DNA of 64,000 bases. Source: Rhodocyclales bacterium (GTDB taxonomy: Bacteria; Pseudomonadota; Gammaproteobacteria; Burkholderiales; Rhodocyclaceae). Of the stretch, positions 1-64,000 are shown piece after piece. The stretch spans positions 124,001 through 188,000 of the forward strand of contig JAQGMF010000001.1 of assembly GCA_028292505.1 (NCBI GenBank), read 5' to 3'. Under the pieces are notes generated by a model. It did no database searches and had not been told where the DNA came from. It saw nothing but the letters and a program-made list of their open reading frames with translations. Positions within the stretch are counted from its first letter, which is position 1; the number at the start of each line of letters is the position of its first letter. A program made the translations under genes and the position numbers.

Positions 1-126
1 ACTCACACCATTGCCTGCGGGGACACGGCGCCCGCCGCGAATCAAGGTTCCCGGTGCGCCGGGCTCAAAAACGTCCTGAACGGATGCCGCTGGTGGCGCG
101 TAAGGATTTCGACTGTCTTGTTGCAT
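1..126 (-). CDS. N-terminal fragment of a gene cut by the window edge (possible membrane protein)
   Basis: An open frame runs from an ATG at 126 to the left edge (42 codons, no stop). A GGGGGA ribosome-binding site lies 8 bases upstream of this ATG. The alternative in-frame ATG at 135 directly abuts the GGGGG run and is less likely. The visible protein begins MQQDSRNPYAPPAASVQDVF and is Pro/Ala-rich and polar. Such NPYAPP openings are common in small cytoplasmic leaders of betaproteobacterial multi-span membrane proteins, but no membrane segment is reached before the edge. Function cannot be assigned. It lies downstream of hemF on the same strand, about 120 bases from the hemF stop. Confidence 0.55.
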   Translation of the reverse strand, partial: MQQDSRNPYAPPAASVQDVFEPGAPGTLIRGGRRVPAGNGVS

Positions 127-247
127 CACTGGCATCCCCCGTTTTTTTAGTGGCCGGCGTGTGCTTCCGGCTTGGAAGAGAATGCTATATGAAAATTGAC
201 TGAAGCAGTCACAACGCCCGGTGCGCAAGGCGCCAAATGCAGAAAGA

Positions 248-1249
248 TCAAACCCAGTCGCGCGCCGTCAGGAACTCGGTGTACAGACGCTCTTCGGCGC
301 TGCCCGGTTCGGGGTGCCAGTCGTAGCGCCAGTTCACTACGGGCGGCATCGACATGAGGATGGATTCGGTGCGTCCGCCCGATTGCAGGCCGAACAGCGT
401 GCCGCGATCGAAGACAAGATTGAATTCGACATAACGGCCGCGTCGATAGGCCTGGAAGTTGCGCTCGCGTTCGCCGTAGGGCGTGTCGCGATGGCGCTCG
501 ATGATGGGTAGGTAGGCGTCGAGAAAAGCATCGCCGACGCCAGCGGTGAGGCCGAAGCATTGCTCGAAGCTCAGTTCGTTGAAGTCGTCGAAAAACAGGC
601 CGCCGATGCCGCGCGGTTCGTTACGATGCTTGAGGAAAAAGTAACGGTCGCACCAGGCTTTGAAGCGCGGATGCAGATCGGCGCCGAAGGGGCTCACTGC
701 CATGCGGCATGCCTGATGAAAATGACGTGCGTCTTCTTCGAAGGCGTAATACGGCGTGAGATCCATGCCGCCACCGAACCACCAAGCCGGTGTTGCGGTA
801 GCGGCGCGCGGCGCGGCTTGATGTGCTTTGGGCGCTTGGCCATCCAGTTTGCGACGCAAGGGCGAAGCGGCAAAGCGTGGCGTCGGGTTCTCGTCCGCAT
901 CGCTTTCGCTACGCGTCGAGAAGAAACGCACATTCATATGAACCGTCGGGCAATACGGATTGCGTGGATGCAGTACGAGCGATACGCCCATCGCTTCGAA
1001 AGCCATCCCCGCCAGTTCGGGGCGCAGGGCACTGGCCGACGGCGGTAGTTTGTCGCCTATGACATGTGAGAAATTGACGCCACCGCGCTCGAAAAAATTG
1101 CCGCCCTCGATGACGCGCGTAATGCCGCCACCGCCCTCGGGGCGCTGCCAGCTGTCGGTGTGAAAGGCTTTGCCATCGAAGGCTTCGAGCGAAGCGACAA
1201 TGCGGCTTTGCAGCTCAAGCAGGTAGGAACGTACGGGGGTTGCAGACAT
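248..1249 (-). CDS. hemF: Oxygen-dependent coproporphyrinogen III oxidase
   Basis: Converts coproporphyrinogen III to protoporphyrinogen IX by two O2-dependent oxidative decarboxylations, a late step of heme synthesis in the cytoplasm. The family is recognised from [10 protein letters not shown] (about residue 160), [17 protein letters not shown] and the C-terminal block with [17 protein letters not shown] (about 280-295) followed by [10 protein letters not shown]. Length is 333 residues against about 300 usual. The excess is a Pro/Ala-rich insertion around residues 118-150, just before the GGGMDL motif. The start at 1249 lacks a strong ribosome-binding site. It stands alone on the minus strand, 125 bases after purD. 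It implies an aerobic or microaerobic life style. Confidence 0.95.
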
Positions 1250-1374
1250 TGTTCAGTGTAGTCAGTCGGCCGTGCGTATTGTGAATGGACGGCTAAGTTT
1301 GACGCTTCTTTACGCAATTTGCCGTGATGTATGCCCTATTGAGCACCTGTCCAGACAGGCATTGTCATGCGTTT

Positions 1375-2655
1375 TCAACGCTTGATGGCGCGATGCCCGA
1401 TGTCTTTGCGGTATTGCATGCCATTGAAATGGATGTGACCGACCGCTTCGTAGGCGCGCATCTGCGCTTCCTTCACCGAATCGCCCAGCGCTGTGACGCA
1501 CAGCACACGGCCGCCCGCACAGACCGTCTGGCCACCTTCGCTGCGCGTGCCGGCATGAAAGACGTAAGCATCTTCCAGTTTGACATCCAGGCCTTCGATG
1601 ACGTCGCCGCGCCGCGGGTTGTCGGGATAGTCCGCTGCTGCGAGCACCACACCAAGCGCCACGCGGCGATCCCAGTTCGCTTCGGCCGTATCGAGCTTGC
1701 CGGCGATGCCCGCTTCCACCAGCGCCACGAGATCGGTCTTGAGACGCATCATGATCGGCTGCGTTTCCGGGTCGCCCATGCGGCAATTGAATTCGACGAC
1801 ACGCGGTGCGCCGCTTTCATCGATCATCAAACCGGCATACAGGAAGCCCGTGTAGGGCCGGCCTTCTGCGGCCATCGCGGCCAATGTCGGATGGATAATC
1901 TCGCGCATGACGCGAGCATGAATCTCTGGTGTGACCACCGGCGCCGGCGAATACGCGCCCATGCCACCGGTGTTGGGACCGAGATCGTCGTCGTGCAGAC
2001 GCTTGTGGTCCTGGCTTGTGGCCAGCGCCAGCGCGTGCTTGCCGTCGGCCATGACGATGAAGCTGGCTTCCTCACCACGCATGAATTCTTCGATGACGAC
2101 GCGCGCGCCGCCTGCGCCGTAACTGACGCCCAGCTTGTTGTCGAGCAGCATCATGTCGATCGCTGCATGGGCTTCGGCCAGCGTCGTGGCAACGACGACG
2201 CCCTTGCCAGCGGCCAGCCCGTCGGCCTTGATGACGATGGGTACGCCTTCCTCGGCGACGTAGGCATGTGCCTGCGCAGCGTCGGAGAACGTCTTGTATT
2301 TTGCCGTTGGAATATTGTGACGAACGAGGAATTGCTTGGCGAAATCCTTGGACGATTCCAGTTGCGCGGCGGCGCGTGTCGGGCCGAATATCGGCAGCCC
2401 TTCGGCACGGAATGCGTCGACGATACCCGCCGCCAGCGGCGCCTCCGGGCCGACGACGGTCATGGCGATCTGCTCGCGGCGAACGTAATCGATCAGATCG
2501 GCAATTGCCGTGATGTTTACGTTCTCCAGATCGGGCTCGCGCGCCGTGCCGGCGTTGCCTGGCGCAATCATGACTTTCTGTATGCGCGGCGACTGGGCCA
2601 GTTTCCAGGCCAGCGCATGCTCACGACCGCCGGAACCGATGACAAGTATTTTCAT
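1375..2655 (-). CDS. purD: Phosphoribosylamine-glycine ligase (GAR synthetase)
   Basis: Joins 5-phosphoribosylamine and glycine with ATP, the second step of de novo purine synthesis. The N-terminal domain opens with GSGGREHALAWKL and contains GPEAPLAAGI. The central ATP-grasp domain contains KADGLAAGKGV and the metal-binding stretch FNCRMGDPETQ. The length of 426 residues is normal for the family. The gene follows purH by 36 bases on the same strand, so the two are probably cotranscribed as purH-purD, a common arrangement. The ribosome-binding site before 2655 is weak, consistent with translation from a polycistronic message. Confidence 0.97.
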   Translation of the reverse strand: MKILVIGSGGREHALAWKLAQSPRIQKVMIAPGNAGTAREPDLENVNITAIADLIDYVRREQIAMTVVGPEAPLAAGIVDAFRAEGLPIFGPTRAAAQLESSKDFAKQFLVRHNIPTAKYKTFSDAAQAHAYVAEEGVPIVIKADGLAAGKGVVVATTLAEAHAAIDMMLLDNKLGVSYGAGGARVVIEEFMRGEEASFIVMADGKHALALATSQDHKRLHDDDLGPNTGGMGAYSPAPVVTPEIHARVMREIIHPTLAAMAAEGRPYTGFLYAGLMIDESGAPRVVEFNCRMGDPETQPIMMRLKTDLVALVEAGIAGKLDTAEANWDRRVALGVVLAAADYPDNPRRGDVIEGLDVKLEDAYVFHAGTRSEGGQTVCAGGRVLCVTALGDSVKEAQMRAYEAVGHIHFNGMQYRKDIGHRAIKR

Positions 2656-2691
2656 GACAAAGACATTTCGTGATGGCGGATCGGTGATGGA

Positions 2692-4299
2692 TCAGTGACG
2701 GAAATGGCGATAGCCGGTGATCACCATGGCTACATCCTGCTCGTCGGCGGCGGCGATTACTTCGGCATCGCGCATCGAGCCGCCCGGTTGAATGACGGCG
2801 GTCGCGCCCGCCTGGGCGAGCACGTCGAGACCGTCGCGGAACGGGAAGAAGGCGTCGGAAGCGACGACGCAACCAGGAATCGCAAGACCCGCATTCTCGG
2901 CCTTGATCTTTGCAATGCGCGCCGAGTCGACGCGGCTCATCTGGCCGGCACCGACACCCACCGTCATGCCGTCCTTGCAATAGACGATGGCGTTGGATTT
3001 TACGTACTTGGCCACGCGCCAGGCGAACAGCAGATCAGATAGTTCCTTGTCGCTCGGTGCGCGCTTGGTGACAACTTTCAGGTCAGCTGCCGTAATGCCA
3101 ACAGCATCTGAGGTCTGCACCAGCAGGCCGCCGGCAACGCGCTTGTAGTCGGTCTGCTTCGTCTCGCCGAGGGTGCAGCGCAGGACGCGCACATTCTGTT
3201 TGACCGCCAATAGGGCCAGTGCTTCGGGAGTGTATGACGGCGCAATAAGCACTTCCATGAACTGGCCGGAAACCGCTTTGGCGGTGGCTTCGTCGACCGT
3301 GGTGTTGAAAGCGATGATGCCGCCGAAGGCTGAGGTCGGATCGGTCTGGAAGGCCTTGCGGTACGCCTCTTCGGTCGATGCGCCGAGGGCCACGCCGCAA
3401 GGATTGGCGTGCTTGACGATGACGCAGGCGACGTTCTCATTTAATACGCCTCGGTCGAAAGCCTTGACGCATTCCCAGGCCGCATCCGCGTCAGCGATGT
3501 TGTTGTAGGACAGCTCCTTACCCTGCAGCTGCGTGTAGCCGGCGATACCGCCTTCCACCGGATGCACGTCACGATAAAACGCGGCACTCTGATGCGGATT
3601 CTCGCCGTAGCGCAAATCCTGCACCTTGTCGAAAGCCAGTTGCAGCCGTGTCGGATAGGTGGCGCGCACCGGCGCAGCAGCGGGTTCGAGCTTGTCGGCA
3701 TCCACCGCGGTGAGCCAGTTGGCGATCGCCGCGTCGTAGCGCGCGGTGTGGGTGTAGGCCTTACGCGCCAGCTCGAAGCGCGTCTTGTAAGACAGCGCGC
3801 CGTTATTGGCTGTCAGCTCGGCAATGATGTCGGCATAGTCTGCCGGGTCGGTAACGATGCCGACGCCGCCTGCTTCGCTGCCGTGATTCTTGGCTGCGGC
3901 GCGCACCATGGTTGGACCACCGATGTCGATGTTCTCGATGGCGTCTTCCAGCGTGCAGCCGGGCTTGGCAACCGTTGCTTCGAAGGGGTAGAGATTCACT
4001 ACGACGAGGTCGATGCGCGGAATCTGATGTTCTTCCAGCTTGGCCAGATGCTCGGGCAGATCGCGGCGCGCGAGGATGCCACCATGCACCTTCGGATGCA
4101 GGGTCTTGACGCGGCCATCGAGCATCTCCGGAAAGCCGGTGTAGTCGCCGACATCGGTGACGTCGAGTCCTGCCTCACGCAATGCCTTGGCGGTGCCGCC
4201 GGTGGATAGCAGCTTGATGCCAAACGCGGCGAGCTGACGCGCGAAGTCAACGACGCCGTGCTTGTCGGAGACGCTGAGGAGGGCCTGGGTGACTTTCAT
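2692..4299 (-). CDS. purH: Bifunctional AICAR transformylase / IMP cyclohydrolase
   Basis: Carries out the last two steps of IMP synthesis: formyl transfer to AICAR from 10-formyl-tetrahydrofolate, then ring closure. The N-terminal MGS-like cyclohydrolase domain (1 to about 135) has [13 protein letters not shown] and [14 protein letters not shown]. The transformylase domain carries KHANPCGVA near residue 296, which includes the catalytic Lys-His pair. I set the start at the ATG at 4299 ([15 protein letters not shown]), which has AGGA about 6 bases upstream. An in-frame ATG at 4356 adds 19 residues that do not look conserved. The resulting 535 residues match the family. It sits between fis and purD on one strand. 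Confidence 0.96.
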
Positions 4300-4380
4300 G
4301 AGCTGATCCTGAATAGTGTGCGGAAATATCTGGATGCGCCGGAGGGGCTGCGTCAAGCTGTCATCGCGTGCAGGGACATG

Positions 4381-4629
4381 TCACAGCAGCCCGTACTCGG
4401 TGAGTTTGCGACGCAAGGTATTGCGCGTGATGCCGAGGATTTCGGCGGCCTGCGTCTGGTTGCCGCGGGTTTGCCGCAGTACGGACTGCAGCATTGGCTT
4501 TTCGACTTCGCGAATGACCATGTCATAAATGCCGGCCGGCTTCTCGCCGTCGAGATCGGAGAAATAACGGTCCAGCGCCTGCGTGACGCATAGCGAGATT
4601 TCGTTGCGGTTTTCGTTGTTCGTGCTCAT
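4381..4629 (-). CDS. fis: Fis-family nucleoid/transcription factor
   Basis: Small DNA-bending regulator of growth-phase genes. The 82 residues end in the Fis/NtrC-type helix-turn-helix, with the hallmark stretch GNQTQAAEILGITRNTLRRK (about residues 56-75). The start codon overlaps the dusB stop (ATGA), so the pair is translationally coupled. The dusB-fis operon is classical in Gamma- and Betaproteobacteria. It is shorter than the 98-residue E. coli protein because the N-terminal beta-hairpin arm is abbreviated, as is usual in betaproteobacterial Fis proteins. Confidence 0.95.
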   Translation of the reverse strand: MSTNNENRNEISLCVTQALDRYFSDLDGEKPAGIYDMVIREVEKPMLQSVLRQTRGNQTQAAEILGITRNTLRRKLTEYGLL

Positions 4630-5663
4630 GCCGCAAGCGCTTCCGGTTGGTCAGACATCCGATCAAGCATCTGGTACTGCAGACGGTTGCCACGTGCGGC
4701 CAATTCGTCGAAGAATTGATCGACCGCGTCGCACTGCGCGCTGACGCTGGGCAACAGGTACATATTGCTGCGGAATACGGCCGACCCTACCAGCCCCTTG
4801 GTATACCAGGCGATGTGTTTGCGCGCGACGCCCACGCCCGAAGCCTCGCCGTAGAAATCGTAGAGATCGGCAAGATGCTCACGGCATACGCGGTGAATTT
4901 CGCCCACTTCCGGTGGTGGCAATTCCTTGCCCGTTTGCAGGAAGTGTTCGATCTCGCGAAAGATCCACGGTCTGCCTTGCGCCGCGCGGCCGATCATGAC
5001 GCCATCGGCGCCTGTGTAGCGCAGTACGGCACGCGCTTTCTGCGGGGAGTCTATATCCCCGTTGGCAATTACCGGAATGCCGACACGACTTTTTACATCG
5101 GCAATGGTGTCGTATTCGGCCTCGCCCATGTATTGATCGCAGCGAGTGCGGCCGTGAATGGCGATCAGGCGGATACCTGATTCTTCAGCGATATGCGCGA
5201 TGCGTGACGCGTTGCGCGTATTGCGATCCCAGCCGGTGCGGAACTTGAGTGTGACGGGCACATCCGGTATCGCCGCGACGACGGCGCAGAGGATGCGCGC
5301 GACCAGCGCTTCGTCACGCAGCAGGGCAGAGCCGGCGGCGACGTTGCACACTTTCTTGGCGGGACAACCCATATTGATGTCGATGATCTGTGCGCCACGC
5401 TCGACATTGAAGCGCGCTGCGGCGGCCATCATCAGCGGATCGGCACCGGCGATCTGTACGCTGATCGGATCGACCTCGCCTGCGTGATTGGCACGGCGCT
5501 GTGTCTTGGTGCTGCCATAGAGCTGCGCGTTGGAGGTCACCATTTCGGAGACCGCCAGGCCGGCCCCCATCTTCTTGCACAGCTGTCGGAAAGGGCGATC
5601 CGTCACGCCAGCCATCGGCGCAACGAACAGCGAATTTTTCAGACGGATGCCGGCGAATTCCAT
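4626..5663 (-). CDS. dusB: tRNA-dihydrouridine synthase B
   Basis: FMN-dependent enzyme that reduces uridine in the tRNA D-loop to dihydrouridine. The TIM-barrel N-terminal half begins with LFVAPMAGVTDRPFR. The catalytic Cys is Cys100 in NMGCPAKKV. Further barrel motifs are FRTGWD, AIHGRTRCDQY, VIANGDI and GADGVMIGRAAQGRPW. The length of 345 residues is usual. It is the first gene of the dusB-fis pair (4-base overlap with fis). The upstream region (5664-5760) precedes a repeat element and probably holds the promoter. Confidence 0.96.
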   Translation of the reverse strand: MEFAGIRLKNSLFVAPMAGVTDRPFRQLCKKMGAGLAVSEMVTSNAQLYGSTKTQRRANHAGEVDPISVQIAGADPLMMAAAARFNVERGAQIIDINMGCPAKKVCNVAAGSALLRDEALVARILCAVVAAIPDVPVTLKFRTGWDRNTRNASRIAHIAEESGIRLIAIHGRTRCDQYMGEAEYDTIADVKSRVGIPVIANGDIDSPQKARAVLRYTGADGVMIGRAAQGRPWIFREIEHFLQTGKELPPPEVGEIHRVCREHLADLYDFYGEASGVGVARKHIAWYTKGLVGSAVFRSNMYLLPSVSAQCDAVDQFFDELAARGNRLQYQMLDRMSDQPEALAA

Positions 5664-5813
5664 GGGCCTGAGGTGTCACGCGGACATCACGCGAGGCGCG
5701 TGACGTGCAGTGCACATGTGTGGGGAAAGGGCGCAATTCTACCCCGCTCGGGGAAGAGAGGTAAGCGAAACCTGCCCGGAAGGTCGACGGCGGTAAAACC
5801 AGGTCAAAGACCT

Positions 5814-5914
5814 CACCACAGAGACACAGAGGGCCACAGAGAAAAACAGATTGAACCCGCAAATATTGCTTGATGGTCCTGTTTTCCTCTGCGGCCCTCT
5901 GTGTCTCTGCAGTG
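5814..5914. repeat. Imperfect inverted repeat of CACAGAGACACAGAG type
   Basis: Two 36-base arms at 5814-5849 and 5879-5914 are reverse complements with four mismatches, separated by a 29-base loop. The core is CAGAGACACAGAGGGCC. The element ends 9 bases after the stop of the large CheA-like gene and lies between it and dusB. Similar CACAGAGACACAGAG sequences occur scattered in intergenic regions of many environmental bacteria. It could fold in the transcript and act as a 3' end stabiliser for the chemosensory operon, but it has no T-run. Confidence 0.8.
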
Positions 5915-5922
5915 AAAGATTG

Positions 5923-8900
5923 TCAGTGCTGGCGCCGCGCGAAGATGAAGGCGGAAATCAGTTCGAGCAGCTGATCTTCCTGGTACGGCTTGCCGAGGTA
6001 GTGATTGACACCGATTTCGGCCGCGTAGTTGCGGTGTTTGTCGGCCATGCGCGAGGTGATCATGATGATCGGAATCTCGCGCAGGCGCTGGTCGGCGCGG
6101 ATGTTGCGCGCCAGATCGAAGCCATCCATGCGTGGCATTTCGATGTCCAGCAGCATCACATCCGGGATCAGTTCGGTGAGCTGTTCGAGCGCATCGACAC
6201 CGTCCTTGGCCGTGACCACCTGGTAGCCCTCGCGTTCCAGCAGACGGGTGGTGATTTTGCGCACGGTGAGCGAATCGTCTACCACCATGATGGTCGGTAC
6301 GTAAGCGACTTCGGGCGCTGCCTCGGAGATTTGCGCTGGCGCCAGATCGTCGACGCCCGAGGCCTGCCTGCCGGCCATGACAACGGGATTAAGAATGAGC
6401 GACACTTCGCCGTCCGGCAAGACGGTGGCGCCGGCATAACCTTGCAGACGCACGAATTGCGGCCCGGCGTTCTTGACGATAATTTCCTGGTTGCCACGCA
6501 ACCCGTCGATGTACAGGCCGACCGAAGAATTGCCGGCGCGCAGCAGCAAGATCCAGTGGAAGCGCGCCTGTGCCGGTTGCGCTTCGTTGTCGCCGAGCAG
6601 GCGCGGCAGATAGCGCAGCGGATATTGCTGGCCCTTCCATTCGGCATATCCGCGCGCGCGGATTTCAGCCAGCGGTCCTTCCTTGACTTCGATGGCCTGC
6701 TCGACCATGTTCGACGGAATCGCGTAGGTGCGTGTGCCGGCGCGCACCAACAGAGCTTGCGTGACGGCCAGGGTGAGCGGCAGATGGACCAGGAAGCGCG
6801 CCCCTTGACCTGCCGTTGACGACACGTCGATACGACCACCGACCGCCATTGCTTCGTTCTTGACCACGTCCATGCCGACACCGCGACCGGCGATGCCTGA
6901 CACGGTCTCGGCAGTGGAGAAGCCGGGCTCGAAAATCAGTTGCGTCAGGCGGCTCTCCGAGGCTTCCTCGTGCTCGCCGATCAAGCCGATCTTGCGGCCG
7001 CGTGCGGCGATGCGTTCGTAATTCAGGCCCTGGCCATCGTCGTTCATCTCCAACGCAATTTCATTGGAGAGCTGGTTCAGTTTGAGGGTGATCTGTCCGA
7101 TCTCGGCCTTGCCGGCCGCTACGCGCTCGTCCGGCATTTCGATGCCGTGGGCGATGGCATTGCGCAGCAGGTGTTCGAGCGGCGCAATCATCTTGTCCAG
7201 CACGCCGCGATCGATTTCGATATTGCCGCCCTGGATGTCGAGATTGGCGCGCTTGCCCACTTCCTTGGCGGTCTGGCGCACGACGCGATAGAGACGATCG
7301 GCGGCGTCGTTGAACGGCACCATGCGCACGCCCATCAGCGCTTGTTGCAGATCGCGCGACAGGCGACCCTGTGCATGCAGTGCGGCATCCGCACCGTCGA
7401 GATTGCGCAACAGGTTTTGCTGGATGGTGGTCACGTCACCGACGGACTCGGCCATCATGCGCGTGAGTTCCTGCAGGCGCGTGAAGCGGTCGAATTCCAG
7501 CGGATCGAAATTGTCGTGCTGCGATTCGGCGGCGGCGATGCGCGACTGCATCTGCGACTCGGCCTGGATTTCCACTTCGCGCAACTGGTTACGCAGACGG
7601 ATCACGTTTTCCGTGAGATCCAGCAGCGAGCGTCGCACGGTGCGCATCTCGCCTTCGACGCGCGTGCGCGCAATGCTGATTTCGCCTGCCTCGTTGACGA
7701 AACGGTCGACCATGTCGGCGCGCACCCGTACCAGCGCGCGCGTGCCCTGTGCGGTTTCGGGCTCATCGACCTGTGCCGTCTGACGCAGTACGGCGGGAAT
7801 CAGTGGACTGTCGACCAGCGCGCTGAAACGCAGCGGGCTGAGAGCACTGATCGCTTCCGTGGGCACGAGCGCTGCATCAGGCTGCGCCTCGATAATGTCA
7901 CTGTCATCTTCCGTGATGACAGGTGTGGTCGCAACCGTGGGATTGCGCAAACCTTCCAGCAGGGTTCCGACCTGATCGAAACCATTTTCCAACTCGTCCA
8001 CCAAGGCAGCAGAGGGCTGTGCGTTGCCTGTGCGTTCCAGACGTCCTTCGAGCGCGTGTACATACTGGCCGACACGCATGGCGCCGGCCATGCGCGCGCT
8101 GCCCTTGAGCGTATGCATCAGGCGCGCCAGTGCGTTGCGCGGCTCCGGGTTCTCCGGTTCGTTGCGCATCTGGCGCAACGAGTTGCCGATTTCCGTCATG
8201 AGCTCGTCCGCTTCCTCGAAGAAGATCGGCAGCAACTGCTCGTCCAGTTCGTCGTGGATGGCGTCGAGATTCAGCTCTTCATGCTGCGCGGGCGGGTTGT
8301 AGAGCGCACTCGCGAACACTGGCGCGGCTTCGGTCTGCGGCGCCGGTTCGGCAGCGGGACTGGCCGGAAACAGCGGGCGCAGATTATTGAGTTGTTCGTT
8401 CAGTTCGGGCGATGACAATGGCAGTTGCTGACGCACGATTTCCGTCTGCATGGCTTCGAGCCGGTTCAGCGTAGTGCTGAGTAATGCGGCTTGATCCGGC
8501 GTGGGTGGAATCTGCGATTCGTGCAAACGGTTCTGCGCATGCTCCAGCGCCTTGGCCAATGCATGTACCGACTCGAAACGCGCCGTACCGGAAATGCCGG
8601 CCAGTGTATGCGAGGCGCGTACGGCCTCCACGCTCGGCACGTGCAGCGGGTTGTTGTCGATCAGGTGCTGATCCGCACGCAGCGTGGCCAGATGCTGGGC
8701 AGATTCGCCTAAGTAGAGATAGTAGAGGCCATGCGACAAGACATTGTCGCCCACCATGATCTCGCTATCCGGCGAGGTATCTTGCGAACTTGCTGGTGGA
8801 TACGCGTGCGCGCTCGGCTGGATGTCCTGCGGCGCATGGGCGTAAGCCTCGTGGCCACTGTGCGACGTGTCCTGCTGCGGGTTGTCGAGCAGTTCGGCAA

Positions 8901-11900
8901 CGCGCGACACCATGCTGTCCGGCGATACACCGGTCTCCGAATAGGCCGTCAGGTTAATGACAGGTAGATCGATGCCGGCGTCCTCGTCTTCGATCGGCAC
9001 TTCGACAAGTTCGTCGCCGTTCGCATGTTCCGGCGTGAGCGCCGATTCGGAGGGCGCAGGCTCGGCGGGTGTCGGTTCGGATATGGATTCGAAGAATGTC
9101 GATTCGAACGGCATGACATCGGCATTTTGTGGCACAGGCTCTTCGACGGGCACGGACTCTTCGAAGATGGCGGGCGCTTCGGTGGGCCATACTTCTTCGA
9201 TAGCAACAGGCGCCGTGAAAACATCGGCGGCGGTTGTACTCTCCTGCGCAGCGTCGACATCCAGTTCGTCCGGCGCGAGATGCTCGAAGAACGGTTCGCT
9301 CAGCGGCTCTTCGTCGCCGCGCGCAAGGTCGCCACCCAAAGCAGTGGTGGTCAGGTCGATTTCCGTTTCCGGGTTTTCGCCAAGATTCAGATCCAGATCC
9401 GTACTCGTCAGGTCCGTGATGTTGCGGTCTGACAGCGAAGCATCGTCTGCGGGCGATAGGCCTTCGAGCAAGGTTGCCGTCAGATCGAGCTCGGACATCT
9501 CTTGCTCGCCATCGGAGAAGCGACCGAAGTCGGCCTCCATCAACGTGCTGGCAAGATCCATTTCCGACAAGGTTTCGTCCTTGTCGTAGGGCTCAACAAG
9601 TTCCGGCAGCGCCTCTTCGTTCGCGCTAAAGTCCAGCAAAGGACCATCCATGCGCGTTTCTTCGAGTGACATCTCGAATTCCTGCACGCCGTCTTCGGCG
9701 GGCACATCCAGATCGAAGTCGAGCAGCGCGGGGCCGTGACCGCCAGTGTTGCCAGAAGATGTGCTGAGAGGAACCGCTTCCTGGTCGGGAGTGGCGTCGT
9801 TGTCCGACTCCAGGCCGAAGTCCAGACTCAGGTCGAGATCAATGCCCGCTGACGCGGTGGCCGGGTCTTCTGCCACCGCCTCCTCAGAGATCGGCGGTCT
9901 CGGCGCGGATGCTGGTGGGATAAATGCATCTTCGGGGCTCGCATCGAGCGAGGCCAGTATGCCCTGTGCTTGTTGCGTCAGTGCCGAGGCATCGCGCCAC
10001 AGCCCGCCGCCCGATTCGAGTTGCTCCACCCACGCAGCGAACACGGTGGTGCCCGCATCAATGAGGCTGACCAGCTCGGCATTGGAATCCTTGTCGAGTT
10101 GCAACCAGCGATTCATGGCGGCTTCGACGTGTCGTGCGGCTTCCGAGAAGTCCACCAGACCGACCATGCGGCTCGAACCCTTGAGGGTATGGAAACCGCG
10201 GCGTACGGTGGTGAGCGCTTCCTGGTTGTGCGGCTCGCGCACGGCAATGTCGCGATGTTCGCGTTGCGTGGCGAGCACCTCGTGGGCTTCCTCGAGGAAG
10301 ATATCCAGCAGCTCTGCATCCAGCTCTTCGTTGCTGACCTGCATCAATCGCGCAGCTTCTTCCGAAGGTTGCGGCGTGGCGGCGGGTGCGACGGTAGACA
10401 GCGCTTCCTGAATCTGCTCGCTGGAAATACTCCCGCCCGCCTTGAGGCTGGCAATCACGTCCTTGGTCTGTTTCTCGAGCGAGCTGTCGGCAACGAGTTG
10501 CGCATCTTCGCGGATGGCTTCCAGACTGTGCACCAGTTGATCGCGCAGGCCACTGTCTTGCGGCGAATCGCGCAGCGCATCGGCGAGGTTCTTGGTCTCG
10601 CGCGATTCGCGCACGAGCTGGGCTTCGACACTTTCGTTGGCCGCTGTTTTTTCCGCTTCAGGTGCGAAGGCACTTTCCGGATTCAGGAAATGTTCGAGCT
10701 TGGCGGGCGCCGTCTTTATGGCTTCGACATAAAAGCCGAGGGCCGACAATTTGTGCGCAACGTCGTCGCACACTTCGCGTGCCGGCGGCTCGGTGTCTCT
10801 GGCAAGAGCGGCGACTGTTGTCGCACTTTCGCGCACCAGTTGCGCGGCAGACATTTCGCCCAGCATCGAGAATGCGCCCTCGATCTGTTTGAGCGGACCG
10901 GTGAGTGTTGTCAGTGCCTCGCGCTGTTCCGGATTGCGGAAGAAGGTATCGAGGGTTTGTTCGATCTGACCCAGGTTGGTGAGAATTTCGCGCGCCAGCT
11001 GATTGAACAGCAGCTTCTCTTGTGCGCGTTGCGAGGCTTCGCCGAACAGCGCGTCATTCATCTCAGGCGGCTTGCCGCCCTTGGCGCGTACTTCGAAAAT
11101 GGTGCTCAGCAATTCGACCTGACGGCGTAGCAACTGCGGATCGTAGGCCGGCGATTCAGCGGCTTGTTCGATCACCAGCAGGCCGGTCGCCAGCTCCATC
11201 GACAGCGCGTCGTTCTGGCGCAGCGGATCGGCGCGAAGCCAGTCGCCGACACCGGTCATGGCAGCGAGCAAGGTATCCAATTGCGGCATATGCATCGGTG
11301 CTACGCGCTGCACTAGCTCGGTAAGCTGCTCCTGGAACTGCGGCAGGGCCACGGCTGCGCCAGCACTGAAGCGGTTCCATGCATCCTTGGTGTTTTCCAG
11401 CGACTCGCGCACGCGCATGACAAGTGGTTGGCGTAGCGTATCGGAGAGTTCCTGGTCCGGCGCGGGCAGGGCTGCATCGAGACGGTAGACCGAGCGCACC
11501 GACTGCGCGTGTGGCGTGGCGATGTTCGCGGTTGCCACGTAATACAGGACGTCACGCACCAGTCGGTCGGCGACGATTTGCGAGCCTTCGATGAGACGCC
11601 GCATTTGCGTGTCGATGCGGCGGCACAGGCGCTGCGTGGCGCGCTCGACGGGAATGACTTGTTGTGCCAGACCTTCGAAGAAGGCAATGGCGGCCCACCA
11701 GAAAGCGCGTGTCGAAGGTTGCGACTGGATCTGCTCGATGCGTTGCACGGCACGCAGCATGTCTTGCGCGCCGGTTGCGCTTTGCGGCTGGCGAATCCAC
11801 AGTAGCAAGCCCTTTTCGAAGCGGCCGCGCAGCAGGCGCAATTCATGGGCGGCTGTCTGTGCATCGAGCTGCGGGCCTTGCGGCAACGTCGGACGCGCCC

Positions 11901-12336
11901 GCAGGTCGGGGAAGAACAGCTCCGAGGCTTGCGGTGCTTCTTCGCCGCGCGCGGCGATGAGGTCGCGATAGGTCGGGAAGAGACGCAGTGGCTTGTGCGG
12001 CGCACCTGCCAGCAGTTCGCTCAGATAATTGGCGAGCACGGCCAGACTGCGGCGCGCCAAGGCGAGCGATTCTGCGGGCGGTGTGTCTTCGGCGCCGGCC
12101 AGGGAGGAGAGCAGCTTGTCGATCGCTTCGGAGAACTGCGAGACGCCATCGAGCCCGACGACGGACAACGCGCCGCTGGCTTGATGGACGTGGCTCTGCG
12201 CGAAGCGCAAGGGCTCACGCTGTTCCGGGTTGGCTTGCGCCTCGCCCAGGCTGTCGCTGGCGCGGGCAAGGGCGGTGTCGATCTCCGCCTTTACCCAGGT
12301 CAGTGGGCCAATGTCGAAATCAGTCACTTGACTCAT
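5923..12336 (-). CDS. chpA: ChpA/PilL-type hybrid chemosensory histidine kinase with multiple Hpt domains
   Basis: Central CheA-like kinase of the type IV pilus (Pil-Chp) chemosensory system; it takes signals from PilJ through PilI and phosphorylates PilG/PilH. It has 2137 residues. Visible order: a degenerate N-terminal Hpt-like domain with HVHQASGAL (His51 region); helical linker; a canonical Hpt with HTLKGSSRM near 716; an acidic linker with repeated DLxxTLxE-like units (about 915-1005); an Hpt with HTLAGISG near 1242; an Hpt with HTLKGSARM near 1407; dimerisation segment about 1510-1700; HATPase with LRNAIAHGIEMP near 1724 and GRGVGMDVV; CheW-like domain about 1860-1995; C-terminal receiver (VVDDS near 2014, LLDIEMPRMDG near 2062). 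Last gene of the operon. Confidence 0.95.
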   Translation of the reverse strand: MSQVTDFDIGPLTWVKAEIDTALARASDSLGEAQANPEQREPLRFAQSHVHQASGALSVVGLDGVSQFSEAIDKLLSSLAGAEDTPPAESLALARRSLAVLANYLSELLAGAPHKPLRLFPTYRDLIAARGEEAPQASELFFPDLRARPTLPQGPQLDAQTAAHELRLLRGRFEKGLLLWIRQPQSATGAQDMLRAVQRIEQIQSQPSTRAFWWAAIAFFEGLAQQVIPVERATQRLCRRIDTQMRRLIEGSQIVADRLVRDVLYYVATANIATPHAQSVRSVYRLDAALPAPDQELSDTLRQPLVMRVRESLENTKDAWNRFSAGAAVALPQFQEQLTELVQRVAPMHMPQLDTLLAAMTGVGDWLRADPLRQNDALSMELATGLLVIEQAAESPAYDPQLLRRQVELLSTIFEVRAKGGKPPEMNDALFGEASQRAQEKLLFNQLAREILTNLGQIEQTLDTFFRNPEQREALTTLTGPLKQIEGAFSMLGEMSAAQLVRESATTVAALARDTEPPAREVCDDVAHKLSALGFYVEAIKTAPAKLEHFLNPESAFAPEAEKTAANESVEAQLVRESRETKNLADALRDSPQDSGLRDQLVHSLEAIREDAQLVADSSLEKQTKDVIASLKAGGSISSEQIQEALSTVAPAATPQPSEEAARLMQVSNEELDAELLDIFLEEAHEVLATQREHRDIAVREPHNQEALTTVRRGFHTLKGSSRMVGLVDFSEAARHVEAAMNRWLQLDKDSNAELVSLIDAGTTVFAAWVEQLESGGGLWRDASALTQQAQGILASLDASPEDAFIPPASAPRPPISEEAVAEDPATASAGIDLDLSLDFGLESDNDATPDQEAVPLSTSSGNTGGHGPALLDFDLDVPAEDGVQEFEMSLEETRMDGPLLDFSANEEALPELVEPYDKDETLSEMDLASTLMEADFGRFSDGEQEMSELDLTATLLEGLSPADDASLSDRNITDLTSTDLDLNLGENPETEIDLTTTALGGDLARGDEEPLSEPFFEHLAPDELDVDAAQESTTAADVFTAPVAIEEVWPTEAPAIFEESVPVEEPVPQNADVMPFESTFFESISEPTPAEPAPSESALTPEHANGDELVEVPIEDEDAGIDLPVINLTAYSETGVSPDSMVSRVAELLDNPQQDTSHSGHEAYAHAPQDIQPSAHAYPPASSQDTSPDSEIMVGDNVLSHGLYYLYLGESAQHLATLRADQHLIDNNPLHVPSVEAVRASHTLAGISGTARFESVHALAKALEHAQNRLHESQIPPTPDQAALLSTTLNRLEAMQTEIVRQQLPLSSPELNEQLNNLRPLFPASPAAEPAPQTEAAPVFASALYNPPAQHEELNLDAIHDELDEQLLPIFFEEADELMTEIGNSLRQMRNEPENPEPRNALARLMHTLKGSARMAGAMRVGQYVHALEGRLERTGNAQPSAALVDELENGFDQVGTLLEGLRNPTVATTPVITEDDSDIIEAQPDAALVPTEAISALSPLRFSALVDSPLIPAVLRQTAQVDEPETAQGTRALVRVRADMVDRFVNEAGEISIARTRVEGEMRTVRRSLLDLTENVIRLRNQLREVEIQAESQMQSRIAAAESQHDNFDPLEFDRFTRLQELTRMMAESVGDVTTIQQNLLRNLDGADAALHAQGRLSRDLQQALMGVRMVPFNDAADRLYRVVRQTAKEVGKRANLDIQGGNIEIDRGVLDKMIAPLEHLLRNAIAHGIEMPDERVAAGKAEIGQITLKLNQLSNEIALEMNDDGQGLNYERIAARGRKIGLIGEHEEASESRLTQLIFEPGFSTAETVSGIAGRGVGMDVVKNEAMAVGGRIDVSSTAGQGARFLVHLPLTLAVTQALLVRAGTRTYAIPSNMVEQAIEVKEGPLAEIRARGYAEWKGQQYPLRYLPRLLGDNEAQPAQARFHWILLLRAGNSSVGLYIDGLRGNQEIIVKNAGPQFVRLQGYAGATVLPDGEVSLILNPVVMAGRQASGVDDLAPAQISEAAPEVAYVPTIMVVDDSLTVRKITTRLLEREGYQVVTAKDGVDALEQLTELIPDVMLLDIEMPRMDGFDLARNIRADQRLREIPIIMITSRMADKHRNYAAEIGVNHYLGKPYQEDQLLELISAFIFARRQH

Positions 12337-12418
12337 CTATACCTCTCGGGCAATCCAGTGCTGCAGAAAGCTGGCTCGAACATGACTGCAGAGCCGCCTC
12401 CCATTATTCAATTGTCAT

Positions 12419-14626
12419 TCAGACCTTGAAGCCGGAAACGGAACCCTTGAGTTCCACGGCAAGATCGGCAAGCTGGCCGATCGACAAGGCGGATTGCTGC
12501 GTGCCGCGCGTCGTTTGTTCCGTGATGGCCAGAATCTCGCGCATGGATTCGGACACATCGGTAGCGACCGCGGCTTGTTTCTGCGTGTCCGACGAGATGC
12601 GTTCAACCAGCGTCGCCATTTCTACCGACACGTCGCCGATTTCACCGAGCGCCTGACCCGCAGCGTCGGAGAGCTTGGCCCCTTCGACCACACCCCGCGT
12701 CGAGTTTTCCATAGCGGCCACGGCATCCTGCGTATCGGTCTGAATCGTTTTCACAATGGCCGCGATCTGCTTCGTCGCTTCCGCTGAACGTTCGGCGAGG
12801 CGCTGCACTTCTTCCGCAACCACCGTAAAGCCGCGGCCCGCTTCACCGGCGGTCGCCGCCTGAATGGCGGCGTTCAGCGCCAGCACGTTCGTCTGTTCGG
12901 TAATATCCGAGATCAGTTCCACGATTTCACCGATCTCCTGCGAGGATTCGCCGAGGCGCTTGATACGCTTCGAGGTTTCCTGGATCTGCTCGCGGATTTC
13001 ATTCATGCCGGAGATGGAATCCTGCACAGCTGTCGTCCCCTTGCGTGCGGCTTCCAGTGAGCGCCGCGCCACCTGCGCGGTCTGCAACGCGCTGCTCGAT
13101 ACCGCCGAGATCTGCTTGGCCATGTCCTGCACCTGCGAACCGGCGTACTGGATGTTGCGCGACTGACGCTCGGATGCGTCGAGCAATTCACCTGACATAC
13201 GTTGCGCAGATTCCGTCGCTTGCGTCAGACGGTTCGCCGCGTCGTTGATGCGTCGTACCAACACCGAGAGTTCTTCAATCGTGTAATTCACCGAATCGGC
13301 GATGGCGCCCGTCACGTCTTCCGTCACCGTCGCGCGGATCGTCAAGTCACCGTCGGCCAAATCGCCCATTTCGTTCATCAGGCGCAAGATGGCCTGCTGG
13401 GTGTTGTTCCGGTCGCCTTCGGCAGCGGCTCGCAGCGCTTCCGCTTCGTCACGGCGCGTCGAAATGTCATCGCTATAGACGAAGACCATGTAGGCCAATA
13501 CCAGCAGTGCCAACGCAGCAAACAGCACGATCAGCACCGTCAGCAGGTTCCAACCTGTGTAGGCTTTGCGATAGCCCTCGGCAAGCGCATTCGTGCTTTC
13601 CAGCAGCGGCACCGAATCCTTGAAAATCTGCAAACCTGCGCGCTTGGCTTGTACCAGCGGTTGCACGTTGGACAGAATGCCGCCGACCGCCAGCAAGTGA
13701 CGTGTCGCGAACTTGCGCAAGCCTTGCAGCTTCTCGTCCATCTCCGCGTTGTTCTTCATGTTGCCGAGGTCATCCAGCAACTGGCTGAGCGTGTTGGAAT
13801 CCTTGCCGAGCAGGAACACGATTTCCGGATCGACCGATTCGGAAGCGAGTAGCGCATTGGCATTTTTAGCCATACGCTGGGTCAGCATCACAACCTGGTT
13901 GGAGGTGGCGATTTCGCCAGCAGGCGCGCCGAACTGCAGCTTGAGGGCAGCGACCTGCTGAGCATAGTCGAGCAGCTCGGCATTGTTATTGTTGATGATG
14001 TCGACCGCCGTACCCAGGCGCGTGATGTTGAGCTGCTGGCCGGTCAGCTGCTCGGCATTCTTGCTCATCTTGTCCCACAGCGTGGTCAGATCCTCGAGCG
14101 CCTTGTTCACGGAGCGCGGGCTGCTGGGCACCGATACACCATCGATGTCGCCGCCCTCAGTGACCGCTTTGAGCAACTCTGCCATGCGGTCGCGCGATTC
14201 CTTCAATTCGGTAAAGCCCGTGCCGCCGCGGCTGGCGCCGCCACTTACCGCGCGCCCTTCACGTGCGCCGCCGGTCACCGTGATCTGCGCGGACTTGGCG
14301 ATAACCTGCGATTGCGTACCCATTTGGGTGGCGGCAGAAACGAAGGCCGTCCCTTGGGTTGCCGCGTGGATCTGCAGGTAGGTCAGCAACACGGCGACAG
14401 CGGTCAGGATACCGAACACGATACCGAGCATGCGCAACTGGTCGCCGACCGCGCGGCCACCGATCCACCTCGGCATCACTTTGCTCAGGCCTGACATGAA
14501 TCCAGGTTTGGGCGCACCGTCGTCTATCGCGGGGCTATCCATGACCGTGCTGTCTGAGCCCCCCTCTGGGCTCTCGGCGGCGGGCTTCGCGCGGGGCTTG
14601 AAACGATCAAGAAATTTGAGTGCCAT
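12419..14626 (-). CDS. pilJ: PilJ-type methyl-accepting chemotaxis protein
   Basis: Transmembrane receptor of the Pil-Chp array, controlling twitching motility and surface sensing. It has 735 residues, with a Pro-rich cytoplasmic leader, first membrane segment about 66-85, periplasmic sensor region about 90-355, and second membrane segment about 357-383. A HAMP-like region and the MCP signalling hairpin follow; the hairpin tip is visible as [20 protein letters not shown] with [17 protein letters not shown]. It lies 82 bases before chpA and 170 bases after pilI. The ATG at 14626 starts [14 protein letters not shown]. Identification rests on the signalling domain plus the operon context. Confidence 0.93.
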
Positions 14627-14796
14627 GCGTATGCTCCGGTGGTGCAGTCTGATCCAGATTGTTGTCAGCTTGGCTTCCCTGGCGACATCGCCGGGGAGAG
14701 CGGCTACCTTAATAAGCAGCTACCTTTGTCTCGTCATGCATTTGTCATCACGTCTACGGGCAAATGCGGTCTTCATGGGCGAGTTCAATGCTGTCG

Positions 14797-15324
14797 TCAT
14801 GTGTGGCTGTCGAGGGTGGCGTCCAGAAAACGCGCATCGGCCAGCAGCGGCCTAACGGTCAGCTTGCGCCATAGCCGATCTTGCGAATCCCTCACCGCGC
14901 CCCCAACCCATGCGCGGGAATCCACGACACCATCGTCCGGATCGAAATCTTCCGGATTGCGCAAACCCAATGCGCGACTAACCAGCAGCGCCGTGTTCAT
15001 ACCCTGACGCGTACCGATCAGCAGGATGCGCGCGTCGCTTGTCAATTGCGTCGGCGACTCGCCACAAAATGCCGAGAAGTCGACCACGCTGTACAGATTG
15101 CCGCGCACATTGGCCAAGCCGCGAAACCAGTTGCGCGTCAGCGGCACCGGTGTCAGCGATGGCGTGGCGATGATTTCGCCGGCTTCGGACAAATCGAGCA
15201 GCCAGTTCTCCGGCCCCGCATTCACAGCCAGCAAAGCGGACCGACGCCCCGTCAGCTTCACCTCTGCCAAGCGACGTGTCAGGTCCTGCTGGAATTCTCT
15301 CAGGCTCTGTCGTTTTTTTGCCAT
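14797..15324 (-). CDS. pilI: PilI-type CheW adaptor
   Basis: CheW-like coupling protein that links PilJ to the ChpA kinase. The 175 residues contain a CheW fold with WLLDLSEAGEIIATPSLTPV and RGNLYSVVDFSAFCG, which correspond to the conserved CheW beta strands around the receptor contact. The N-terminus (MAKKRQSLREFQQDLTRRL) is the helical extension typical of PilI. The gene lies between pilH (39 bases) and pilJ. The 170-base gap to pilJ has no convincing gene. Confidence 0.9.
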   Translation of the reverse strand: MAKKRQSLREFQQDLTRRLAEVKLTGRRSALLAVNAGPENWLLDLSEAGEIIATPSLTPVPLTRNWFRGLANVRGNLYSVVDFSAFCGESPTQLTSDARILLIGTRQGMNTALLVSRALGLRNPEDFDPDDGVVDSRAWVGGAVRDSQDRLWRKLTVRPLLADARFLDATLDSHT

Positions 15325-15363
15325 GTCTTTGCCGGTGAGGAGGTCTCTCGGAAATCGCGTCTA

Positions 15364-15729
15364 TCAGCCGATTGCTTCTATCTTCTTGATCAGCTCGTCA
15401 TGGTCCAGAGGCTTGGTCATGTAGTCGAAAGCGCCCTGGCGCATGCCCCAGATCTTGTCGGTTTCCTGATCCTTGCTGGTCGTCATAATCACCGGAATAT
15501 GCCGCGTCGTTTCTTCGCGCGAGATCGTGCGTGTCGCCTGGTAGCCATTGATACCGGGCATCACCACGTCCATCAGGATCAGGTCGGGTAGCTCGGCTTT
15601 GGCCTTGACGACACCGTCTTCGCCGTTCTCGGCAGTAACGACATTGAAGCCGCTCTTGATGAGGAATTCGGTCAGTGCGAAGCGCTCGGTAGGAGAGTCA
15701 TCGACAACCAGTATTTTCTTGATAGGCAT
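15364..15729 (-). CDS. pilH: PilH-type single-domain response regulator
   Basis: CheY-like receiver of the Pil-Chp system. The 121 residues form one receiver domain with ILVVDDSPTE (acidic pair), phospho-acceptor Asp in LILMDVVMPGINGYQ, Thr in VIMTTSKDQ and Lys in YMTKPLD. There is no output domain. In Pseudomonas, PilH and PilG act on the retraction and extension ATPases and on each other's phosphate flow; that role is inferred here from order and similarity. It lies 20 bases downstream of pilG. Confidence 0.92.
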   Translation of the reverse strand: MPIKKILVVDDSPTERFALTEFLIKSGFNVVTAENGEDGVVKAKAELPDLILMDVVMPGINGYQATRTISREETTRHIPVIMTTSKDQETDKIWGMRQGAFDYMTKPLDHDELIKKIEAIG

Positions 15730-15749
15730 GATGGGCTCCTTGGATATCT

Positions 15750-16151
15750 CTATTTGCCAATACGTACAGCGGTGTGGGCCGACACGGCCTTGAGCAGACT
15801 GTCCTTGGTGAACGGTTTGGTCAGGTACTCGTCGGAACCGACCATGCGGCCGCGCGCGCGATCGAACAAGCCGTCCTTGGAGGACAGCATGATGACGGGC
15901 GTGCCCGCATAGCGTGGATTCTTCTTGATGAGTGCACAGGTCTGATAACCATCCAGACGCGGCATCATGATGTCGACAAAAATCAGGTCAGGGTGATGGT
16001 CGGAAATCTTCGACAGCGCATCGAAACCATCCTCGGCCAACAAAACCTGGTAACCCGCCTGGGCCAGGAATATTTCGGCGCTGCGACGGATCGTGTTGCT
16101 GTCGTCGATGACCATCACTTTGACGCCGGTGACGTCAGGTCCTTCTGCCAA
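15750..16151 (-). CDS. pilG: PilG-type single-domain response regulator
   Basis: First gene of the pilG-H-I-J-chpA operon. The 133 residues form one receiver domain with VMVIDDSNTIRRSAEIFL, phospho-acceptor Asp in LIFVDIMMPRLDGYQ, Ser in VIMLSSKDGLFDRARG and Lys in YLTKPFTKDSLL. The IDDSNTIR-type opening and SSKDG-FDRARG stretch are characteristic of PilG, separating it from the following PilH. The upstream 177 bases to the rubredoxin gene should hold the operon promoter, but I could not pick a convincing -35/-10 pair. Confidence 0.92.
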   Translation of the reverse strand: MAEGPDVTGVKVMVIDDSNTIRRSAEIFLAQAGYQVLLAEDGFDALSKISDHHPDLIFVDIMMPRLDGYQTCALIKKNPRYAGTPVIMLSSKDGLFDRARGRMVGSDEYLTKPFTKDSLLKAVSAHTAVRIGK

Positions 16152-16328
16152 CGCGATACTCCTCTTGTTGAGCCATCCGCAACGCCAATATTACGACGGC
16201 ATCTGCGGACGGGTTCGATTTCCTTTGAGGTTACCCGGAGCCGTCCTTCTTCAGGGCGTTTGTCCGGATTAAATGTGGCTTTTTTTGTGCATTTTGCCCG
16301 CAATGTAACTTCTTTTGTTTGCACCTGC

Positions 16329-16514
16329 TCAGATTTCAATCATTTCAAAATCCTCTTTGCGCGCGCCACACTCCGGGCAGGTCCAGTTCGGAGGTATGGC
16401 TTGCCAGCGTGTGCCGGGAGCAATGCCGTCCTCCGGGCTACCGGTCTCTTCCGTGTAAATCCAGCCGCAAATCAGACACATCCATGTCCTGTAGGGAAGA
16501 TCGCTATCAGCCAT
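16329..16514 (-). CDS. rubA: Rubredoxin
   Basis: Small Fe(Cys)4 electron carrier. The 61 residues contain two CxxCG knuckles, Cys13/Cys16 (CLICG) and Cys46/Cys49 (CPECG), with the usual aromatic core (WIY, PPNW) and the conserved EDGI-PGT segment. It is divergent from thiD (152 bases apart), an arrangement shared by many betaproteobacteria. The redox partner is not in the window. Confidence 0.95.
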   Translation of the reverse strand: MADSDLPYRTWMCLICGWIYTEETGSPEDGIAPGTRWQAIPPNWTCPECGARKEDFEMIEI

Positions 16515-16666
16515 GACTATCGTATTCAGTTAAAATCCAAACGATCTTAGCGCATTTTGGAAAATGTGCTGCGCTCATAAAACATCGGCATTTCCCCTTT
16601 GTTTCTTGAGCAACTTATTGATCGGATCGTTGATCAATCATCCTCCATCTTCTGCGGTAGCCTGCC

Positions 16667-17494
16667 ATGAATCCCGGCGCACGCCCTGTTACTCCCCCCA
16701 TCGTTCTGACTTTCGCGGCCTCCGACCCGACCGGAGGCGCCGGCGTGCAAGCAGACATACTGACCATCGCTGCGCTCGGCGGCCATCCGCTGTCGGTGCT
16801 CACCGGGCTGACCGTGCAGGACACGCGCGGCGTCGAAGGCACGCAGGCCGTCGATGATGATTGGGTGGTCGATCAGGCGCGCGTGCTGCTCGAAGACATC
16901 AGTGTGCAGGCGTTCAAGATCGGTGTGCTGTGCAGCGTGGAAAACGTCGCAGCGGTCGCCGAAGTACTTGCGGATTACCCGGATATTCCGGTGGTGTTCG
17001 ATCCGGTGATCGCTTCGGGCCGCGGCGATCCGCTGGCCGACGAAGAGATGCTCATTGCCATGAGCGAGATGTTGCTGCCGCTGACGACGGTGCTCACACC
17101 CAATAGCATCGAGGCGCGCCGACTGACACAGGAAGAAGATGAGAACGAGGACGTGGAAGACATCGCCTTGGCCGACTGCGCCAATTACCTCATCGAACTT
17201 GGCGCGCGCCACGTGCTGATCACGGGTACTCACGAGCAGGCGCCGCAGGTGGTCAATACGCTCTATGGCCCGAGCGGCGTGATCTGCACCGATGCCTGGG
17301 AGCGTCTGCCGGGCAGCTACCACGGCTCGGGCTGTACGCTGGCCTCAGCGATCGCTGTCATGTTGGCGCGCGGCATGGACGTACGCGAAGCGGTGCAGGC
17401 AGCGCAGCGCTATACCTGGAATACGCTGGCGCAGGCCATCCATCCGGGCATGGGCCAGGCCATTCCGAACCGCTTCTACGCGCACAAATTTTGA
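16667..17494 (+). CDS. thiD: Hydroxymethylpyrimidine / phosphomethylpyrimidine kinase
   Basis: Phosphorylates HMP and HMP-phosphate to HMP-diphosphate for thiamine synthesis. A ribokinase-like fold is visible: FAASDPTGGAGVQADI near the N-terminus, QAFKIGVL, VVFDPVIASGRGDPL, LTPNSIEARRL and the anion-hole motif LPGSYHGSGCTLASAIA. At 275 residues it is normal. The stop overlaps the thiE start (TGATG), so thiD-thiE are translationally coupled. It contains a short acidic stretch (QEEDENEDVED, about residues 150-160) in place of the usual loop. Confidence 0.95.
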   Translation: MNPGARPVTPPIVLTFAASDPTGGAGVQADILTIAALGGHPLSVLTGLTVQDTRGVEGTQAVDDDWVVDQARVLLEDISVQAFKIGVLCSVENVAAVAEVLADYPDIPVVFDPVIASGRGDPLADEEMLIAMSEMLLPLTTVLTPNSIEARRLTQEEDENEDVEDIALADCANYLIELGARHVLITGTHEQAPQVVNTLYGPSGVICTDAWERLPGSYHGSGCTLASAIAVMLARGMDVREAVQAAQRYTWNTLAQAIHPGMGQAIPNRFYAHKF

Positions 17495-18162
17495 TGAATG
17501 CACTTGCGCAGCCGAAGATGAAACGGGGACTTTATCTTGTCACGCCGGACTGGGATGACACGCCGAGATTGCTCGCCGTCACGCGCGCCGCAATCAAGGG
17601 CGGCGTCGTCTGCGTGCAATACCGCCACAAGACGGCCATGACTTCGCGACGCATGGAACAGGCGCTGGCGCTATCGGCGGCGCTACGCGACTCGGGTGTC
17701 ACCTTCATCGTCAATGACGATGCTGCGCTTGCCGCGGCCGTCGGCGCCGACGGTGTGCACCTCGGGCGCGACGACGGCGCCGTGGCCGCCTGCCGTGCCA
17801 GGTATGGCGATGCATTTGTCATTGGCGTGTCGTGTTACAACGAATTCGCGCGTGCCGAGCGCGCGGTGGCGGACGGCGCGAGTTACATCGCTTTCGGCGC
17901 CATGTTTGCTTCGCCCACCAAGCCCGACGCCGTGGTTGCCCCGATTGAATTGATCAGGCGCGCCAAGGCCGAACTACCTTTGCCGGTAGCCTGCATCGGC
18001 GGCATCACGGCCGACAACGCTGCACCTTTGGTCACCGTCGGCGCCGACTGGCTGGCAGTGATCAGCGACATCTATGCCGCGCCCGACCCCCAGGCACAAG
18101 CCGCGCGCATTGCAAAGCTGTACGACCCATGCGTGCCGGAACTCCTTACTCCTTACTCCTAA
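17494..18162 (+). CDS. thiE: Thiamine-phosphate synthase
   Basis: Couples HMP-diphosphate and thiazole phosphate to thiamine monophosphate. TIM-barrel motifs are GLYLVTPDW, VQYRHK, FIVNDDAALAAAVGADGVHLG, IGVSCYNEFARAERA, YIAFGAMFASPTK and ACIGGITADNAAPL. I choose the ATG at 17494, which overlaps the thiD stop; a TTG one codon earlier is also possible. Its last codons are made from a tandem heptamer (ACTCCTN, see the repeat at 18141). hemL follows after 18 bases. The thiazole branch (thiS, thiG) is not in the window. Confidence 0.95.
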   Translation: MNALAQPKMKRGLYLVTPDWDDTPRLLAVTRAAIKGGVVCVQYRHKTAMTSRRMEQALALSAALRDSGVTFIVNDDAALAAAVGADGVHLGRDDGAVAACRARYGDAFVIGVSCYNEFARAERAVADGASYIAFGAMFASPTKPDAVVAPIELIRRAKAELPLPVACIGGITADNAAPLVTVGADWLAVISDIYAAPDPQAQAARIAKLYDPCVPELLTPYS

Positions 18163-18168
18163 CTCCTC
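18141..18168. repeat. Four tandem heptamers ACTCCTN at the thiE 3' end
   Basis: Four consecutive 7-base units (ACTCCTT, ACTCCTT, ACTCCTA, ACTCCTC) followed by a decayed ACTCAC. The array covers the last codons of thiE, its stop and the start of the 18-base spacer to hemL. Arrays of this kind can change copy number by slippage; here this would alter the ThiE C-terminus and the thiE-hemL distance. Confidence 0.75.
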
Positions 18169-18180
18169 ACTCACGATCAC

Positions 18181-19458
18181 ATGTCTCGTAACGAAGAACT
18201 TTTCGCACGTGCTCAGCGCAGCATCCCGGGCGGCGTGAATTCGCCGGTGCGCGCTTTCCGCTCCGTCGGCGGCACGCCGCGGTTTCTCGCCAAGGCGCAA
18301 GGGGCTTACGTGTGGGATGCCGACGGCAAGCGCTACACCGACTACGTCGGTTCGTGGGGACCGGCCATTCTCGGCCATGCGCATCCCGAAGTGGTCGAAG
18401 CCGTACAGCGCGCCGCAGTCGATGGCCTGTCGTTCGGCGCGCCCACCGAGCGCGAAGTCGACATGGCCGAGTTGCTCATCGAACTGCTGCCGAGCATGGA
18501 GATGGTGCGCCTCGTGTCTTCCGGCACCGAAGCGACGATGAGCGCAATCCGCCTGGCGCGCGGCTTCACCGGACGAGATGCCATTGTCAAGTTCGAGGGT
18601 TGTTATCACGGTCATGCCGACAGTCTGCTGGTCAAGGCCGGTTCGGGTTTGCTGACCTTCGGCAATCCGTCCTCGGGCGGCGTGCCGGCCGATTTCGCCA
18701 AGCACACCATCGTGCTCGACTACAACAATCTGCCACAGCTGGAAGAATTGTTTGCCCTGCGTGGCAGCGAGATTGCGGCCGTCATCATCGAACCCGTGGC
18801 AGGCAATATGAACCTCGTGCGCCCTTCGCAAGCCTACATGGATGGTCTGCGTGATTTATGCACACAGCATGGTGCCGTGCTGATCTTCGACGAGGTGATG
18901 ACTGGGTTCCGCGTCGGCCTTACCGGCGTGCAGGGGCTCTACAACATCACACCCGACCTCACCACGCTGGGCAAGATCATCGGTGGTGGCATGCCGGTCG
19001 GCGCTTTCGGTGGGCGTCGCGACATCATGCAATGCATCGCGCCGCTCGGTTCGGTGTATCAGGCGGGTACGCTGTCGGGCAGTCCGGTGGCAGTGGCGGC
19101 GGGACTGGCGACCTTGCAACTGATCCGGCAGGCAGGCTTCTACGAGAGCTTGTCGGCGCGCACCCAGGCATTTGCTAGTGGCATAGCCGCGGCCGCCATG
19201 AAGCACGGCGTCGCCTTCAGTGCACAATCGGTCGGTGCCATGTTCGGCCTGTATTTCAGCGCCACGCCGCCGACGAGTTTCGCCGAAGTCATGGGCAGCG
19301 ATCGTGAACGTTTCAATCGCTTCTTCCACTTGATGCTGGAGGCCGGCCACTTCCTCGCGCCCTCGGCGTTCGAGGCGGGTTTCGTGTCTGCGGCACATAC
19401 GGATGAGGATATTGCCGCGAGCGTCGCAGCGGCGGACGTGGCGTTCGCTGCGTTGTAG
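18181..19458 (+). CDS. hemL: Glutamate-1-semialdehyde 2,1-aminomutase
   Basis: PLP enzyme that makes 5-aminolevulinate from glutamate-1-semialdehyde in the C5 tetrapyrrole route. Motifs: [13 protein letters not shown] at the N-terminus, [41 protein letters not shown], and the PLP Lys265 in [17 protein letters not shown]. The 425 residues are full length. Its TAG stop lies inside the left arm of a large inverted repeat shared with convergent mgtE. With hemF in the same window it gives two separated heme genes; no hemA is seen. Confidence 0.97.
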
Positions 19459-19569
19459 GGCGGAACTCCGCAGGAGGTTCCGCCAGCCGCCATCAGGCGG
19501 CCTCAAGGTCACACTGTGATGCTGCGGCGTATCGCAATATGGCGGAACCTCCTTCGGAGTTCCGCCCTA
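19456..19569. repeat. 30-bp inverted repeat joining the ends of hemL and mgtE
   Basis: Arms at 19456-19485 and 19540-19569 are reverse complements with a single mismatch. Each arm starts TAGGGCGGAAC and can also form its own hairpin (GGCGGAAC with GTTCCGCC). A third hairpin (GCCGCC-atca-GGCGGC) lies at 19486-19501. The TAG at each outer end is the stop codon of hemL (plus) and of mgtE (minus). It is a REP/BIME-like unit placed between convergent genes and probably acts as a bidirectional transcript end. Confidence 0.85.
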
Positions 19570-21021
19570 CATCAACAATCGCGACGCCAAGCCAAGGAAG
19601 ATGAAAAAGCCACCGGAGTCGGTGCAGGCGGTGATCATCACGGACGAGCCGAGTGCTGGATCGCGGCCCAGGCGCACCAATGTCATTGGGATACACACAC
19701 CCATCATGCCGGCCAACAGCAGGTTGAGTGTCATCGCCAAGGTGAGCACCAGCCCCAGCGATATGCTGTGATACAGCGCCGCGGCGACCACGCCCAGCAA
19801 GCCGCCCCACACGATGCCGTTGAGCAACGCTACGCTCAGCTCCTTGCGTAGCAGGCGCTTGAACATATCGCGGTGCACCTGTCCCACGGCAATGGCGCGC
19901 ACGATCATGGTGATGGTCTGGTTGCCGGAGTTGCCGCCGATGCCGGCGACGATGGGCATTAGCGCGGCGAGGGCGACCAGCTTGGCGATAGAGCCTTCGA
20001 AGGCGCCGATCACGCGCGAAGCGATGAAGGCGGTAACGAGATTGACAGCCAGCCACGACCAGCGGTTGCGCACCGAGTCCCACACCGAAGCGAAGATATC
20101 TTCCTCTTCCTTCAAACCGGCCTGGCTGAGCAGTTCGGATTCGGATTGGTCGCGGATGAAGTCGACCACGGTTGCCACCGTCAGTCGTCCGATGAGTCGC
20201 CGATCGCGATTGGTGACCGGCGCGGAGACAAGGTCGTAACGCTCGAAGGCCTTGGCTGCGTCGGTAGCTTTGTCGCCGGGATGCAGGCACAGCATGTCGG
20301 TCAGCATCAGCTCGCCGACGCTGCTTGCCGGGTCGTTGATAAGCAAGCGATGCACTGGCAGTACGCCGAGCAGGCGTTCGTCGCGGTCTATGACAAATAA
20401 CTGGTCAGTGTGATCGGGCAATTCGTCGAAACGGCGCAGATAGCGCATGACGACTTCGAGCGTCACATCCTCGCGCACCGACACCATTTCGAAATCCATC
20501 AGCGCGCCGACCGCGTCCTCTTCGTAGGACATAGCCGCGCGCAACTGTTCGCGCTCCTCGGCATCGAGGCCGAGATAGACGTCGTCCATGACCTGCTTGG
20601 GCAGGTCGGGCGCCAGATCGGCGAGTTCGTCGGCGTCGAGTTGCTCGGCGGCGGCGACCAGCTCGGCCGTGTCCATCGATTCGATGAGCGACTCGCGCAC
20701 GGCATCGGAGACTTCGAGCAGCACCTCGCCGTCGCTGATCTGCGAGTCTTCGCCGCGAATCAGATCCCATACGAAGAGACGATCGTCGAGCGGCAGCGCT
20801 TCGAGCACGAAGGCGATATCGGCCGCGTGCAACGCCGAGAGCTTGCCGGTGAGCCGCGTCACGTTTTGCTTGTGAACGAGGTTCTCGACCAGCTCGTGGT
20901 TCTTCATCTCCTGGCGATGGACCAACTCCTCTTCACGTTTTTGACGGGCGAGCAGCGCCTGCACCTCGCGCAGGGTGTGCTGCATGTCATCGTGATGGAG
21001 CTGTTCGGGCGTGTTGACCAT
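19567..21021 (-). CDS. mgtE: Magnesium transporter MgtE
   Basis: Mg2+ channel of the inner membrane. The 484 residues show the N-terminal MgtE superhelical domain (LSALHAADIAFVLEALP, about 40-150), two CBS domains (about 150-275; SVREDVTLEVVMRYLR, VLPVHRLLI), and a C-terminal membrane domain with five spans that includes the conserved GIGGNSGNQTITMIVRAIA. The cytoplasmic domains gate the channel by Mg2+ binding in known family members. It is convergent with hemL. Confidence 0.95.
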   Translation of the reverse strand: MVNTPEQLHHDDMQHTLREVQALLARQKREEELVHRQEMKNHELVENLVHKQNVTRLTGKLSALHAADIAFVLEALPLDDRLFVWDLIRGEDSQISDGEVLLEVSDAVRESLIESMDTAELVAAAEQLDADELADLAPDLPKQVMDDVYLGLDAEEREQLRAAMSYEEDAVGALMDFEMVSVREDVTLEVVMRYLRRFDELPDHTDQLFVIDRDERLLGVLPVHRLLINDPASSVGELMLTDMLCLHPGDKATDAAKAFERYDLVSAPVTNRDRRLIGRLTVATVVDFIRDQSESELLSQAGLKEEEDIFASVWDSVRNRWSWLAVNLVTAFIASRVIGAFEGSIAKLVALAALMPIVAGIGGNSGNQTITMIVRAIAVGQVHRDMFKRLLRKELSVALLNGIVWGGLLGVVAAALYHSISLGLVLTLAMTLNLLLAGMMGVCIPMTLVRLGRDPALGSSVMITACTDSGGFFIFLGLASRLLM

Positions 21022-21153
21022 GGCAGGATTATGCTGAAGTGCCGATGGGAAGAGCGGGCGAGTGTAACCCAGCTTTTGCGCCCTAAATCGGGATTAGTGC
21101 ATGCTGATCGATGCTGCCATGCGCGAACATCAATTCCCCGTCGTCGATTTGCC

Positions 21154-21846
21154 TTACGGCACTTCGGCGTAGGCCATGCGCGCGAGTACCCGGCCGGAAT
21201 GTGCGATCAGGCGCGACGGATAAGTTTTCTCGAATTTGCGCGGATTGGGCAGCATCACGGCGATATGCGCGGCCTGGTTGGCGTTGAGCTGGGCAGCAGG
21301 AATATTGTAGTAATGCCGCGCAGCGGCTTCCGCACCGAAGATGCCATTGCCCCATTCCACGACGTTCAGATAGACCTCGAGAATGCGGCGCTTGTCCCAG
21401 AAGGTCTCGATCATTACCGTGATGATCGCCTCCTGCGCCTTGCGCACATAGCTGCGCGAGGGCGAGAGAAACAGATTCTTGGCGAGCTGCTGGCTGATGG
21501 TCGAGCCGCCAGCCACCGACTTGCCCTTGCGCTGATTCTTCTCCAGCGCCTTCTGCATGCCTTCCCAGTCGAAGCCCTCGTGGTCGACGAACTTGTCGTC
21601 CTCGGCGGCGACGACGGCGCGTTTCAGATGCACCGAGATGTGCCCGTAGGGAACCCATATGTATTGCAATTGCGCGCCGGGATTCTTTTCGCGCAGCTCG
21701 CTCTGGCGCAGCGACATGAAGCTGGTGGTCGACGGCGGTACCCATTTCCACCACAGCACATGACCGAGCAGCCAGACCTGGTAGGCCAGCACGAACAGGA
21801 CGAGGGCGATGAGGGTGCGTTTGATCAGACGTGCGACGGTACGCAT
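21154..21846 (-). CDS. mtgA: Monofunctional biosynthetic peptidoglycan transglycosylase
   Basis: Polymerises lipid II into glycan strands at the inner membrane (GT51 family). The start at 21846 gives 230 residues, an N-terminal anchor (TLIALVLFVLAYQVWLLGHV, about 8-28) and a short periplasmic linker. The GT51 motifs follow: AAEDDKFVDHEGFDWEG with the catalytic Glu, GGSTISQQLAKNLFL, RKAQEAIITVMIE and EVYLNVVEWGNGIFG. An ATG further out at 22005 would add 53 residues without conserved character. No penicillin-binding transpeptidase domain is present. It is divergent from the lipid-type cluster starting at 22101. Confidence 0.93.
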   Translation of the reverse strand: MRTVARLIKRTLIALVLFVLAYQVWLLGHVLWWKWVPPSTTSFMSLRQSELREKNPGAQLQYIWVPYGHISVHLKRAVVAAEDDKFVDHEGFDWEGMQKALEKNQRKGKSVAGGSTISQQLAKNLFLSPSRSYVRKAQEAIITVMIETFWDKRRILEVYLNVVEWGNGIFGAEAAARHYYNIPAAQLNANQAAHIAVMLPNPRKFEKTYPSRLIAHSGRVLARMAYAEVP

Positions 21847-22100
21847 GAACGGGCTTTTGCCGCAGATGTGGGTTGCTGAGGGCGCAGAGGATTGCAGAGA
21901 CGCCGCGCCGACGCAAGCGCCGTGCATCGTCGCGCGCGACCGGGAAATATACCCTTGCGGGCGAAGTGTCTCGCCAAGACATATATTGCGGTATTCTCCG
22001 TGCATGGCGTAGCGCTGATCGATAGATTTCAGCTGACGGCTATGTCACCCCACTCGCAGCACAAATACTCGCAGCACAATTTCTTGCCAAGGAGTTTGCT

Positions 22101-23132
22101 TTGCCAGTTAGCGAGGTCGTCCCCTTTACATCTGCCGATGGTTTTCAGTGCAACCTGATCCATGTGCAAGGTGACGGTGCGTCGGTGCCGCACAAGGGCC
22201 CGGTGCTGCTGGTGCACGGCGCTGGCGTGCGCGCCAATATCTTCCAACCCAAAGTCGAGACCACGCTGGTCGACTACCTGCTTGCCAGCGGTTATGACGT
22301 CTGGCTGGAAAACTGGCGCGCCAGCATCGAGTTCGCACCGAACCGCTGGACGCTCGATCAGGCTGCTGCCTACGATCATCCCGCCGCCGTGCAGAAAGTG
22401 GTGGAGCGCACCGGCGCCGCCGAGATCAAGGCGGTGATCCACTGCCAGGGCTCGACCAGCTTCATGATGAGCGCGGTCGCCGGCCTCGTGCCGCAAGTCA
22501 CCACCATCGTCAGCAATGCGGTCGCCCTGCATCCTGTCGTCCCCACCCTTTCCCGCTTCAAGCTTGCCGTCGCTTCGCCGCTGGTGGCGAAAATGACCGA
22601 CTACCTCAATCCACAGTGGGGGCTTCATGCCGATGGCATCGTGCCGAAGATACTCGCCGGCCTCGTGGCGATGACGCACCACGAATGCGATAACGCCGTC
22701 TGCAAGTTTTCGAGCTTCACCTATGGCACGGGCTTTCCCGTGCTGTGGCGTCACGAGAATCTCAACGACGAAACTCACGAATGGCTCAAGCACGAATTCG
22801 CCAGCGTGCCGATGCGCTTCTTCGATCAGATCGGTCGTAGCGCGCGCAAGGGCCAGCTCATCTCCGTCGAAGGCCTGCCGCAGTTGCCTGCCGAATTCGC
22901 CGCGCAGCCGCCACGCACGAGCGCACGTTTCGCTTTCCTGGCGGGCGAGCAGAACGTCTGCTTCCTGCCCGAGAGCCAGGCGCGCACTTTCGATTTCTTC
23001 GAACAGCAGCGCCGCCATTTTCATTCGCTGCATATCCTGCCTGACTACGGACATCTCGATGTCTTCATCGGCAAGAATGCGGCGCGCGATGTGTTCCCCA
23101 TCATCCTCGACGAACTCGATCGACCTCACTAG
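22101..23132 (+). CDS. Alpha/beta hydrolase with Cys in the nucleophile position
   Basis: First gene of the six-gene cluster. The start is a TTG at 22101; AAGGAG at 22089-22094 with 6-base spacing decides it. The 343-residue alpha/beta hydrolase fold is seen from VLLVHGAGVRANIF (oxyanion region), YDVWLENWRAS, and the elbow AVIHCQGSTSF in which Cys115 occupies the place of the usual nucleophile Ser of HSQGG. The C-terminal block ILPDYGHLDVFIGKNA supplies the catalytic His. The same LDVFxGKNA ending is known from hydrolases linked or fused to GMC/cholesterol-oxidase-like enzymes, and a GMC oxidase closes this cluster. Substrate unknown; an ester or thioester of a lipid is my inference. Confidence 0.85.
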   Translation: MPVSEVVPFTSADGFQCNLIHVQGDGASVPHKGPVLLVHGAGVRANIFQPKVETTLVDYLLASGYDVWLENWRASIEFAPNRWTLDQAAAYDHPAAVQKVVERTGAAEIKAVIHCQGSTSFMMSAVAGLVPQVTTIVSNAVALHPVVPTLSRFKLAVASPLVAKMTDYLNPQWGLHADGIVPKILAGLVAMTHHECDNAVCKFSSFTYGTGFPVLWRHENLNDETHEWLKHEFASVPMRFFDQIGRSARKGQLISVEGLPQLPAEFAAQPPRTSARFAFLAGEQNVCFLPESQARTFDFFEQQRRHFHSLHILPDYGHLDVFIGKNAARDVFPIILDELDRPH

Positions 23133-23153
23133 GACTCATTAGGAGTAATAAGC

Positions 23154-24020
23154 ATGGGCAGGCCAAAAAGATTGGAAGAACAGGCAGGACGCTACGCACT
23201 GGTGGACGGCATTCCCTTTCTATTGCCGGTTAACTCTTTCAAATCGCCGGCGTTGATGGCGGCCTTTAGCATCGACGCCGACAAGGCCGCCGCGCTGATG
23301 CCCGGCAATGAGCTGCATCCCTTCCGACTATGGAACAGGGGCTTGCTGGTCATCACCGTGGTGAATTACGTCGAGACCAATATCGGCAAGTACATCGAGT
23401 ACAGCATCGCGATTGCCTGCACGCATGGCAGCAAGCCCGCTCCGCGTCTGCTGCCGGGCATGTTCATGAAAACCTTCGGCACCGGCCAATATGTATTCGA
23501 CCTGCCGGTCAGCACCGAGGTCTCGGTGAAAGGTGGAAAAGGCATATGGGGCATGCCCAAGCATCAGGCCAATCTCGATTTCGTTGTTGGTGACGAATGG
23601 GTCAGCAGCCAGTACGATCTCGACGGCCAACTTGCCATGCGCATAGACGTAGCGCGGCCGAAGAAGGCGTGGTTGCCGCTGAACCTGGGTGCCGTCAACT
23701 ACTGCGCATTTCGCGGCCTGTTGATGGCGTCATATATCTACTTCAAGGGCAAGCTTGGTTTCTCGCTGATGAAGAAGGGATCTGCGCGTCTGACCATCGG
23801 CGACCATCCGCGCGTGCAAGCGCTCAAGGGCCTGGACATCAGCGCGGACCCATTGTTCTGCGGATTTTTCCCCGAGACGGCCGGTGTCCTCGACGACCAT
23901 TTCGAAGCATGGTTCCTCAGCGAGAAGACACCGCCTGCCAAGCCAATGGAAGGGATGGAGAGCGTCGTGAATCTCGAACAGAAACAGGAGTGGCTGGCGC
24001 CGCCGAATCGCAAGGACTAA
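23154..24020 (+). CDS. Acetoacetate decarboxylase-like protein
   Basis: The 288-residue protein fits the acetoacetate decarboxylase (ADC) superfamily. The diagnostic segment is GGKGIWGMPKHQANLDF, matching the GRE-xGxPKK block of ADC, where the first Lys forms the Schiff base. That Lys is kept, while the second Lys, which lowers its pKa in true ADC, is His here. The chemistry may therefore be a decarboxylase, aldolase or hydratase reaction on a beta-keto acid rather than acetoacetate. It begins 21 bases after the hydrolase gene with GGAGTAATAAGC before the ATG. It ends before a MITE-like repeat. Confidence 0.8.
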   Translation: MGRPKRLEEQAGRYALVDGIPFLLPVNSFKSPALMAAFSIDADKAAALMPGNELHPFRLWNRGLLVITVVNYVETNIGKYIEYSIAIACTHGSKPAPRLLPGMFMKTFGTGQYVFDLPVSTEVSVKGGKGIWGMPKHQANLDFVVGDEWVSSQYDLDGQLAMRIDVARPKKAWLPLNLGAVNYCAFRGLLMASYIYFKGKLGFSLMKKGSARLTIGDHPRVQALKGLDISADPLFCGFFPETAGVLDDHFEAWFLSEKTPPAKPMEGMESVVNLEQKQEWLAPPNRKD

Positions 24021-24031
24021 TAAAGTCATCC

Positions 24032-24122
24032 GTCATTCCCGCGAAAGCGGGAATCCACTTAGTGGCAATGAGCGTTTCGTAGAAGTGGATTTCCGCGAAT
24101 TTGCCAACCTCGCGGGAATGAC
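24032..24122. repeat. MITE/REP-like palindromic element
   Basis: A 91-base element bounded by a perfect 13-bp terminal inverted repeat (GTCATTCCCGCGA / TCGCGGGAATGAC). A second, inner pair (GCGGGAATCCACTT with one mismatch) makes a long hairpin. The GTCATTCCCGCGAAAGCGGGAATCC type is widespread in proteobacterial intergenic regions. It sits between the decarboxylase-like gene and the small membrane protein gene, inside what otherwise looks like one operon. Confidence 0.85.
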
Positions 24123-24161
24123 GATATGTAAGGGGGAGCGTCATATGGGGGAATGCACTGC

Positions 24162-24554
24162 ATGAACAAGCTGAAAAACTACCTGGGAACAATCGTCGCC
24201 CTGATCGCCATCCTCACCATCGTCAGCGGCGCCGTACAGATGCTCTGGCCGTGGCTCGTGCTCAAAATGATCGGCGGTTCGCTCGACGCCGGGTCGCAGC
24301 ACTCCTTCGGCATCATCGGCATGTTCATGATGCTCTTCGGGGCGCTGACCTTGCACGGGCTTATGACAGAATCATCTCCCGCGTTGTTGTGGGCTAGCAT
24401 CCAGAAACTCGGTGCCTTTCTCGCCGTGGCACTTGGCGTGCATAACCACGTGTTTTCTTCACTCGCCATGGCGGTCGCCTCCTTCGATCTGCTGTCCTTT
24501 TTCCTGATGATCGTCTTCTGGCGCAAGATGGTCACCGGCGGGTTGGCATCATGA
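24162..24554 (+). CDS. Small four-span membrane protein, unknown function
   Basis: The 130 residues contain about four hydrophobic segments (about 7-30, 45-65, 72-92 and 98-122), with few charged residues apart from a basic end. I choose the ATG at 24162 because GGGGGA lies 9 bases upstream; an ATG at 24153 has no room for a ribosome-binding site. Its stop overlaps the start of the patatin gene (ATGA), so the two are coupled. I do not recognise the family. The context suggests an inner-membrane partner of the lipid-acting enzymes around it. Confidence 0.8.
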   Translation: MNKLKNYLGTIVALIAILTIVSGAVQMLWPWLVLKMIGGSLDAGSQHSFGIIGMFMMLFGALTLHGLMTESSPALLWASIQKLGAFLAVALGVHNHVFSSLAMAVASFDLLSFFLMIVFWRKMVTGGLAS

Positions 24555-26086
24555 AGACATCAGTCGCACTGGCGGCCGACGCCGCCGAAACCACACGCCG
24601 CTCGCTCGTCCTCGCCGGCGGTGGTATGCGTGTGGCATGGCAGGCCGGCGTACTCAAGGCTCTGTACGAAGCCGGCCTGCGTTTCCAGCATGGCGATGGC
24701 ACTTCCGGCGGCACGATGAACCTGGGCATGTTGCTCTCCGGCTTGACGCCGGACGAGATGTGCGAGCGCTGGCGCAGTCTCGATGTGAAGGATTTCGTCT
24801 CCCTCCTGCCGTTGCGCGATTACCTCAAGGGCCTTGATGCAAAAGCGATGGGCAGTGCCGATGGCATCGTCGAGAAAGTCTTCCCGCACCTGGGTATCGA
24901 CCCAGCGCGCATCCGCATGGCAGAAGGCATGGCCGGCAGTTTCAACGTCTGCAACTTCAGCCTCAAGACCAATGAAGCGGTGCCGCACACCGAGATCGAG
25001 CTCGACCTGCTGGTTGCCGGCATTTCGCTGCCGATCTTCATGCCGGCGGTCAAGCGTGGCGATACAGAGTACCTCGATTCGGTGTGGATCAAAGATGCGA
25101 ATGTCATGGAGGCGGTCAGGCGTGGTGCCGAGGAGTTGTGGCTGGTGTGGTGTATCGGCAATACGCCGCGCTATCGCGATGGCGCCTTCAACCAGTACGT
25201 ACACATGATCGAGATGAGCGCGGCCGGCAAGCTCAACGAAGAGTTGGCCTGGGTGCGCGACCTCAACGAGCGCATCGCGCGCGGCGATTCGCCATACGGG
25301 CAGCGCAAGCAGATCACGTTGCACGTGATCAAGCCGGTGAAGCCGTTGCCGCTCGATCCCGACTTCTACCTCGGCCGCATCGATGCTGCAACGCTGGTTG
25401 ACCGCGGTTATGCCGATGCCATGCGCTGCCTGCGCGCCGGTGTTGCGCAAGGTGTGGCATTGACGCCTGCCGCGACACAGATGCAGGACGCCGGCACGGG
25501 CATCGCCTTCCGCGAAACCATGGCGGGGTTCTTTGCGCTCGGCGCCAGCGATCCCACGGCAGGCGCTGTGCAGGGCAAGACAGCCAATACGCATTTGGCA
25601 TTGCATGCCAGCATCGACATCGACGATATCGCCGCCTTCATCGCCGACCCGCAACATGTCAGCGGCCTCAGCGGGCATATCGACTTTGCGCCGATGGGCA
25701 TGAACATCCCGGCCTCGCACGGCGTGTTCGCACTGTTCATGCCGGGCGACGAGCCCAGTTTGCGCTGGATGGTGTACGAACTCGGCTTCCAGCATGGCGG
25801 CAAGGACTACTACCTCGCCGGCAAGAAGGAAGTGCGCGTCGCTTCGATCCTGCATATGTGGTCGGCGACGACGACCTTATACACGCGTCTGCATGAAGGA
25901 CGCGACGCCAGTGGTCCGGTTGTCGGTGCCGGTGTGCTGACGCTGGGCGTGAGCGCCTTGATGAGCCTCGCTTCTACCTTTCATGCGACCAATGGCCCCT
26001 CGATAGGAAAGCGCTTCGCCGCGATAAGTCAGTTCATTGGCTTCTTCACCCGTTCGCTGGTATCCACTTATGTGATGCGCCGTTAA
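24551..26086 (+). CDS. Patatin-like phospholipase
   Basis: Patatin-family acyl hydrolase of 511 residues. The oxyanion loop is LAGGGMRVAWQAG (residues 21-33) and the nucleophile is Ser52 in GDGTSGGTM. The usual DG[GA] motif with the catalytic Asp is replaced by KDANV (Asp182), so the dyad is probably intact but the loop is unusual. The region after about 300 is not a known patatin part; it includes a segment around 350-440 (HASIDIDDIAAFIADP) resembling a separate substrate domain, and ends in hydrophobic stretches. No signal peptide is present. It overlaps the gene before it by 4 bases and is followed by the phosphoesterase after 3 bases. Confidence 0.85.
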   Translation: MKTSVALAADAAETTRRSLVLAGGGMRVAWQAGVLKALYEAGLRFQHGDGTSGGTMNLGMLLSGLTPDEMCERWRSLDVKDFVSLLPLRDYLKGLDAKAMGSADGIVEKVFPHLGIDPARIRMAEGMAGSFNVCNFSLKTNEAVPHTEIELDLLVAGISLPIFMPAVKRGDTEYLDSVWIKDANVMEAVRRGAEELWLVWCIGNTPRYRDGAFNQYVHMIEMSAAGKLNEELAWVRDLNERIARGDSPYGQRKQITLHVIKPVKPLPLDPDFYLGRIDAATLVDRGYADAMRCLRAGVAQGVALTPAATQMQDAGTGIAFRETMAGFFALGASDPTAGAVQGKTANTHLALHASIDIDDIAAFIADPQHVSGLSGHIDFAPMGMNIPASHGVFALFMPGDEPSLRWMVYELGFQHGGKDYYLAGKKEVRVASILHMWSATTTLYTRLHEGRDASGPVVGAGVLTLGVSALMSLASTFHATNGPSIGKRFAAISQFIGFFTRSLVSTYVMRR

Positions 26087-26089
26087 GTC

Positions 26090-28066
26090 ATGAAGACACA
26101 AGCGCAAGCAAAGACGCTGGAGAAGGTGCCAGACTCCGCGGACAGCACCGTGCCGCAGGTCAGTGCGTCGCTCACCTGGATGCCGCCCTACAACTGGCTC
26201 AATCCCGGCCAGCTGGCACTGACGGCCGTGCGTGCTTTGCTGGGGAATATGTTCGGCGCATATAGCGATCGGCGTGAAATGCAGGCGGCGCTGTGTCCTG
26301 ACGCTGCCCAGCAGGATATCTTGCACCTCAGTTATGCGCATCGCGACGAACTGTGGGTGGACTACGTGGCCGATCTGGGCGACGGTTGGGATGCCACCTA
26401 CAGCATCGCCTGGCTGCTGTCGCAATCGGACCTGAAAGTCACCGAAGGCGCAGCCGAACACGTGCTGCCGCGCGGCGAGCTGCTGCTTATGGGCGGCGAC
26501 CAGGTTTATCCCACGGCTTCGCGTACTGCGTACGAGCAGCGTTTCAGAGGGCCTTACACCGCAGCGCTGCCATATGTCAAAGGCATTTCACCAAGGCTCG
26601 TCGCAATCCCTGGCAACCACGACTGGTACGACGGCGGCGGCGGTTTTCTGCGCCTGTTCTGTCAGCAGCGCTGGGTGGGTGGCCGGCAGACACTGCAGCG
26701 GCGCAGTTACTTCGCTTTGCGCCTGCCGCACCACTGGTGGATATGGGCGGTCGATATCCAGCTCGAAGCAGATATCGACAATCCGCAGAAACAGTATTTC
26801 CAGCAGTTCGCCGAGGAGCTTGAAGCGGGCGATCGCGTCATCATCTGTCCGCCGGTGCCGAGCTGGATCGATGCCGGCGATATGCGCATGGTGCCGGACC
26901 CCGATGCCATGGCCGCACATCCCAATCTCACCTATCTCGAATCACTGATCCGCGAGCAAGGCGCCGAGGTGCAACTCTCGCTCTCGGGAGACCGTCACCA
27001 CTACGCGCACTACGAGCAGCTCACGCCAAACGAGGGCAAACGGCACAAGCTTACGGCGGGCGGTGGGGGCGCGTTTCTATGTGGTACGCATGATCTGCCC
27101 AGCACGCTCAGCTTGCAGGAAGACGGGCAGCGCACCGACTACGCGCTGAAGAGCCCTTTCCCGAGCTTGGTGAAGTCGCGGGCCATGTGCTGGTACAACC
27201 TCGCACTATGCTATTTCAATCCTGCATTCGCGCTGTTTCTCGGCGTGCTGTATCTGTTCGAGGCGTGGATATGGCAGAGCGCCAGCAAGACACTCAGCAC
27301 GCCACTGAGTGGTGTTGGCGAGGGTGCCGGTGATTCGCTGATGCTTGAGCTGAGCCGCAGGTCATTCAGCTTGCATAACGCGGTGTACGAAGCGATACCG
27401 GCGCTATGGCACAGCATCTCTCACCGGCCGGGTACCTTGCTGGTGTCGCTCGTTCCCGTGCTCGGTCTGCTGGCCTTTGCTTCGGCACCCTCGCGCAAAT
27501 GGGCCACCTTGCGGCGCATCGTGTGGGGCGGTCTGCATGGCTGCGCGCACGCCTTGCTGGCCCTGGCGTTGTTGTGGTTTTTCTCGCGCCTCAACCTGAG
27601 TGTGGTCGCGCATCGCTACGGCCTCAATCCCGAAATTTGGGTGGATAGTGCATCGCAGATCGGTTTGATTTCGATGGAGATCGCGAGCTGCGGTTTTGTT
27701 TTCGGCGGCAGCATGTTCGGGCTCTATCTGGTGCTCTCCAACTGGATTTCCGGCATGCACGAGCAGGAAGTCTATTCGGCGTTACATATCGCCGATTACA
27801 AGAATTTCCTGCGCCTGCATCTGACTGCGGACCGACTGACGATTTATGCCATTGGCGTCAGGAAGGTGTGTCGGCGTTGGCGCATCAGCGAGTTGGCGCG
27901 CGATGTCGTGAAGTCGGGTGGATGGTGGCGGCCGCGTAGTTGGCGTTTCAGGATCGACGAAAGCAGCGAAGTGCCATGGTTCGAGCCGGCCAGCGGCGGC
28001 ATCAAGGTGAAATTGCTGGAAAAGATAGAAATCCAGATTCCCACCGGGAGCAAAGAGAGTGTGTAA
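26090..28066 (+). CDS. Metallophosphoesterase fused to a C-terminal membrane region
   Basis: The 658 residues have an N-terminal calcineurin-like phosphoesterase: LLMGGDQVYP (metal-binding Asp, about 138), IPGNHDWYDGG (catalytic Asn-His, about 176) and SGDRHHYAHYE (about 300). At least four hydrophobic spans lie in the C-terminal half (about 375-400, 455-475, 490-515, 545-570). There is no signal peptide, so the catalytic part should be cytosolic and membrane-tethered. Substrate unknown; a phospholipid or nucleotide-lipid pyrophosphate would suit the neighbours. The stop overlaps the next start (TAATG). Confidence 0.85.
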   Translation: MKTQAQAKTLEKVPDSADSTVPQVSASLTWMPPYNWLNPGQLALTAVRALLGNMFGAYSDRREMQAALCPDAAQQDILHLSYAHRDELWVDYVADLGDGWDATYSIAWLLSQSDLKVTEGAAEHVLPRGELLLMGGDQVYPTASRTAYEQRFRGPYTAALPYVKGISPRLVAIPGNHDWYDGGGGFLRLFCQQRWVGGRQTLQRRSYFALRLPHHWWIWAVDIQLEADIDNPQKQYFQQFAEELEAGDRVIICPPVPSWIDAGDMRMVPDPDAMAAHPNLTYLESLIREQGAEVQLSLSGDRHHYAHYEQLTPNEGKRHKLTAGGGGAFLCGTHDLPSTLSLQEDGQRTDYALKSPFPSLVKSRAMCWYNLALCYFNPAFALFLGVLYLFEAWIWQSASKTLSTPLSGVGEGAGDSLMLELSRRSFSLHNAVYEAIPALWHSISHRPGTLLVSLVPVLGLLAFASAPSRKWATLRRIVWGGLHGCAHALLALALLWFFSRLNLSVVAHRYGLNPEIWVDSASQIGLISMEIASCGFVFGGSMFGLYLVLSNWISGMHEQEVYSALHIADYKNFLRLHLTADRLTIYAIGVRKVCRRWRISELARDVVKSGGWWRPRSWRFRIDESSEVPWFEPASGGIKVKLLEKIEIQIPTGSKESV

Positions 28067-29652
28067 TGAATAACTACGATGTCATTATCATTGGTAGCGG
28101 CTTTGGCGGCGCTGTGAACGCTTGTCGTCTCGCCGAAGCCGGCCTCAAGGTGCTGGTGCTGGAACGCGGCCGACGCTGGACGCCGGAGAGCTACCCGCGT
28201 GGCGAAGGCGATGCGTGGATGTGGGACCAATCGCGGCCGCAGTCGTGCAATGGCTGGATCGATCTGCGCATCATGGACGATATGACAGTGGCACAGGGTG
28301 CGGGTGTCGGCGGCGGTTCGCTGATCTACGCCAATATCTCCGTCGAAGCCAAACAGGACACGTTCAAGAGCTGTTGGCCGGAGCAGATCACCTACGAGGA
28401 ACTCAAGCCTTATTACGAGCGCGTCGGCAAGATGCTCGACGTGCAGACCCTGCCCGAAAATCAGCTGACCGAGCGCTATAAGCTCATGAAGGAAGGCGCA
28501 GAGAAGCTCGGCTATGGCGATCGTTTTCGTCCCCTGCCGCTGGCGGTGAGCTTCAGCCAGGAATTCAGCTACGACCGCCCGGACCCCTTCAACGATGCGC
28601 ACTCGGTGAAGTTCACCAACCAGTTCGGTGTGGAGCAGGGCACTTGCGTGCATTGTGGCAACTGCGATATCGGCTGCCAGGTGAAAGCCAAGAACACGCT
28701 CGACCTCAATTACATTGCGCGCGCCGAACAGCTCGGCGCCGATGTTCGGCCGCTGCATATGGTCTACAACATCTCGCAGGATCGCGGTCGCTACATGGTG
28801 CACTTCCACCGTATCGAAAACGGTGAGCTGGTGCCGGGCTTCGAGACGGCCGAACGCGTCATTCTCGCCGCCGGTTCGCTCGGCTCGACCGAACTGTTGC
28901 TGCGCGCACGCGACCAGTACCGCACGCTGCCTGACCTGAGTAGTTTTCTGGGCAGGAACTGGAGTTCGAACGGCGACTTCCTGACGCCGTCAACTTATGC
29001 CAATCGCGAAATCTCGCCCACGCATGGACCGACGATTACCTGTGCCATTGATTTCCTCGATGGTGCCGTGAATGGCAAGGAATTCTTCGTCGAGGACGGC
29101 GGTTTTCCGAATGTGTTGCGCGACTTCCTGCAAGCCGGTGCCAAGGGCGCGAAGGCCAAGCATCGCGTGCTCATCAAATGGCTGGAGAATCTCAGCGGCG
29201 TCAAAGACCCGCTTGGCAGCGTGATGCCCTGGTTCGGACAGTCGATGGATGCATCCAACGGCAAGCTCTACCTCGGCCGCACCTGGTACGCGCCATGGCG
29301 CCGTCAGCTCAAGCTCGACTGGGACGTGACACGCAGCGAAGCCACCGTGCAAGCGATGGTGGACATGCACATCAAACTCTCGGAAGCGACGGGTGGCGAC
29401 GCGTCTGTGCCGTTCACCTGGACGCTGTTGAAGAATCTGGTGACACCGCATCCGCTCGGGGGATGCAGTATGGGTACGACAGCAGAAGACGGCGTCGTCA
29501 ATCACGCCGGCGAAGTATTCGGCTATCCGGGCTTGTATGTGGCCGATGGCGCCATCGTGCCACGTGCCGTGGGCCTGAATCCTTCGCGCACGATTGCGGC
29601 GCTGGCCGAGCGCATTGCCGGGTTAATCGTGAAGAGCCGCGTCGCAGCCTGA
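28066..29652 (+). CDS. GMC-family (cholesterol-oxidase-like) flavin oxidoreductase
   Basis: FAD-dependent alcohol oxidase or dehydrogenase of 528 residues. The Rossmann motif is VIIIGSGFGGAVNACRLAEA (residues 6-25), followed by GAGVGGGSLIYANI. TPHPLGGCSMGT carries the likely active-site His (about 462), and the C-terminal GLNPSRTIAALAERIA is typical. Four cysteines are spaced as CxxCxxCxxxC at 194, 197, 200 and 204 (CVHCGNCDIGC), like a [4Fe-4S] ferredoxin knuckle; this is known in a branch of cholesterol-oxidase-like proteins. The ATG at 28066 overlaps the stop of the phosphoesterase. Last gene of the cluster, followed by a strong palindromic terminator. Substrate is probably a sterol-like or lipid alcohol (inference). 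Confidence 0.88.
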   Translation: MNNYDVIIIGSGFGGAVNACRLAEAGLKVLVLERGRRWTPESYPRGEGDAWMWDQSRPQSCNGWIDLRIMDDMTVAQGAGVGGGSLIYANISVEAKQDTFKSCWPEQITYEELKPYYERVGKMLDVQTLPENQLTERYKLMKEGAEKLGYGDRFRPLPLAVSFSQEFSYDRPDPFNDAHSVKFTNQFGVEQGTCVHCGNCDIGCQVKAKNTLDLNYIARAEQLGADVRPLHMVYNISQDRGRYMVHFHRIENGELVPGFETAERVILAAGSLGSTELLLRARDQYRTLPDLSSFLGRNWSSNGDFLTPSTYANREISPTHGPTITCAIDFLDGAVNGKEFFVEDGGFPNVLRDFLQAGAKGAKAKHRVLIKWLENLSGVKDPLGSVMPWFGQSMDASNGKLYLGRTWYAPWRRQLKLDWDVTRSEATVQAMVDMHIKLSEATGGDASVPFTWTLLKNLVTPHPLGGCSMGTTAEDGVVNHAGEVFGYPGLYVADGAIVPRAVGLNPSRTIAALAERIAGLIVKSRVAA

Positions 29653-29690
29653 AATATACTTATTGCTCTGTCATTAAAAAAGCGGCAGGC

Positions 29691-29726
29691 AACAAAAAAC
29701 CCACGGCATGCCGTGGGTTTTTTGTT
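29691..29726. terminator. Perfect 36-bp palindrome, bidirectional rho-independent terminator
   Basis: The half-site AACAAAAAACCCACGGCA is followed directly by its exact reverse complement. The GC-rich stem is flanked by A-runs and T-runs on both sides, so it can end transcription from the GMC gene (plus) and from groL (minus), whose stop is 68 bases away. Confidence 0.92.
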
Positions 29727-29793
29727 GGTACTGAACGCAAGGATGCGTTTCGAGTTATGGCGATCCGGCTTGTGACCGGAGCGCCGCCCGAAA

Positions 29794-31446
<1,653 letters not shown>

Positions 31447-31517
31447 TTATGACTCCAGAATAATGAGAAGTTTGAGCGGAGAACCGGAAGAGCCACGCAC
31501 AGAGCGCAGCGTCAGAA

Positions 31518-31814
31518 TCAGGCCTCGACGACGCCCATGATGTCTTCTTCGCGCATGACCAGCAGCTCTTCGCCATCGACCTTGACGGTCTGGCCGGAGT
31601 ACTTGCCGAACAGCACGCGATCGCCAACCTTGACGTCCAGCTTGCGGACTTCGCCGTTTTCGAGAATCTTGCCGTTGCCGACAGCCAGAACCTGACCTTG
31701 ATCGGGCTTTTCACCAGCGCTGTCCGGAATAACGATGCCGCTGGCCGTTGTGCGTTCAGCTTCGATGCGCTTGACGATCAGGCGATCGTGCAGGGGACGA
31801 ATTTTCATATCCAC
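31518..31814 (-). CDS. groS: 10-kDa co-chaperonin GroES
   Basis: Lid of the GroEL chamber. The 98 residues begin [18 protein letters not shown] after an N-terminal Met-Asp. They include the mobile loop region ([19 protein letters not shown]), [20 protein letters not shown] and [10 protein letters not shown] at the C-terminus. The family usually starts directly at MKIRPLHDR, so the second ATG at 31808 may be the real start. First gene of groS-groL. Confidence 0.97.
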
Positions 31815-31881
31815 TCCTGTTAGAGAAACTAAGGATCAAGGGCGCTGAACGCGCCCAGCTACAAGACAGGGGAGGGTCCTG

Positions 31882-31908
31882 TTAGCACTCTCTCCCGAGG
31901 AGTGCTAA
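31882..31908. promoter_or_regulatory. CIRCE operator (HrcA binding site)
   Basis: Perfect match to the CIRCE consensus: TTAGCACTC at 31882-31890, a 9-base spacer, and GAGTGCTAA at 31900-31908. It lies 67 bases upstream of the groS start codon and overlaps the end of the -10 box, which is where HrcA repression works in known cases. hrcA itself is outside the window. Confidence 0.97.
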
Positions 31909-31936
31909 TAATAGGTGCGGCGTCGCCGTATTTCAA
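31908..31936 (-). promoter_or_regulatory. groS-groL promoter (sigma-70 and heat-shock type)
   Basis: On the minus strand TTGAAA (31931-31936) is followed after exactly 17 bases by TATTAT (31908-31913), a good sigma-70 promoter. The same bases also read CCCTTGAAA with CACCTATT about 13 bases on, close to the sigma-32 consensus. Dual control by HrcA and the heat-shock sigma factor is plausible. Confidence 0.75.
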
Positions 31937-32318
31937 GGGGGTCCTGCCGTTGGGAAGAATAAATAAAGTGGCAGACAAGGTTTACAGAACATCGCTACAT
32001 TCATCGTCCGCACCAAATTCTTGGGGTAGACGTATGTAAGCAGCTAAAAATCGTTTGGACCGGCTAGCTCACAAAGGTCATGCCGCGCGTTCGCCTTGCG
32101 GTCACTACATGGTGTTCCCCTTGCCGCAATGGCTTCGACATTCAGGCCGATCGGCAATTGGTTGTTGTAGCCCGCTATCTTTTCGTTCAGCACTGCACTT
32201 CGAAGAGATCCGTCGCCCGATTTGTCGATGGCAAAGCGACAGACTTCCGTACAGGGTTTGAGCTGCAGTGAAACAAAAGCTCGCGATAAGCATTTGTCAT
32301 GTTCGTTGCCAGGCCTTC
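31937..32318. other. Intergenic region without a supportable gene
   Basis: About 380 bases between the groS promoter and the stop of the CPBP protease gene. A minus-strand open frame extends through here into the protease gene in another frame, but it has no recognisable motif, ribosome-binding site or signal peptide. I see no RNA gene or repeat. It may hold a decayed remnant. Confidence 0.5.
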
Positions 32319-33224
32319 TCAACCCGCACGATAGGGGTACGTGAAAGCCATAAAGTGCACGGCATTGACAAAGAAATGCGTCAAAACGGCCGCCTCGATG
32401 CGCCGTGTCCAGGCATAGACAACCGAATAGCCGAAACCGGCGATCGCCGTGAGCAAGACAAACAGTGGGCCGCCCGAAATGTGGGCCAGCGCAAAAAGCA
32501 GCGTCGAAATGGCGACGGAAATCCAAAGGGCGGCGACTTCGCTAGAACAAAATCGAGCCAACAATTTTCCCGGCACCTTTCCTTCGACGAACGAGATCGT
32601 GCGTTCCTGAATGAGCCCCCGAAAAAACGCTTCCTCTGCAATACAAGTGAAGAACAAATTCGTTGCGAGAAACTCAAGGGCAATTGACGGCAGCTTCAGC
32701 TCTGGGCGGACATAGCCCGTGACGACTGCGGTACCCAAAACGGCAGTAGCCGTTGCGAGCATTACCACCAGCGTTCGTAACGCAATGGCACGCCACGCTG
32801 CACCCACCATGCAGCGCCGGGCGTAGGCCGCGAGCAGTAGCAACCCTGCGGCGCCTTTGTCGAAATTCAGGTACTGCGTGAACGGTGCCGCATCCGGCGT
32901 CAGTCGTGTCGCCACGATCAGTGGCATGTTGTGAAATCCTGGGAAAACGTGAAGTGACAGCGCGAGCGCAACGAGCCCGGCCAAGCAGGTCAGCGCCGTC
33001 GCCCATGCTTTGTTGACGACGCGACGCGAACTCCATACTGACGCCGCCAGCGCACCCAGCGAGAGCAATGCGAAAGGCTGCAATACTGCTGAGGTCAGGC
33101 CAGCAACGATCGCAAACATGAAAAACACGACCCACAGCGGTAGTTTGCCGTCACGCCCGAGCGGAATCGATGGAAACCAGACGGCACATATTGCAAGGAC
33201 AAGTAGCACGTAGGACATCTGCAT
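32319..33224 (-). CDS. CPBP family intramembrane metalloprotease
   Basis: Multi-span protein of 301 residues with the CAAX-protease/bacteriocin-processing (CPBP, Abi) signature: AEEAFFRGLIQE (EExxxR, about residue 197), then LFALAHISGG and HFFVNAVHFM, which supply the conserved His residues of the second and third motifs. About eight hydrophobic segments are seen. The start at 33224 is set by AAGGAG with 6-base spacing; a GTG-like extension to 33239 is not needed. Substrate unknown: known relatives process prenylated proteins, confer bacteriocin immunity or only act as scaffolds. It is divergent from the chemosensory operon. Confidence 0.85.
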   Translation of the reverse strand: MQMSYVLLVLAICAVWFPSIPLGRDGKLPLWVVFFMFAIVAGLTSAVLQPFALLSLGALAASVWSSRRVVNKAWATALTCLAGLVALALSLHVFPGFHNMPLIVATRLTPDAAPFTQYLNFDKGAAGLLLLAAYARRCMVGAAWRAIALRTLVVMLATATAVLGTAVVTGYVRPELKLPSIALEFLATNLFFTCIAEEAFFRGLIQERTISFVEGKVPGKLLARFCSSEVAALWISVAISTLLFALAHISGGPLFVLLTAIAGFGYSVVYAWTRRIEAAVLTHFFVNAVHFMAFTYPYRAG

Positions 33225-33507
33225 GGTGACTCCTTGCACATCTGTTCAGCTGATTCAAAAATCAAACTTCGCAACGAAGGGTTGGTATCTTTCCCTGAGA
33301 AGCCAAAACTTTAGTTCGATGACAAAGCTAATGTGTGCGCTCTTCAATTGCCTGGAATGTACCTATCATATTCTTGCAATGCTTTCTTGCATCGTGACTA
33401 TTCTTACTACGCAGCTCGCAGCAACTGTTCTTTAAGAATCGTCGCATTTCACGCGCAGAGCCAAAGTACAGATCGGTCCGATCGATCAAACACAACAGGG
33501 AGATGCC

Positions 33508-33969
33508 GTGACCGACGTCAGCCAGATGCTGGTGCTACGACTCGATGAACAACGCTATGCCCTCGGTCTTCAGGTGGTCGAGCGCGTAATCCGCGCCTCG
33601 GCGATCACGCCTCTGCCTGGAGCGCCGGCCGGCGTCGTGGGCGCGCTTCAAGCACAGGGACAAGTCGTACCCGTGTTCGATATGCGCCATCGTTTCGGCC
33701 TACCTAGCCGGTCGCTGCGCTTGAGCGATCAGATTGTCCTGGCTCACACGTCGCGAAGGCTTGTTGGCGTGTGCGTGGATGTAGCCGACGAAGTGCTGTC
33801 CTATCCAGTCGACCTCATTGTCGACGCGCAGCAACTGGTCGAGGGCGCACACTACGTCACGGGGGTTGTCAAACTTCCCGATGGTTTGCTGTTGATTCAC
33901 GACCTCGACACTTTCCTGTCTTCTGACGAAGCGCAACAGCTCGACGCCGCACTTGGACAGACAAGCTGA
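33508..33969 (+). CDS. CheW-like adaptor (WspB position)
   Basis: The 153 residues carry a single CheW domain: MLVLRLDEQRYALGLQVVER, GAPAGVVGALQAQGQVVPVF, DVADEVLSYP and LLIHDLDTFL. The GTG start at 33508 is supported by AGGGAG 6 bases upstream; the ATG at 33503 is followed at once by a stop. First gene of a seven-gene chemosensory operon. By order it corresponds to WspB, linking the receptor to the CheA kinase. Confidence 0.88.
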   Translation: MTDVSQMLVLRLDEQRYALGLQVVERVIRASAITPLPGAPAGVVGALQAQGQVVPVFDMRHRFGLPSRSLRLSDQIVLAHTSRRLVGVCVDVADEVLSYPVDLIVDAQQLVEGAHYVTGVVKLPDGLLLIHDLDTFLSSDEAQQLDAALGQTS

Positions 33970-33979
33970 ACGCAGACAC

Positions 33980-35461
33980 ATGGAACACATCACAGACCAA
34001 ACCGTGCTGCCGCGTTTCGTCGAATTCCTGACGCCAGTTCTCGGCTGGTCGTTTCCGCCGAACCGTTGGCCCAATCTCCTGCGTGGCATGACAAGCGTTG
34101 CACGCGAACTCGAATGCGAGGATGCCGAGTCCTGCATGCAACAGTTGATGCAAGTGCAAATGGGGCCACGCGAAATCGGCGCCCTGACACGTCATCTGAC
34201 AGTGGGAGAAACCTATTTCTTCCGCGAACCCGCAGTTTTCGAAGTGCTCGAACGACAGATACTGCCCGAGCTGATCGACAAGCGGCGACGCGCCGGCAAT
34301 CGGGGCCTGCGCATATGGAGTGCGGCGTGCTGCAGCGGCGAGGAAGTCTATTCACTTGCCATATTACTCTCGCGCCTCATACCCGATCTGGACGATTGGC
34401 ACATCACCTTGCTTGGCACCGACATCAATCCGCATGCCTTGCAACGCGCCGAAGCTGCCGTCTACACGCAATGGTCTTTCCGCAATGTGCCGACCTGGAT
34501 ACAGCGCAACTATTTCCAGCCGGTAGCAGGTGGCCGGTTCGCCTTGCTGCCGCGCATCCGGCGCATGGTGACACTCTCTCAACATAATCTCGTCGACGAC
34601 AATTTTCCGACGCTGACGACGAATACCCAGGCGATGGACCTGATCTTTTGCCGCAATGCCTTGATGTATTTCGACCGCCCGCGCGTACAGCACGCCGTGC
34701 GCAATCTGCGCCGTTCGCTGCTCGATGACGCTTGGTTGATTGTCGGCGCGGCAGAGACGGATCAAACCCTGTTTGCCGATTTCGAGCTGGTTAGCTTCGC
34801 AGGCGCGTCGCTCTATCGCAAATCCGGCACGTCGCGGTCGACGCTTGTCAGCGGGCACTCCGCCCTCGTCGCTGAGGCGATCTCGCCCTTCTCCTCTGCG
34901 CTGCAGCCGCGAGACATACCGACCCCAAGCGTATTCGAAATTCCGAGGCCATTGCCGACGCAAGCGCCAGAAATATTGCCTTATGACAAGGCAATGGCCG
35001 CCTATGAAACCGGCGACTATGCGCAAGCCGAGACCTTGTTGATGCCTCTGCAGGAAAACCCAAGGGCGATGCTTTTGCTCGCGCGTGTTTTCGCCAATCT
35101 CGGGCGGCTGGGCGAAGCGGAAGCATGTTGCGAGAAGGCCATCGTGGCCGACCGCATCAACCCGGTATGCCAGTATTTGCTGGGCGTCATTCTCGAGGAG
35201 CTTGGTCAGGAAGAGCGCGCCATCGTCGCTCACAAGCGCGCGCTCTATCTCGATCCAGGTTTCGTGCTGGCTTACTTCGCGCTCGGCAATCTCGCACGCA
35301 GGCGTGGCGAGCCGGACGCCGCCAGACATTATGACAATGCGCTGGAATTTCTCGTCACCTATGAGCCGAGCGCCCTTCTACCCGAATCGGACGGCCTGAC
35401 TGCCGGGCGCTTGAGCGAGATCATTCACACCAGTAAGACCGCAACAAGAGGTGCCGCATGA
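33980..35461 (+). CDS. CheR methyltransferase with TPR repeats (WspC-like)
   Basis: SAM-dependent methylase of receptor glutamates, 493 residues. The CheR catalytic domain (about 15-270) has TVGETYFFREPAVFEVL, LRIWSAACCSGEEVYSLAILL (SAM site), LLGTDINPHALQRAEAAVY, FPTLTTNTQAMDLIFCRNAL and MYFDRPRVQ. A Pro-rich linker follows, then three or four TPR units (about 335-470), as in WspC. I start at the ATG at 33980, 11 bases after the previous stop; no strong ribosome-binding site is visible. The stop overlaps the next start (ATGA). Confidence 0.92.
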   Translation: MEHITDQTVLPRFVEFLTPVLGWSFPPNRWPNLLRGMTSVARELECEDAESCMQQLMQVQMGPREIGALTRHLTVGETYFFREPAVFEVLERQILPELIDKRRRAGNRGLRIWSAACCSGEEVYSLAILLSRLIPDLDDWHITLLGTDINPHALQRAEAAVYTQWSFRNVPTWIQRNYFQPVAGGRFALLPRIRRMVTLSQHNLVDDNFPTLTTNTQAMDLIFCRNALMYFDRPRVQHAVRNLRRSLLDDAWLIVGAAETDQTLFADFELVSFAGASLYRKSGTSRSTLVSGHSALVAEAISPFSSALQPRDIPTPSVFEIPRPLPTQAPEILPYDKAMAAYETGDYAQAETLLMPLQENPRAMLLLARVFANLGRLGEAEACCEKAIVADRINPVCQYLLGVILEELGQEERAIVAHKRALYLDPGFVLAYFALGNLARRRGEPDAARHYDNALEFLVTYEPSALLPESDGLTAGRLSEIIHTSKTATRGAA

Positions 35462-36078
35462 AAGCCCGCAAACCGCAACACGCGATCGACTGGGACAAGC
35501 TGCATCGGCAGATGGCGCAGGCCAATGAAGCCTTGCAGCGACAGTTCGAGCCGCCGCCCGAGGTACGCGACGCCATCTTGCAGCAACGCGCCTTGTTGCT
35601 GGCGCGAGCGCCCGTTGCCGTCGCGGCTCCGGGAGAGTTGCTGGAGGTCGTGGAGTTCATGTTGGCGCACGAGCGCTATGCGCTTGAGACGCTTCATGTG
35701 CGCGAGGTCTGCCAGTTGCAGGAGTTGCTGACACTGCCCGGCGTGCCGCACTTCGTACTCGGCGTCGTCAATCTGCGCGGCCACATCATTTCGGTCATCG
35801 ATCTGAAACGCTTTTTCGGCTTGCCGGAGAAGGGCCTTACCGATCTCAACAAGGTCATCGTGCTGCATGACAAAGAAATGGTCTTCGGTGTACTCGCCGA
35901 TCAGATCATCGGCGTGCGCACGCTGCCAGCGTCAGAGATGCAAGCGTCATTACCCACGCTGACCGGCATACGCGCTGAATATCTGCGCGGTGTCGCACCG
36001 GGCAGACTGGTTGTGCTGGAGGCGCAAAAACTGATTCACGACCCGGCATTGATCGTGAACGATGAAGTGCTGCAATAA
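35458..36078 (+). CDS. CheW-like adaptor with N-terminal extension (WspD position)
   Basis: The 206 residues have a charged helical N-terminus of about 55 residues followed by a CheW domain (EVVEFMLAHERYALETLHVREVC, LPGVPHFVLGVVNLRGHIISV, RFFGLPEKGLTDLNKVIVL, VFGVLADQIIGV). It overlaps the CheR gene by 4 bases. Two CheW proteins flanking CheR-TPR is the wspB-C-D pattern. Confidence 0.9.
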   Translation: MKARKPQHAIDWDKLHRQMAQANEALQRQFEPPPEVRDAILQQRALLLARAPVAVAAPGELLEVVEFMLAHERYALETLHVREVCQLQELLTLPGVPHFVLGVVNLRGHIISVIDLKRFFGLPEKGLTDLNKVIVLHDKEMVFGVLADQIIGVRTLPASEMQASLPTLTGIRAEYLRGVAPGRLVVLEAQKLIHDPALIVNDEVLQ

Positions 36079-36123
36079 AACTGTGATGAGTGAACAACAA
36101 AGCATCAACAAGGAGTGTGTTGC

Positions 36124-37851
36124 ATGAAATTCTCAATCGGCGCGAAATTGTGGACGAGCTTCAGCGCAATCCTGCTCATCATCGTGTTTGTGGGCAGCGT
36201 GTCCTACCGCAATACCGTGAAGCTCACCGATACCGCCCAGTGGGTGGTTCATTCGGGTCAGGTCTTGAACAAGCTGACAGGCTTGTTGTCCGCACTGGAC
36301 GATGCGGAGACAGGCCAGCGCGGCTTCGTCATTACCGGAGAAGATCGCTATTTGGCGCCCTACCTGGCCGCTCAGCAACAGATCGACGACAACTTCCGCA
36401 GCCTCAAATTACTCACTGCAGATAATGCGGAACAGCAGAGCCGGCTCGAACGGCTTGTGCCGCTCATTGCAGACAAGCTCGGTGAGCTCAAGGAGACAAT
36501 CGAACTGCGTCGGAGCAAAGGATTTGAAGCCGCGCGGCAAGTGGTAGTGACGGATCGCGGCAAGAAAGCCATGGACGATATCCGCACCAGCATAGGCGAT
36601 ATTGAAAAGGAAGAAACACGCTTGCGGAAAGTGCGCGAGCAGGAGGCTGCGGCGAGCGCCGAAAATGCCAAATGGGTCATCATCGGCGGCCTGCTATTGT
36701 CTGCCGCGCTAGTAGTCGCTGCTGCCCTTTTCCTGACCACGCATATCGCCAAGCCTCTGGGTCAGATTGTAGCGTTCGCAGAGCGCATCAGCCGCGGCGA
36801 TCTATCTTTCACGCCCACAACAAGTCACCGCAACGATGAAGTCGGCGTGCTGCAAGCGGCCTTTGTACGCATGCTGCAATCGTTGCAGGAAAAAGCGGAG
36901 ATGGCGCGTCAGATCGCCACTGGCAATCTCACAATCCAAGTCAAACCGCACTCCGACCAGGATGCACTCGGCCACGCTTTTGCACAGATGACGCAGAGCC
37001 TGCGCGACATCAACAGCGAGATACGCGAGGGCGTGAATGTGCTGACCACTGCTGCCAGCGAGATCGTGACGGGTGCGACGCAGATCGCCAGCGGCGCCGA
37101 AGAGACCGCTGCTGCAGTCAGCGAAACCGCCACCACTGTGGAAGAGGTCAAGCAGACCGCGCAGGTATCGAGTCAGAAAGCCAAGTACATGTCTGAGACA
37201 GCGCAGAAATCCGCGCAGGTCTCACAGAGCGGCAAGAAAGCCGTGGAAGAAGCCATCGAAGGCATGCAACGCATTCACGACCAGATGGATCTGATTGCCG
37301 AGAGCATCGTGCGCCTCTCGGAGCAGACGCAAGCCATCGGCGAAATCATCGCCACGGTGAATGACCTCGCCGAGCAATCCAATCTGCTGGCGGTCAACGC
37401 CTCCATCGAAGCAGCCAAGGCAGGAGATCAGGGCAAGGGTTTCGCGGTGGTAGCGCAAGAGGTCAAGAGCCTGGCCGAGCAATCGAAACAGGCCACCGTG
37501 CAGGTGCGCAGCATCCTCGGCGAAATCCAGCGCGCCACGAGCAGCGCCGTGCTCGCCACAGAACAGGGTAGCAAGGCGGTGGACGCCGGTGTCAAGCAAT
37601 CGAGTGAAGCCAGCGAAGCGATTCGTCTGCTCAGCGAAAGCATCGTGGAGAATGCCCAGGCCTCGGCCCAGATCGCCGTTTCTGCGCAACAGCAACTGGC
37701 GGGAATGGACCAGCTTGCGATGGCGATGGACAACATCAACGTCGCCAGCACGCAGAATATCGCCAGCTCCAGACAGGCCGAAACCGCCGCCCAGAATCTC
37801 CACGATCTCGGGCAAAAGCTCAATGACATGCTGACGCGTTTCAAGGTCTGA
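36124..37851 (+). CDS. Methyl-accepting chemotaxis protein with CHASE3 sensor (WspA position)
   Basis: Receptor of 575 residues. The first membrane segment is about 11-28. The periplasmic CHASE3 domain (about 35-180) carries the signature ALDDAETGQRGFVITGEDRY, and the second membrane segment is about 183-206. HAMP (about 207-260) and a cytoplasmic MCP domain follow, with the tip EQSNLLAVNASIEAAKAGDQ. The start at 36124 has AAGGAG 9 bases upstream. In Wsp systems the receptor gene comes first; here it is fourth. The ligand or stimulus is unknown; Wsp receptors respond to surface contact and envelope stress. Confidence 0.92.
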   Translation: MKFSIGAKLWTSFSAILLIIVFVGSVSYRNTVKLTDTAQWVVHSGQVLNKLTGLLSALDDAETGQRGFVITGEDRYLAPYLAAQQQIDDNFRSLKLLTADNAEQQSRLERLVPLIADKLGELKETIELRRSKGFEAARQVVVTDRGKKAMDDIRTSIGDIEKEETRLRKVREQEAAASAENAKWVIIGGLLLSAALVVAAALFLTTHIAKPLGQIVAFAERISRGDLSFTPTTSHRNDEVGVLQAAFVRMLQSLQEKAEMARQIATGNLTIQVKPHSDQDALGHAFAQMTQSLRDINSEIREGVNVLTTAASEIVTGATQIASGAEETAAAVSETATTVEEVKQTAQVSSQKAKYMSETAQKSAQVSQSGKKAVEEAIEGMQRIHDQMDLIAESIVRLSEQTQAIGEIIATVNDLAEQSNLLAVNASIEAAKAGDQGKGFAVVAQEVKSLAEQSKQATVQVRSILGEIQRATSSAVLATEQGSKAVDAGVKQSSEASEAIRLLSESIVENAQASAQIAVSAQQQLAGMDQLAMAMDNINVASTQNIASSRQAETAAQNLHDLGQKLNDMLTRFKV

Positions 37852-37891
37852 GCATCCGCCAACGGGGAAAGCCATCAAGGAAAAATCCACG

Positions 37892-40084
37892 ATGACGGAG
37901 AACGAGCAACGCCTGCTACAGAGACTACAGGCGACATTTCGCGTCGAGGCCGACGAGCATCTGCTGTCCATGAACACGCTGCTGCTGAAGCTCGAACAGG
38001 CAGACGCAACCGAGCATCGTCCAACGCTCGTCGAGGCCCTGTTTCGCGAGGCCCACAGTCTTAAAGGCGCGGCGCGTGCCGTCAATCGCCTCGACGTCGA
38101 AGCCATATGCGGATCGCTTGAAGGCCAGCTCGCCACGCTCAAACAAGGCAAGGGCGAAATCTCGGCGACGTTGATCAATGACTGGTCGCGCGCGTTGGCA
38201 CAGCTGGGGCATTTGCTGGCGGCCGAATCTGGACCTGCGCGGCCGGCCGAGCCCGCATCCGCCCGGCAGGCACAATCGGTAACAACGCAACCAACGGAAC
38301 CCGCCCGGGAAACGATTCGCATCTCGACCAGCAAGCTCACCACCCTGCTGAACCAAGCCGAAGAGCTTTTGAGCCTGAAATTCACTGCCGCGCAGTTGAA
38401 TCTGGAACTCGCCCATCTGCATCAGGAATTCGGCGTCTGGAAAAAGGAGCGCGTGAAACTTGTCCGTGACTTGCGCGCCACGCGGCGCAGCAGGGAACGC
38501 CGCAAGACCGGCATAAGCCATTATGACAATGGCAAATCATCGCTGCACCTCGACAAGGTGCTTGACGCCGTTGAGGGTGATGAACTGCACCTCAGACTAC
38601 TGGACGAAAAGCTGCGGCGCCTCGTCAAGACAAGCGCACAGGAAAAATATACGTTGTCCGGCATGGTCGACGGACTGCTCGATGACATGAAGCAGGCACT
38701 CATGCTGCCGCTGTCGTCACTCATGGAACTTTTCCCCAAGCTCGTGCGCGATCAGGCCCGCGACAGCGGCAAGGAGGTCGAGTTGACCATGGAGGGAGCC
38801 GATCTCGAAATCGATCGTCGCATCCTGGAGCAACTCAAAGACCCGCTCATCCATCTGCTGCGCAATGCCATCGACCACGGCATCGAAGCTATTGCCGTGC
38901 GGCGGCAGAAGAACAAGCCGGCGCGCGGCAACATCGTCATTGCAGCTAGCCCGCAAGACGGCAACAAGATCGAACTGAGCGTGCGCGATGACGGCGGTGG
39001 CGTGTCATTGGCGCGTGTTCGCGAGGCCGCCGTGCGACTCGGCCTGCTGTCCGCCGATGCCGAAGGTAGCGAAGCGCTCTTATGCAATCTGCTTTTCGAG
39101 TCGGGCTTGTCGACCAGCCCGATTCTCACCGACATATCGGGCCGTGGCCTTGGCCTGGCCATCGTGCGCGAGAAAGTCGAGAAGCTCGGCGGCAGCATCG
39201 TCGTCGAGTCGAGCGAACAAGGCGGCACCTGTTTTCGCCTCACGCTGCCGACCACGCTGGCAAATTTTCGTGGCCTGCTCGTCAGCGCAGGCGAGCGTCA
39301 ATTCGTGCTGCCATCGAGCAGTGTCGAACGTGTCGTGCGCGTGCCGACAAGCAGCATCCAGACAGTCGAGAATCGTGAAACCATTGAACTCGACGGCATG
39401 ACCATGGCATTTTCGTGGCTGGCTGATGCGCTGGACATTCCGCGCAAAATGGCAAACGAGGAAAGCCGGTTCGTGCAGACCGTCGTGCTCGGCACGGGCG
39501 TGCGGCGCATTGCCTTTGCCGTCGACGAGATCGTCGATGAGCGCGAGGTGCTCGTCAAACAACTGGGTCCGCAACTCCAACGGGTGCGCAACGTGGCCGG
39601 CGCTACCGTATTGGCAACGGGACGCGTTGTGCCGGTGCTGAACGTATCAGACCTGCTCAAATCCGCGATCAGGCAGGCGCCGGCCAGGGCGCCCGATCTC
39701 ATCCCGGACAAGACAGCGCAACGCCGGTCCTTGCTCGTCGTCGAGGATTCGATTACATCGCGCTCGCTGCTCAAGAACATTCTCGAATCCGCGGGCTACG
39801 ACGCGACGACCGCGGTCGACGGCATCGACGCGTTGACAACGCTACGCACCGGACATTTCGACCTTGTCGTATCCGACGTCGAAATGCCGCGCATGGATGG
39901 CTTCGACCTGACGACGCGGATACGCCAGGAGCCGAAACTGAAAAATCTTCCCGTCATACTCGTGACGGCGCTTGATTCACGCGAAGACCGTGAGCGCGGC
40001 ATCGATGTGGGTGCCAATGCCTACATCGTCAAGAGCGGTTTCGACCAAAGTAACCTGCTCGACATAGTCCGGAGACTATTATGA
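37892..40084 (+). CDS. CheA-type kinase with CheW and receiver domains (WspE-like)
   Basis: Hybrid kinase of 730 residues: Hpt domain with His55 in REAHSLKGAAR; linker; helical dimerisation region; HATPase with HLLRNAIDHGIEA, VRDDGGGVSL and SGRGLGLAIVREKVE; CheW-like domain (about 445-585); C-terminal receiver with SLLVVEDSITSRSLLK, Asp in LVVSDVEMPRMDGFD and Lys in YIVKSGFD. The receiver's conserved Lys is followed by SG rather than P, as in many WspE-type proteins. It starts 40 bases after the receptor gene; the stop overlaps the CheB start (ATGA). Confidence 0.93.
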   Translation: MTENEQRLLQRLQATFRVEADEHLLSMNTLLLKLEQADATEHRPTLVEALFREAHSLKGAARAVNRLDVEAICGSLEGQLATLKQGKGEISATLINDWSRALAQLGHLLAAESGPARPAEPASARQAQSVTTQPTEPARETIRISTSKLTTLLNQAEELLSLKFTAAQLNLELAHLHQEFGVWKKERVKLVRDLRATRRSRERRKTGISHYDNGKSSLHLDKVLDAVEGDELHLRLLDEKLRRLVKTSAQEKYTLSGMVDGLLDDMKQALMLPLSSLMELFPKLVRDQARDSGKEVELTMEGADLEIDRRILEQLKDPLIHLLRNAIDHGIEAIAVRRQKNKPARGNIVIAASPQDGNKIELSVRDDGGGVSLARVREAAVRLGLLSADAEGSEALLCNLLFESGLSTSPILTDISGRGLGLAIVREKVEKLGGSIVVESSEQGGTCFRLTLPTTLANFRGLLVSAGERQFVLPSSSVERVVRVPTSSIQTVENRETIELDGMTMAFSWLADALDIPRKMANEESRFVQTVVLGTGVRRIAFAVDEIVDEREVLVKQLGPQLQRVRNVAGATVLATGRVVPVLNVSDLLKSAIRQAPARAPDLIPDKTAQRRSLLVVEDSITSRSLLKNILESAGYDATTAVDGIDALTTLRTGHFDLVVSDVEMPRMDGFDLTTRIRQEPKLKNLPVILVTALDSREDRERGIDVGANAYIVKSGFDQSNLLDIVRRLL

Positions 40085-41175
40085 CGAACGGGAATGGCGA
40101 TACATCGGCAGTTGCCGCGGACTCTTCTGCGATAAAGAAACCGATCCGCGTGCTCGTGGTGGACGACTCGCCCACAGCGCGCGAACTGCTCATCTACATC
40201 CTGAACAGCGATCCAGCCATTGAAGTTGTGGGTATGGCCGAGGATGGCGAAGCGGCCGTTCTCGCCGCCGTGCGTTTGAAACCGGATGTCATAACGATGG
40301 ACATCCACATGCCGCGCATGGACGGCTTTCTGGCAACGCGTCGCATCATGGAGAGCCATCCCACCCGCATTGTGATTGTCAGTGCGACCATGCCCTTGCA
40401 CCCGACGGCGATGAATTTTCGTGCGCTGGAAGCCGGGGCACTGACGGTGCTGGCGCGCCCGCTCAGGCCTGGCGCGCCTGATTTCGCCACGCTGGCGCGC
40501 GAGCTGACCGATACGGTAAAAATGCTCGCTGAAGTGAATGTAGTACGTCGCTGGAAACAGGCTCCAAGGCGCCCCGATGCGCTTCGCGCCATACCCGCGA
40601 AGCAAAATGCCATTCGACTGGTTGCCATCGGCGCCTCTACCGGCGGACCCCAGGCGCTGCGAATCATCTTGTCGCAACTGCCGAAGGACTTCGCGGTGCC
40701 CATTGCCATCGTGCAACACATCGGCAATGGTTTTTGTGCAGGCTTTGCCGAATGGCTGGGAAAGGGGAGTGGCTACCCGACGCGTCTTGCGCAGGACGGT
40801 GAGCAGATGCAAGCCGGCCTTGCCTATGTCGCGCCTGATGGCTTGCAGATGCAGGTCACGGTTGCCGGCACCGTAGCCCTTCTCGCCGACCCGCCCGAGC
40901 ACAGTCTGCGGCCGTCAGTGGCCGCACTGTTTCGTTCTGTTGCCGCAGCCTACGGCAACCAAGCCCTGGGCGTGTTGCTGACCGGTATGGGCCGCGATGG
41001 CGCTCAGGAATTATTGCAAATGAAACTCGCTGGCGCCACGACGCTGGTCCAGGATGCGGAGAGCTGCATCGTGAACGGCATGCCGGGAGAGGCAGTCAAG
41101 CTGGGCGCAGCCAGCTATGTGCTGACGCCTGAAGACATCGCAATGCATTTGACATACGCAGTGAACGGCAAGTGA
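40081..41175 (+). CDS. CheB receptor methylesterase (WspF-like)
   Basis: The 364 residues contain an N-terminal receiver (VLVVDDSPTARELLIYIL, Asp in VITMDIHMPRMDG) and a C-terminal methylesterase. The esterase shows the catalytic Ser in AIGASTGGPQALR (about 186), His in IVQHIGNGFCAGF (about 218) and Asp in LLTGMGRDGAQELL. Demethylates or deamidates the receptor to reset sensitivity. Start and stop overlap the neighbours (ATGA with CheA; GTGA with the next gene). Confidence 0.93.
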   Translation: MTNGNGDTSAVAADSSAIKKPIRVLVVDDSPTARELLIYILNSDPAIEVVGMAEDGEAAVLAAVRLKPDVITMDIHMPRMDGFLATRRIMESHPTRIVIVSATMPLHPTAMNFRALEAGALTVLARPLRPGAPDFATLARELTDTVKMLAEVNVVRRWKQAPRRPDALRAIPAKQNAIRLVAIGASTGGPQALRIILSQLPKDFAVPIAIVQHIGNGFCAGFAEWLGKGSGYPTRLAQDGEQMQAGLAYVAPDGLQMQVTVAGTVALLADPPEHSLRPSVAALFRSVAAAYGNQALGVLLTGMGRDGAQELLQMKLAGATTLVQDAESCIVNGMPGEAVKLGAASYVLTPEDIAMHLTYAVNGK

Positions 41176-42965
41176 GTGACGCGCCAGGCAAGGGGATAAA
41201 AGTGGAAGAAGCACCAGACAATCCGGAGAATCTGTTCCGTAATGTAACGATCCTGATCGCCGAAGACAGCCCGACACAGGCTGAGCAATTGCGCTTCCTG
41301 CTGGAAGCGCACCACTTCACGGTGATCTCCGCTAACAACGGCAAAGACGCCCTGGCCCTGGCGCATCTTCACAAGCCCACACTCATCATCACCGATGTCG
41401 TCATGCCAGAGATGGATGGCCACCAGCTATGCCGGGCGATTAAATCCGACCCAGCCTTGAAGAGCACTCCCGTCGTCATGGTGACTTCGTTGACGGGCTT
41501 GCAAGATATCGCCCGTAGCCTGGAGTGCGGCGCCGACAACTTCCTGCGCAAGCCCTGCGATCCGGCAATGCTGATCTCGCGCATCCACTACATCCTGCTC
41601 AATCTCAATCTGCGCAAGACGAGCAAGGTGCAGATGGGCGTCGATCTCTACCTGGCGGGCAAGAAGCACTTCATCACTTCGGAACGTTCGCAGATCATCG
41701 ATCTGCTGGTGTCGACTTACGAAGAAGCGCTGCACATGAATGATGAGCTGCAATTGCGGCAGAAGGAGATCGCTCGCTCCAACTTATTGCTGCGGGGCCT
41801 GTACGACATCGCAGAAGGTTTGATGCATGCCTCTACCGAAAACGAGGTTTGTGAAAAGGCGCTGCAGGGGCTTATGCAGTTGCCATGCTGCCAGGCAGGC
41901 TGGATTTACCTGAGCGACGCTCAGACAGGGATTCACTATGCCTGCGGCCGCAACCTGCCACCTGACCTGAACGTGGCAGAGCTGCGGGCGGACCGCGACT
42001 GTCGCTGTCAACGCCTGCTGCGTGGCACCAGCAGCACGCCAAACGTCGAGTTCATCACCTGCGAGAGACTGTCGGACAAATCCGCGAGCCAGGACAGCCA
42101 TCTCACAGTCCCCTTGCTCGCAGGAAAAAACTGCCTGGGTGTGATGAATATCCTCACGCGCCCCGACGCTCCCGCCAATGACGATGACATGAAGGCGATC
42201 AAGGCCGTCAGCAGCGAAATCGCCATCGCACTCGAACGGGTGCGCTTGCTCGCAAGCCTTGCGCAACGCGCCGGGCAACTCGAAGCGGCCAACAAGGAGC
42301 TGGAAAGCTTCAGCTACTCCATCTCGCACGATCTCAAAGCACCGCTGCGCGCCATCGACGGCTTTGCCGCCATGCTCGCTGAACGCGCCAGCGACCGACT
42401 TGACGACGAGGACAAGCGATTGCTCACCGTGGTGCGTGACAACAGCGAAACCATGCGCCAGCTCATCGACGAACTGCTGAGTTTTTCGCGCACCGGCAAC
42501 GCGCGGATGACGAGAGCCAGCATCGACATGACAGCACTGGCACAACAGGTGTTCGACAGCTTGCTGCCGCCCTCTGGAGAGAGCGGCATTCGCTTTTCGC
42601 TCGCGGAATTGCCCCCAGCCTCGGGAGACAACACACTTATCCGCCAGGTGTGGGCTAACCTGATTGGCAACGCGATCAAATATTCGGGGGGGAAAGCACA
42701 TCCGAGTATCGAGATATCATGCCAAACGGGTGAAGCTGAAAACATCTACTGCGTGCGCGATAACGGCGCTGGCTTCGACATGCGTAACGCGAATCGGCTG
42801 TTCGGCGTATTTCAACGCTTGCACGGCGCCGACGAGTTTCCCGGCCACGGCATTGGACTGGCCACGGTGCAACGCATCGTGACGCGCCACGAAGGCCGTA
42901 TTTGGGCGGAAGGTTGGGTGAATGCTGGTGCGGTATTTTATTTCTCGTTGCCCCGCTCTAAATAA
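41172..42965 (+). CDS. REC-GAF-histidine kinase, apparent output of the Wsp-like array
   Basis: The 597 residues start with a GTG that overlaps the CheB stop. Order: receiver (about 18-135; ILIAEDSPTQAEQLRFLL, Asp in LIITDVVMPEMDGHQ, Lys in NFLRKPCD), a coiled coil, a GAF domain (about 205-365), a HisKA domain with His in FSYSISHDLKAPLRAIDGF (about 386), and a C-terminal HATPase (RQVWANLIGNAIKYSG, VRDNGAGFDM, HGIGLATVQRI). In wsp operons this place is taken by WspR, a REC-GGDEF cyclase. A kinase here suggests that the array controls another phosphorelay. Its target regulator is not adjacent. Confidence 0.9.
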   Translation: MSDAPGKGIKVEEAPDNPENLFRNVTILIAEDSPTQAEQLRFLLEAHHFTVISANNGKDALALAHLHKPTLIITDVVMPEMDGHQLCRAIKSDPALKSTPVVMVTSLTGLQDIARSLECGADNFLRKPCDPAMLISRIHYILLNLNLRKTSKVQMGVDLYLAGKKHFITSERSQIIDLLVSTYEEALHMNDELQLRQKEIARSNLLLRGLYDIAEGLMHASTENEVCEKALQGLMQLPCCQAGWIYLSDAQTGIHYACGRNLPPDLNVAELRADRDCRCQRLLRGTSSTPNVEFITCERLSDKSASQDSHLTVPLLAGKNCLGVMNILTRPDAPANDDDMKAIKAVSSEIAIALERVRLLASLAQRAGQLEAANKELESFSYSISHDLKAPLRAIDGFAAMLAERASDRLDDEDKRLLTVVRDNSETMRQLIDELLSFSRTGNARMTRASIDMTALAQQVFDSLLPPSGESGIRFSLAELPPASGDNTLIRQVWANLIGNAIKYSGGKAHPSIEISCQTGEAENIYCVRDNGAGFDMRNANRLFGVFQRLHGADEFPGHGIGLATVQRIVTRHEGRIWAEGWVNAGAVFYFSLPRSK

Positions 42966-43771
42966 CACGAGGCGCCCCGATTGGCTGGATAAGGTGGCAC
43001 TCCCCATCGTTGTGCAGCGTGAGCACGGGATTCAACAAAGTACCCCGCAGGCCATCTCGCCGCCCGAGCACCGACTGTGCTCAAAGGGCAACTCTGACAA
43101 CTGTTTGACACGCTGGACTAGCTGAATGCCCGCCGCACTTTATGGACCCACAACGTGCTACCGGGGAGGCAAGAATTTAGCTGCAAAAAACTGTCTTCAA
43201 CATTGTGGTTCTTGGACGGTTTTTTCATTGCGCTAAGAAACTGATTCTTAAGGGAAGGCTGTATGCCACTTTATTTCAATTTTCCATCGTTCTTTGGGAA
43301 ATACAGACGGACCAGATGTGTTTCATCGTTGGTCCGGCAATGGCGCTTTGGGTCATGCGTGCGCGGCACGGTGGGTGTCTGCTCGTGGTTTTGATCGCCG
43401 CGGTGAGTGGTGCTCACGCAATTGGCAATTGAATGCGCCTCGGCGGGAATTTGAACGCGACAAAACGTTACAAAACCAACACCCTGGCTGTTTGTTTCAC
43501 GCCTAACATACGATCAGGCGTTTTCGTGCCGCTGCCGAGGTCGGTACGAAAATATTCATTCGTCATGTTTTCCGTCGTCTTCGACCACAGTGCTTGCGAT
43601 ACGGCGGCCCGTCTTGCTTGCGAATTGGCTCATGGTCAGCGAATAAGCTGCGTCTGACCCATCCGGTTCCTGTTCGACTTTGGTGTGTAATTCACTTTGG
43701 CGCGTGATTCAAAGTCCGGTCCGCCGGATGTTCATTGCATGGTCCGAAGTTTCGGACAAACGAGATCTTCG
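42966..43771. other. 806-base intergenic region without a supportable gene
   Basis: Short open frames are present, but none has a good ribosome-binding site, recognisable domain or conserved look. One frame ending at 43432 finishes with a signal-peptide-like stretch (MRARHGGCLLVVLIAAVSGA) and then stops, so a decayed secreted-protein gene is possible. Two palindromes near the right end are listed separately. Base composition is lower in GC than in the flanking genes. Confidence 0.5.
43715..43757. promoter_or_regulatory. Paired palindromes upstream of the Ldh2-type dehydrogenase gene
   Basis: TCCGG-tccg-CCGGA at 43715-43728 and GTCCGAA-gt-TTCGGAC at 43742-43757. The second ends 14 bases before the ATG at 43772. 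They are candidate operators for a regulator of the following genes; no regulator gene is adjacent. Inference only. Confidence 0.4.
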
Positions 43772-44797
43772 ATGAATGACATTCGGATTCCACACGATGT
43801 ACTCTGCAAACGCGTCGCGAACGCCCTGGGCGCCTGCGGTGTAGCAGCAGATCGTGCCGAGGCCGAGGCCGCCATCATGGTCGAGGCCGATCTCTTTGGC
43901 ACGCCGTCGCATGGTGTGCGCATGCTGCCCGGCCTGCTCGCGGCGCTACGCCAGGGCCGCGCGAAAGCCATGCCGCATGTGCACAAGGTCCGCGAATTTG
44001 CCGCCTGCGCCGTACTCGATTGCGACAATGGCCCTGGCCGCAGCACTGCAATGCAGGCTATGGAGATCGCGATCGACAATGCCGAACGATTCGGCGTCGG
44101 CATCTGCCTGGCGCAGCACACCACACACTGGGGTCGCGCCCACGCCTATGCCATGCGTGCCGCCCAGCGCGGCATGATCGGCCTCTGCACGACCAACGCC
44201 ATGCCGACCATGGCGGCCTTCGGCGCGCGGCGTGCGGTGATCGGCAATAACCCGCTTGCCATTGGCATACCTTCTGCAGACATGGAGGCGCCCATCGTTC
44301 TCGACATGGCCATGAGTCAGGCTGCGGTCGGCAAGGTGAACACCTGGTTGCGCGAAGGCCACGCATTGCCGCAAGGCTGGGGCCTGGATGCCGACGGCAA
44401 TCCGAGTAACGATGCCAAAGCCATATTGGCGGGTGCGGTATTGCCGATGGGCGGACACAAGGGTTCCGGCCTGGCGATGATGATGGAGATCATGACAGCC
44501 GCATTGGCAGGCGGACTGTTCGGTTTCGAGATGGTCTGCAACGACGCCAGCGGCCTGGACCCGGACGCCACGAAATTCTTTCTCGCCATCAATCCTGAAG
44601 CATTCGGCGGCAGCGAGAAGCTGCGCGAGCGGGTGAGCAGCTTGGTCGGCTATCTGCAGGAGAACAGCGGCGAGCGCGAGACCTTTCTGTGGCCTGGACA
44701 ACGTGGCTGGGAAGCGCGCCACCGCAATCTCGCCGACGGCGTGCCATTGCATATCGAGATCGTCGAGCAATTGCGCGCCGTAGGCCTTGCGCTGTAA
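43772..44797 (+). CDS. Malate/L-lactate/ureidoglycolate dehydrogenase family oxidoreductase
   Basis: NAD(P)-dependent 2-hydroxyacid dehydrogenase of the Ldh2/MDH2 type (not Rossmann). The 341 residues contain EADLFGTPSHGVRML with the conserved His48, DCDNGPGRSTAMQAMEIAID, HTTHWGRAHAYAMRAA, GLCTTNAMPTMAAFGA, GNNPLAIGIP, LDMAMSQAAVGK, and GGHKGSGLAMMMEIM. Members act on malate, L-lactate, ureidoglycolate, sulfolactate or imines; the substrate cannot be read from sequence. The start at 43772 is chosen because conservation begins there; the ribosome-binding site is weak. The next gene, 77 bases on, is also a hydroxyacid dehydrogenase of the opposite structural class. Confidence 0.88.
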   Translation: MNDIRIPHDVLCKRVANALGACGVAADRAEAEAAIMVEADLFGTPSHGVRMLPGLLAALRQGRAKAMPHVHKVREFAACAVLDCDNGPGRSTAMQAMEIAIDNAERFGVGICLAQHTTHWGRAHAYAMRAAQRGMIGLCTTNAMPTMAAFGARRAVIGNNPLAIGIPSADMEAPIVLDMAMSQAAVGKVNTWLREGHALPQGWGLDADGNPSNDAKAILAGAVLPMGGHKGSGLAMMMEIMTAALAGGLFGFEMVCNDASGLDPDATKFFLAINPEAFGGSEKLRERVSSLVGYLQENSGERETFLWPGQRGWEARHRNLADGVPLHIEIVEQLRAVGLAL

Positions 44798-44873
44798 CAA
44801 ATTAAAAAAAGATGCTGCCGGGAGACCACGGACGGCGCTACAAAAAAACTGCAACTCCAAGGAGGAGGAAGAC

Positions 44874-46774
<1,901 letters not shown>

Positions 46775-46781
46775 CGTAGGA

Positions 46782-46872
46782 GTAGGTCGGATCAGCCGCA
46801 GGCGTTATCCGACGTTGGGAGAGATATCGACAGACCACAAACGTCGGATAACGCTTCGCTCATCCGACCTAC
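46782..46872. repeat. REP/BIME-like inverted repeat between modA and modB
   Basis: The left arm begins GTAGGTCGGAT and ends GCGTTATCCGACGTT (46782-46816). The right arm reads AACGTCGGATAACGC to CATCCGACCTAC (46840-46872). The outer and inner parts pair with few mismatches across a 23-base loop. GTAGGTCGGATAAGCG-type units are common in Gamma- and Betaproteobacteria. Its place inside the modABC operon may reduce or stabilise the downstream transcript. Confidence 0.85.
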
Positions 46873-46924
46873 GCAAAAATCTCTGTGTCATATACTGAAG
46901 CGAATGTGAGCTGGGCAATGGCAC

Positions 46925-47602
46925 ATGACTTTGCCTGACATCGATACCTCGTCTGTATTGCTGACGCTCAAGCTGGCGAGCGTCACGGTGCTGCTCCTGC
47001 TACTCGTCGGCACACCGATCGCCTGGTGGCTGGCGCATACGCGCTCGCGCCTGAAGGGGCCTATCGGCGCCGTGGTGGCCTTGCCAATTGTGCTGCCACC
47101 CACCGTGCTCGGTTTCTATCTGCTGGTCCTGCTCGGGCCGCACGGCGCCATCGGCAAGCTTACGCAGGCTGCGGGTCTTGGTTTGTTGCCGTTCAGCTTC
47201 GCCGGCTTGGTATTGGGCTCGGTGCTGTATTCCCTTCCCTTCGTCGTGCAGCCGCTGCAGAATGCCTTTGAAGCTATCGGCCCCCGTCCGCTCGAAGTTG
47301 CGGCAAGTCTGCGTGCCGGGCCGTGGGATCGCTTTCTCAGCGTGGCCGTACCGTTGGCGCGCCCCGGATTTGTGACGGCCACCGTGCTCGGTTTCGCGCA
47401 CACCGTGGGCGAGTTCGGCCTGGTGCTGATGATAGGCGGCAATATTCCTGGCAAGACACGTGTGATGTCGGTGGACATCTACAACCACGTCGAGGCCTTC
47501 GAATATGCTCAGGCGCACTGGCTTGCCGGCGGCATGCTGGCGTTCTCCTTCATCATTCTGTTGATCCTCTACTCGTTCAATGCCAAGCCCCGTGCCTTCT
47601 GA
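46925..47602 (+). CDS. modB: Molybdate ABC transporter, permease
   Basis: Inner-membrane channel of 225 residues with about five spans. The binding-protein-dependent transport loop [25 protein letters not shown] (shown here only as its EAA-type core, about residues 120-145) contacts ModC. The conserved [18 protein letters not shown] is typical of ModB. It overlaps modC by 23 bases. No strong ribosome-binding site is seen before the ATG at 46925. Confidence 0.94.
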
Positions 47603-48740
47603 GGTTGGCGATGCGCGCCCGGACGCACGCCCGAATGCACGTCTGATCGCGCGCCTGAGCGTTCGCCATGCAGATTTCGCATTGCAGCTTGCGCTCGACT
47701 TGCCTGCGCGCGGCGTAACGGCGCTGTTCGGCCGTTCCGGGTCTGGCAAGACCACGGCACTGCGCGCTATTGCAGGTCTGCATCGGCCGAGTGAGGCCTT
47801 CATCTCGATCGGCGGCGAAGTCTGGCAGGACGATGCCAAAGGCATTTTCGTGCCAGTGCATGAACGCGCGTTGGGGTACGTCTTCCAGGAAGCGAGCTTA
47901 TTTCCCCATCTCGATGTGCGTGCCAATATGGCATATGGCATGCGCCGCGTGCCGCACGCGCAACGTCGCGTCAGCTGGGACCAGGCCGTCGAATTGCTCG
48001 GCGTGGCGTCCTTGCTGGAGCGGCGTCCCGATCAGCTCTCCGGCGGAGAGCGCCAGCGTGTGGCAATCGCGCGCGCCGTGCTGACCAGCCCGCGCCTGCT
48101 GTTGATGGATGAGCCTCTGGCGGCGCTGGACGCCACCAGCAAGGAAGCGATCCTGCCCTACCTGGAGCGTCTGCATGACGAGCTGGCGATTCCGGTGCTC
48201 TACGTCAGTCACGCGATCGATGAAGTCGCGCGCCTTGCCGATCAGCTCGTATTGCTCGACACAGGATGTGTGACAGCAAGTGGAGCGTTGCAAGAGCTGC
48301 TCACGCGCCTGGATCTGCAAGCGGTTTTCAACGACGACATGGGCACGGTGATAGATGCCATCGTCATTGAGCTGGATGAGGCCTACGGTTTGAGCCGTGT
48401 CGCGTTTTCCGGTGGTTCATTGTTGGTCGGCGGCGTGACGCGCCCTCTGGGTGCTCCCGTACGCGCCCGTGTTCTGGCCCGCGATGTCAGCCTTGCTGTT
48501 GATGCACCTGGCATATCCAGTATTCTCAACGTGCTCGAAGCCGTGGTGCTTGAAATTAGCGGGGAGGCTGGCGACAAGGTCAGCGTGCGCTTGCGCCTCG
48601 ACGCGCGGAAGGATGAAGGCGCAACGGGCGAGGGCACGATCCTGATTTCGCGCATCACCCGTCGTTCGCGCGATCTGCTGGCACTGCAAATCGGGCAACG
48701 CGTGTTCGCGCAAGTGAAAAGCGTGGCGCTGGTGACCTGA
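47580..48740 (+). CDS. modC: Molybdate ABC transporter, ATP-binding protein
   Basis: The 386 residues contain Walker [22 protein letters not shown]-loop [12 protein letters not shown], signature [16 protein letters not shown], Walker [13 protein letters not shown] and the switch His in YVSHAIDE. The C-terminal part (from about 295) is a TOBE/Mop-like molybdate-binding domain ([24 protein letters not shown]). The first 15-20 residues are poorly conserved, so the true start may be an internal codon. It is convergent with the chromate operon, 37 bases apart, with no visible terminator. Confidence 0.94.
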
Positions 48741-48777
48741 GCGAAAGCAGAGCATGTTTGTCCATTGATGCGCGGTT

Positions 48778-49227
48778 TCATGCGGGCGGCCAGTTATGCG
48801 TTTCGGCCTGGCAGTGCCTGCACCACGCGTACAAAGCGTCGTAGAGCACCATGCCATGCCCCAGCATTTCATGATCGTCGGCGAAGGTCTGCGACAAGCC
48901 TAGTGAAATGGCATACAGGCCGGCAGACTGCGGCGTCAGGCTCAGCCGCGACGTATCGGCGCCGCGCACAATGATGGCCAGCTGCTCAAGCGGCGGATCA
49001 GACAACCCATACTTGTTGATGAAGGCATCGAAACTGCACAGCTCACCGACGTGAGTCAGTTCGACATCCGGTACATCGTAGGGAATCGCGCCGGTCTGCG
49101 CGGCGATCTTGATCACGCTGGCCGCAGGCACATAGAGAAACTCGGCATCCTTGTCGATGAAGCGCGACACCAGCCAGGGACAGGCAATGCGGTCGATCTT
49201 CGGTCGTTCACGTGTCACCCATTTCAT
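48778..49227 (-). CDS. Stand-alone ChrB C-terminal-domain protein
   Basis: The 149 residues correspond to the ChrB C-terminal (chromate resistance) domain alone: ERPKIDRIACPWLVSRFIDK aligns with RPWVDRLATAWLIQRHVDAQ of the full-length ChrB encoded at 51243-52208. EFLYVPAASV, CSFDAFINKYGL and LAIIVRGADT follow. The start at 49227 is set by AGGAG about 8 bases upstream; an in-frame ATG at 49317 adds 30 unconserved residues. Last gene of the chrB-chrA-SOD-ChrB-domain operon. Exact role unknown. Confidence 0.82.
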   Translation of the reverse strand: MKWVTRERPKIDRIACPWLVSRFIDKDAEFLYVPAASVIKIAAQTGAIPYDVPDVELTHVGELCSFDAFINKYGLSDPPLEQLAIIVRGADTSRLSLTPQSAGLYAISLGLSQTFADDHEMLGHGMVLYDALYAWCRHCQAETHNWPPA

Positions 49228-49256
49228 GTGAGTCTCCTGGCTGTTGTCTTGATGCG

Positions 49257-49997
49257 CTAGGCAATCAGTCTGGCAGCGCTTTGCGCGTGCTCTAGTCGCG
49301 TGGCTGCGATTTCCCAATTGATATTGGTAAAGAAGGCGTCGATGTACTTACCGGCCGCGGCGCCGTAGTCCATTTGGTAGGCGTGTTCGTACATATCCAT
49401 CACCAGGATCGGCAAGGTCGCGGCCGGGCCGTGCGCGTGATCGGCCATCCAGTAATTTTCCAGCATGCCGCGATGCACGTTGTAGCCGAGGACGGTCCAG
49501 CCGGAACCGCCGCCGAGCCCATTGCCGATCTGGCGGAATTCTGTTTCCCAATTGTCATAACTGCCGAAAGCTTCTGCCAGATTACTGCGTAGCTTGGCGT
49601 TCGCGACGCCCGATCCGCCGAGATTGTCGAAGTAGTATTCGTGGAACACCACCGAGCCCGTGCGCATCAGGTGCTCGCGCTTCATGTCGTTGTAGATGTA
49701 TGGCGGAATGTCCTTGTTCGGCAGGGTCTGTGCGAGCTGCTTGTTGACCGCATTGAGTGCCTTGACCGCGCCGCTGTAGTTGTTTTCCCAATGCGAGCGA
49801 ATCAGGCGTTCCGATATGCCATTGAGTTTCGCAGGATCAAAGGGCAACGGTTTCGGCGCGGCGGGCCGATCAAATGCAGCGGAACTCATGGCTTTCTTCT
49901 CCGGGGTTTGTGCGCCGACATCGGCAACGCTGGCGGCCAACACGACGGCCGCGCCCTTGAGCGCCGTGCGGCGCTCCACATCAAATGCATTGGTCAT
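49257..49997 (-). CDS. chrC: Fe/Mn superoxide dismutase with Tat-like leader (ChrC-type)
   Basis: Disproportionates superoxide. The 246 residues begin with a twin-arginine-like leader (ERRTALKGAAVVLAAS, Arg9-Arg10), which predicts export. The SOD fold follows: SHWENNYSGAVKALN with a metal His, FHEYYFDNLGG, GNGLGGGSGWTVLGYN, and DMYEHAYQMDYG with the Asp and His ligands. In Ochrobactrum and Cupriavidus chromate operons the equivalent gene is chrC, thought to handle superoxide from chromate reduction. It lies 52 bases downstream of chrA. Confidence 0.88.
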   Translation of the reverse strand: MTNAFDVERRTALKGAAVVLAASVADVGAQTPEKKAMSSAAFDRPAAPKPLPFDPAKLNGISERLIRSHWENNYSGAVKALNAVNKQLAQTLPNKDIPPYIYNDMKREHLMRTGSVVFHEYYFDNLGGSGVANAKLRSNLAEAFGSYDNWETEFRQIGNGLGGGSGWTVLGYNVHRGMLENYWMADHAHGPAATLPILVMDMYEHAYQMDYGAAAGKYIDAFFTNINWEIAATRLEHAQSAARLIA

Positions 49998-50049
49998 ATG
50001 GAACTCCTTCCAGGTAAAGAGAAACGCTTTACCGAAGGCCCCCGGTCCT

Positions 50050-51246
50050 TCAGTGCAGCAAGGGATACAGCACCAGACCCAGCAAGGCTGCTCCGGCCAC
50101 GACGACGGGCTCCTGCAGCTTCTTGAAACGCCACAACAGTGCAGCCGTTACGATGGCGAGCAGCGCAGTTGCCATATCAACAATGGAACGTTGCGCCAAT
50201 ACGATCACCGACCCAGCAATCGCACCGACGGCCGCCGCAGTAACGCCGTCCACGAAGGCGACGATGGCGGGCAGCTTGCCGTATTTCTTCATGTAAGGCG
50301 CCGGAATGACAGTGAAGAGATAACAGGGCACGAAGGTGCCGATAGCAGCAACAATCGCGCCTTTTAGACCAGCGATGAGGTAACCGATGAAGGCCACGGT
50401 GATGACCACCGGCCCCGGCGTGATCATGGCTACCGCCACCGCATCGACAAACTGTTTGTCATTGAGCCATCGATGCTCGGTAACCACGCCGCCATAGAGA
50501 AACGGCACGATGGCCAGGCCGCTGCCAAATACGAACGAACCGGCCTTGGCGAAGAACAGCGCGATCTGGGTCAGCGTGTGCGTCGAAGCGACGGCGGGCA
50601 CGGCCGGCATCGGTAGCGCTGCGATAGCCGCCATGCCGCCGCCAATCGTGCCACTTCCTCCGCCACGCTTGAAGGCCTTGGGCGGCACGCGCCACAACCA
50701 CACGACGATTCCCGAAGCCAGGAACAACCACGCTACTTCGTTCTGCGTAATGACGGTCACTGCGGTGAGCAACACGAAGATCGCCCACAGCAGCTTGTCG
50801 CGACCGATACTTTTCTGCGTGAGCTTCTTGGTACTCATCGCGATGATGCCGATGACCAAAGCCGCCACGCCATAGAACACAGCCTGCATCCACGGCAGGC
50901 CACCGAAGCGCACGTAAGCCCAGCCAATAGCAAGCACCATGAAAAACGAAGGTATGACAAATGCAAGACCTGCAAGCGTTGCCCCGATGAGGCGGTAATG
51001 CACATAACCCAGGTAGATCGACACCTGCGCGGCCAGCGGCCCCGGTGCAAGCTGAGCGAGCGCCATGCCTTCCTTGTAGTCGCCTTCCGAAATCCAGTGG
51101 CGCTCTTCCACCAGATCGCGATGCATGTAGCCCACCAGCGCAACCGGCCCGCCGAAGCCGATAGTGCCAAGCTTCAACATGTAGAGCACCATCTGCCACA
51201 AGGTATAAGTGGGTGCGTTTTCTGGTTGTACCGCTGCATCACTCAT
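50050..51246 (-). CDS. chrA: Chromate efflux transporter
   Basis: CHR-family inner-membrane transporter of 398 residues with two homologous halves. The first half has LGTIGFGGPVALVGYMHRD and LAQLAPGPLAAQVSIYLG; the second has GSFVFGSGLAIVPFLYGG and VAMITPGPVVITVAFIGYL. About ten hydrophobic segments and a Gly-rich central loop (RGGGSGTIGGG) are seen. Exports chromate from the cytoplasm. The start overlaps the chrB stop by 4 bases (ATGA). Confidence 0.95.
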   Translation of the reverse strand: MSDAAVQPENAPTYTLWQMVLYMLKLGTIGFGGPVALVGYMHRDLVEERHWISEGDYKEGMALAQLAPGPLAAQVSIYLGYVHYRLIGATLAGLAFVIPSFFMVLAIGWAYVRFGGLPWMQAVFYGVAALVIGIIAMSTKKLTQKSIGRDKLLWAIFVLLTAVTVITQNEVAWLFLASGIVVWLWRVPPKAFKRGGGSGTIGGGMAAIAALPMPAVPAVASTHTLTQIALFFAKAGSFVFGSGLAIVPFLYGGVVTEHRWLNDKQFVDAVAVAMITPGPVVITVAFIGYLIAGLKGAIVAAIGTFVPCYLFTVIPAPYMKKYGKLPAIVAFVDGVTAAAVGAIAGSVIVLAQRSIVDMATALLAIVTAALLWRFKKLQEPVVVAGAALLGLVLYPLLH

Positions 51247-52208
51247 TGCTCGCTTCCCGTTTCGTTCTTGAAGTGTTCTTCGAGTGCATCGAATACCTGG
51301 CAGGCCGCTGCCAGCAGTCGATCGTCATCAGCTTCCCTGCGACGCAAGCCGTCGAGAATCGCCGATAGACCCGCCGCTTCGATCACCGGCACGCCGCCCA
51401 CATCGAGCACGTGCACCACAGCGGCAATACGCACCAGTTCCTTGCGTGTATGCAGGCCGAAACTCTCGAGCACGGTCTCGAAGCTCACCCGCCCTTCGAC
51501 GTGGGTAAAAGCGGCGCCATCGAAGTCGAAGCCGAGCGCATCTGTGGGGCAGCTGGTAGGCGATTCCAACCACACAAACCGCGCTTGGGCATCAACGTGT
51601 CGCTGGATGAGCCATGCTGTTGCCAGCCGATCCACCCAGGGGCGGCTACGTGTCGCCCACATGCGGCCCTGGTAGTCCTCGATGTCGAGCGGCGTGATGG
51701 CGCGTGGCACCGAAGACGGCTCGCCCGGCGACACGAGCGGTGCTAGACGTTCGAGGCAGGACTGCAAGGCACGGCGGGCCTGTGCCTGCGCTTCGGTGGG
51801 ATAGAAATCGATGGCCGCCAGTTGCTCCAGCGAGCGCTGCCAGCTCGTCAATCGACGTTCGAGCAGATGTGCCGGTACGGTGGCAGCTTCCGCTTCGATT
51901 TGCGCGAGTTGCGCGATGAGTTCGCGATAGGCGTCGGTGCGCGAGAACAGGCCGATGAACCGCTGCGCCTGCTCCGCGTCGCGCGATGTTATCGATAGAA
52001 GCTCCGCCGTCCCGTCCGCACTTTCAACATCTCGCGCGATGTCTTCCAGTGCTGCCAGATGTTCGAGTGAAGAAGGCAGCACGTATACACCGTCACGCAA
52101 CACGCCGGCGCCGAGCGCCTTGAGTGCGCGCCAGGTGCGGCTTCGGGGTGTCGGTGAGCTGCTTGGCAGGGCGACGGCCAGGGCACAAAGCTCGATCTGA
52201 TCTGTCAT
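51243..52208 (-). CDS. chrB: Chromate resistance regulator/sensor ChrB
   Basis: The 321 residues show an N-terminal winged-helix-like part (LALPSS-type opening; RTWRALKALGAGVLRDGVYVLP) and a C-terminal chromate-resistance domain (RPWVDRLATAWLIQRHVDAQ, FDFDGAAFTHVEGRVSFE, VHVLDVGGVP). ChrB is known to be a chromate-sensing transcriptional regulator of chr operons. First gene of the operon; the 111-base divergent region to 52320 should hold its promoter. Confidence 0.92.
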   Translation of the reverse strand: MTDQIELCALAVALPSSSPTPRSRTWRALKALGAGVLRDGVYVLPSSLEHLAALEDIARDVESADGTAELLSITSRDAEQAQRFIGLFSRTDAYRELIAQLAQIEAEAATVPAHLLERRLTSWQRSLEQLAAIDFYPTEAQAQARRALQSCLERLAPLVSPGEPSSVPRAITPLDIEDYQGRMWATRSRPWVDRLATAWLIQRHVDAQARFVWLESPTSCPTDALGFDFDGAAFTHVEGRVSFETVLESFGLHTRKELVRIAAVVHVLDVGGVPVIEAAGLSAILDGLRRREADDDRLLAAACQVFDALEEHFKNETGSEQ

Positions 52209-52276
52209 GCATCAACTATGGCAGTCAGCAATAGATATTGCAAATAATTCGAAGCTATTGCCAAGGCTTGTGTACT

Positions 52277-52306
52277 GAATAATAATGCGAACCATTCCTA
52301 TTTGTA
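52277..52306. promoter_or_regulatory. Fur-box-like sequence
   Basis: AATAATAATGCGAACCATTC (52278-52297) followed by CTATTTG resembles Fur operators of the xAATGxGAAxxATTCxxATT kind found in beta- and gammaproteobacteria, with imperfect dyad symmetry. It lies 15-40 bases upstream of the outer-membrane-like gene at 52320 and about 70 bases from chrB. Predicts iron repression of the plus-strand pair; effect on chrB is uncertain. Confidence 0.5.
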
Positions 52307-52319
52307 ATTTAGACCTGCC

Positions 52320-53093
52320 ATGTCACCTCGCACATCGTTTTTGCGCATCTGTCCTGCGATATTTCAGCTGTTTGCCGGCCTTGTGTTGGTGGTGTTCGGG
52401 AGCTTTGCACAGGCCGCTCCTCACGTTTTTTCGCCCATTGTCGAGCAAGGCGAACTCGAACTCGAAACGCGGGCGGACAGCACATTCGACAGGCGCGAGG
52501 CGCTGCATCACGCGCGCAGCTACAACGTCGATGTGGGCTACGGTGTTAACGAATTCTGGGCGGCTGAAATCGAGACGCAATGGAAGCAGGCGCCGATGGA
52601 ACCGCGTCAGTACGACTCCACTTCCTGGGAGAATCGCTTTCAGCTGACGCCGCAAGGCAAGTACTGGCTCGATGCCGGAATCTTTGCCGAGTACGAACGT
52701 GTGGTGCGCGACGGCGATCATGACAATGTCACACTCGGTCTGTTGCTGCAAAAAGAGTTTGGCAACAATCTGACCACCTTCAATCTTCTATTCAATCGTG
52801 AGCTAGGTACCGACAGGGAACATGGCCTCGGTGTGGAGTACCGCTTCCAGAGTCGCTGGCGCGTACACCCGACTTTCGAACCTGGCATCGAGATTTATGG
52901 CGAGCCCGGACGCCTCGAGCACATCGATTCGTACGAAAACCAGCGCGTGCGTGCAGGCCCCGCGCTCGTCGGCGCATTACCCTTGGGTTTGCCCGGCAAG
53001 CTGAAATACGAAATCGCCTATCTGTTCGGCGCGAGCCGCGCAAGCGAGCATCGAACCGTGCGCACCATGCTCGAATACGAAGCGCATTTCTAA
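52320..53093 (+). CDS. Secreted, probably outer-membrane beta-barrel protein
   Basis: The 257 residues start with a signal peptide (SFLRICPAIFQLFAGLVLVV, cleavage near AQA-APHVF). The rest is polar with alternating aromatic/hydrophobic strands (VDVGYGVNEFWAAEIETQW, FNLLFNRELGTDREHGLGVE, KLKYEIAYLFGAS). It ends in a C-terminal Phe (LEYEAHF), the outer-membrane barrel insertion signal. I cannot name the family. The next gene, 19 bases on, encodes an exported cupredoxin-like protein; together with the Fur-like box this hints at metal (iron) handling. Confidence 0.75.
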   Translation: MSPRTSFLRICPAIFQLFAGLVLVVFGSFAQAAPHVFSPIVEQGELELETRADSTFDRREALHHARSYNVDVGYGVNEFWAAEIETQWKQAPMEPRQYDSTSWENRFQLTPQGKYWLDAGIFAEYERVVRDGDHDNVTLGLLLQKEFGNNLTTFNLLFNRELGTDREHGLGVEYRFQSRWRVHPTFEPGIEIYGEPGRLEHIDSYENQRVRAGPALVGALPLGLPGKLKYEIAYLFGASRASEHRTVRTMLEYEAHF

Positions 53094-53112
53094 TTGCTGT
53101 GAAGAGCCAAGC

Positions 53113-53454
53113 ATGAAACACATATCCCGTTTTCTGGCCGTGACATCGGCACTACTTTTCTTGGGCATTGCCGCGCCTGTTCGCGCAGACGAAGATAGCC
53201 TGGTGCTGATCATCAGGAATCATCGTTTCGAACCGCAAACGCTCGAAATTCCGGCTGACAAGAAGGTCAAGCTGATCATCAGGAACATGGACGCGACGCC
53301 GGAAGAATTCGACAGCGACGATCTGCATCGCGAGAAACTGATCCCGGCAGGAAAGGAAGTGGCGGTCTATATCGGTCCGTTGAAACCGGGCAGTTACAAG
53401 TTCATCGGCGAGTACAACGCCGCGACCGCCGTGGGTACGGTAGTCGCAAAATAG
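53113..53454 (+). CDS. Periplasmic cupredoxin-like domain protein
   Basis: The 113 residues have a cleavable signal peptide (VTSALLFLGIAAPVRA, then DEDSL) and a single cupredoxin-like domain (LIIRNHRFEPQTLEIPADKK, LIIRNMDATPEEFDSDDL, AGKEVAVYIGPLKPGSYKF). It lacks the Cys-His-Met blue-copper ligands. It resembles the EfeO-type cupredoxin found next to iron permeases or OMP genes, where a Glu/Asp/His site binds iron or copper. Paired with the preceding barrel protein. Confidence 0.82.
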   Translation: MKHISRFLAVTSALLFLGIAAPVRADEDSLVLIIRNHRFEPQTLEIPADKKVKLIIRNMDATPEEFDSDDLHREKLIPAGKEVAVYIGPLKPGSYKFIGEYNAATAVGTVVAK

Positions 53455-53551
53455 TTCAACGTCATTTCCGTGGTGGTGCCATGGTTGCGACGAGCCGTGA
53501 CGTACGGAGGTGCGGCTTCGGAGGCGGTCGAAATTCTCGCCAGCCCGGATG

Positions 53552-53998
53552 TTATCGGCGCGGCGGCGGTTCGTTGAGCAGCAGCCAGTACAGTCCCAAT
53601 TGTCTGGAAGCGATGACGAACTGATCGTAGTCTACAGGCTTCTGGACGTAGCTATTGGCGTAATTGTCATAGGCGGCCAGCCGGTCCCGGTCTTCGTTCG
53701 ACGAAGTCAGGATTATGACGGGTAGATGTTTGATGCGCTCGTCTGCGCGGATCGCTTTGAGCACCTCGATGCCGGATATACGTGGCATATTCAGATCCAG
53801 CAGCACGACGGCCGGGATATCGTCGACCTGACGATGCGCGTAGCGGCCTTGTGCAAAAAGATAATCGAGCGCCTCCTGCCCGTCGCATACTCGGACGAGC
53901 GCATTGCCGATATGTGCGTCGGCAAATGCCATGGCGGTTAGTTCGGCATCGGCGTCGTTATCCTCCACCAGCAGGATGATTTGCTCGGTCCTCATCAA
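53552..53998 (-). CDS. Rcp1-type single-domain response regulator
   Basis: The 148-residue receiver has ILLVEDNDADAELTAMAF, phospho-Asp in VVLLDLNMPRISGIEVL, Ser in VIILTSSNEDRD and Lys in SYVQKPVDYDQF. The NDADAEL opening and long alpha4 loop (YDNYANSYVQKP) are typical of the Rcp1 family that partners phytochrome-like and HWE/HisKA kinases. The start overlaps the kinase stop by 4 bases. There is no output domain. Confidence 0.9.
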   Translation of the reverse strand: MMRTEQIILLVEDNDADAELTAMAFADAHIGNALVRVCDGQEALDYLFAQGRYAHRQVDDIPAVVLLDLNMPRISGIEVLKAIRADERIKHLPVIILTSSNEDRDRLAAYDNYANSYVQKPVDYDQFVIASRQLGLYWLLLNEPPPRR

Positions 53999-55572
53999 CT
54001 CTTCTCCAGGGCGAAATGAAATGTCGCGCCTCGCGCCGGTTCAGCTTCAGCGCGAATGCTGCCACTATGCCGGCATACTACGCGATGCACCGTCGCCAGA
54101 CCAATACCCGTGCCGGGGAACTCCGCGTCCGTGTGCAGGCGATGGAACGGGGTGAACAAGTTCTTTGCATGTGTCATATCGAAGCCGACGCCATTGTCCT
54201 TCACATAAAATACCTGGGTACCGTCTACGCGATTCACACCCAGCTCGATCATCGCCTCAGCATTGCGCGAGGTGTATTTCCAGGCATTCCCCAATAGGTT
54301 GCGCAACAGCACCGCAAGTAAATGCGGGTCGGCGTTCACGACCAGCCCTTCCCCGACCGAACATGTCACTTTGCGTGCGGGTTCGGCATCGGCGAGTTCG
54401 GCCAGAATATCCCTGGACATCTTCGTCATGTCCACTTGCTCGGCGCGTAGCGGAGCGCGCGTGATGCGAGACAGGTTGATCAGATCGTCGATCAGTGCGC
54501 CCATGCGCTGGGCTGCGGTCCTTATGCGATCCAGATAATGACGTTCACTGTTGTCGCTGTGCGGACCGAGCCGATTGAGCAAGGCTTTGCTGAAGCCGTC
54601 GATAGCCCGCAATGGCGCGCGCAGATCGTGCGAGACCGAATATGAAAATGCCTCGAGCTCTTTGTTGACTGCGGCCAATTCGCTGGATTTGCGATGCTCG
54701 CTTTGGTGCGCCTCTGCCAAACGCGCATAGAGTCTGCCGTTTTCGAGCAGCAGCACAAGCAGCACGCCGCTGGCCGCTACCAGGCCGTATATGCGTCCGG
54801 CATAGAAACCAAGATCGAAGCGGCCGGCGTTGAGTACTGCCGATAGCGCGATGTCGAACAGCCAGGCGCACATTACGACGCCTAGCCATAGGTCCAGCAC
54901 GGAGTGCGGCCGGCGCAGATACAGCATGACGACCGATATCAGGCTCAGCAACCAGACGCTGCCCACGATGCCGGACATGACAGGCGTGTAATGATTGCCC
55001 TGCATGATGGCGGGTAGCGCTTCGCGACCAAGACTCGCTACTACTGCAAACAACGCCACCAGGAGAATCGTGGCGGCGGCGCAGACAGCGGCATTGAGAG
55101 GCCGTTTATCGCTGGCACGCCACGAACCATTTTCGCTCTTGAGAAAGGCATAGGCGATGACGAACAGCGGGAAGCCCCCATGCCAGAACATGTAGAGCCA
55201 GGCAGTGGTCTGCGGGCCGGCGCCGAGCAGGCCGGCTGGCGCGAACAGGCCGGGAAAGGTGAGCGCGTGAACGACAGCGATGCAGGCTGTGAACAGATAG
55301 CCGCAAGCCAGCACGCACAACGAGCGTGAGCCGAGAATCTTGAATTGGCCAAAGAGCAGGGCGGCCGTGATCAGATCATTGGTGACGAGTGCCGACTCGT
55401 AGATGGGGATGAATGCCCACACTTTGGGCAGAGGCAGTTTGGCGTAGGGGGCGGCGAGGATGAAGCACAGCGCGGATATCGCGATGATGCCCAGCGCCCA
55501 CTTTTTTTCACGCGGTCTTGTCGACAGTGTCGCCAGAAACGCTGCATCTTCTGCCGGAACTTCCTGCGCCAT
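53995..55572 (-). CDS. MASE4-type membrane sensor histidine kinase
   Basis: The 525 residues start at 55572, where GGAGA lies 5 bases upstream; an ATG at 55632 adds 20 residues and lacks such a site. The N-terminal membrane domain has about seven to eight spans and resembles MASE4 (FIPIYESALVTNDLITAALL, HALTFPGLFAPAGLLG, WLYMFWHGGFPLFVI). A short coiled coil precedes HisKA with His in FSYSVSHDLRAPLRAIDGF and a HATPase (LRNLLGNAWKYTS, VKDNGVGFDM, GTGIGLATVHRVV). Its HisKA closely resembles that of the kinase encoded at 41172-42965. The sensed signal is unknown. Confidence 0.88.
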   Translation of the reverse strand: MAQEVPAEDAAFLATLSTRPREKKWALGIIAISALCFILAAPYAKLPLPKVWAFIPIYESALVTNDLITAALLFGQFKILGSRSLCVLACGYLFTACIAVVHALTFPGLFAPAGLLGAGPQTTAWLYMFWHGGFPLFVIAYAFLKSENGSWRASDKRPLNAAVCAAATILLVALFAVVASLGREALPAIMQGNHYTPVMSGIVGSVWLLSLISVVMLYLRRPHSVLDLWLGVVMCAWLFDIALSAVLNAGRFDLGFYAGRIYGLVAASGVLLVLLLENGRLYARLAEAHQSEHRKSSELAAVNKELEAFSYSVSHDLRAPLRAIDGFSKALLNRLGPHSDNSERHYLDRIRTAAQRMGALIDDLINLSRITRAPLRAEQVDMTKMSRDILAELADAEPARKVTCSVGEGLVVNADPHLLAVLLRNLLGNAWKYTSRNAEAMIELGVNRVDGTQVFYVKDNGVGFDMTHAKNLFTPFHRLHTDAEFPGTGIGLATVHRVVCRHSGSIRAEAEPARGATFHFALEKS

Positions 55573-55717
55573 GTCGTCTCCACAAGATCGTGGTCGATTT
55601 TGCACCAGACGGTGCAAAAATTCCATGGGCATTCACCCGACCTGCGGATTTAGCGGGTCAGTAAGTTTTTGTCGTGAACTTTTTGCTGTCTCAGCACGCG
55701 TGATTCCTGTGTGCGAC

Positions 55718-55900
55718 TCAGGCACCAAAATAGGAATAAGCAAGCGGGCCGCTCTTCTCTATTTCGTCTTCGGTCGGACGATATGGCGGCACAGCTGCAG
55801 GTGGAACTTTGGCGATCTGGAAGTCTTCGTCACACAGTGCCAACTGGCTCAAAAACAAACGGTCGAAGACTTTGGAGGCGACGTTACTCAGGGTTTGCAT
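55718..55900 (-). CDS. Hypothetical 60-residue protein
   Basis: A small open frame with AAGGA about 8 bases before the ATG at 55900. The protein (MQTLSNVASKVFDRLFLSQL at the N-terminus) is half helical and amphipathic, half Pro-rich (VPPAAVPPY), and ends in an aromatic tail. It lies 83 bases after the anti-sigma gene on the same strand and could be the third gene of that transcript. No family recognised. Support is the ribosome-binding site, the natural amino-acid mix and the lack of an overlapping better gene. Confidence 0.5.
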   Translation of the reverse strand: MQTLSNVASKVFDRLFLSQLALCDEDFQIAKVPPAAVPPYRPTEDEIEKSGPLAYSYFGA

Positions 55901-55983
55901 GGCTGGAGTCCTTCGTTGTTTCCCTTGCGATACATTGGTATCCGCAAACCCCATGCCGAAACATCGCGTGTCCAGTGATTCCC

Positions 55984-56757
55984 TTATGTAGGTTCGTTGA
56001 CCGCCACGCGCAGCCCTTGCGCGAAGCGTTCGACATCGCTGGCCGCGCAGTCCGAGATGGCCCAGAAATTCATCCCTTGCGCCGTCCAGTGCATCAGATG
56101 GTAGCCATTGCGCGTCTGCGTAGAAGCTACATCGTGGCTACTCGCCGGCCATACGTACAAATTGATGGGGTGCTGGCGTACGTGATAGACGAGTGCCGCG
56201 ACCGCGTGACCATCGAGATAGTCGAGACGGCCGCCGACCAGCGGGAATCCTTGCGTGGCGAGATCGACCACCGGCGGCGCGAAATCGAGCTTGCCGTTGA
56301 ACCAGGGCTTCACCGTATGTTGATCCGTCGAGGCGACGTCCGACAGATGATCGACCTGTAGCGAGCGCACATGGTCCGAGACGATTTCTTCGGCGAGACG
56401 CTCTTGCGCCGAGGGCTGCATGACATACAGGCCCAGGCTCCATGCGGCGACGAGTGCGCATGCCATCGCGATGCCGGTGTGCAACCAAGGTGCGCGCCAC
56501 TGCATCGTCCAGCGGCGCGGCGCGGCAGCATTGCTTTTGGGCAGGCTGGCACGCAAGCGCGCTTCGAGATGCGGCGGCGCCGTGAAGTAACTTGCCCGTG
56601 CCTTGATTTGCGCACCGAGATCCCGCTGCGCCGCATGTTCGCGTCGGCAGTCCGGGCAATTTTGCAAGTGTTCGTCGATGCCCATCAACTCACCTACGCC
56701 GAGCTCCTGGTCGATATAGGCCGGCAATAGCTCAGCCACTTTTTTGCAGTCCATCAT
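55984..56757 (-). CDS. Anti-sigma factor with N-terminal zinc finger and one membrane span
   Basis: The 257 residues start with a zf-HC2 type zinc-binding anti-sigma domain (His30, Cys34, Cys37 in HLQNCPDC). One membrane segment follows (about 100-120; GIAMACALVAAWSLGLYVM). The periplasmic domain (about 120-257) is of the type that senses envelope stress (DLATQGFPLVGGRLDYLDGH, LYVWPASS, MHWTAQGMNFWAISDC). It overlaps the sigma-factor stop by 4 bases, so both are made together. Holds the sigma factor at the membrane until a signal releases it (family knowledge). Confidence 0.88.
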   Translation of the reverse strand: MMDCKKVAELLPAYIDQELGVGELMGIDEHLQNCPDCRREHAAQRDLGAQIKARASYFTAPPHLEARLRASLPKSNAAAPRRWTMQWRAPWLHTGIAMACALVAAWSLGLYVMQPSAQERLAEEIVSDHVRSLQVDHLSDVASTDQHTVKPWFNGKLDFAPPVVDLATQGFPLVGGRLDYLDGHAVAALVYHVRQHPINLYVWPASSHDVASTQTRNGYHLMHWTAQGMNFWAISDCAASDVERFAQGLRVAVNEPT

Positions 56758-57290
56758 GCCTCCTGACCATTGTGTGCCAACAGCCCGGCGAACAGCTTGC
56801 GGCCGCGCGCCAGTCGTGACATCACCGTGCCGATGGGTATGCCGATGACATCGGCAATCTGACGGTAGGACAGATCGTCCAGCTCGCGCATCACCAGTAC
56901 CTCACGAAATTCTATCGGCATTTTCTCAAGCGCCCTATTCACCATGCGTTCGTCATCGCGGCGCTGCAATGCATTTTCGGCAGTCTTGGCGCCATGCGCC
57001 GATATGTCTTCCATGCTATGGCAGTCTTCATCGAATTGCTCGCTGCGCGAATGCTCCTGGCTCTGGCGGTAATGCGTATAGAAAGTATTGCGCACGATGG
57101 CCAACAGCCAGGTGCGGCCATCGCCGCCGTGAAAACGTTCGAAATACTTGAAGGCCTTCAGATAAGCCTCCTGCACGACATCTTCTGCGTCGTGGTCGCT
57201 ACGCGTGAGCCAGCGCGCCAGATTGAACGCGCTGTTCAGGTGAGGTAACACCGTCGCTTCGAAGCGCTGTGACTTGGTCAAGTCTGTCAT
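56754..57290 (-). CDS. ECF-type RNA polymerase sigma factor
   Basis: The 178 residues show region 2 (LTRSDHDAEDVVQEAYLKAF, WLLAIVRNTFYTHYR) and region 4 (PIEFREVLVMRELDDLSYRQ, IPIGTVMSRLARGRKLF). It drives genes for an exported response in other bacteria. Here the candidate promoter of the sigma operon (57346-57373) and that of the divergent operon (57419-57446) share one bipartite motif, so both are probable targets. Translationally coupled to its anti-sigma factor. Confidence 0.93.
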   Translation of the reverse strand: MTDLTKSQRFEATVLPHLNSAFNLARWLTRSDHDAEDVVQEAYLKAFKYFERFHGGDGRTWLLAIVRNTFYTHYRQSQEHSRSEQFDEDCHSMEDISAHGAKTAENALQRRDDERMVNRALEKMPIEFREVLVMRELDDLSYRQIADVIGIPIGTVMSRLARGRKLFAGLLAHNGQEA

Positions 57291-57345
57291 GGAGGTCCGC
57301 CTGCTTTTACCGGCTCTTGCCTGTTTCTGCCTACTTCTACTTGCG

Positions 57346-57373
57346 TGTACCGGCTGCAGCCGGATTTTATTCC
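57346..57373 (-). promoter_or_regulatory. Predicted ECF promoter of the sigma/anti-sigma operon
   Basis: On the minus strand GGAATAAA (57366-57373) is followed after 14 bases by GGTACA (57346-57351). This has the same spacing and nearly the same boxes as the divergent copy on the plus strand. The sigma-gene ATG lies 56 bases further on. Autoregulation of the sigma operon follows if correct. Confidence 0.7.
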
Positions 57374-57418
57374 CGTATGACGTGCTTTTTATTTTTTCGG
57401 CTTGTTGCGACAGCCCGC

Positions 57419-57446
57419 GGAATAAATCGCGCGACCCGTCGGTACT
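57419..57446 (+). promoter_or_regulatory. Predicted ECF promoter of the metallophosphoesterase/cupredoxin operon
   Basis: GGAATAAA (57419-57426), 14 bases, GGTACT (57441-57446), ending 43 bases before the ATG at 57490. It matches the minus-strand copy in both boxes and in spacing. A good ribosome-binding site (AGGAGAG) precedes the gene. Confidence 0.7.
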
Positions 57447-57489
57447 GCAGCATACCGATCAGTCGATCGGCCCCTGACAGGAGAGAACC

Positions 57490-58392
57490 ATGGACAAACC
57501 CATTGATCGACGTAATTTCATGAAGCTGGCGGGCCTGGGCGGTGTGGTGTTCGCGTCCGGCCTGGCAGGCTGCGCGCACATGGCCGGCTCGGCCTCCGAT
57601 GCATCGAATGAAGACTTTTTCTTCGTACAACTTTCCGATTCGCACTGGGGCTTCGAAGGCGACGTCAACCCTGACGCCAAAGGCACGCTGAAGAAAGCAG
57701 TCGCTGCGGTTAACAGTCTTGAAGTGCAACCGGACTTTATCGTGTTCACGGGTGACCTCACGCACACCACCGACGATCCGCGCGAACGCCGCAAGCGCAT
57801 GGGCGAATTCAAGGAGATCGTCGGCGCGCTCAAGGTGCCGACCCTTTACTTCATGCCCGGCGAACACGACGCCTCGCTCGATCGCGGCAAGGCCTATCAG
57901 GAATTCTTCGGCCAGACGTACTACAGCTTCGACCACAAGGGCATTCATTTCGTCGTCATCGACAATGTATCCGACCCCAGTGCCAGCATCGGCGATGAGC
58001 AACTTGCCTGGCTTGCCGCCGATCTCAAACCGCTGGCCGATGACGCCAGGATTGTGGTCTTCACCCATCGGCCCTTGTTCGATCTGTATCCGCAATGGGA
58101 CTGGGCGACGCGTGACGGCGACAAGGCCGTGAGCTTGCTGATGCCTTACCGCAATGTCACGGTATTCTATGGGCATATCCACCAGGAAAATCATCACATG
58201 ACCGGGCACATCGCGCACCATTCCGCCAAGTCGCTGATATTCCCCTTGCCCGCGCCCGGTTCCCAGCCCAAGCGCCTGCCGTTGCCGTGGGACGCCGGCC
58301 AGCCCTATCGCGGTCTGGGCTTTCGCGAGGTGACGGCCAAACCGGTACGTGCCGAATACACACTCGTCGAATTTCCGGTGCAGAAGGGATGA
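57490..58392 (+). CDS. Tat-exported metallophosphoesterase (possible lipoprotein)
   Basis: The 300 residues start with a twin-arginine leader (DRRNFMKLAGLGG) that also contains a lipobox (SGLAGC, Cys28). The calcineurin-like phosphoesterase domain shows FFVQLSDSHWGF (metal Asp), FIVFTGDLTHTTDD, FMPGEHDASLD in which the usual GNHD reads GEHD, and FTHRPLFDLY and FYGHIHQENHH for the remaining metal His. Replacement of Asn by Glu at the GNHD site is unusual and may change the metal bridge. Predicted target of the ECF sigma factor; the stop overlaps the cupredoxin gene (ATGA). Confidence 0.88.
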   Translation: MDKPIDRRNFMKLAGLGGVVFASGLAGCAHMAGSASDASNEDFFFVQLSDSHWGFEGDVNPDAKGTLKKAVAAVNSLEVQPDFIVFTGDLTHTTDDPRERRKRMGEFKEIVGALKVPTLYFMPGEHDASLDRGKAYQEFFGQTYYSFDHKGIHFVVIDNVSDPSASIGDEQLAWLAADLKPLADDARIVVFTHRPLFDLYPQWDWATRDGDKAVSLLMPYRNVTVFYGHIHQENHHMTGHIAHHSAKSLIFPLPAPGSQPKRLPLPWDAGQPYRGLGFREVTAKPVRAEYTLVEFPVQKG

Positions 58393-58772
58393 CGATGCGT
58401 ACATATATGACAAACGTATTCAGGCGGCGTCTATTGACGGGAGCCGCCGGGGTGGCCGGGCTTGGCATGCTCGGCACCCTCGGTTTTGCCCAGTCGGGCG
58501 AGCGCGTGATCAAGGTGGTAGCCAAGAAATTCGACTACACGCCGGCCACTATCGAACTTGCAAAGGGCGAGACGGTCGTGCTGGAACTCATCTCGATGGA
58601 TGTGACGATGGGCTTCAACGCGCCGGATTTTCATGTGCGTACTGACATCGTGCCAGGCAAGACCGCCAGCGTGCGCTTGACGGCTGACAAGACCGGCAAG
58701 TTCGAGTTCTATTGCGATGTGTTCTGCGGCGACGGCCACGAAGACATGGGCGGCGTCATCGTCGTGACCTGA
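58389..58772 (+). CDS. CuA-like (cytochrome oxidase subunit II-type) cupredoxin
   Basis: The 127 residues have a Tat-like leader (FRRRLLTGAAGVAGLG) and one cupredoxin domain. The C-terminal metal loop YCDVFCGDGHEDM places Cys109, Cys113, His117 and Met120 in the CxxxCxxxHxxM order of a CuA centre. In COX2-type domains the first His lies in DVxH; here that segment reads DVTMGFNAPDFHVRTD, so Met74 stands in the His place and a new His82 lies eight residues later. The protein may bind copper as a modified CuA or a mononuclear site. Coupled to the metallophosphoesterase gene by ATGA overlap. Confidence 0.88.
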   Translation: MTMRTYMTNVFRRRLLTGAAGVAGLGMLGTLGFAQSGERVIKVVAKKFDYTPATIELAKGETVVLELISMDVTMGFNAPDFHVRTDIVPGKTASVRLTADKTGKFEFYCDVFCGDGHEDMGGVIVVT

Positions 58773-58917
58773 AGGCAGTGAAATAGGAGGGCCGTGGCAC
58801 TCAAGCTGCGGCCCTCGATGCCGATATTCTCCGGAGAGCATCGCTACGCATGGAACTGTTCCGCGCGTAGTAAGGCAGGGCGCTTTGGCCTTGCTCATGT
58901 GAATCCGGGAGTCGTCT

Positions 58918-60594
58918 GTGGCACGTAAGAGCAAGGTCGATAAAACTTCCGATTGGACCGTCTTGCTGGTCGATGACGACGATGATTATCGTGAATCGAC
59001 AAGCAGGCTGCTGGAACGCGAAGGGCATCGCATTTTGCTGGCCAACAGCGGCAGGAGCGCACTCGACATACTACACAACGAAAATGTCGACCTGATGCTG
59101 CTCGACTACTTCATGCCGGGCATGACCGGCGAGGAGGTGGTTGCCGAACTGCGAACTTTCAATCCCTATGTCCAGGTCATTCTGCAGACGGGTTACGCCA
59201 GTGAGCAGCCGCCGCGCGAATTGCTCCGGCGCCTGGACATCCAGGGTTATCACGACAAGAGCGAAGGCCCTGACAAGCTGTTGCTATGGACAGATATCGG
59301 GCTCAAGGCCGCGCATACTGTGCAACTGCTGCACAAGGGCCGGCAGTGCATGCGTTATCTCATCAACGCCACCTTCGATATTCATAAGATCCAGACGCTC
59401 GACACGTTGCTGCAAACCATCCTGCAGCAGGTCATGACGATGATCCGCACGGCGGATTCGTTTCTCGCCGTGGTCGGTGGCAATGTCACTGAAGCCGGCA
59501 AAGGCGAATCGCCACTGTTCATCAAAGCGGCCGCCGGTTGCTTCGAGTCCGCTGCGAGTGCGCAAGCCTGTCTTGCCCCCGAGCGCTACCGTGCCACCTG
59601 CGAAGCCTTGACAAGGCCGCAGATCACGCGGCTGGAAAATGCCACTATCATTCCGCTCAGTGTCGAAGGCGTTGCCGTAGGGGTGATCTACGTCGACATG
59701 GCGGTGAATGCCGAGAGCGATCTTGAACTGTTGCAGATATTCGCGAGCCAGTCGGCCATTGCCATACAGAATGCCAACCTTTTTGCGCAGGCGCAGCAGC
59801 AAGTCATTCAATCGGAGAAACTCGCGTCGCTCGGTCAGCTGGCGGCCGGCGTTGCGCACGAGATCAACAATCCCATCGGCTACGTCTTTTCCAATTTCGG
59901 CACACTGGAGAAATATCACGAGGGCATCTTCGAAATGCTACATGCATACGAAGAAGCTCAGCGTCAGGAGATGACCGACGATACGCTGCTGCGCCTGAAC
60001 ACGATCCGCAATCGCCTGGAATTGGATTTTCTCCTGGAGGACATTCCGGTGTTGATGCATGAGTCGCGGGAGGGCCTGTCGCGCGTGCAGAAGATCGTGC
60101 AGGATCTGAAGTGCTTCTCGCGTGTCGATTCCGTCAGCGAATGGCAACTGGCGAAGCTGCACGAGGGCATCGACTCCACGCTGAACATCGTCAACAACGA
60201 AGTGAAGTACATCGCCAATATCGTCAAGGAGTACGGCGACATTCCAGAAATAGAATGTCTGCCTTCGCAACTGAATCAGGTTGTCATGAACCTCGTGGTG
60301 AACGCTGCGCACGCAATGGGTTCGCAACGCGGCACCATCACGATACGCACGGGGACGGAAGAGGACAGGGTCTGGCTGGAAGTGCAGGATACCGGCTCGG
60401 GTATCCCGCAGAATATTCTCGCCAAGATATTCGATCCGTTCTTCACGACCAAGCCGGTGGGCAAAGGCACCGGACTAGGCCTGTCACTCTCGTATGGAAT
60501 CATCAAGAAGCATTGTGGGACGTTCGATGTACACAGCGAGGTTGGCGTCGGCACGACCTTCCGCATCACCTTGCCAATATCCCAAAGTCATTAA
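58918..60594 (+). CDS. REC-GAF-histidine kinase
   Basis: The 558 residues start with GTG at 58918 (GGGAG about 9 bases upstream). Order: receiver (about 14-128; VLLVDDDDDYRESTSRLL, Asp in LMLLDYFMPGMTGEEV), GAF-like sensor (about 150-295), HisKA with His in LAAGVAHEINNPIGYVFSN (about 325), and HATPase (NQVVMNLVVNAAHAMG, VQDTGSGIPQ, GKGTGLGLSLSYGIIKKH). The AHEINNP motif puts it in the NtrB-like HisKA class, unlike the two kinases with SHDLxAPLRAIDGF. No adjacent response regulator gene. It lies 145 bases after the cupredoxin gene. Confidence 0.88.
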   Translation: MARKSKVDKTSDWTVLLVDDDDDYRESTSRLLEREGHRILLANSGRSALDILHNENVDLMLLDYFMPGMTGEEVVAELRTFNPYVQVILQTGYASEQPPRELLRRLDIQGYHDKSEGPDKLLLWTDIGLKAAHTVQLLHKGRQCMRYLINATFDIHKIQTLDTLLQTILQQVMTMIRTADSFLAVVGGNVTEAGKGESPLFIKAAAGCFESAASAQACLAPERYRATCEALTRPQITRLENATIIPLSVEGVAVGVIYVDMAVNAESDLELLQIFASQSAIAIQNANLFAQAQQQVIQSEKLASLGQLAAGVAHEINNPIGYVFSNFGTLEKYHEGIFEMLHAYEEAQRQEMTDDTLLRLNTIRNRLELDFLLEDIPVLMHESREGLSRVQKIVQDLKCFSRVDSVSEWQLAKLHEGIDSTLNIVNNEVKYIANIVKEYGDIPEIECLPSQLNQVVMNLVVNAAHAMGSQRGTITIRTGTEEDRVWLEVQDTGSGIPQNILAKIFDPFFTTKPVGKGTGLGLSLSYGIIKKHCGTFDVHSEVGVGTTFRITLPISQSH

Positions 60595-60609
60595 AAAGGC
60601 AGGCGTTCA

Positions 60610-61056
60610 TCATGCAGCTTTGCGCCCCGCCAGATCGTCGAGTATCGGGCAATTAGGGCGACTGTCACCTGCGCAGCAGCGCACAAGTTCCTTCAGGGTG
60701 TTGGTCATGCTTTGAAGCTCGCTGATCTTGGTTTGCAACTCATCGATATGGCGTGCGGCGATCTTCTTGACTGAAGCGCTGGAGCGCCTGCGATCCTGCC
60801 ACAAACTCAGCAATTCCCTGATCTCTTCCATCGAAAAGCCGAGCGTGCGCGCGCGTTTGATGAAACGCAGTGTATGCACATGTTGTTCGGTGTACAGGCG
60901 ATAGTTTGCTGCCGTGCGCGCCACGTTTTTGAGGAGACCGATCTCTTCGTAGTGGCGAATCATCTTCACTGAAACGCCGCTCGCTTTCGTGGCGAGACCA
61001 ATGTCGATGAAGCCATTTTCAAATGCCTCGGCGTGTTGCAGAAGTACCCTTTTCAT
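60610..61056 (-). CDS. cueR: CueR-type MerR family copper regulator
   Basis: The 148 residues contain an N-terminal winged helix ([43 protein letters not shown]), a dimerisation helix and the C-terminal metal loop [12 protein letters not shown]. In this loop two Cys are separated by seven residues exactly as in CueR (Cys112/Cys120), which senses Cu+. The start at 61056 ([15 protein letters not shown]) lies inside the 3' end of copA (38-base overlap), so it is made from the copA transcript and should be autoregulated through the copA promoter. Confidence 0.92.
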
Positions 61057-63466
61057 ATTTGTTGCCTCCGTCCGATGCGGCGCTGCCGCGCCAGCGCCCA
61101 AGCAACAAAGCATTGCTGACGACACTGACACTCGAAAACGCCATTGCCGCCCCCGCGACCACCGGATTGAGCAAGCCGGCTGCAGCAAGCGGTATGCCAA
61201 CAATGTTGTAAATGAAAGCCCAGAAAAGATTCTGCCGGATTTTTTGGAAGGTTCTTTGCGAAATGTCAATTGCATCATTTACCAGGCGTGGATCGTTGCG
61301 CATGAGCGTGATGCCTGCTGCTTGCATTGCAACGTCCGTGCCACCCCCCATGGCAATACCGATGTCCGCTGCAGCAAGGGCCGGCGCGTCGTTGATGCCA
61401 TCGCCGACCATGGCGACGAAGCCGTATCGATGGCGCAGCTCTGCCATGATGGCTGCCTTGTCCGCTGGCAGCACTTCGGCACGGACCTCCTCGATGCCGA
61501 GTCGCGCGGCGATGGACGCCGCGCTGGTGGCATGATCGCCCGTGACAAGCACCGGCGTAATGCCGCGCAGGCGTAGCACCTGAATCGCGGCGGATGCCTC
61601 CGGTCGCGGTTCGTCGCCGAAGGCGAGCAGGGCCATGAGGCGCTGCGGCGCTGCGCTCGCCATCCACGATACCGTGCGACCTTCAGCCTGTAATTGCTCG
61701 GCTCGCGCCCGCAATGGCGCGAGGTCTACCTCAAACTCCTGCATCCAGCGTGAGCTGCCAACGAGGATATTGGCGCCCGCGACGTGCGCGCGAATGCCTC
61801 GGCCTGCCTCCACTTTTAGGTCGCTTACCGCAGGCAGCGCCAAGCCTTGGCGATGCGCCTCCTGAACGACTGCCAGTCCCAGCGGATGTTCGCTGCCCGA
61901 CTGGATCGCCGCAGCAATGGCGAGCGCTTCCTCCGGCCTCCCGGCGACAGATTCTATGGCGACCAACGTCGGCTTGCCCGATGTGAGTGTGCCGGTCTTG
62001 TCGAAAGCGATGACGCGCAGCTTGTGGGCGATCTCCAGCGCCTCCGCATCCTTGATGAGAATGCCGCGTCTGGCCGCGACGCCCGTGCCTGCCATGATGG
62101 CCGTTGGTGTGGCAAGCCCCAATGCGCAGGGACAGGCGATGACCAGCACGGCCACTGCATTCAGAATCGCGCGTTGCCAGTCGCCGCCGGCCAAGCCCCA
62201 ACCGACCAGCGTCAGCAGCGCCAGGGCGAGTACGACGGGGACGAAGACGGCGCTGACCCTGTCAACCAGTCGCTGGATGGGCGCCTTCTTCGCTTGCGCG
62301 TTTTCCACCAGGGCGATGATGTGCGCCAGTTGCGTTTGCGTGCCGACCGCTGTCGTCTCGATAGCGATCATGCCGTCGGCATTGATGGCGCCGCCGATCA
62401 CAGTGTCACCGATAGCCTTGAAGACTGGCAGGCTCTCGCCGGTGAGAAGGGACTCGTCAACGTGCGAACTACCTTCGATGATGCGACCGTCGACGGGGAT
62501 GCGCTCGCCAGCGCGAACGATGACAATGTCATCGACGTGTACTTGGCCGAGGGGTACGTCAAGTTGCGTGGCGGCTTTACGCACTCTGGCCGTCTCTGGC
62601 CGCAAGGCTTGCAGCGCCCGGATCGCGGAGGTGGTCTGGCGTTTCGCGCGTGTCTCCAGCCACTTGCCCAGCAAGACCAGGGTGATGACGGCAGCCGAGG
62701 CTTCGAAATAGAGATCGGCCATGTGGCTCGGCGCCGACAGGAGCTGATAAATGCTCAGGCCATAGGCGGCACTCGTCCCCAGTGCCACCAGCAAGTCCAT
62801 ATTGCCAGTGCGTGCCACGAGCGCTTTCCAGCCGGCGCGGTAAAAGCGCGCACCGAAGACGAACTGCACGGGTGTTGCCAGCAGCCATTGCCATGTGCCG
62901 GACAGCATCCAGTGCGTGCCGAAGACCGCGCCCAGCATCGGCAGCATCAAGGGTAGCGTGAACAAAACGCTGGCGAGCAGTAGCCACTTTTGCGTATCGC
63001 GCTCGGGTGCCTGAGTCGTTTCTGGTGTGATCCGCCTCGCGTCGTAGCCAGCCTTGGACGCTACCGCCAGCAAGGCCTCCTCGCGCGTGCCATGCGCAAC
63101 GACACGTGCGCGTTCGGTCGCGAGGTTGACGACGACCTCTTCGACGCCATCGACGGCGCGCAAGGCCTTTTCAACGCGAGCGACGCAACTGGCGCAACTC
63201 ATGCCGGCGATGGCAAGGTCGATCGTCGCGGCAGGAACGGCGTAGCCGGCGCGCTCGATTGCTTGCACGAGCTGCTCGATGGTGGCTTGTGGTTTGAAAC
63301 TTACATTCGCTTGCTCGGTGGCGAGATTGACGTTCGCCTCGGCCACGCCGTCGACAGCACGCAAGGCTTTCTCGACGCGGCCCGCGCAGGAGGCGCAGCT
63401 CATGCCGGTAACGGGCAGGGTAATGTTGCGGTTCGGCGAAGTCTCGCCAGAGAGTGCATTTGTCAT
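61019..63466 (-). CDS. copA: Copper-exporting P1B-type ATPase
   Basis: Pumps Cu+ out of the cytoplasm. It has two N-terminal HMA domains ([15 protein letters not shown] and [15 protein letters not shown]). Eight membrane spans include the intramembrane copper site CPCAL, with the actuator motif LLTGES, phospho-Asp in [16 protein letters not shown] and [11 protein letters not shown] place the start at 63466 (815 residues). An in-frame ATG at 63511 would lie at or upstream of the predicted transcription start of the CueR-type promoter (about 63507). It overlaps cueR at the 3' end. Confidence 0.95.
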
Positions 63467-63513
63467 ATTTTCGGTCGTCTGGATCGTGGACGCCTGAAAT
63501 GCGCGATGCACGG

Positions 63514-63544
63514 ATTGTGGACCCTACCCCCATGGGAGGGTCAA
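63514..63544 (-). promoter_or_regulatory. CueR-type promoter/operator of copA-cueR
   Basis: On the minus strand TTGACC (63539-63544) and CACAAT (63514-63519) are separated by 19 bases, the over-long spacing that MerR-family activators require. The spacer contains the dyad GACCCTCCC...GGGTAGGGTC, close to known CueR operators. Transcription should begin about 63507, which fixes the copA start downstream at 63466. Confidence 0.85.
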
Positions 63545-63678
63545 GCGCTATGAACACACAGTTGCACAACGACGCGACAGATCATAAGTCTTGCGTTGCG
63601 CGGTACGAGAAGTTATTTGACATAAATAAATTTCACCAACCAGAAGTGTCGTGACTGAGCTGTCGTTCATACGCACGT

Positions 63679-63705
63679 TAAAAAGCCCGCAACTGCTGCG
63701 GGCTT
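63679..63705 (-). terminator. Rho-independent terminator of the right-edge gene
   Basis: On the minus strand a 9-bp stem (AAGCCCGCA / TGCGGGCTT) with a 5-base loop is followed by TTTTTAA. It lies 45 bases after the stop of the partial gene at 63750. Confidence 0.85.
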
Positions 63706-63749
63706 CTGGCTGGAGTGGGCCAGGGGCTAACTCCGTAAGGAATGCCTGC

Positions 63750-64000
63750 TTAGTTAGTGCCGCTGGTGCTGGAGCCGCTCGGCATGGTTGAGTCGCTCCC
63801 GCCCGACGTACTCGACGGAGCGTGCTTAACCTGCGTTTTGCGCTTGGTCGTGTGCTTGGCCTTCGGTTTGGCACCAGCCGTATCTGCCGAGGTGGTGACG
63901 TCGGGCTGGCTGTTGTACGAGTTGGCCGACGGAGTGACCGGGCTCGGCGCCGTGTCTGACGGCCGCATTCCACCATTGCTGTCCTGCGCTGGAGCATTGG
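63750..64000 (-). CDS. C-terminal fragment of a low-complexity protein cut by the window edge
   Basis: A minus-strand frame is open from the right edge to a TAA at 63750 (83 codons seen). The protein is Ser/Thr/Gly/Pro-rich with a basic patch (KPKAKHTTKRKTQVKH) and ends GSSTSGTN. There is an internal Met at 63968, but the frame stays open upstream, so I treat it as partial. No domain recognised. Such tails occur in small secreted or envelope proteins. The terminator at 63679-63705 supports a real transcript end. Confidence 0.5.
   Translation of the reverse strand, partial: NAPAQDSNGGMRPSDTAPSPVTPSANSYNSQPDVTTSADTAGAKPKAKHTTKRKTQVKHAPSSTSGGSDSTMPSGSSTSGTN

Follow-up and report, generated by a model that had tools for sequence, protein, structure and literature searches.

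Divergent motif copies predicted to be promoters of an adjacent ECF sigma factor with an apparently private regulon

In the window (the whole 64,000-nucleotide stretch of DNA analysed here), a sigma factor gene and a metallophosphoesterase gene point away from each other, and the short region between them raises the question of which regulator reads it. An earlier note, made from the sequence, had described one copy of GGAATAAA-N14-GGTAC on each strand with equal spacing. The window sequence bears this out. The minus-strand copy is GGAATAAA-ATCCGGCTGCAGCC-GGTAC at 57373..57347 and the plus-strand copy is GGAATAAA-TCGCGCGACCCGTC-GGTAC at 57419..57445, each with an N14 spacer, and both lie between the sigma gene (56754-57290, minus strand) and the phosphoesterase gene (57490-58392, plus strand). 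The start had been placed at 57346; the motif begins at 57347. The features of the two operons are as follows.

55984..56757, minus strand: membrane anti-sigma factor, 257 aa (zf-HC2; hydrophobic stretch at residues 95-113)
56754..57290, minus strand: ECF sigma factor, 178 aa (Pfam Sigma70_r2 and Sigma70_r4_2)
57347..57352, minus strand: predicted -10 element CGGTAC of the sigma operon promoter, with a predicted start near 57338
57366..57374, minus strand: predicted -35 element GGGAATAAA of the sigma operon promoter; sigma side kept in 98% of 59 loci at a score of at least 10
57419..57426, plus strand: predicted -35 element GGAATAAA of the phosphoesterase operon promoter, kept in 95% of 59 loci at a score of at least 10
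57440..57445, plus strand: predicted -10 element CGGTAC of the phosphoesterase operon promoter, with the predicted start at A57454
57455..57470, plus strand: hairpin CCGATC-AGTC-GATCGG at the predicted 5' end of the phosphoesterase transcript
57490..58392, plus strand: TAT-signal calcineurin-like metallophosphoesterase, 300 aa (Pfam Metallophos; TIGR01409 TAT signal)
58389..58772, plus strand: CuA-like cupredoxin with a twin-arginine N terminus (Pfam Cupredoxin_1 and COX2)

The 178-residue sigma factor consists of sigma70 regions 2 and 4 only, as is characteristic of ECF (group IV) factors, and its stop codon is overlapped by the start of the anti-sigma gene, giving the co-encoded anti-sigma factor that is likewise a mark of ECF systems. 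Its score against the PRK12533 (NF009185) family was 225.5 bits, which is below the curated cut-off of 248. The anti-sigma factor presumably has a cytoplasmic zinc-finger domain, one membrane span and a periplasmic C-terminal domain, and the C-terminal part is conserved. Directly past its gene, on the same strand, lies a 78-aa open reading frame (55718-55954) that could be a third gene of the sigma operon and for which no family match was obtained. On the other side, the start of the cupredoxin is ambiguous among 58389, 58395 and 58407. Residues C102, C106, H110 and M113 of this protein (C-x3-C-x3-H-x2-M) are invariant in 79 sequences, and position 67 is occupied by His (48 sequences) or Met (31 sequences, the window protein among those with Met). 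We take these residues to match the CuA-type ligand set, with position 67 as the upstream His ligand. Judged by eye from the translations, the surroundings at 50050-53454 and 61019-63511 are metal-related and include chromate-transporter-like genes and a copper-type P-type ATPase; a second cupredoxin, recognised by a Pfam match, is encoded at 53113-53454.

Exact matches to GGAATAAA and GGTAC at spacings of N12-16 numbered two in the 3.8-Mb genome, both at this locus, and a reversed control pattern had none in the same genome. The expectation from base composition is about 0.05 such matches per genome at one spacing, which is a post hoc figure. Because the motif had been defined after both copies were seen, we used the comparison with other genomes as the real test. 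Other genomes yielded 77 loci with the phosphoesterase, which was also present in 10 more members of the window's own family, and a divergent sigma gene was found nearby in 60 loci (the window counted), 59 of them distinct; these loci are related rather than independent samples, and nearly all were retrieved via the phosphoesterase. A copy was accepted if it scored 10 or more out of 14 with a spacing of 14, and first-order Markov simulations of the same regions served as the null. At this threshold, the motif was present at the phosphoesterase side in 95%, at the sigma side in 98% and at both sides in 93% of the 59 divergent loci, as compared with 0.8% for both sides in the simulated sequences. 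With a score of at least 11, the corresponding values were 76% and 0%. One locus (L091) had no good sigma-side copy. The earlier note had suggested aligning the same region in relatives, where loss of the motifs beside retained genes would have told against it; they were not lost. The distance from the box to GGTA is fixed at 14 even though the flanking sequence diverges. As judged from these loci, the paired signal is kept at this cluster across many Proteobacteria of several classes.

This conservation bears on another alternative, a chance likeness between two stretches rich in A that share an intergenic region, which is encouraged by the fact that the motif was picked once both copies had been seen. 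Conservation at a fixed spacing in dozens of loci of several classes, and in rearranged loci as well, has already refuted this explanation, leaving it a probability close to nil. The statement in the earlier note that a chance origin is very unlikely is thereby upheld, by the conservation and not by the 0.05 figure. The recognition sequence proposed there needs amendment. The consensus element is CGGGAATAAA-N14-CGGTAT, in which the two boxes and the N14 spacing are retained, but the element is wider and the final C of GGTAC is not conserved, this position being T in 71% of the phosphoesterase-side and 83% of the sigma-side copies. The -10 box is loose, with GTA, GTC and GTT all found. At the phosphoesterase promoter, T followed by A/G is enriched at the predicted -1/+1 positions, the starts being predicted by analogy with S. 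meliloti ECF26 promoters, whose mapped starts set the register (PMC6180224). The spacer of the window's minus-strand promoter also contains a perfect 14-base palindrome, CCGGCTGCAGCCGG, at 57350-57363, which was not seen to be conserved elsewhere.

Facing each other in short intergenic regions, the boxes resemble a single palindrome, and the inverted repeat TTTATTCCC...GGGAATAAA could instead be an operator for a dimeric DNA-binding regulator rather than a pair of -35 elements. The distance between the boxes, however, varies widely among loci, whereas that from box to GGTA is constant at 14, and operon-type loci retain only one half of the repeat with GGTA still at N14. We rejected the dimeric operator, which we regard as extremely unlikely, because the inter-box spacing varies and single copies exist. 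The single copies come from about a dozen loci in which phosphoesterase, cupredoxin, sigma and anti-sigma genes follow one another in this order on one strand; the one motif stands ahead of the phosphoesterase gene, and no convincing copy precedes the sigma gene in these loci. In 14 loci a cytochrome c gene lies upstream of the phosphoesterase gene, in most cases with its own motif copy. Three of the family genomes (G022, G032 and G093; loci L160-L162) have one copy each for cytochrome c and phosphoesterase, and there the cytochrome c stop codon TAA falls inside the second -35 box. Plasmid loci of distant relatives were compared as well, some of them with phosphoesterases only 35-37% identical. 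Of four such divergent loci, three have the motif ahead of the sigma gene and of the phosphoesterase gene, and in the fourth (Gemmatirosa) a weak match on the sigma side was all that was seen. L103, L105 and L109, which lack a nearby sigma gene, also lack the motif; two others (L072 and L087) have the motif and no sigma gene within the fetched stretch.

If the motifs are genuine ECF-type promoters, their user could still be one of the cell's other ECF sigma factors and not the adjacent one. This alternative draws on the fact that in ECF groups such as ECF26 the boxes are very much alike and that RpoE1 and RpoE4 of S. meliloti cross-activate (PMC6180224). The divergent, presumably autoregulatory arrangement at this locus is typical of ECF pairs and speaks against it. 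The distribution of the motif also speaks against it. Of 121 family genomes, 11 have the sigma factor and precisely these 11 have the phosphoesterase, and the window's own genome has a single match to the sigma factor at E<=1e-25. The strict pattern GGGAATAAN14CGGTA, searched in the 121 family genomes, gave 12 matches, 10 of them at this locus, as against 4 for the control. It was matched in 6 of the 11 genomes with the sigma gene and in 2 of the 110 without it (Fisher p about 3e-6), the matches in the two sigma-free genomes being at background level. Use by another sigma factor is thus very unlikely in our estimate. The motif goes with the sigma gene, and we infer that the adjacent sigma factor reads the boxes directly.

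The earlier note had offered the motif as a search pattern for a regulon. The pattern does track the sigma gene, but it yielded no further shared targets. For a whole-genome scan, we used a sequence-only covariance model built from 58 sites, the window's own excluded, and scored the best 150 candidates per genome, at which depth weaker further targets could escape. The locus was top-ranked in 10 of the 11 sigma-bearing genomes, two of which (G097 and G031) are not independent tests because their sites are part of the model. Among the best 150 candidates of each genome, no further target was shared between sigma-bearing genomes; their other matches were weak and unshared, and those examined were mostly inside genes. 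In 11 sigma-free genomes, the best profile matches had E values of 0.03-1.4, which is background. Two candidates in the window's own genome were considered and attributed to chance. The one extra profile match (C15:12966-13002) is inside and antisense to an inorganic pyrophosphatase-like gene, and an intergenic pattern match before a birA-like gene (C18:45101), which was not among the profile matches, would place its -10 element very near the start codon. Since no further shared targets were found, the regulon appears to be private, essentially one locus and unusually self-contained.

The fixed spacing, the 93% retention of both copies, the rearranged operons and the co-occurrence with the sigma gene all support the original proposal that the boxes are the -35 and -10 elements of the adjacent ECF sigma factor. 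We consider it highly probable that the two motifs are its divergent, back-to-back promoters and that they define a private regulon. In such a system, the membrane anti-sigma factor would hold the sigma factor, leaving both promoters weak, until a periplasmic signal, probably redox or metal stress, frees it to bind CGGGAATAAA-N14-CGGTAT. Leftward transcription would then supply sigma and anti-sigma factors, that is, positive feedback together with restraint, and rightward transcription would supply the TAT-exported phosphoesterase and the CuA-like cupredoxin, joined in some relatives by cytochrome c from its own copy of the motif. These products would take part in the response of the periplasm to redox or metal stress.

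Two known kinds of ECF system come closest to the present one. SigH of Mycobacterium tuberculosis is an ECF12 factor with a zinc-finger anti-sigma factor and a GGAA-type -35 element, in both of which it is like the present system. Anti-sigma factors of the SigH/SigR type are soluble, whereas the one encoded here carries, in addition, a hydrophobic span and a C-terminal domain, and the regulon of SigH is broad whereas the one described here appears private. The only ECF26 sigma factor compared, which we presume to be RpoE6, was the best match in a 40-kb stretch of pSymA, with 35% identity. Among solved structures, the best match was SigH (5zx2, 96 bits). The promoters of the S. meliloti ECF26 factors have a -35 element GGGAATA(AA) and a -10 element GTC, and the ECF26 consensus is GGAATA for -35 and GT for -10, with the spacing found here (PMC6180224). 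The element CGGGAATAAA-N14-CGGTAT agrees with this consensus, and the zf-HC2 domain and the span at residues 95-113 agree with the ECF26 anti-sigma architecture, as far as the predicted topology goes. The ECF26 factors RpoE1 and RpoE4 (PMC6180224, PMC3511301, PMC6527743) are like the present one in the -35 element, in a GT-type -10 element at the same register, in a sigma gene followed by that of a membrane anti-sigma factor, in autoregulation, which is predicted here, and in the small size of the regulon, as far as the scan shows. The sulfite oxidase driven by RpoE4, together with a cytochrome c and a pseudoazurin (PMC6180224), makes up a set of periplasmic redox proteins, in which the present system would resemble it. 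The -10 element at our loci, however, is mostly CGGTA/T in place of the CGTC of S. meliloti ECF26 promoters, and the predicted targets, TAT phosphoesterase and CuA-like cupredoxin, belong to an operon that, unlike that of RpoE4, has no sulfite oxidase. Given the 35% identity to the pSymA match and SigH as the best solved match, we liken the sigma factor to ECF26 without assigning it to that group; it resembles the ECF26 systems in promoter and anti-sigma architecture and may work as they do.

We would give an even chance to the broader proposal that the locus is a horizontally spread, undescribed periplasmic stress module, in which the entire regulon of an ECF/anti-sigma pair consists of a TAT phosphoesterase, a stand-alone CuA-type cupredoxin and, in some genomes, a cytochrome c, forming a private system for electron transfer or repair that has its own sensor. 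A literature search for the sigma/phosphoesterase/cupredoxin module, its motif and its group found no paper describing the module. The comparison supplies an ECF sigma lineage, on which we found no experimental paper, with a well-supported recognition sequence. Through one regulatory signal it also links the exported phosphoesterase, so far uncharacterised, with a copper protein of CuA-like type and a cytochrome c. With a single-locus regulon, the physiological signal could be searched for by a simple reporter, and the promoter-sigma pair is directly testable in a laboratory strain.

The hairpin in the phosphoesterase leader is a more local feature. We rejected it as a general part of the promoter because just 13% of the phosphoesterase-side leaders fold clearly better than shuffled sequences. 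Relatives of the hairpin occur in Herbaspirillum, Glaciimonas, Methylotenera, Massilia/Telluria and others, at some loci only. In an alignment of 10 sequences, 96.7% of the cells are paired and three pairs are changed on both sides, and the hairpin could serve as an mRNA stabiliser or as an operator.
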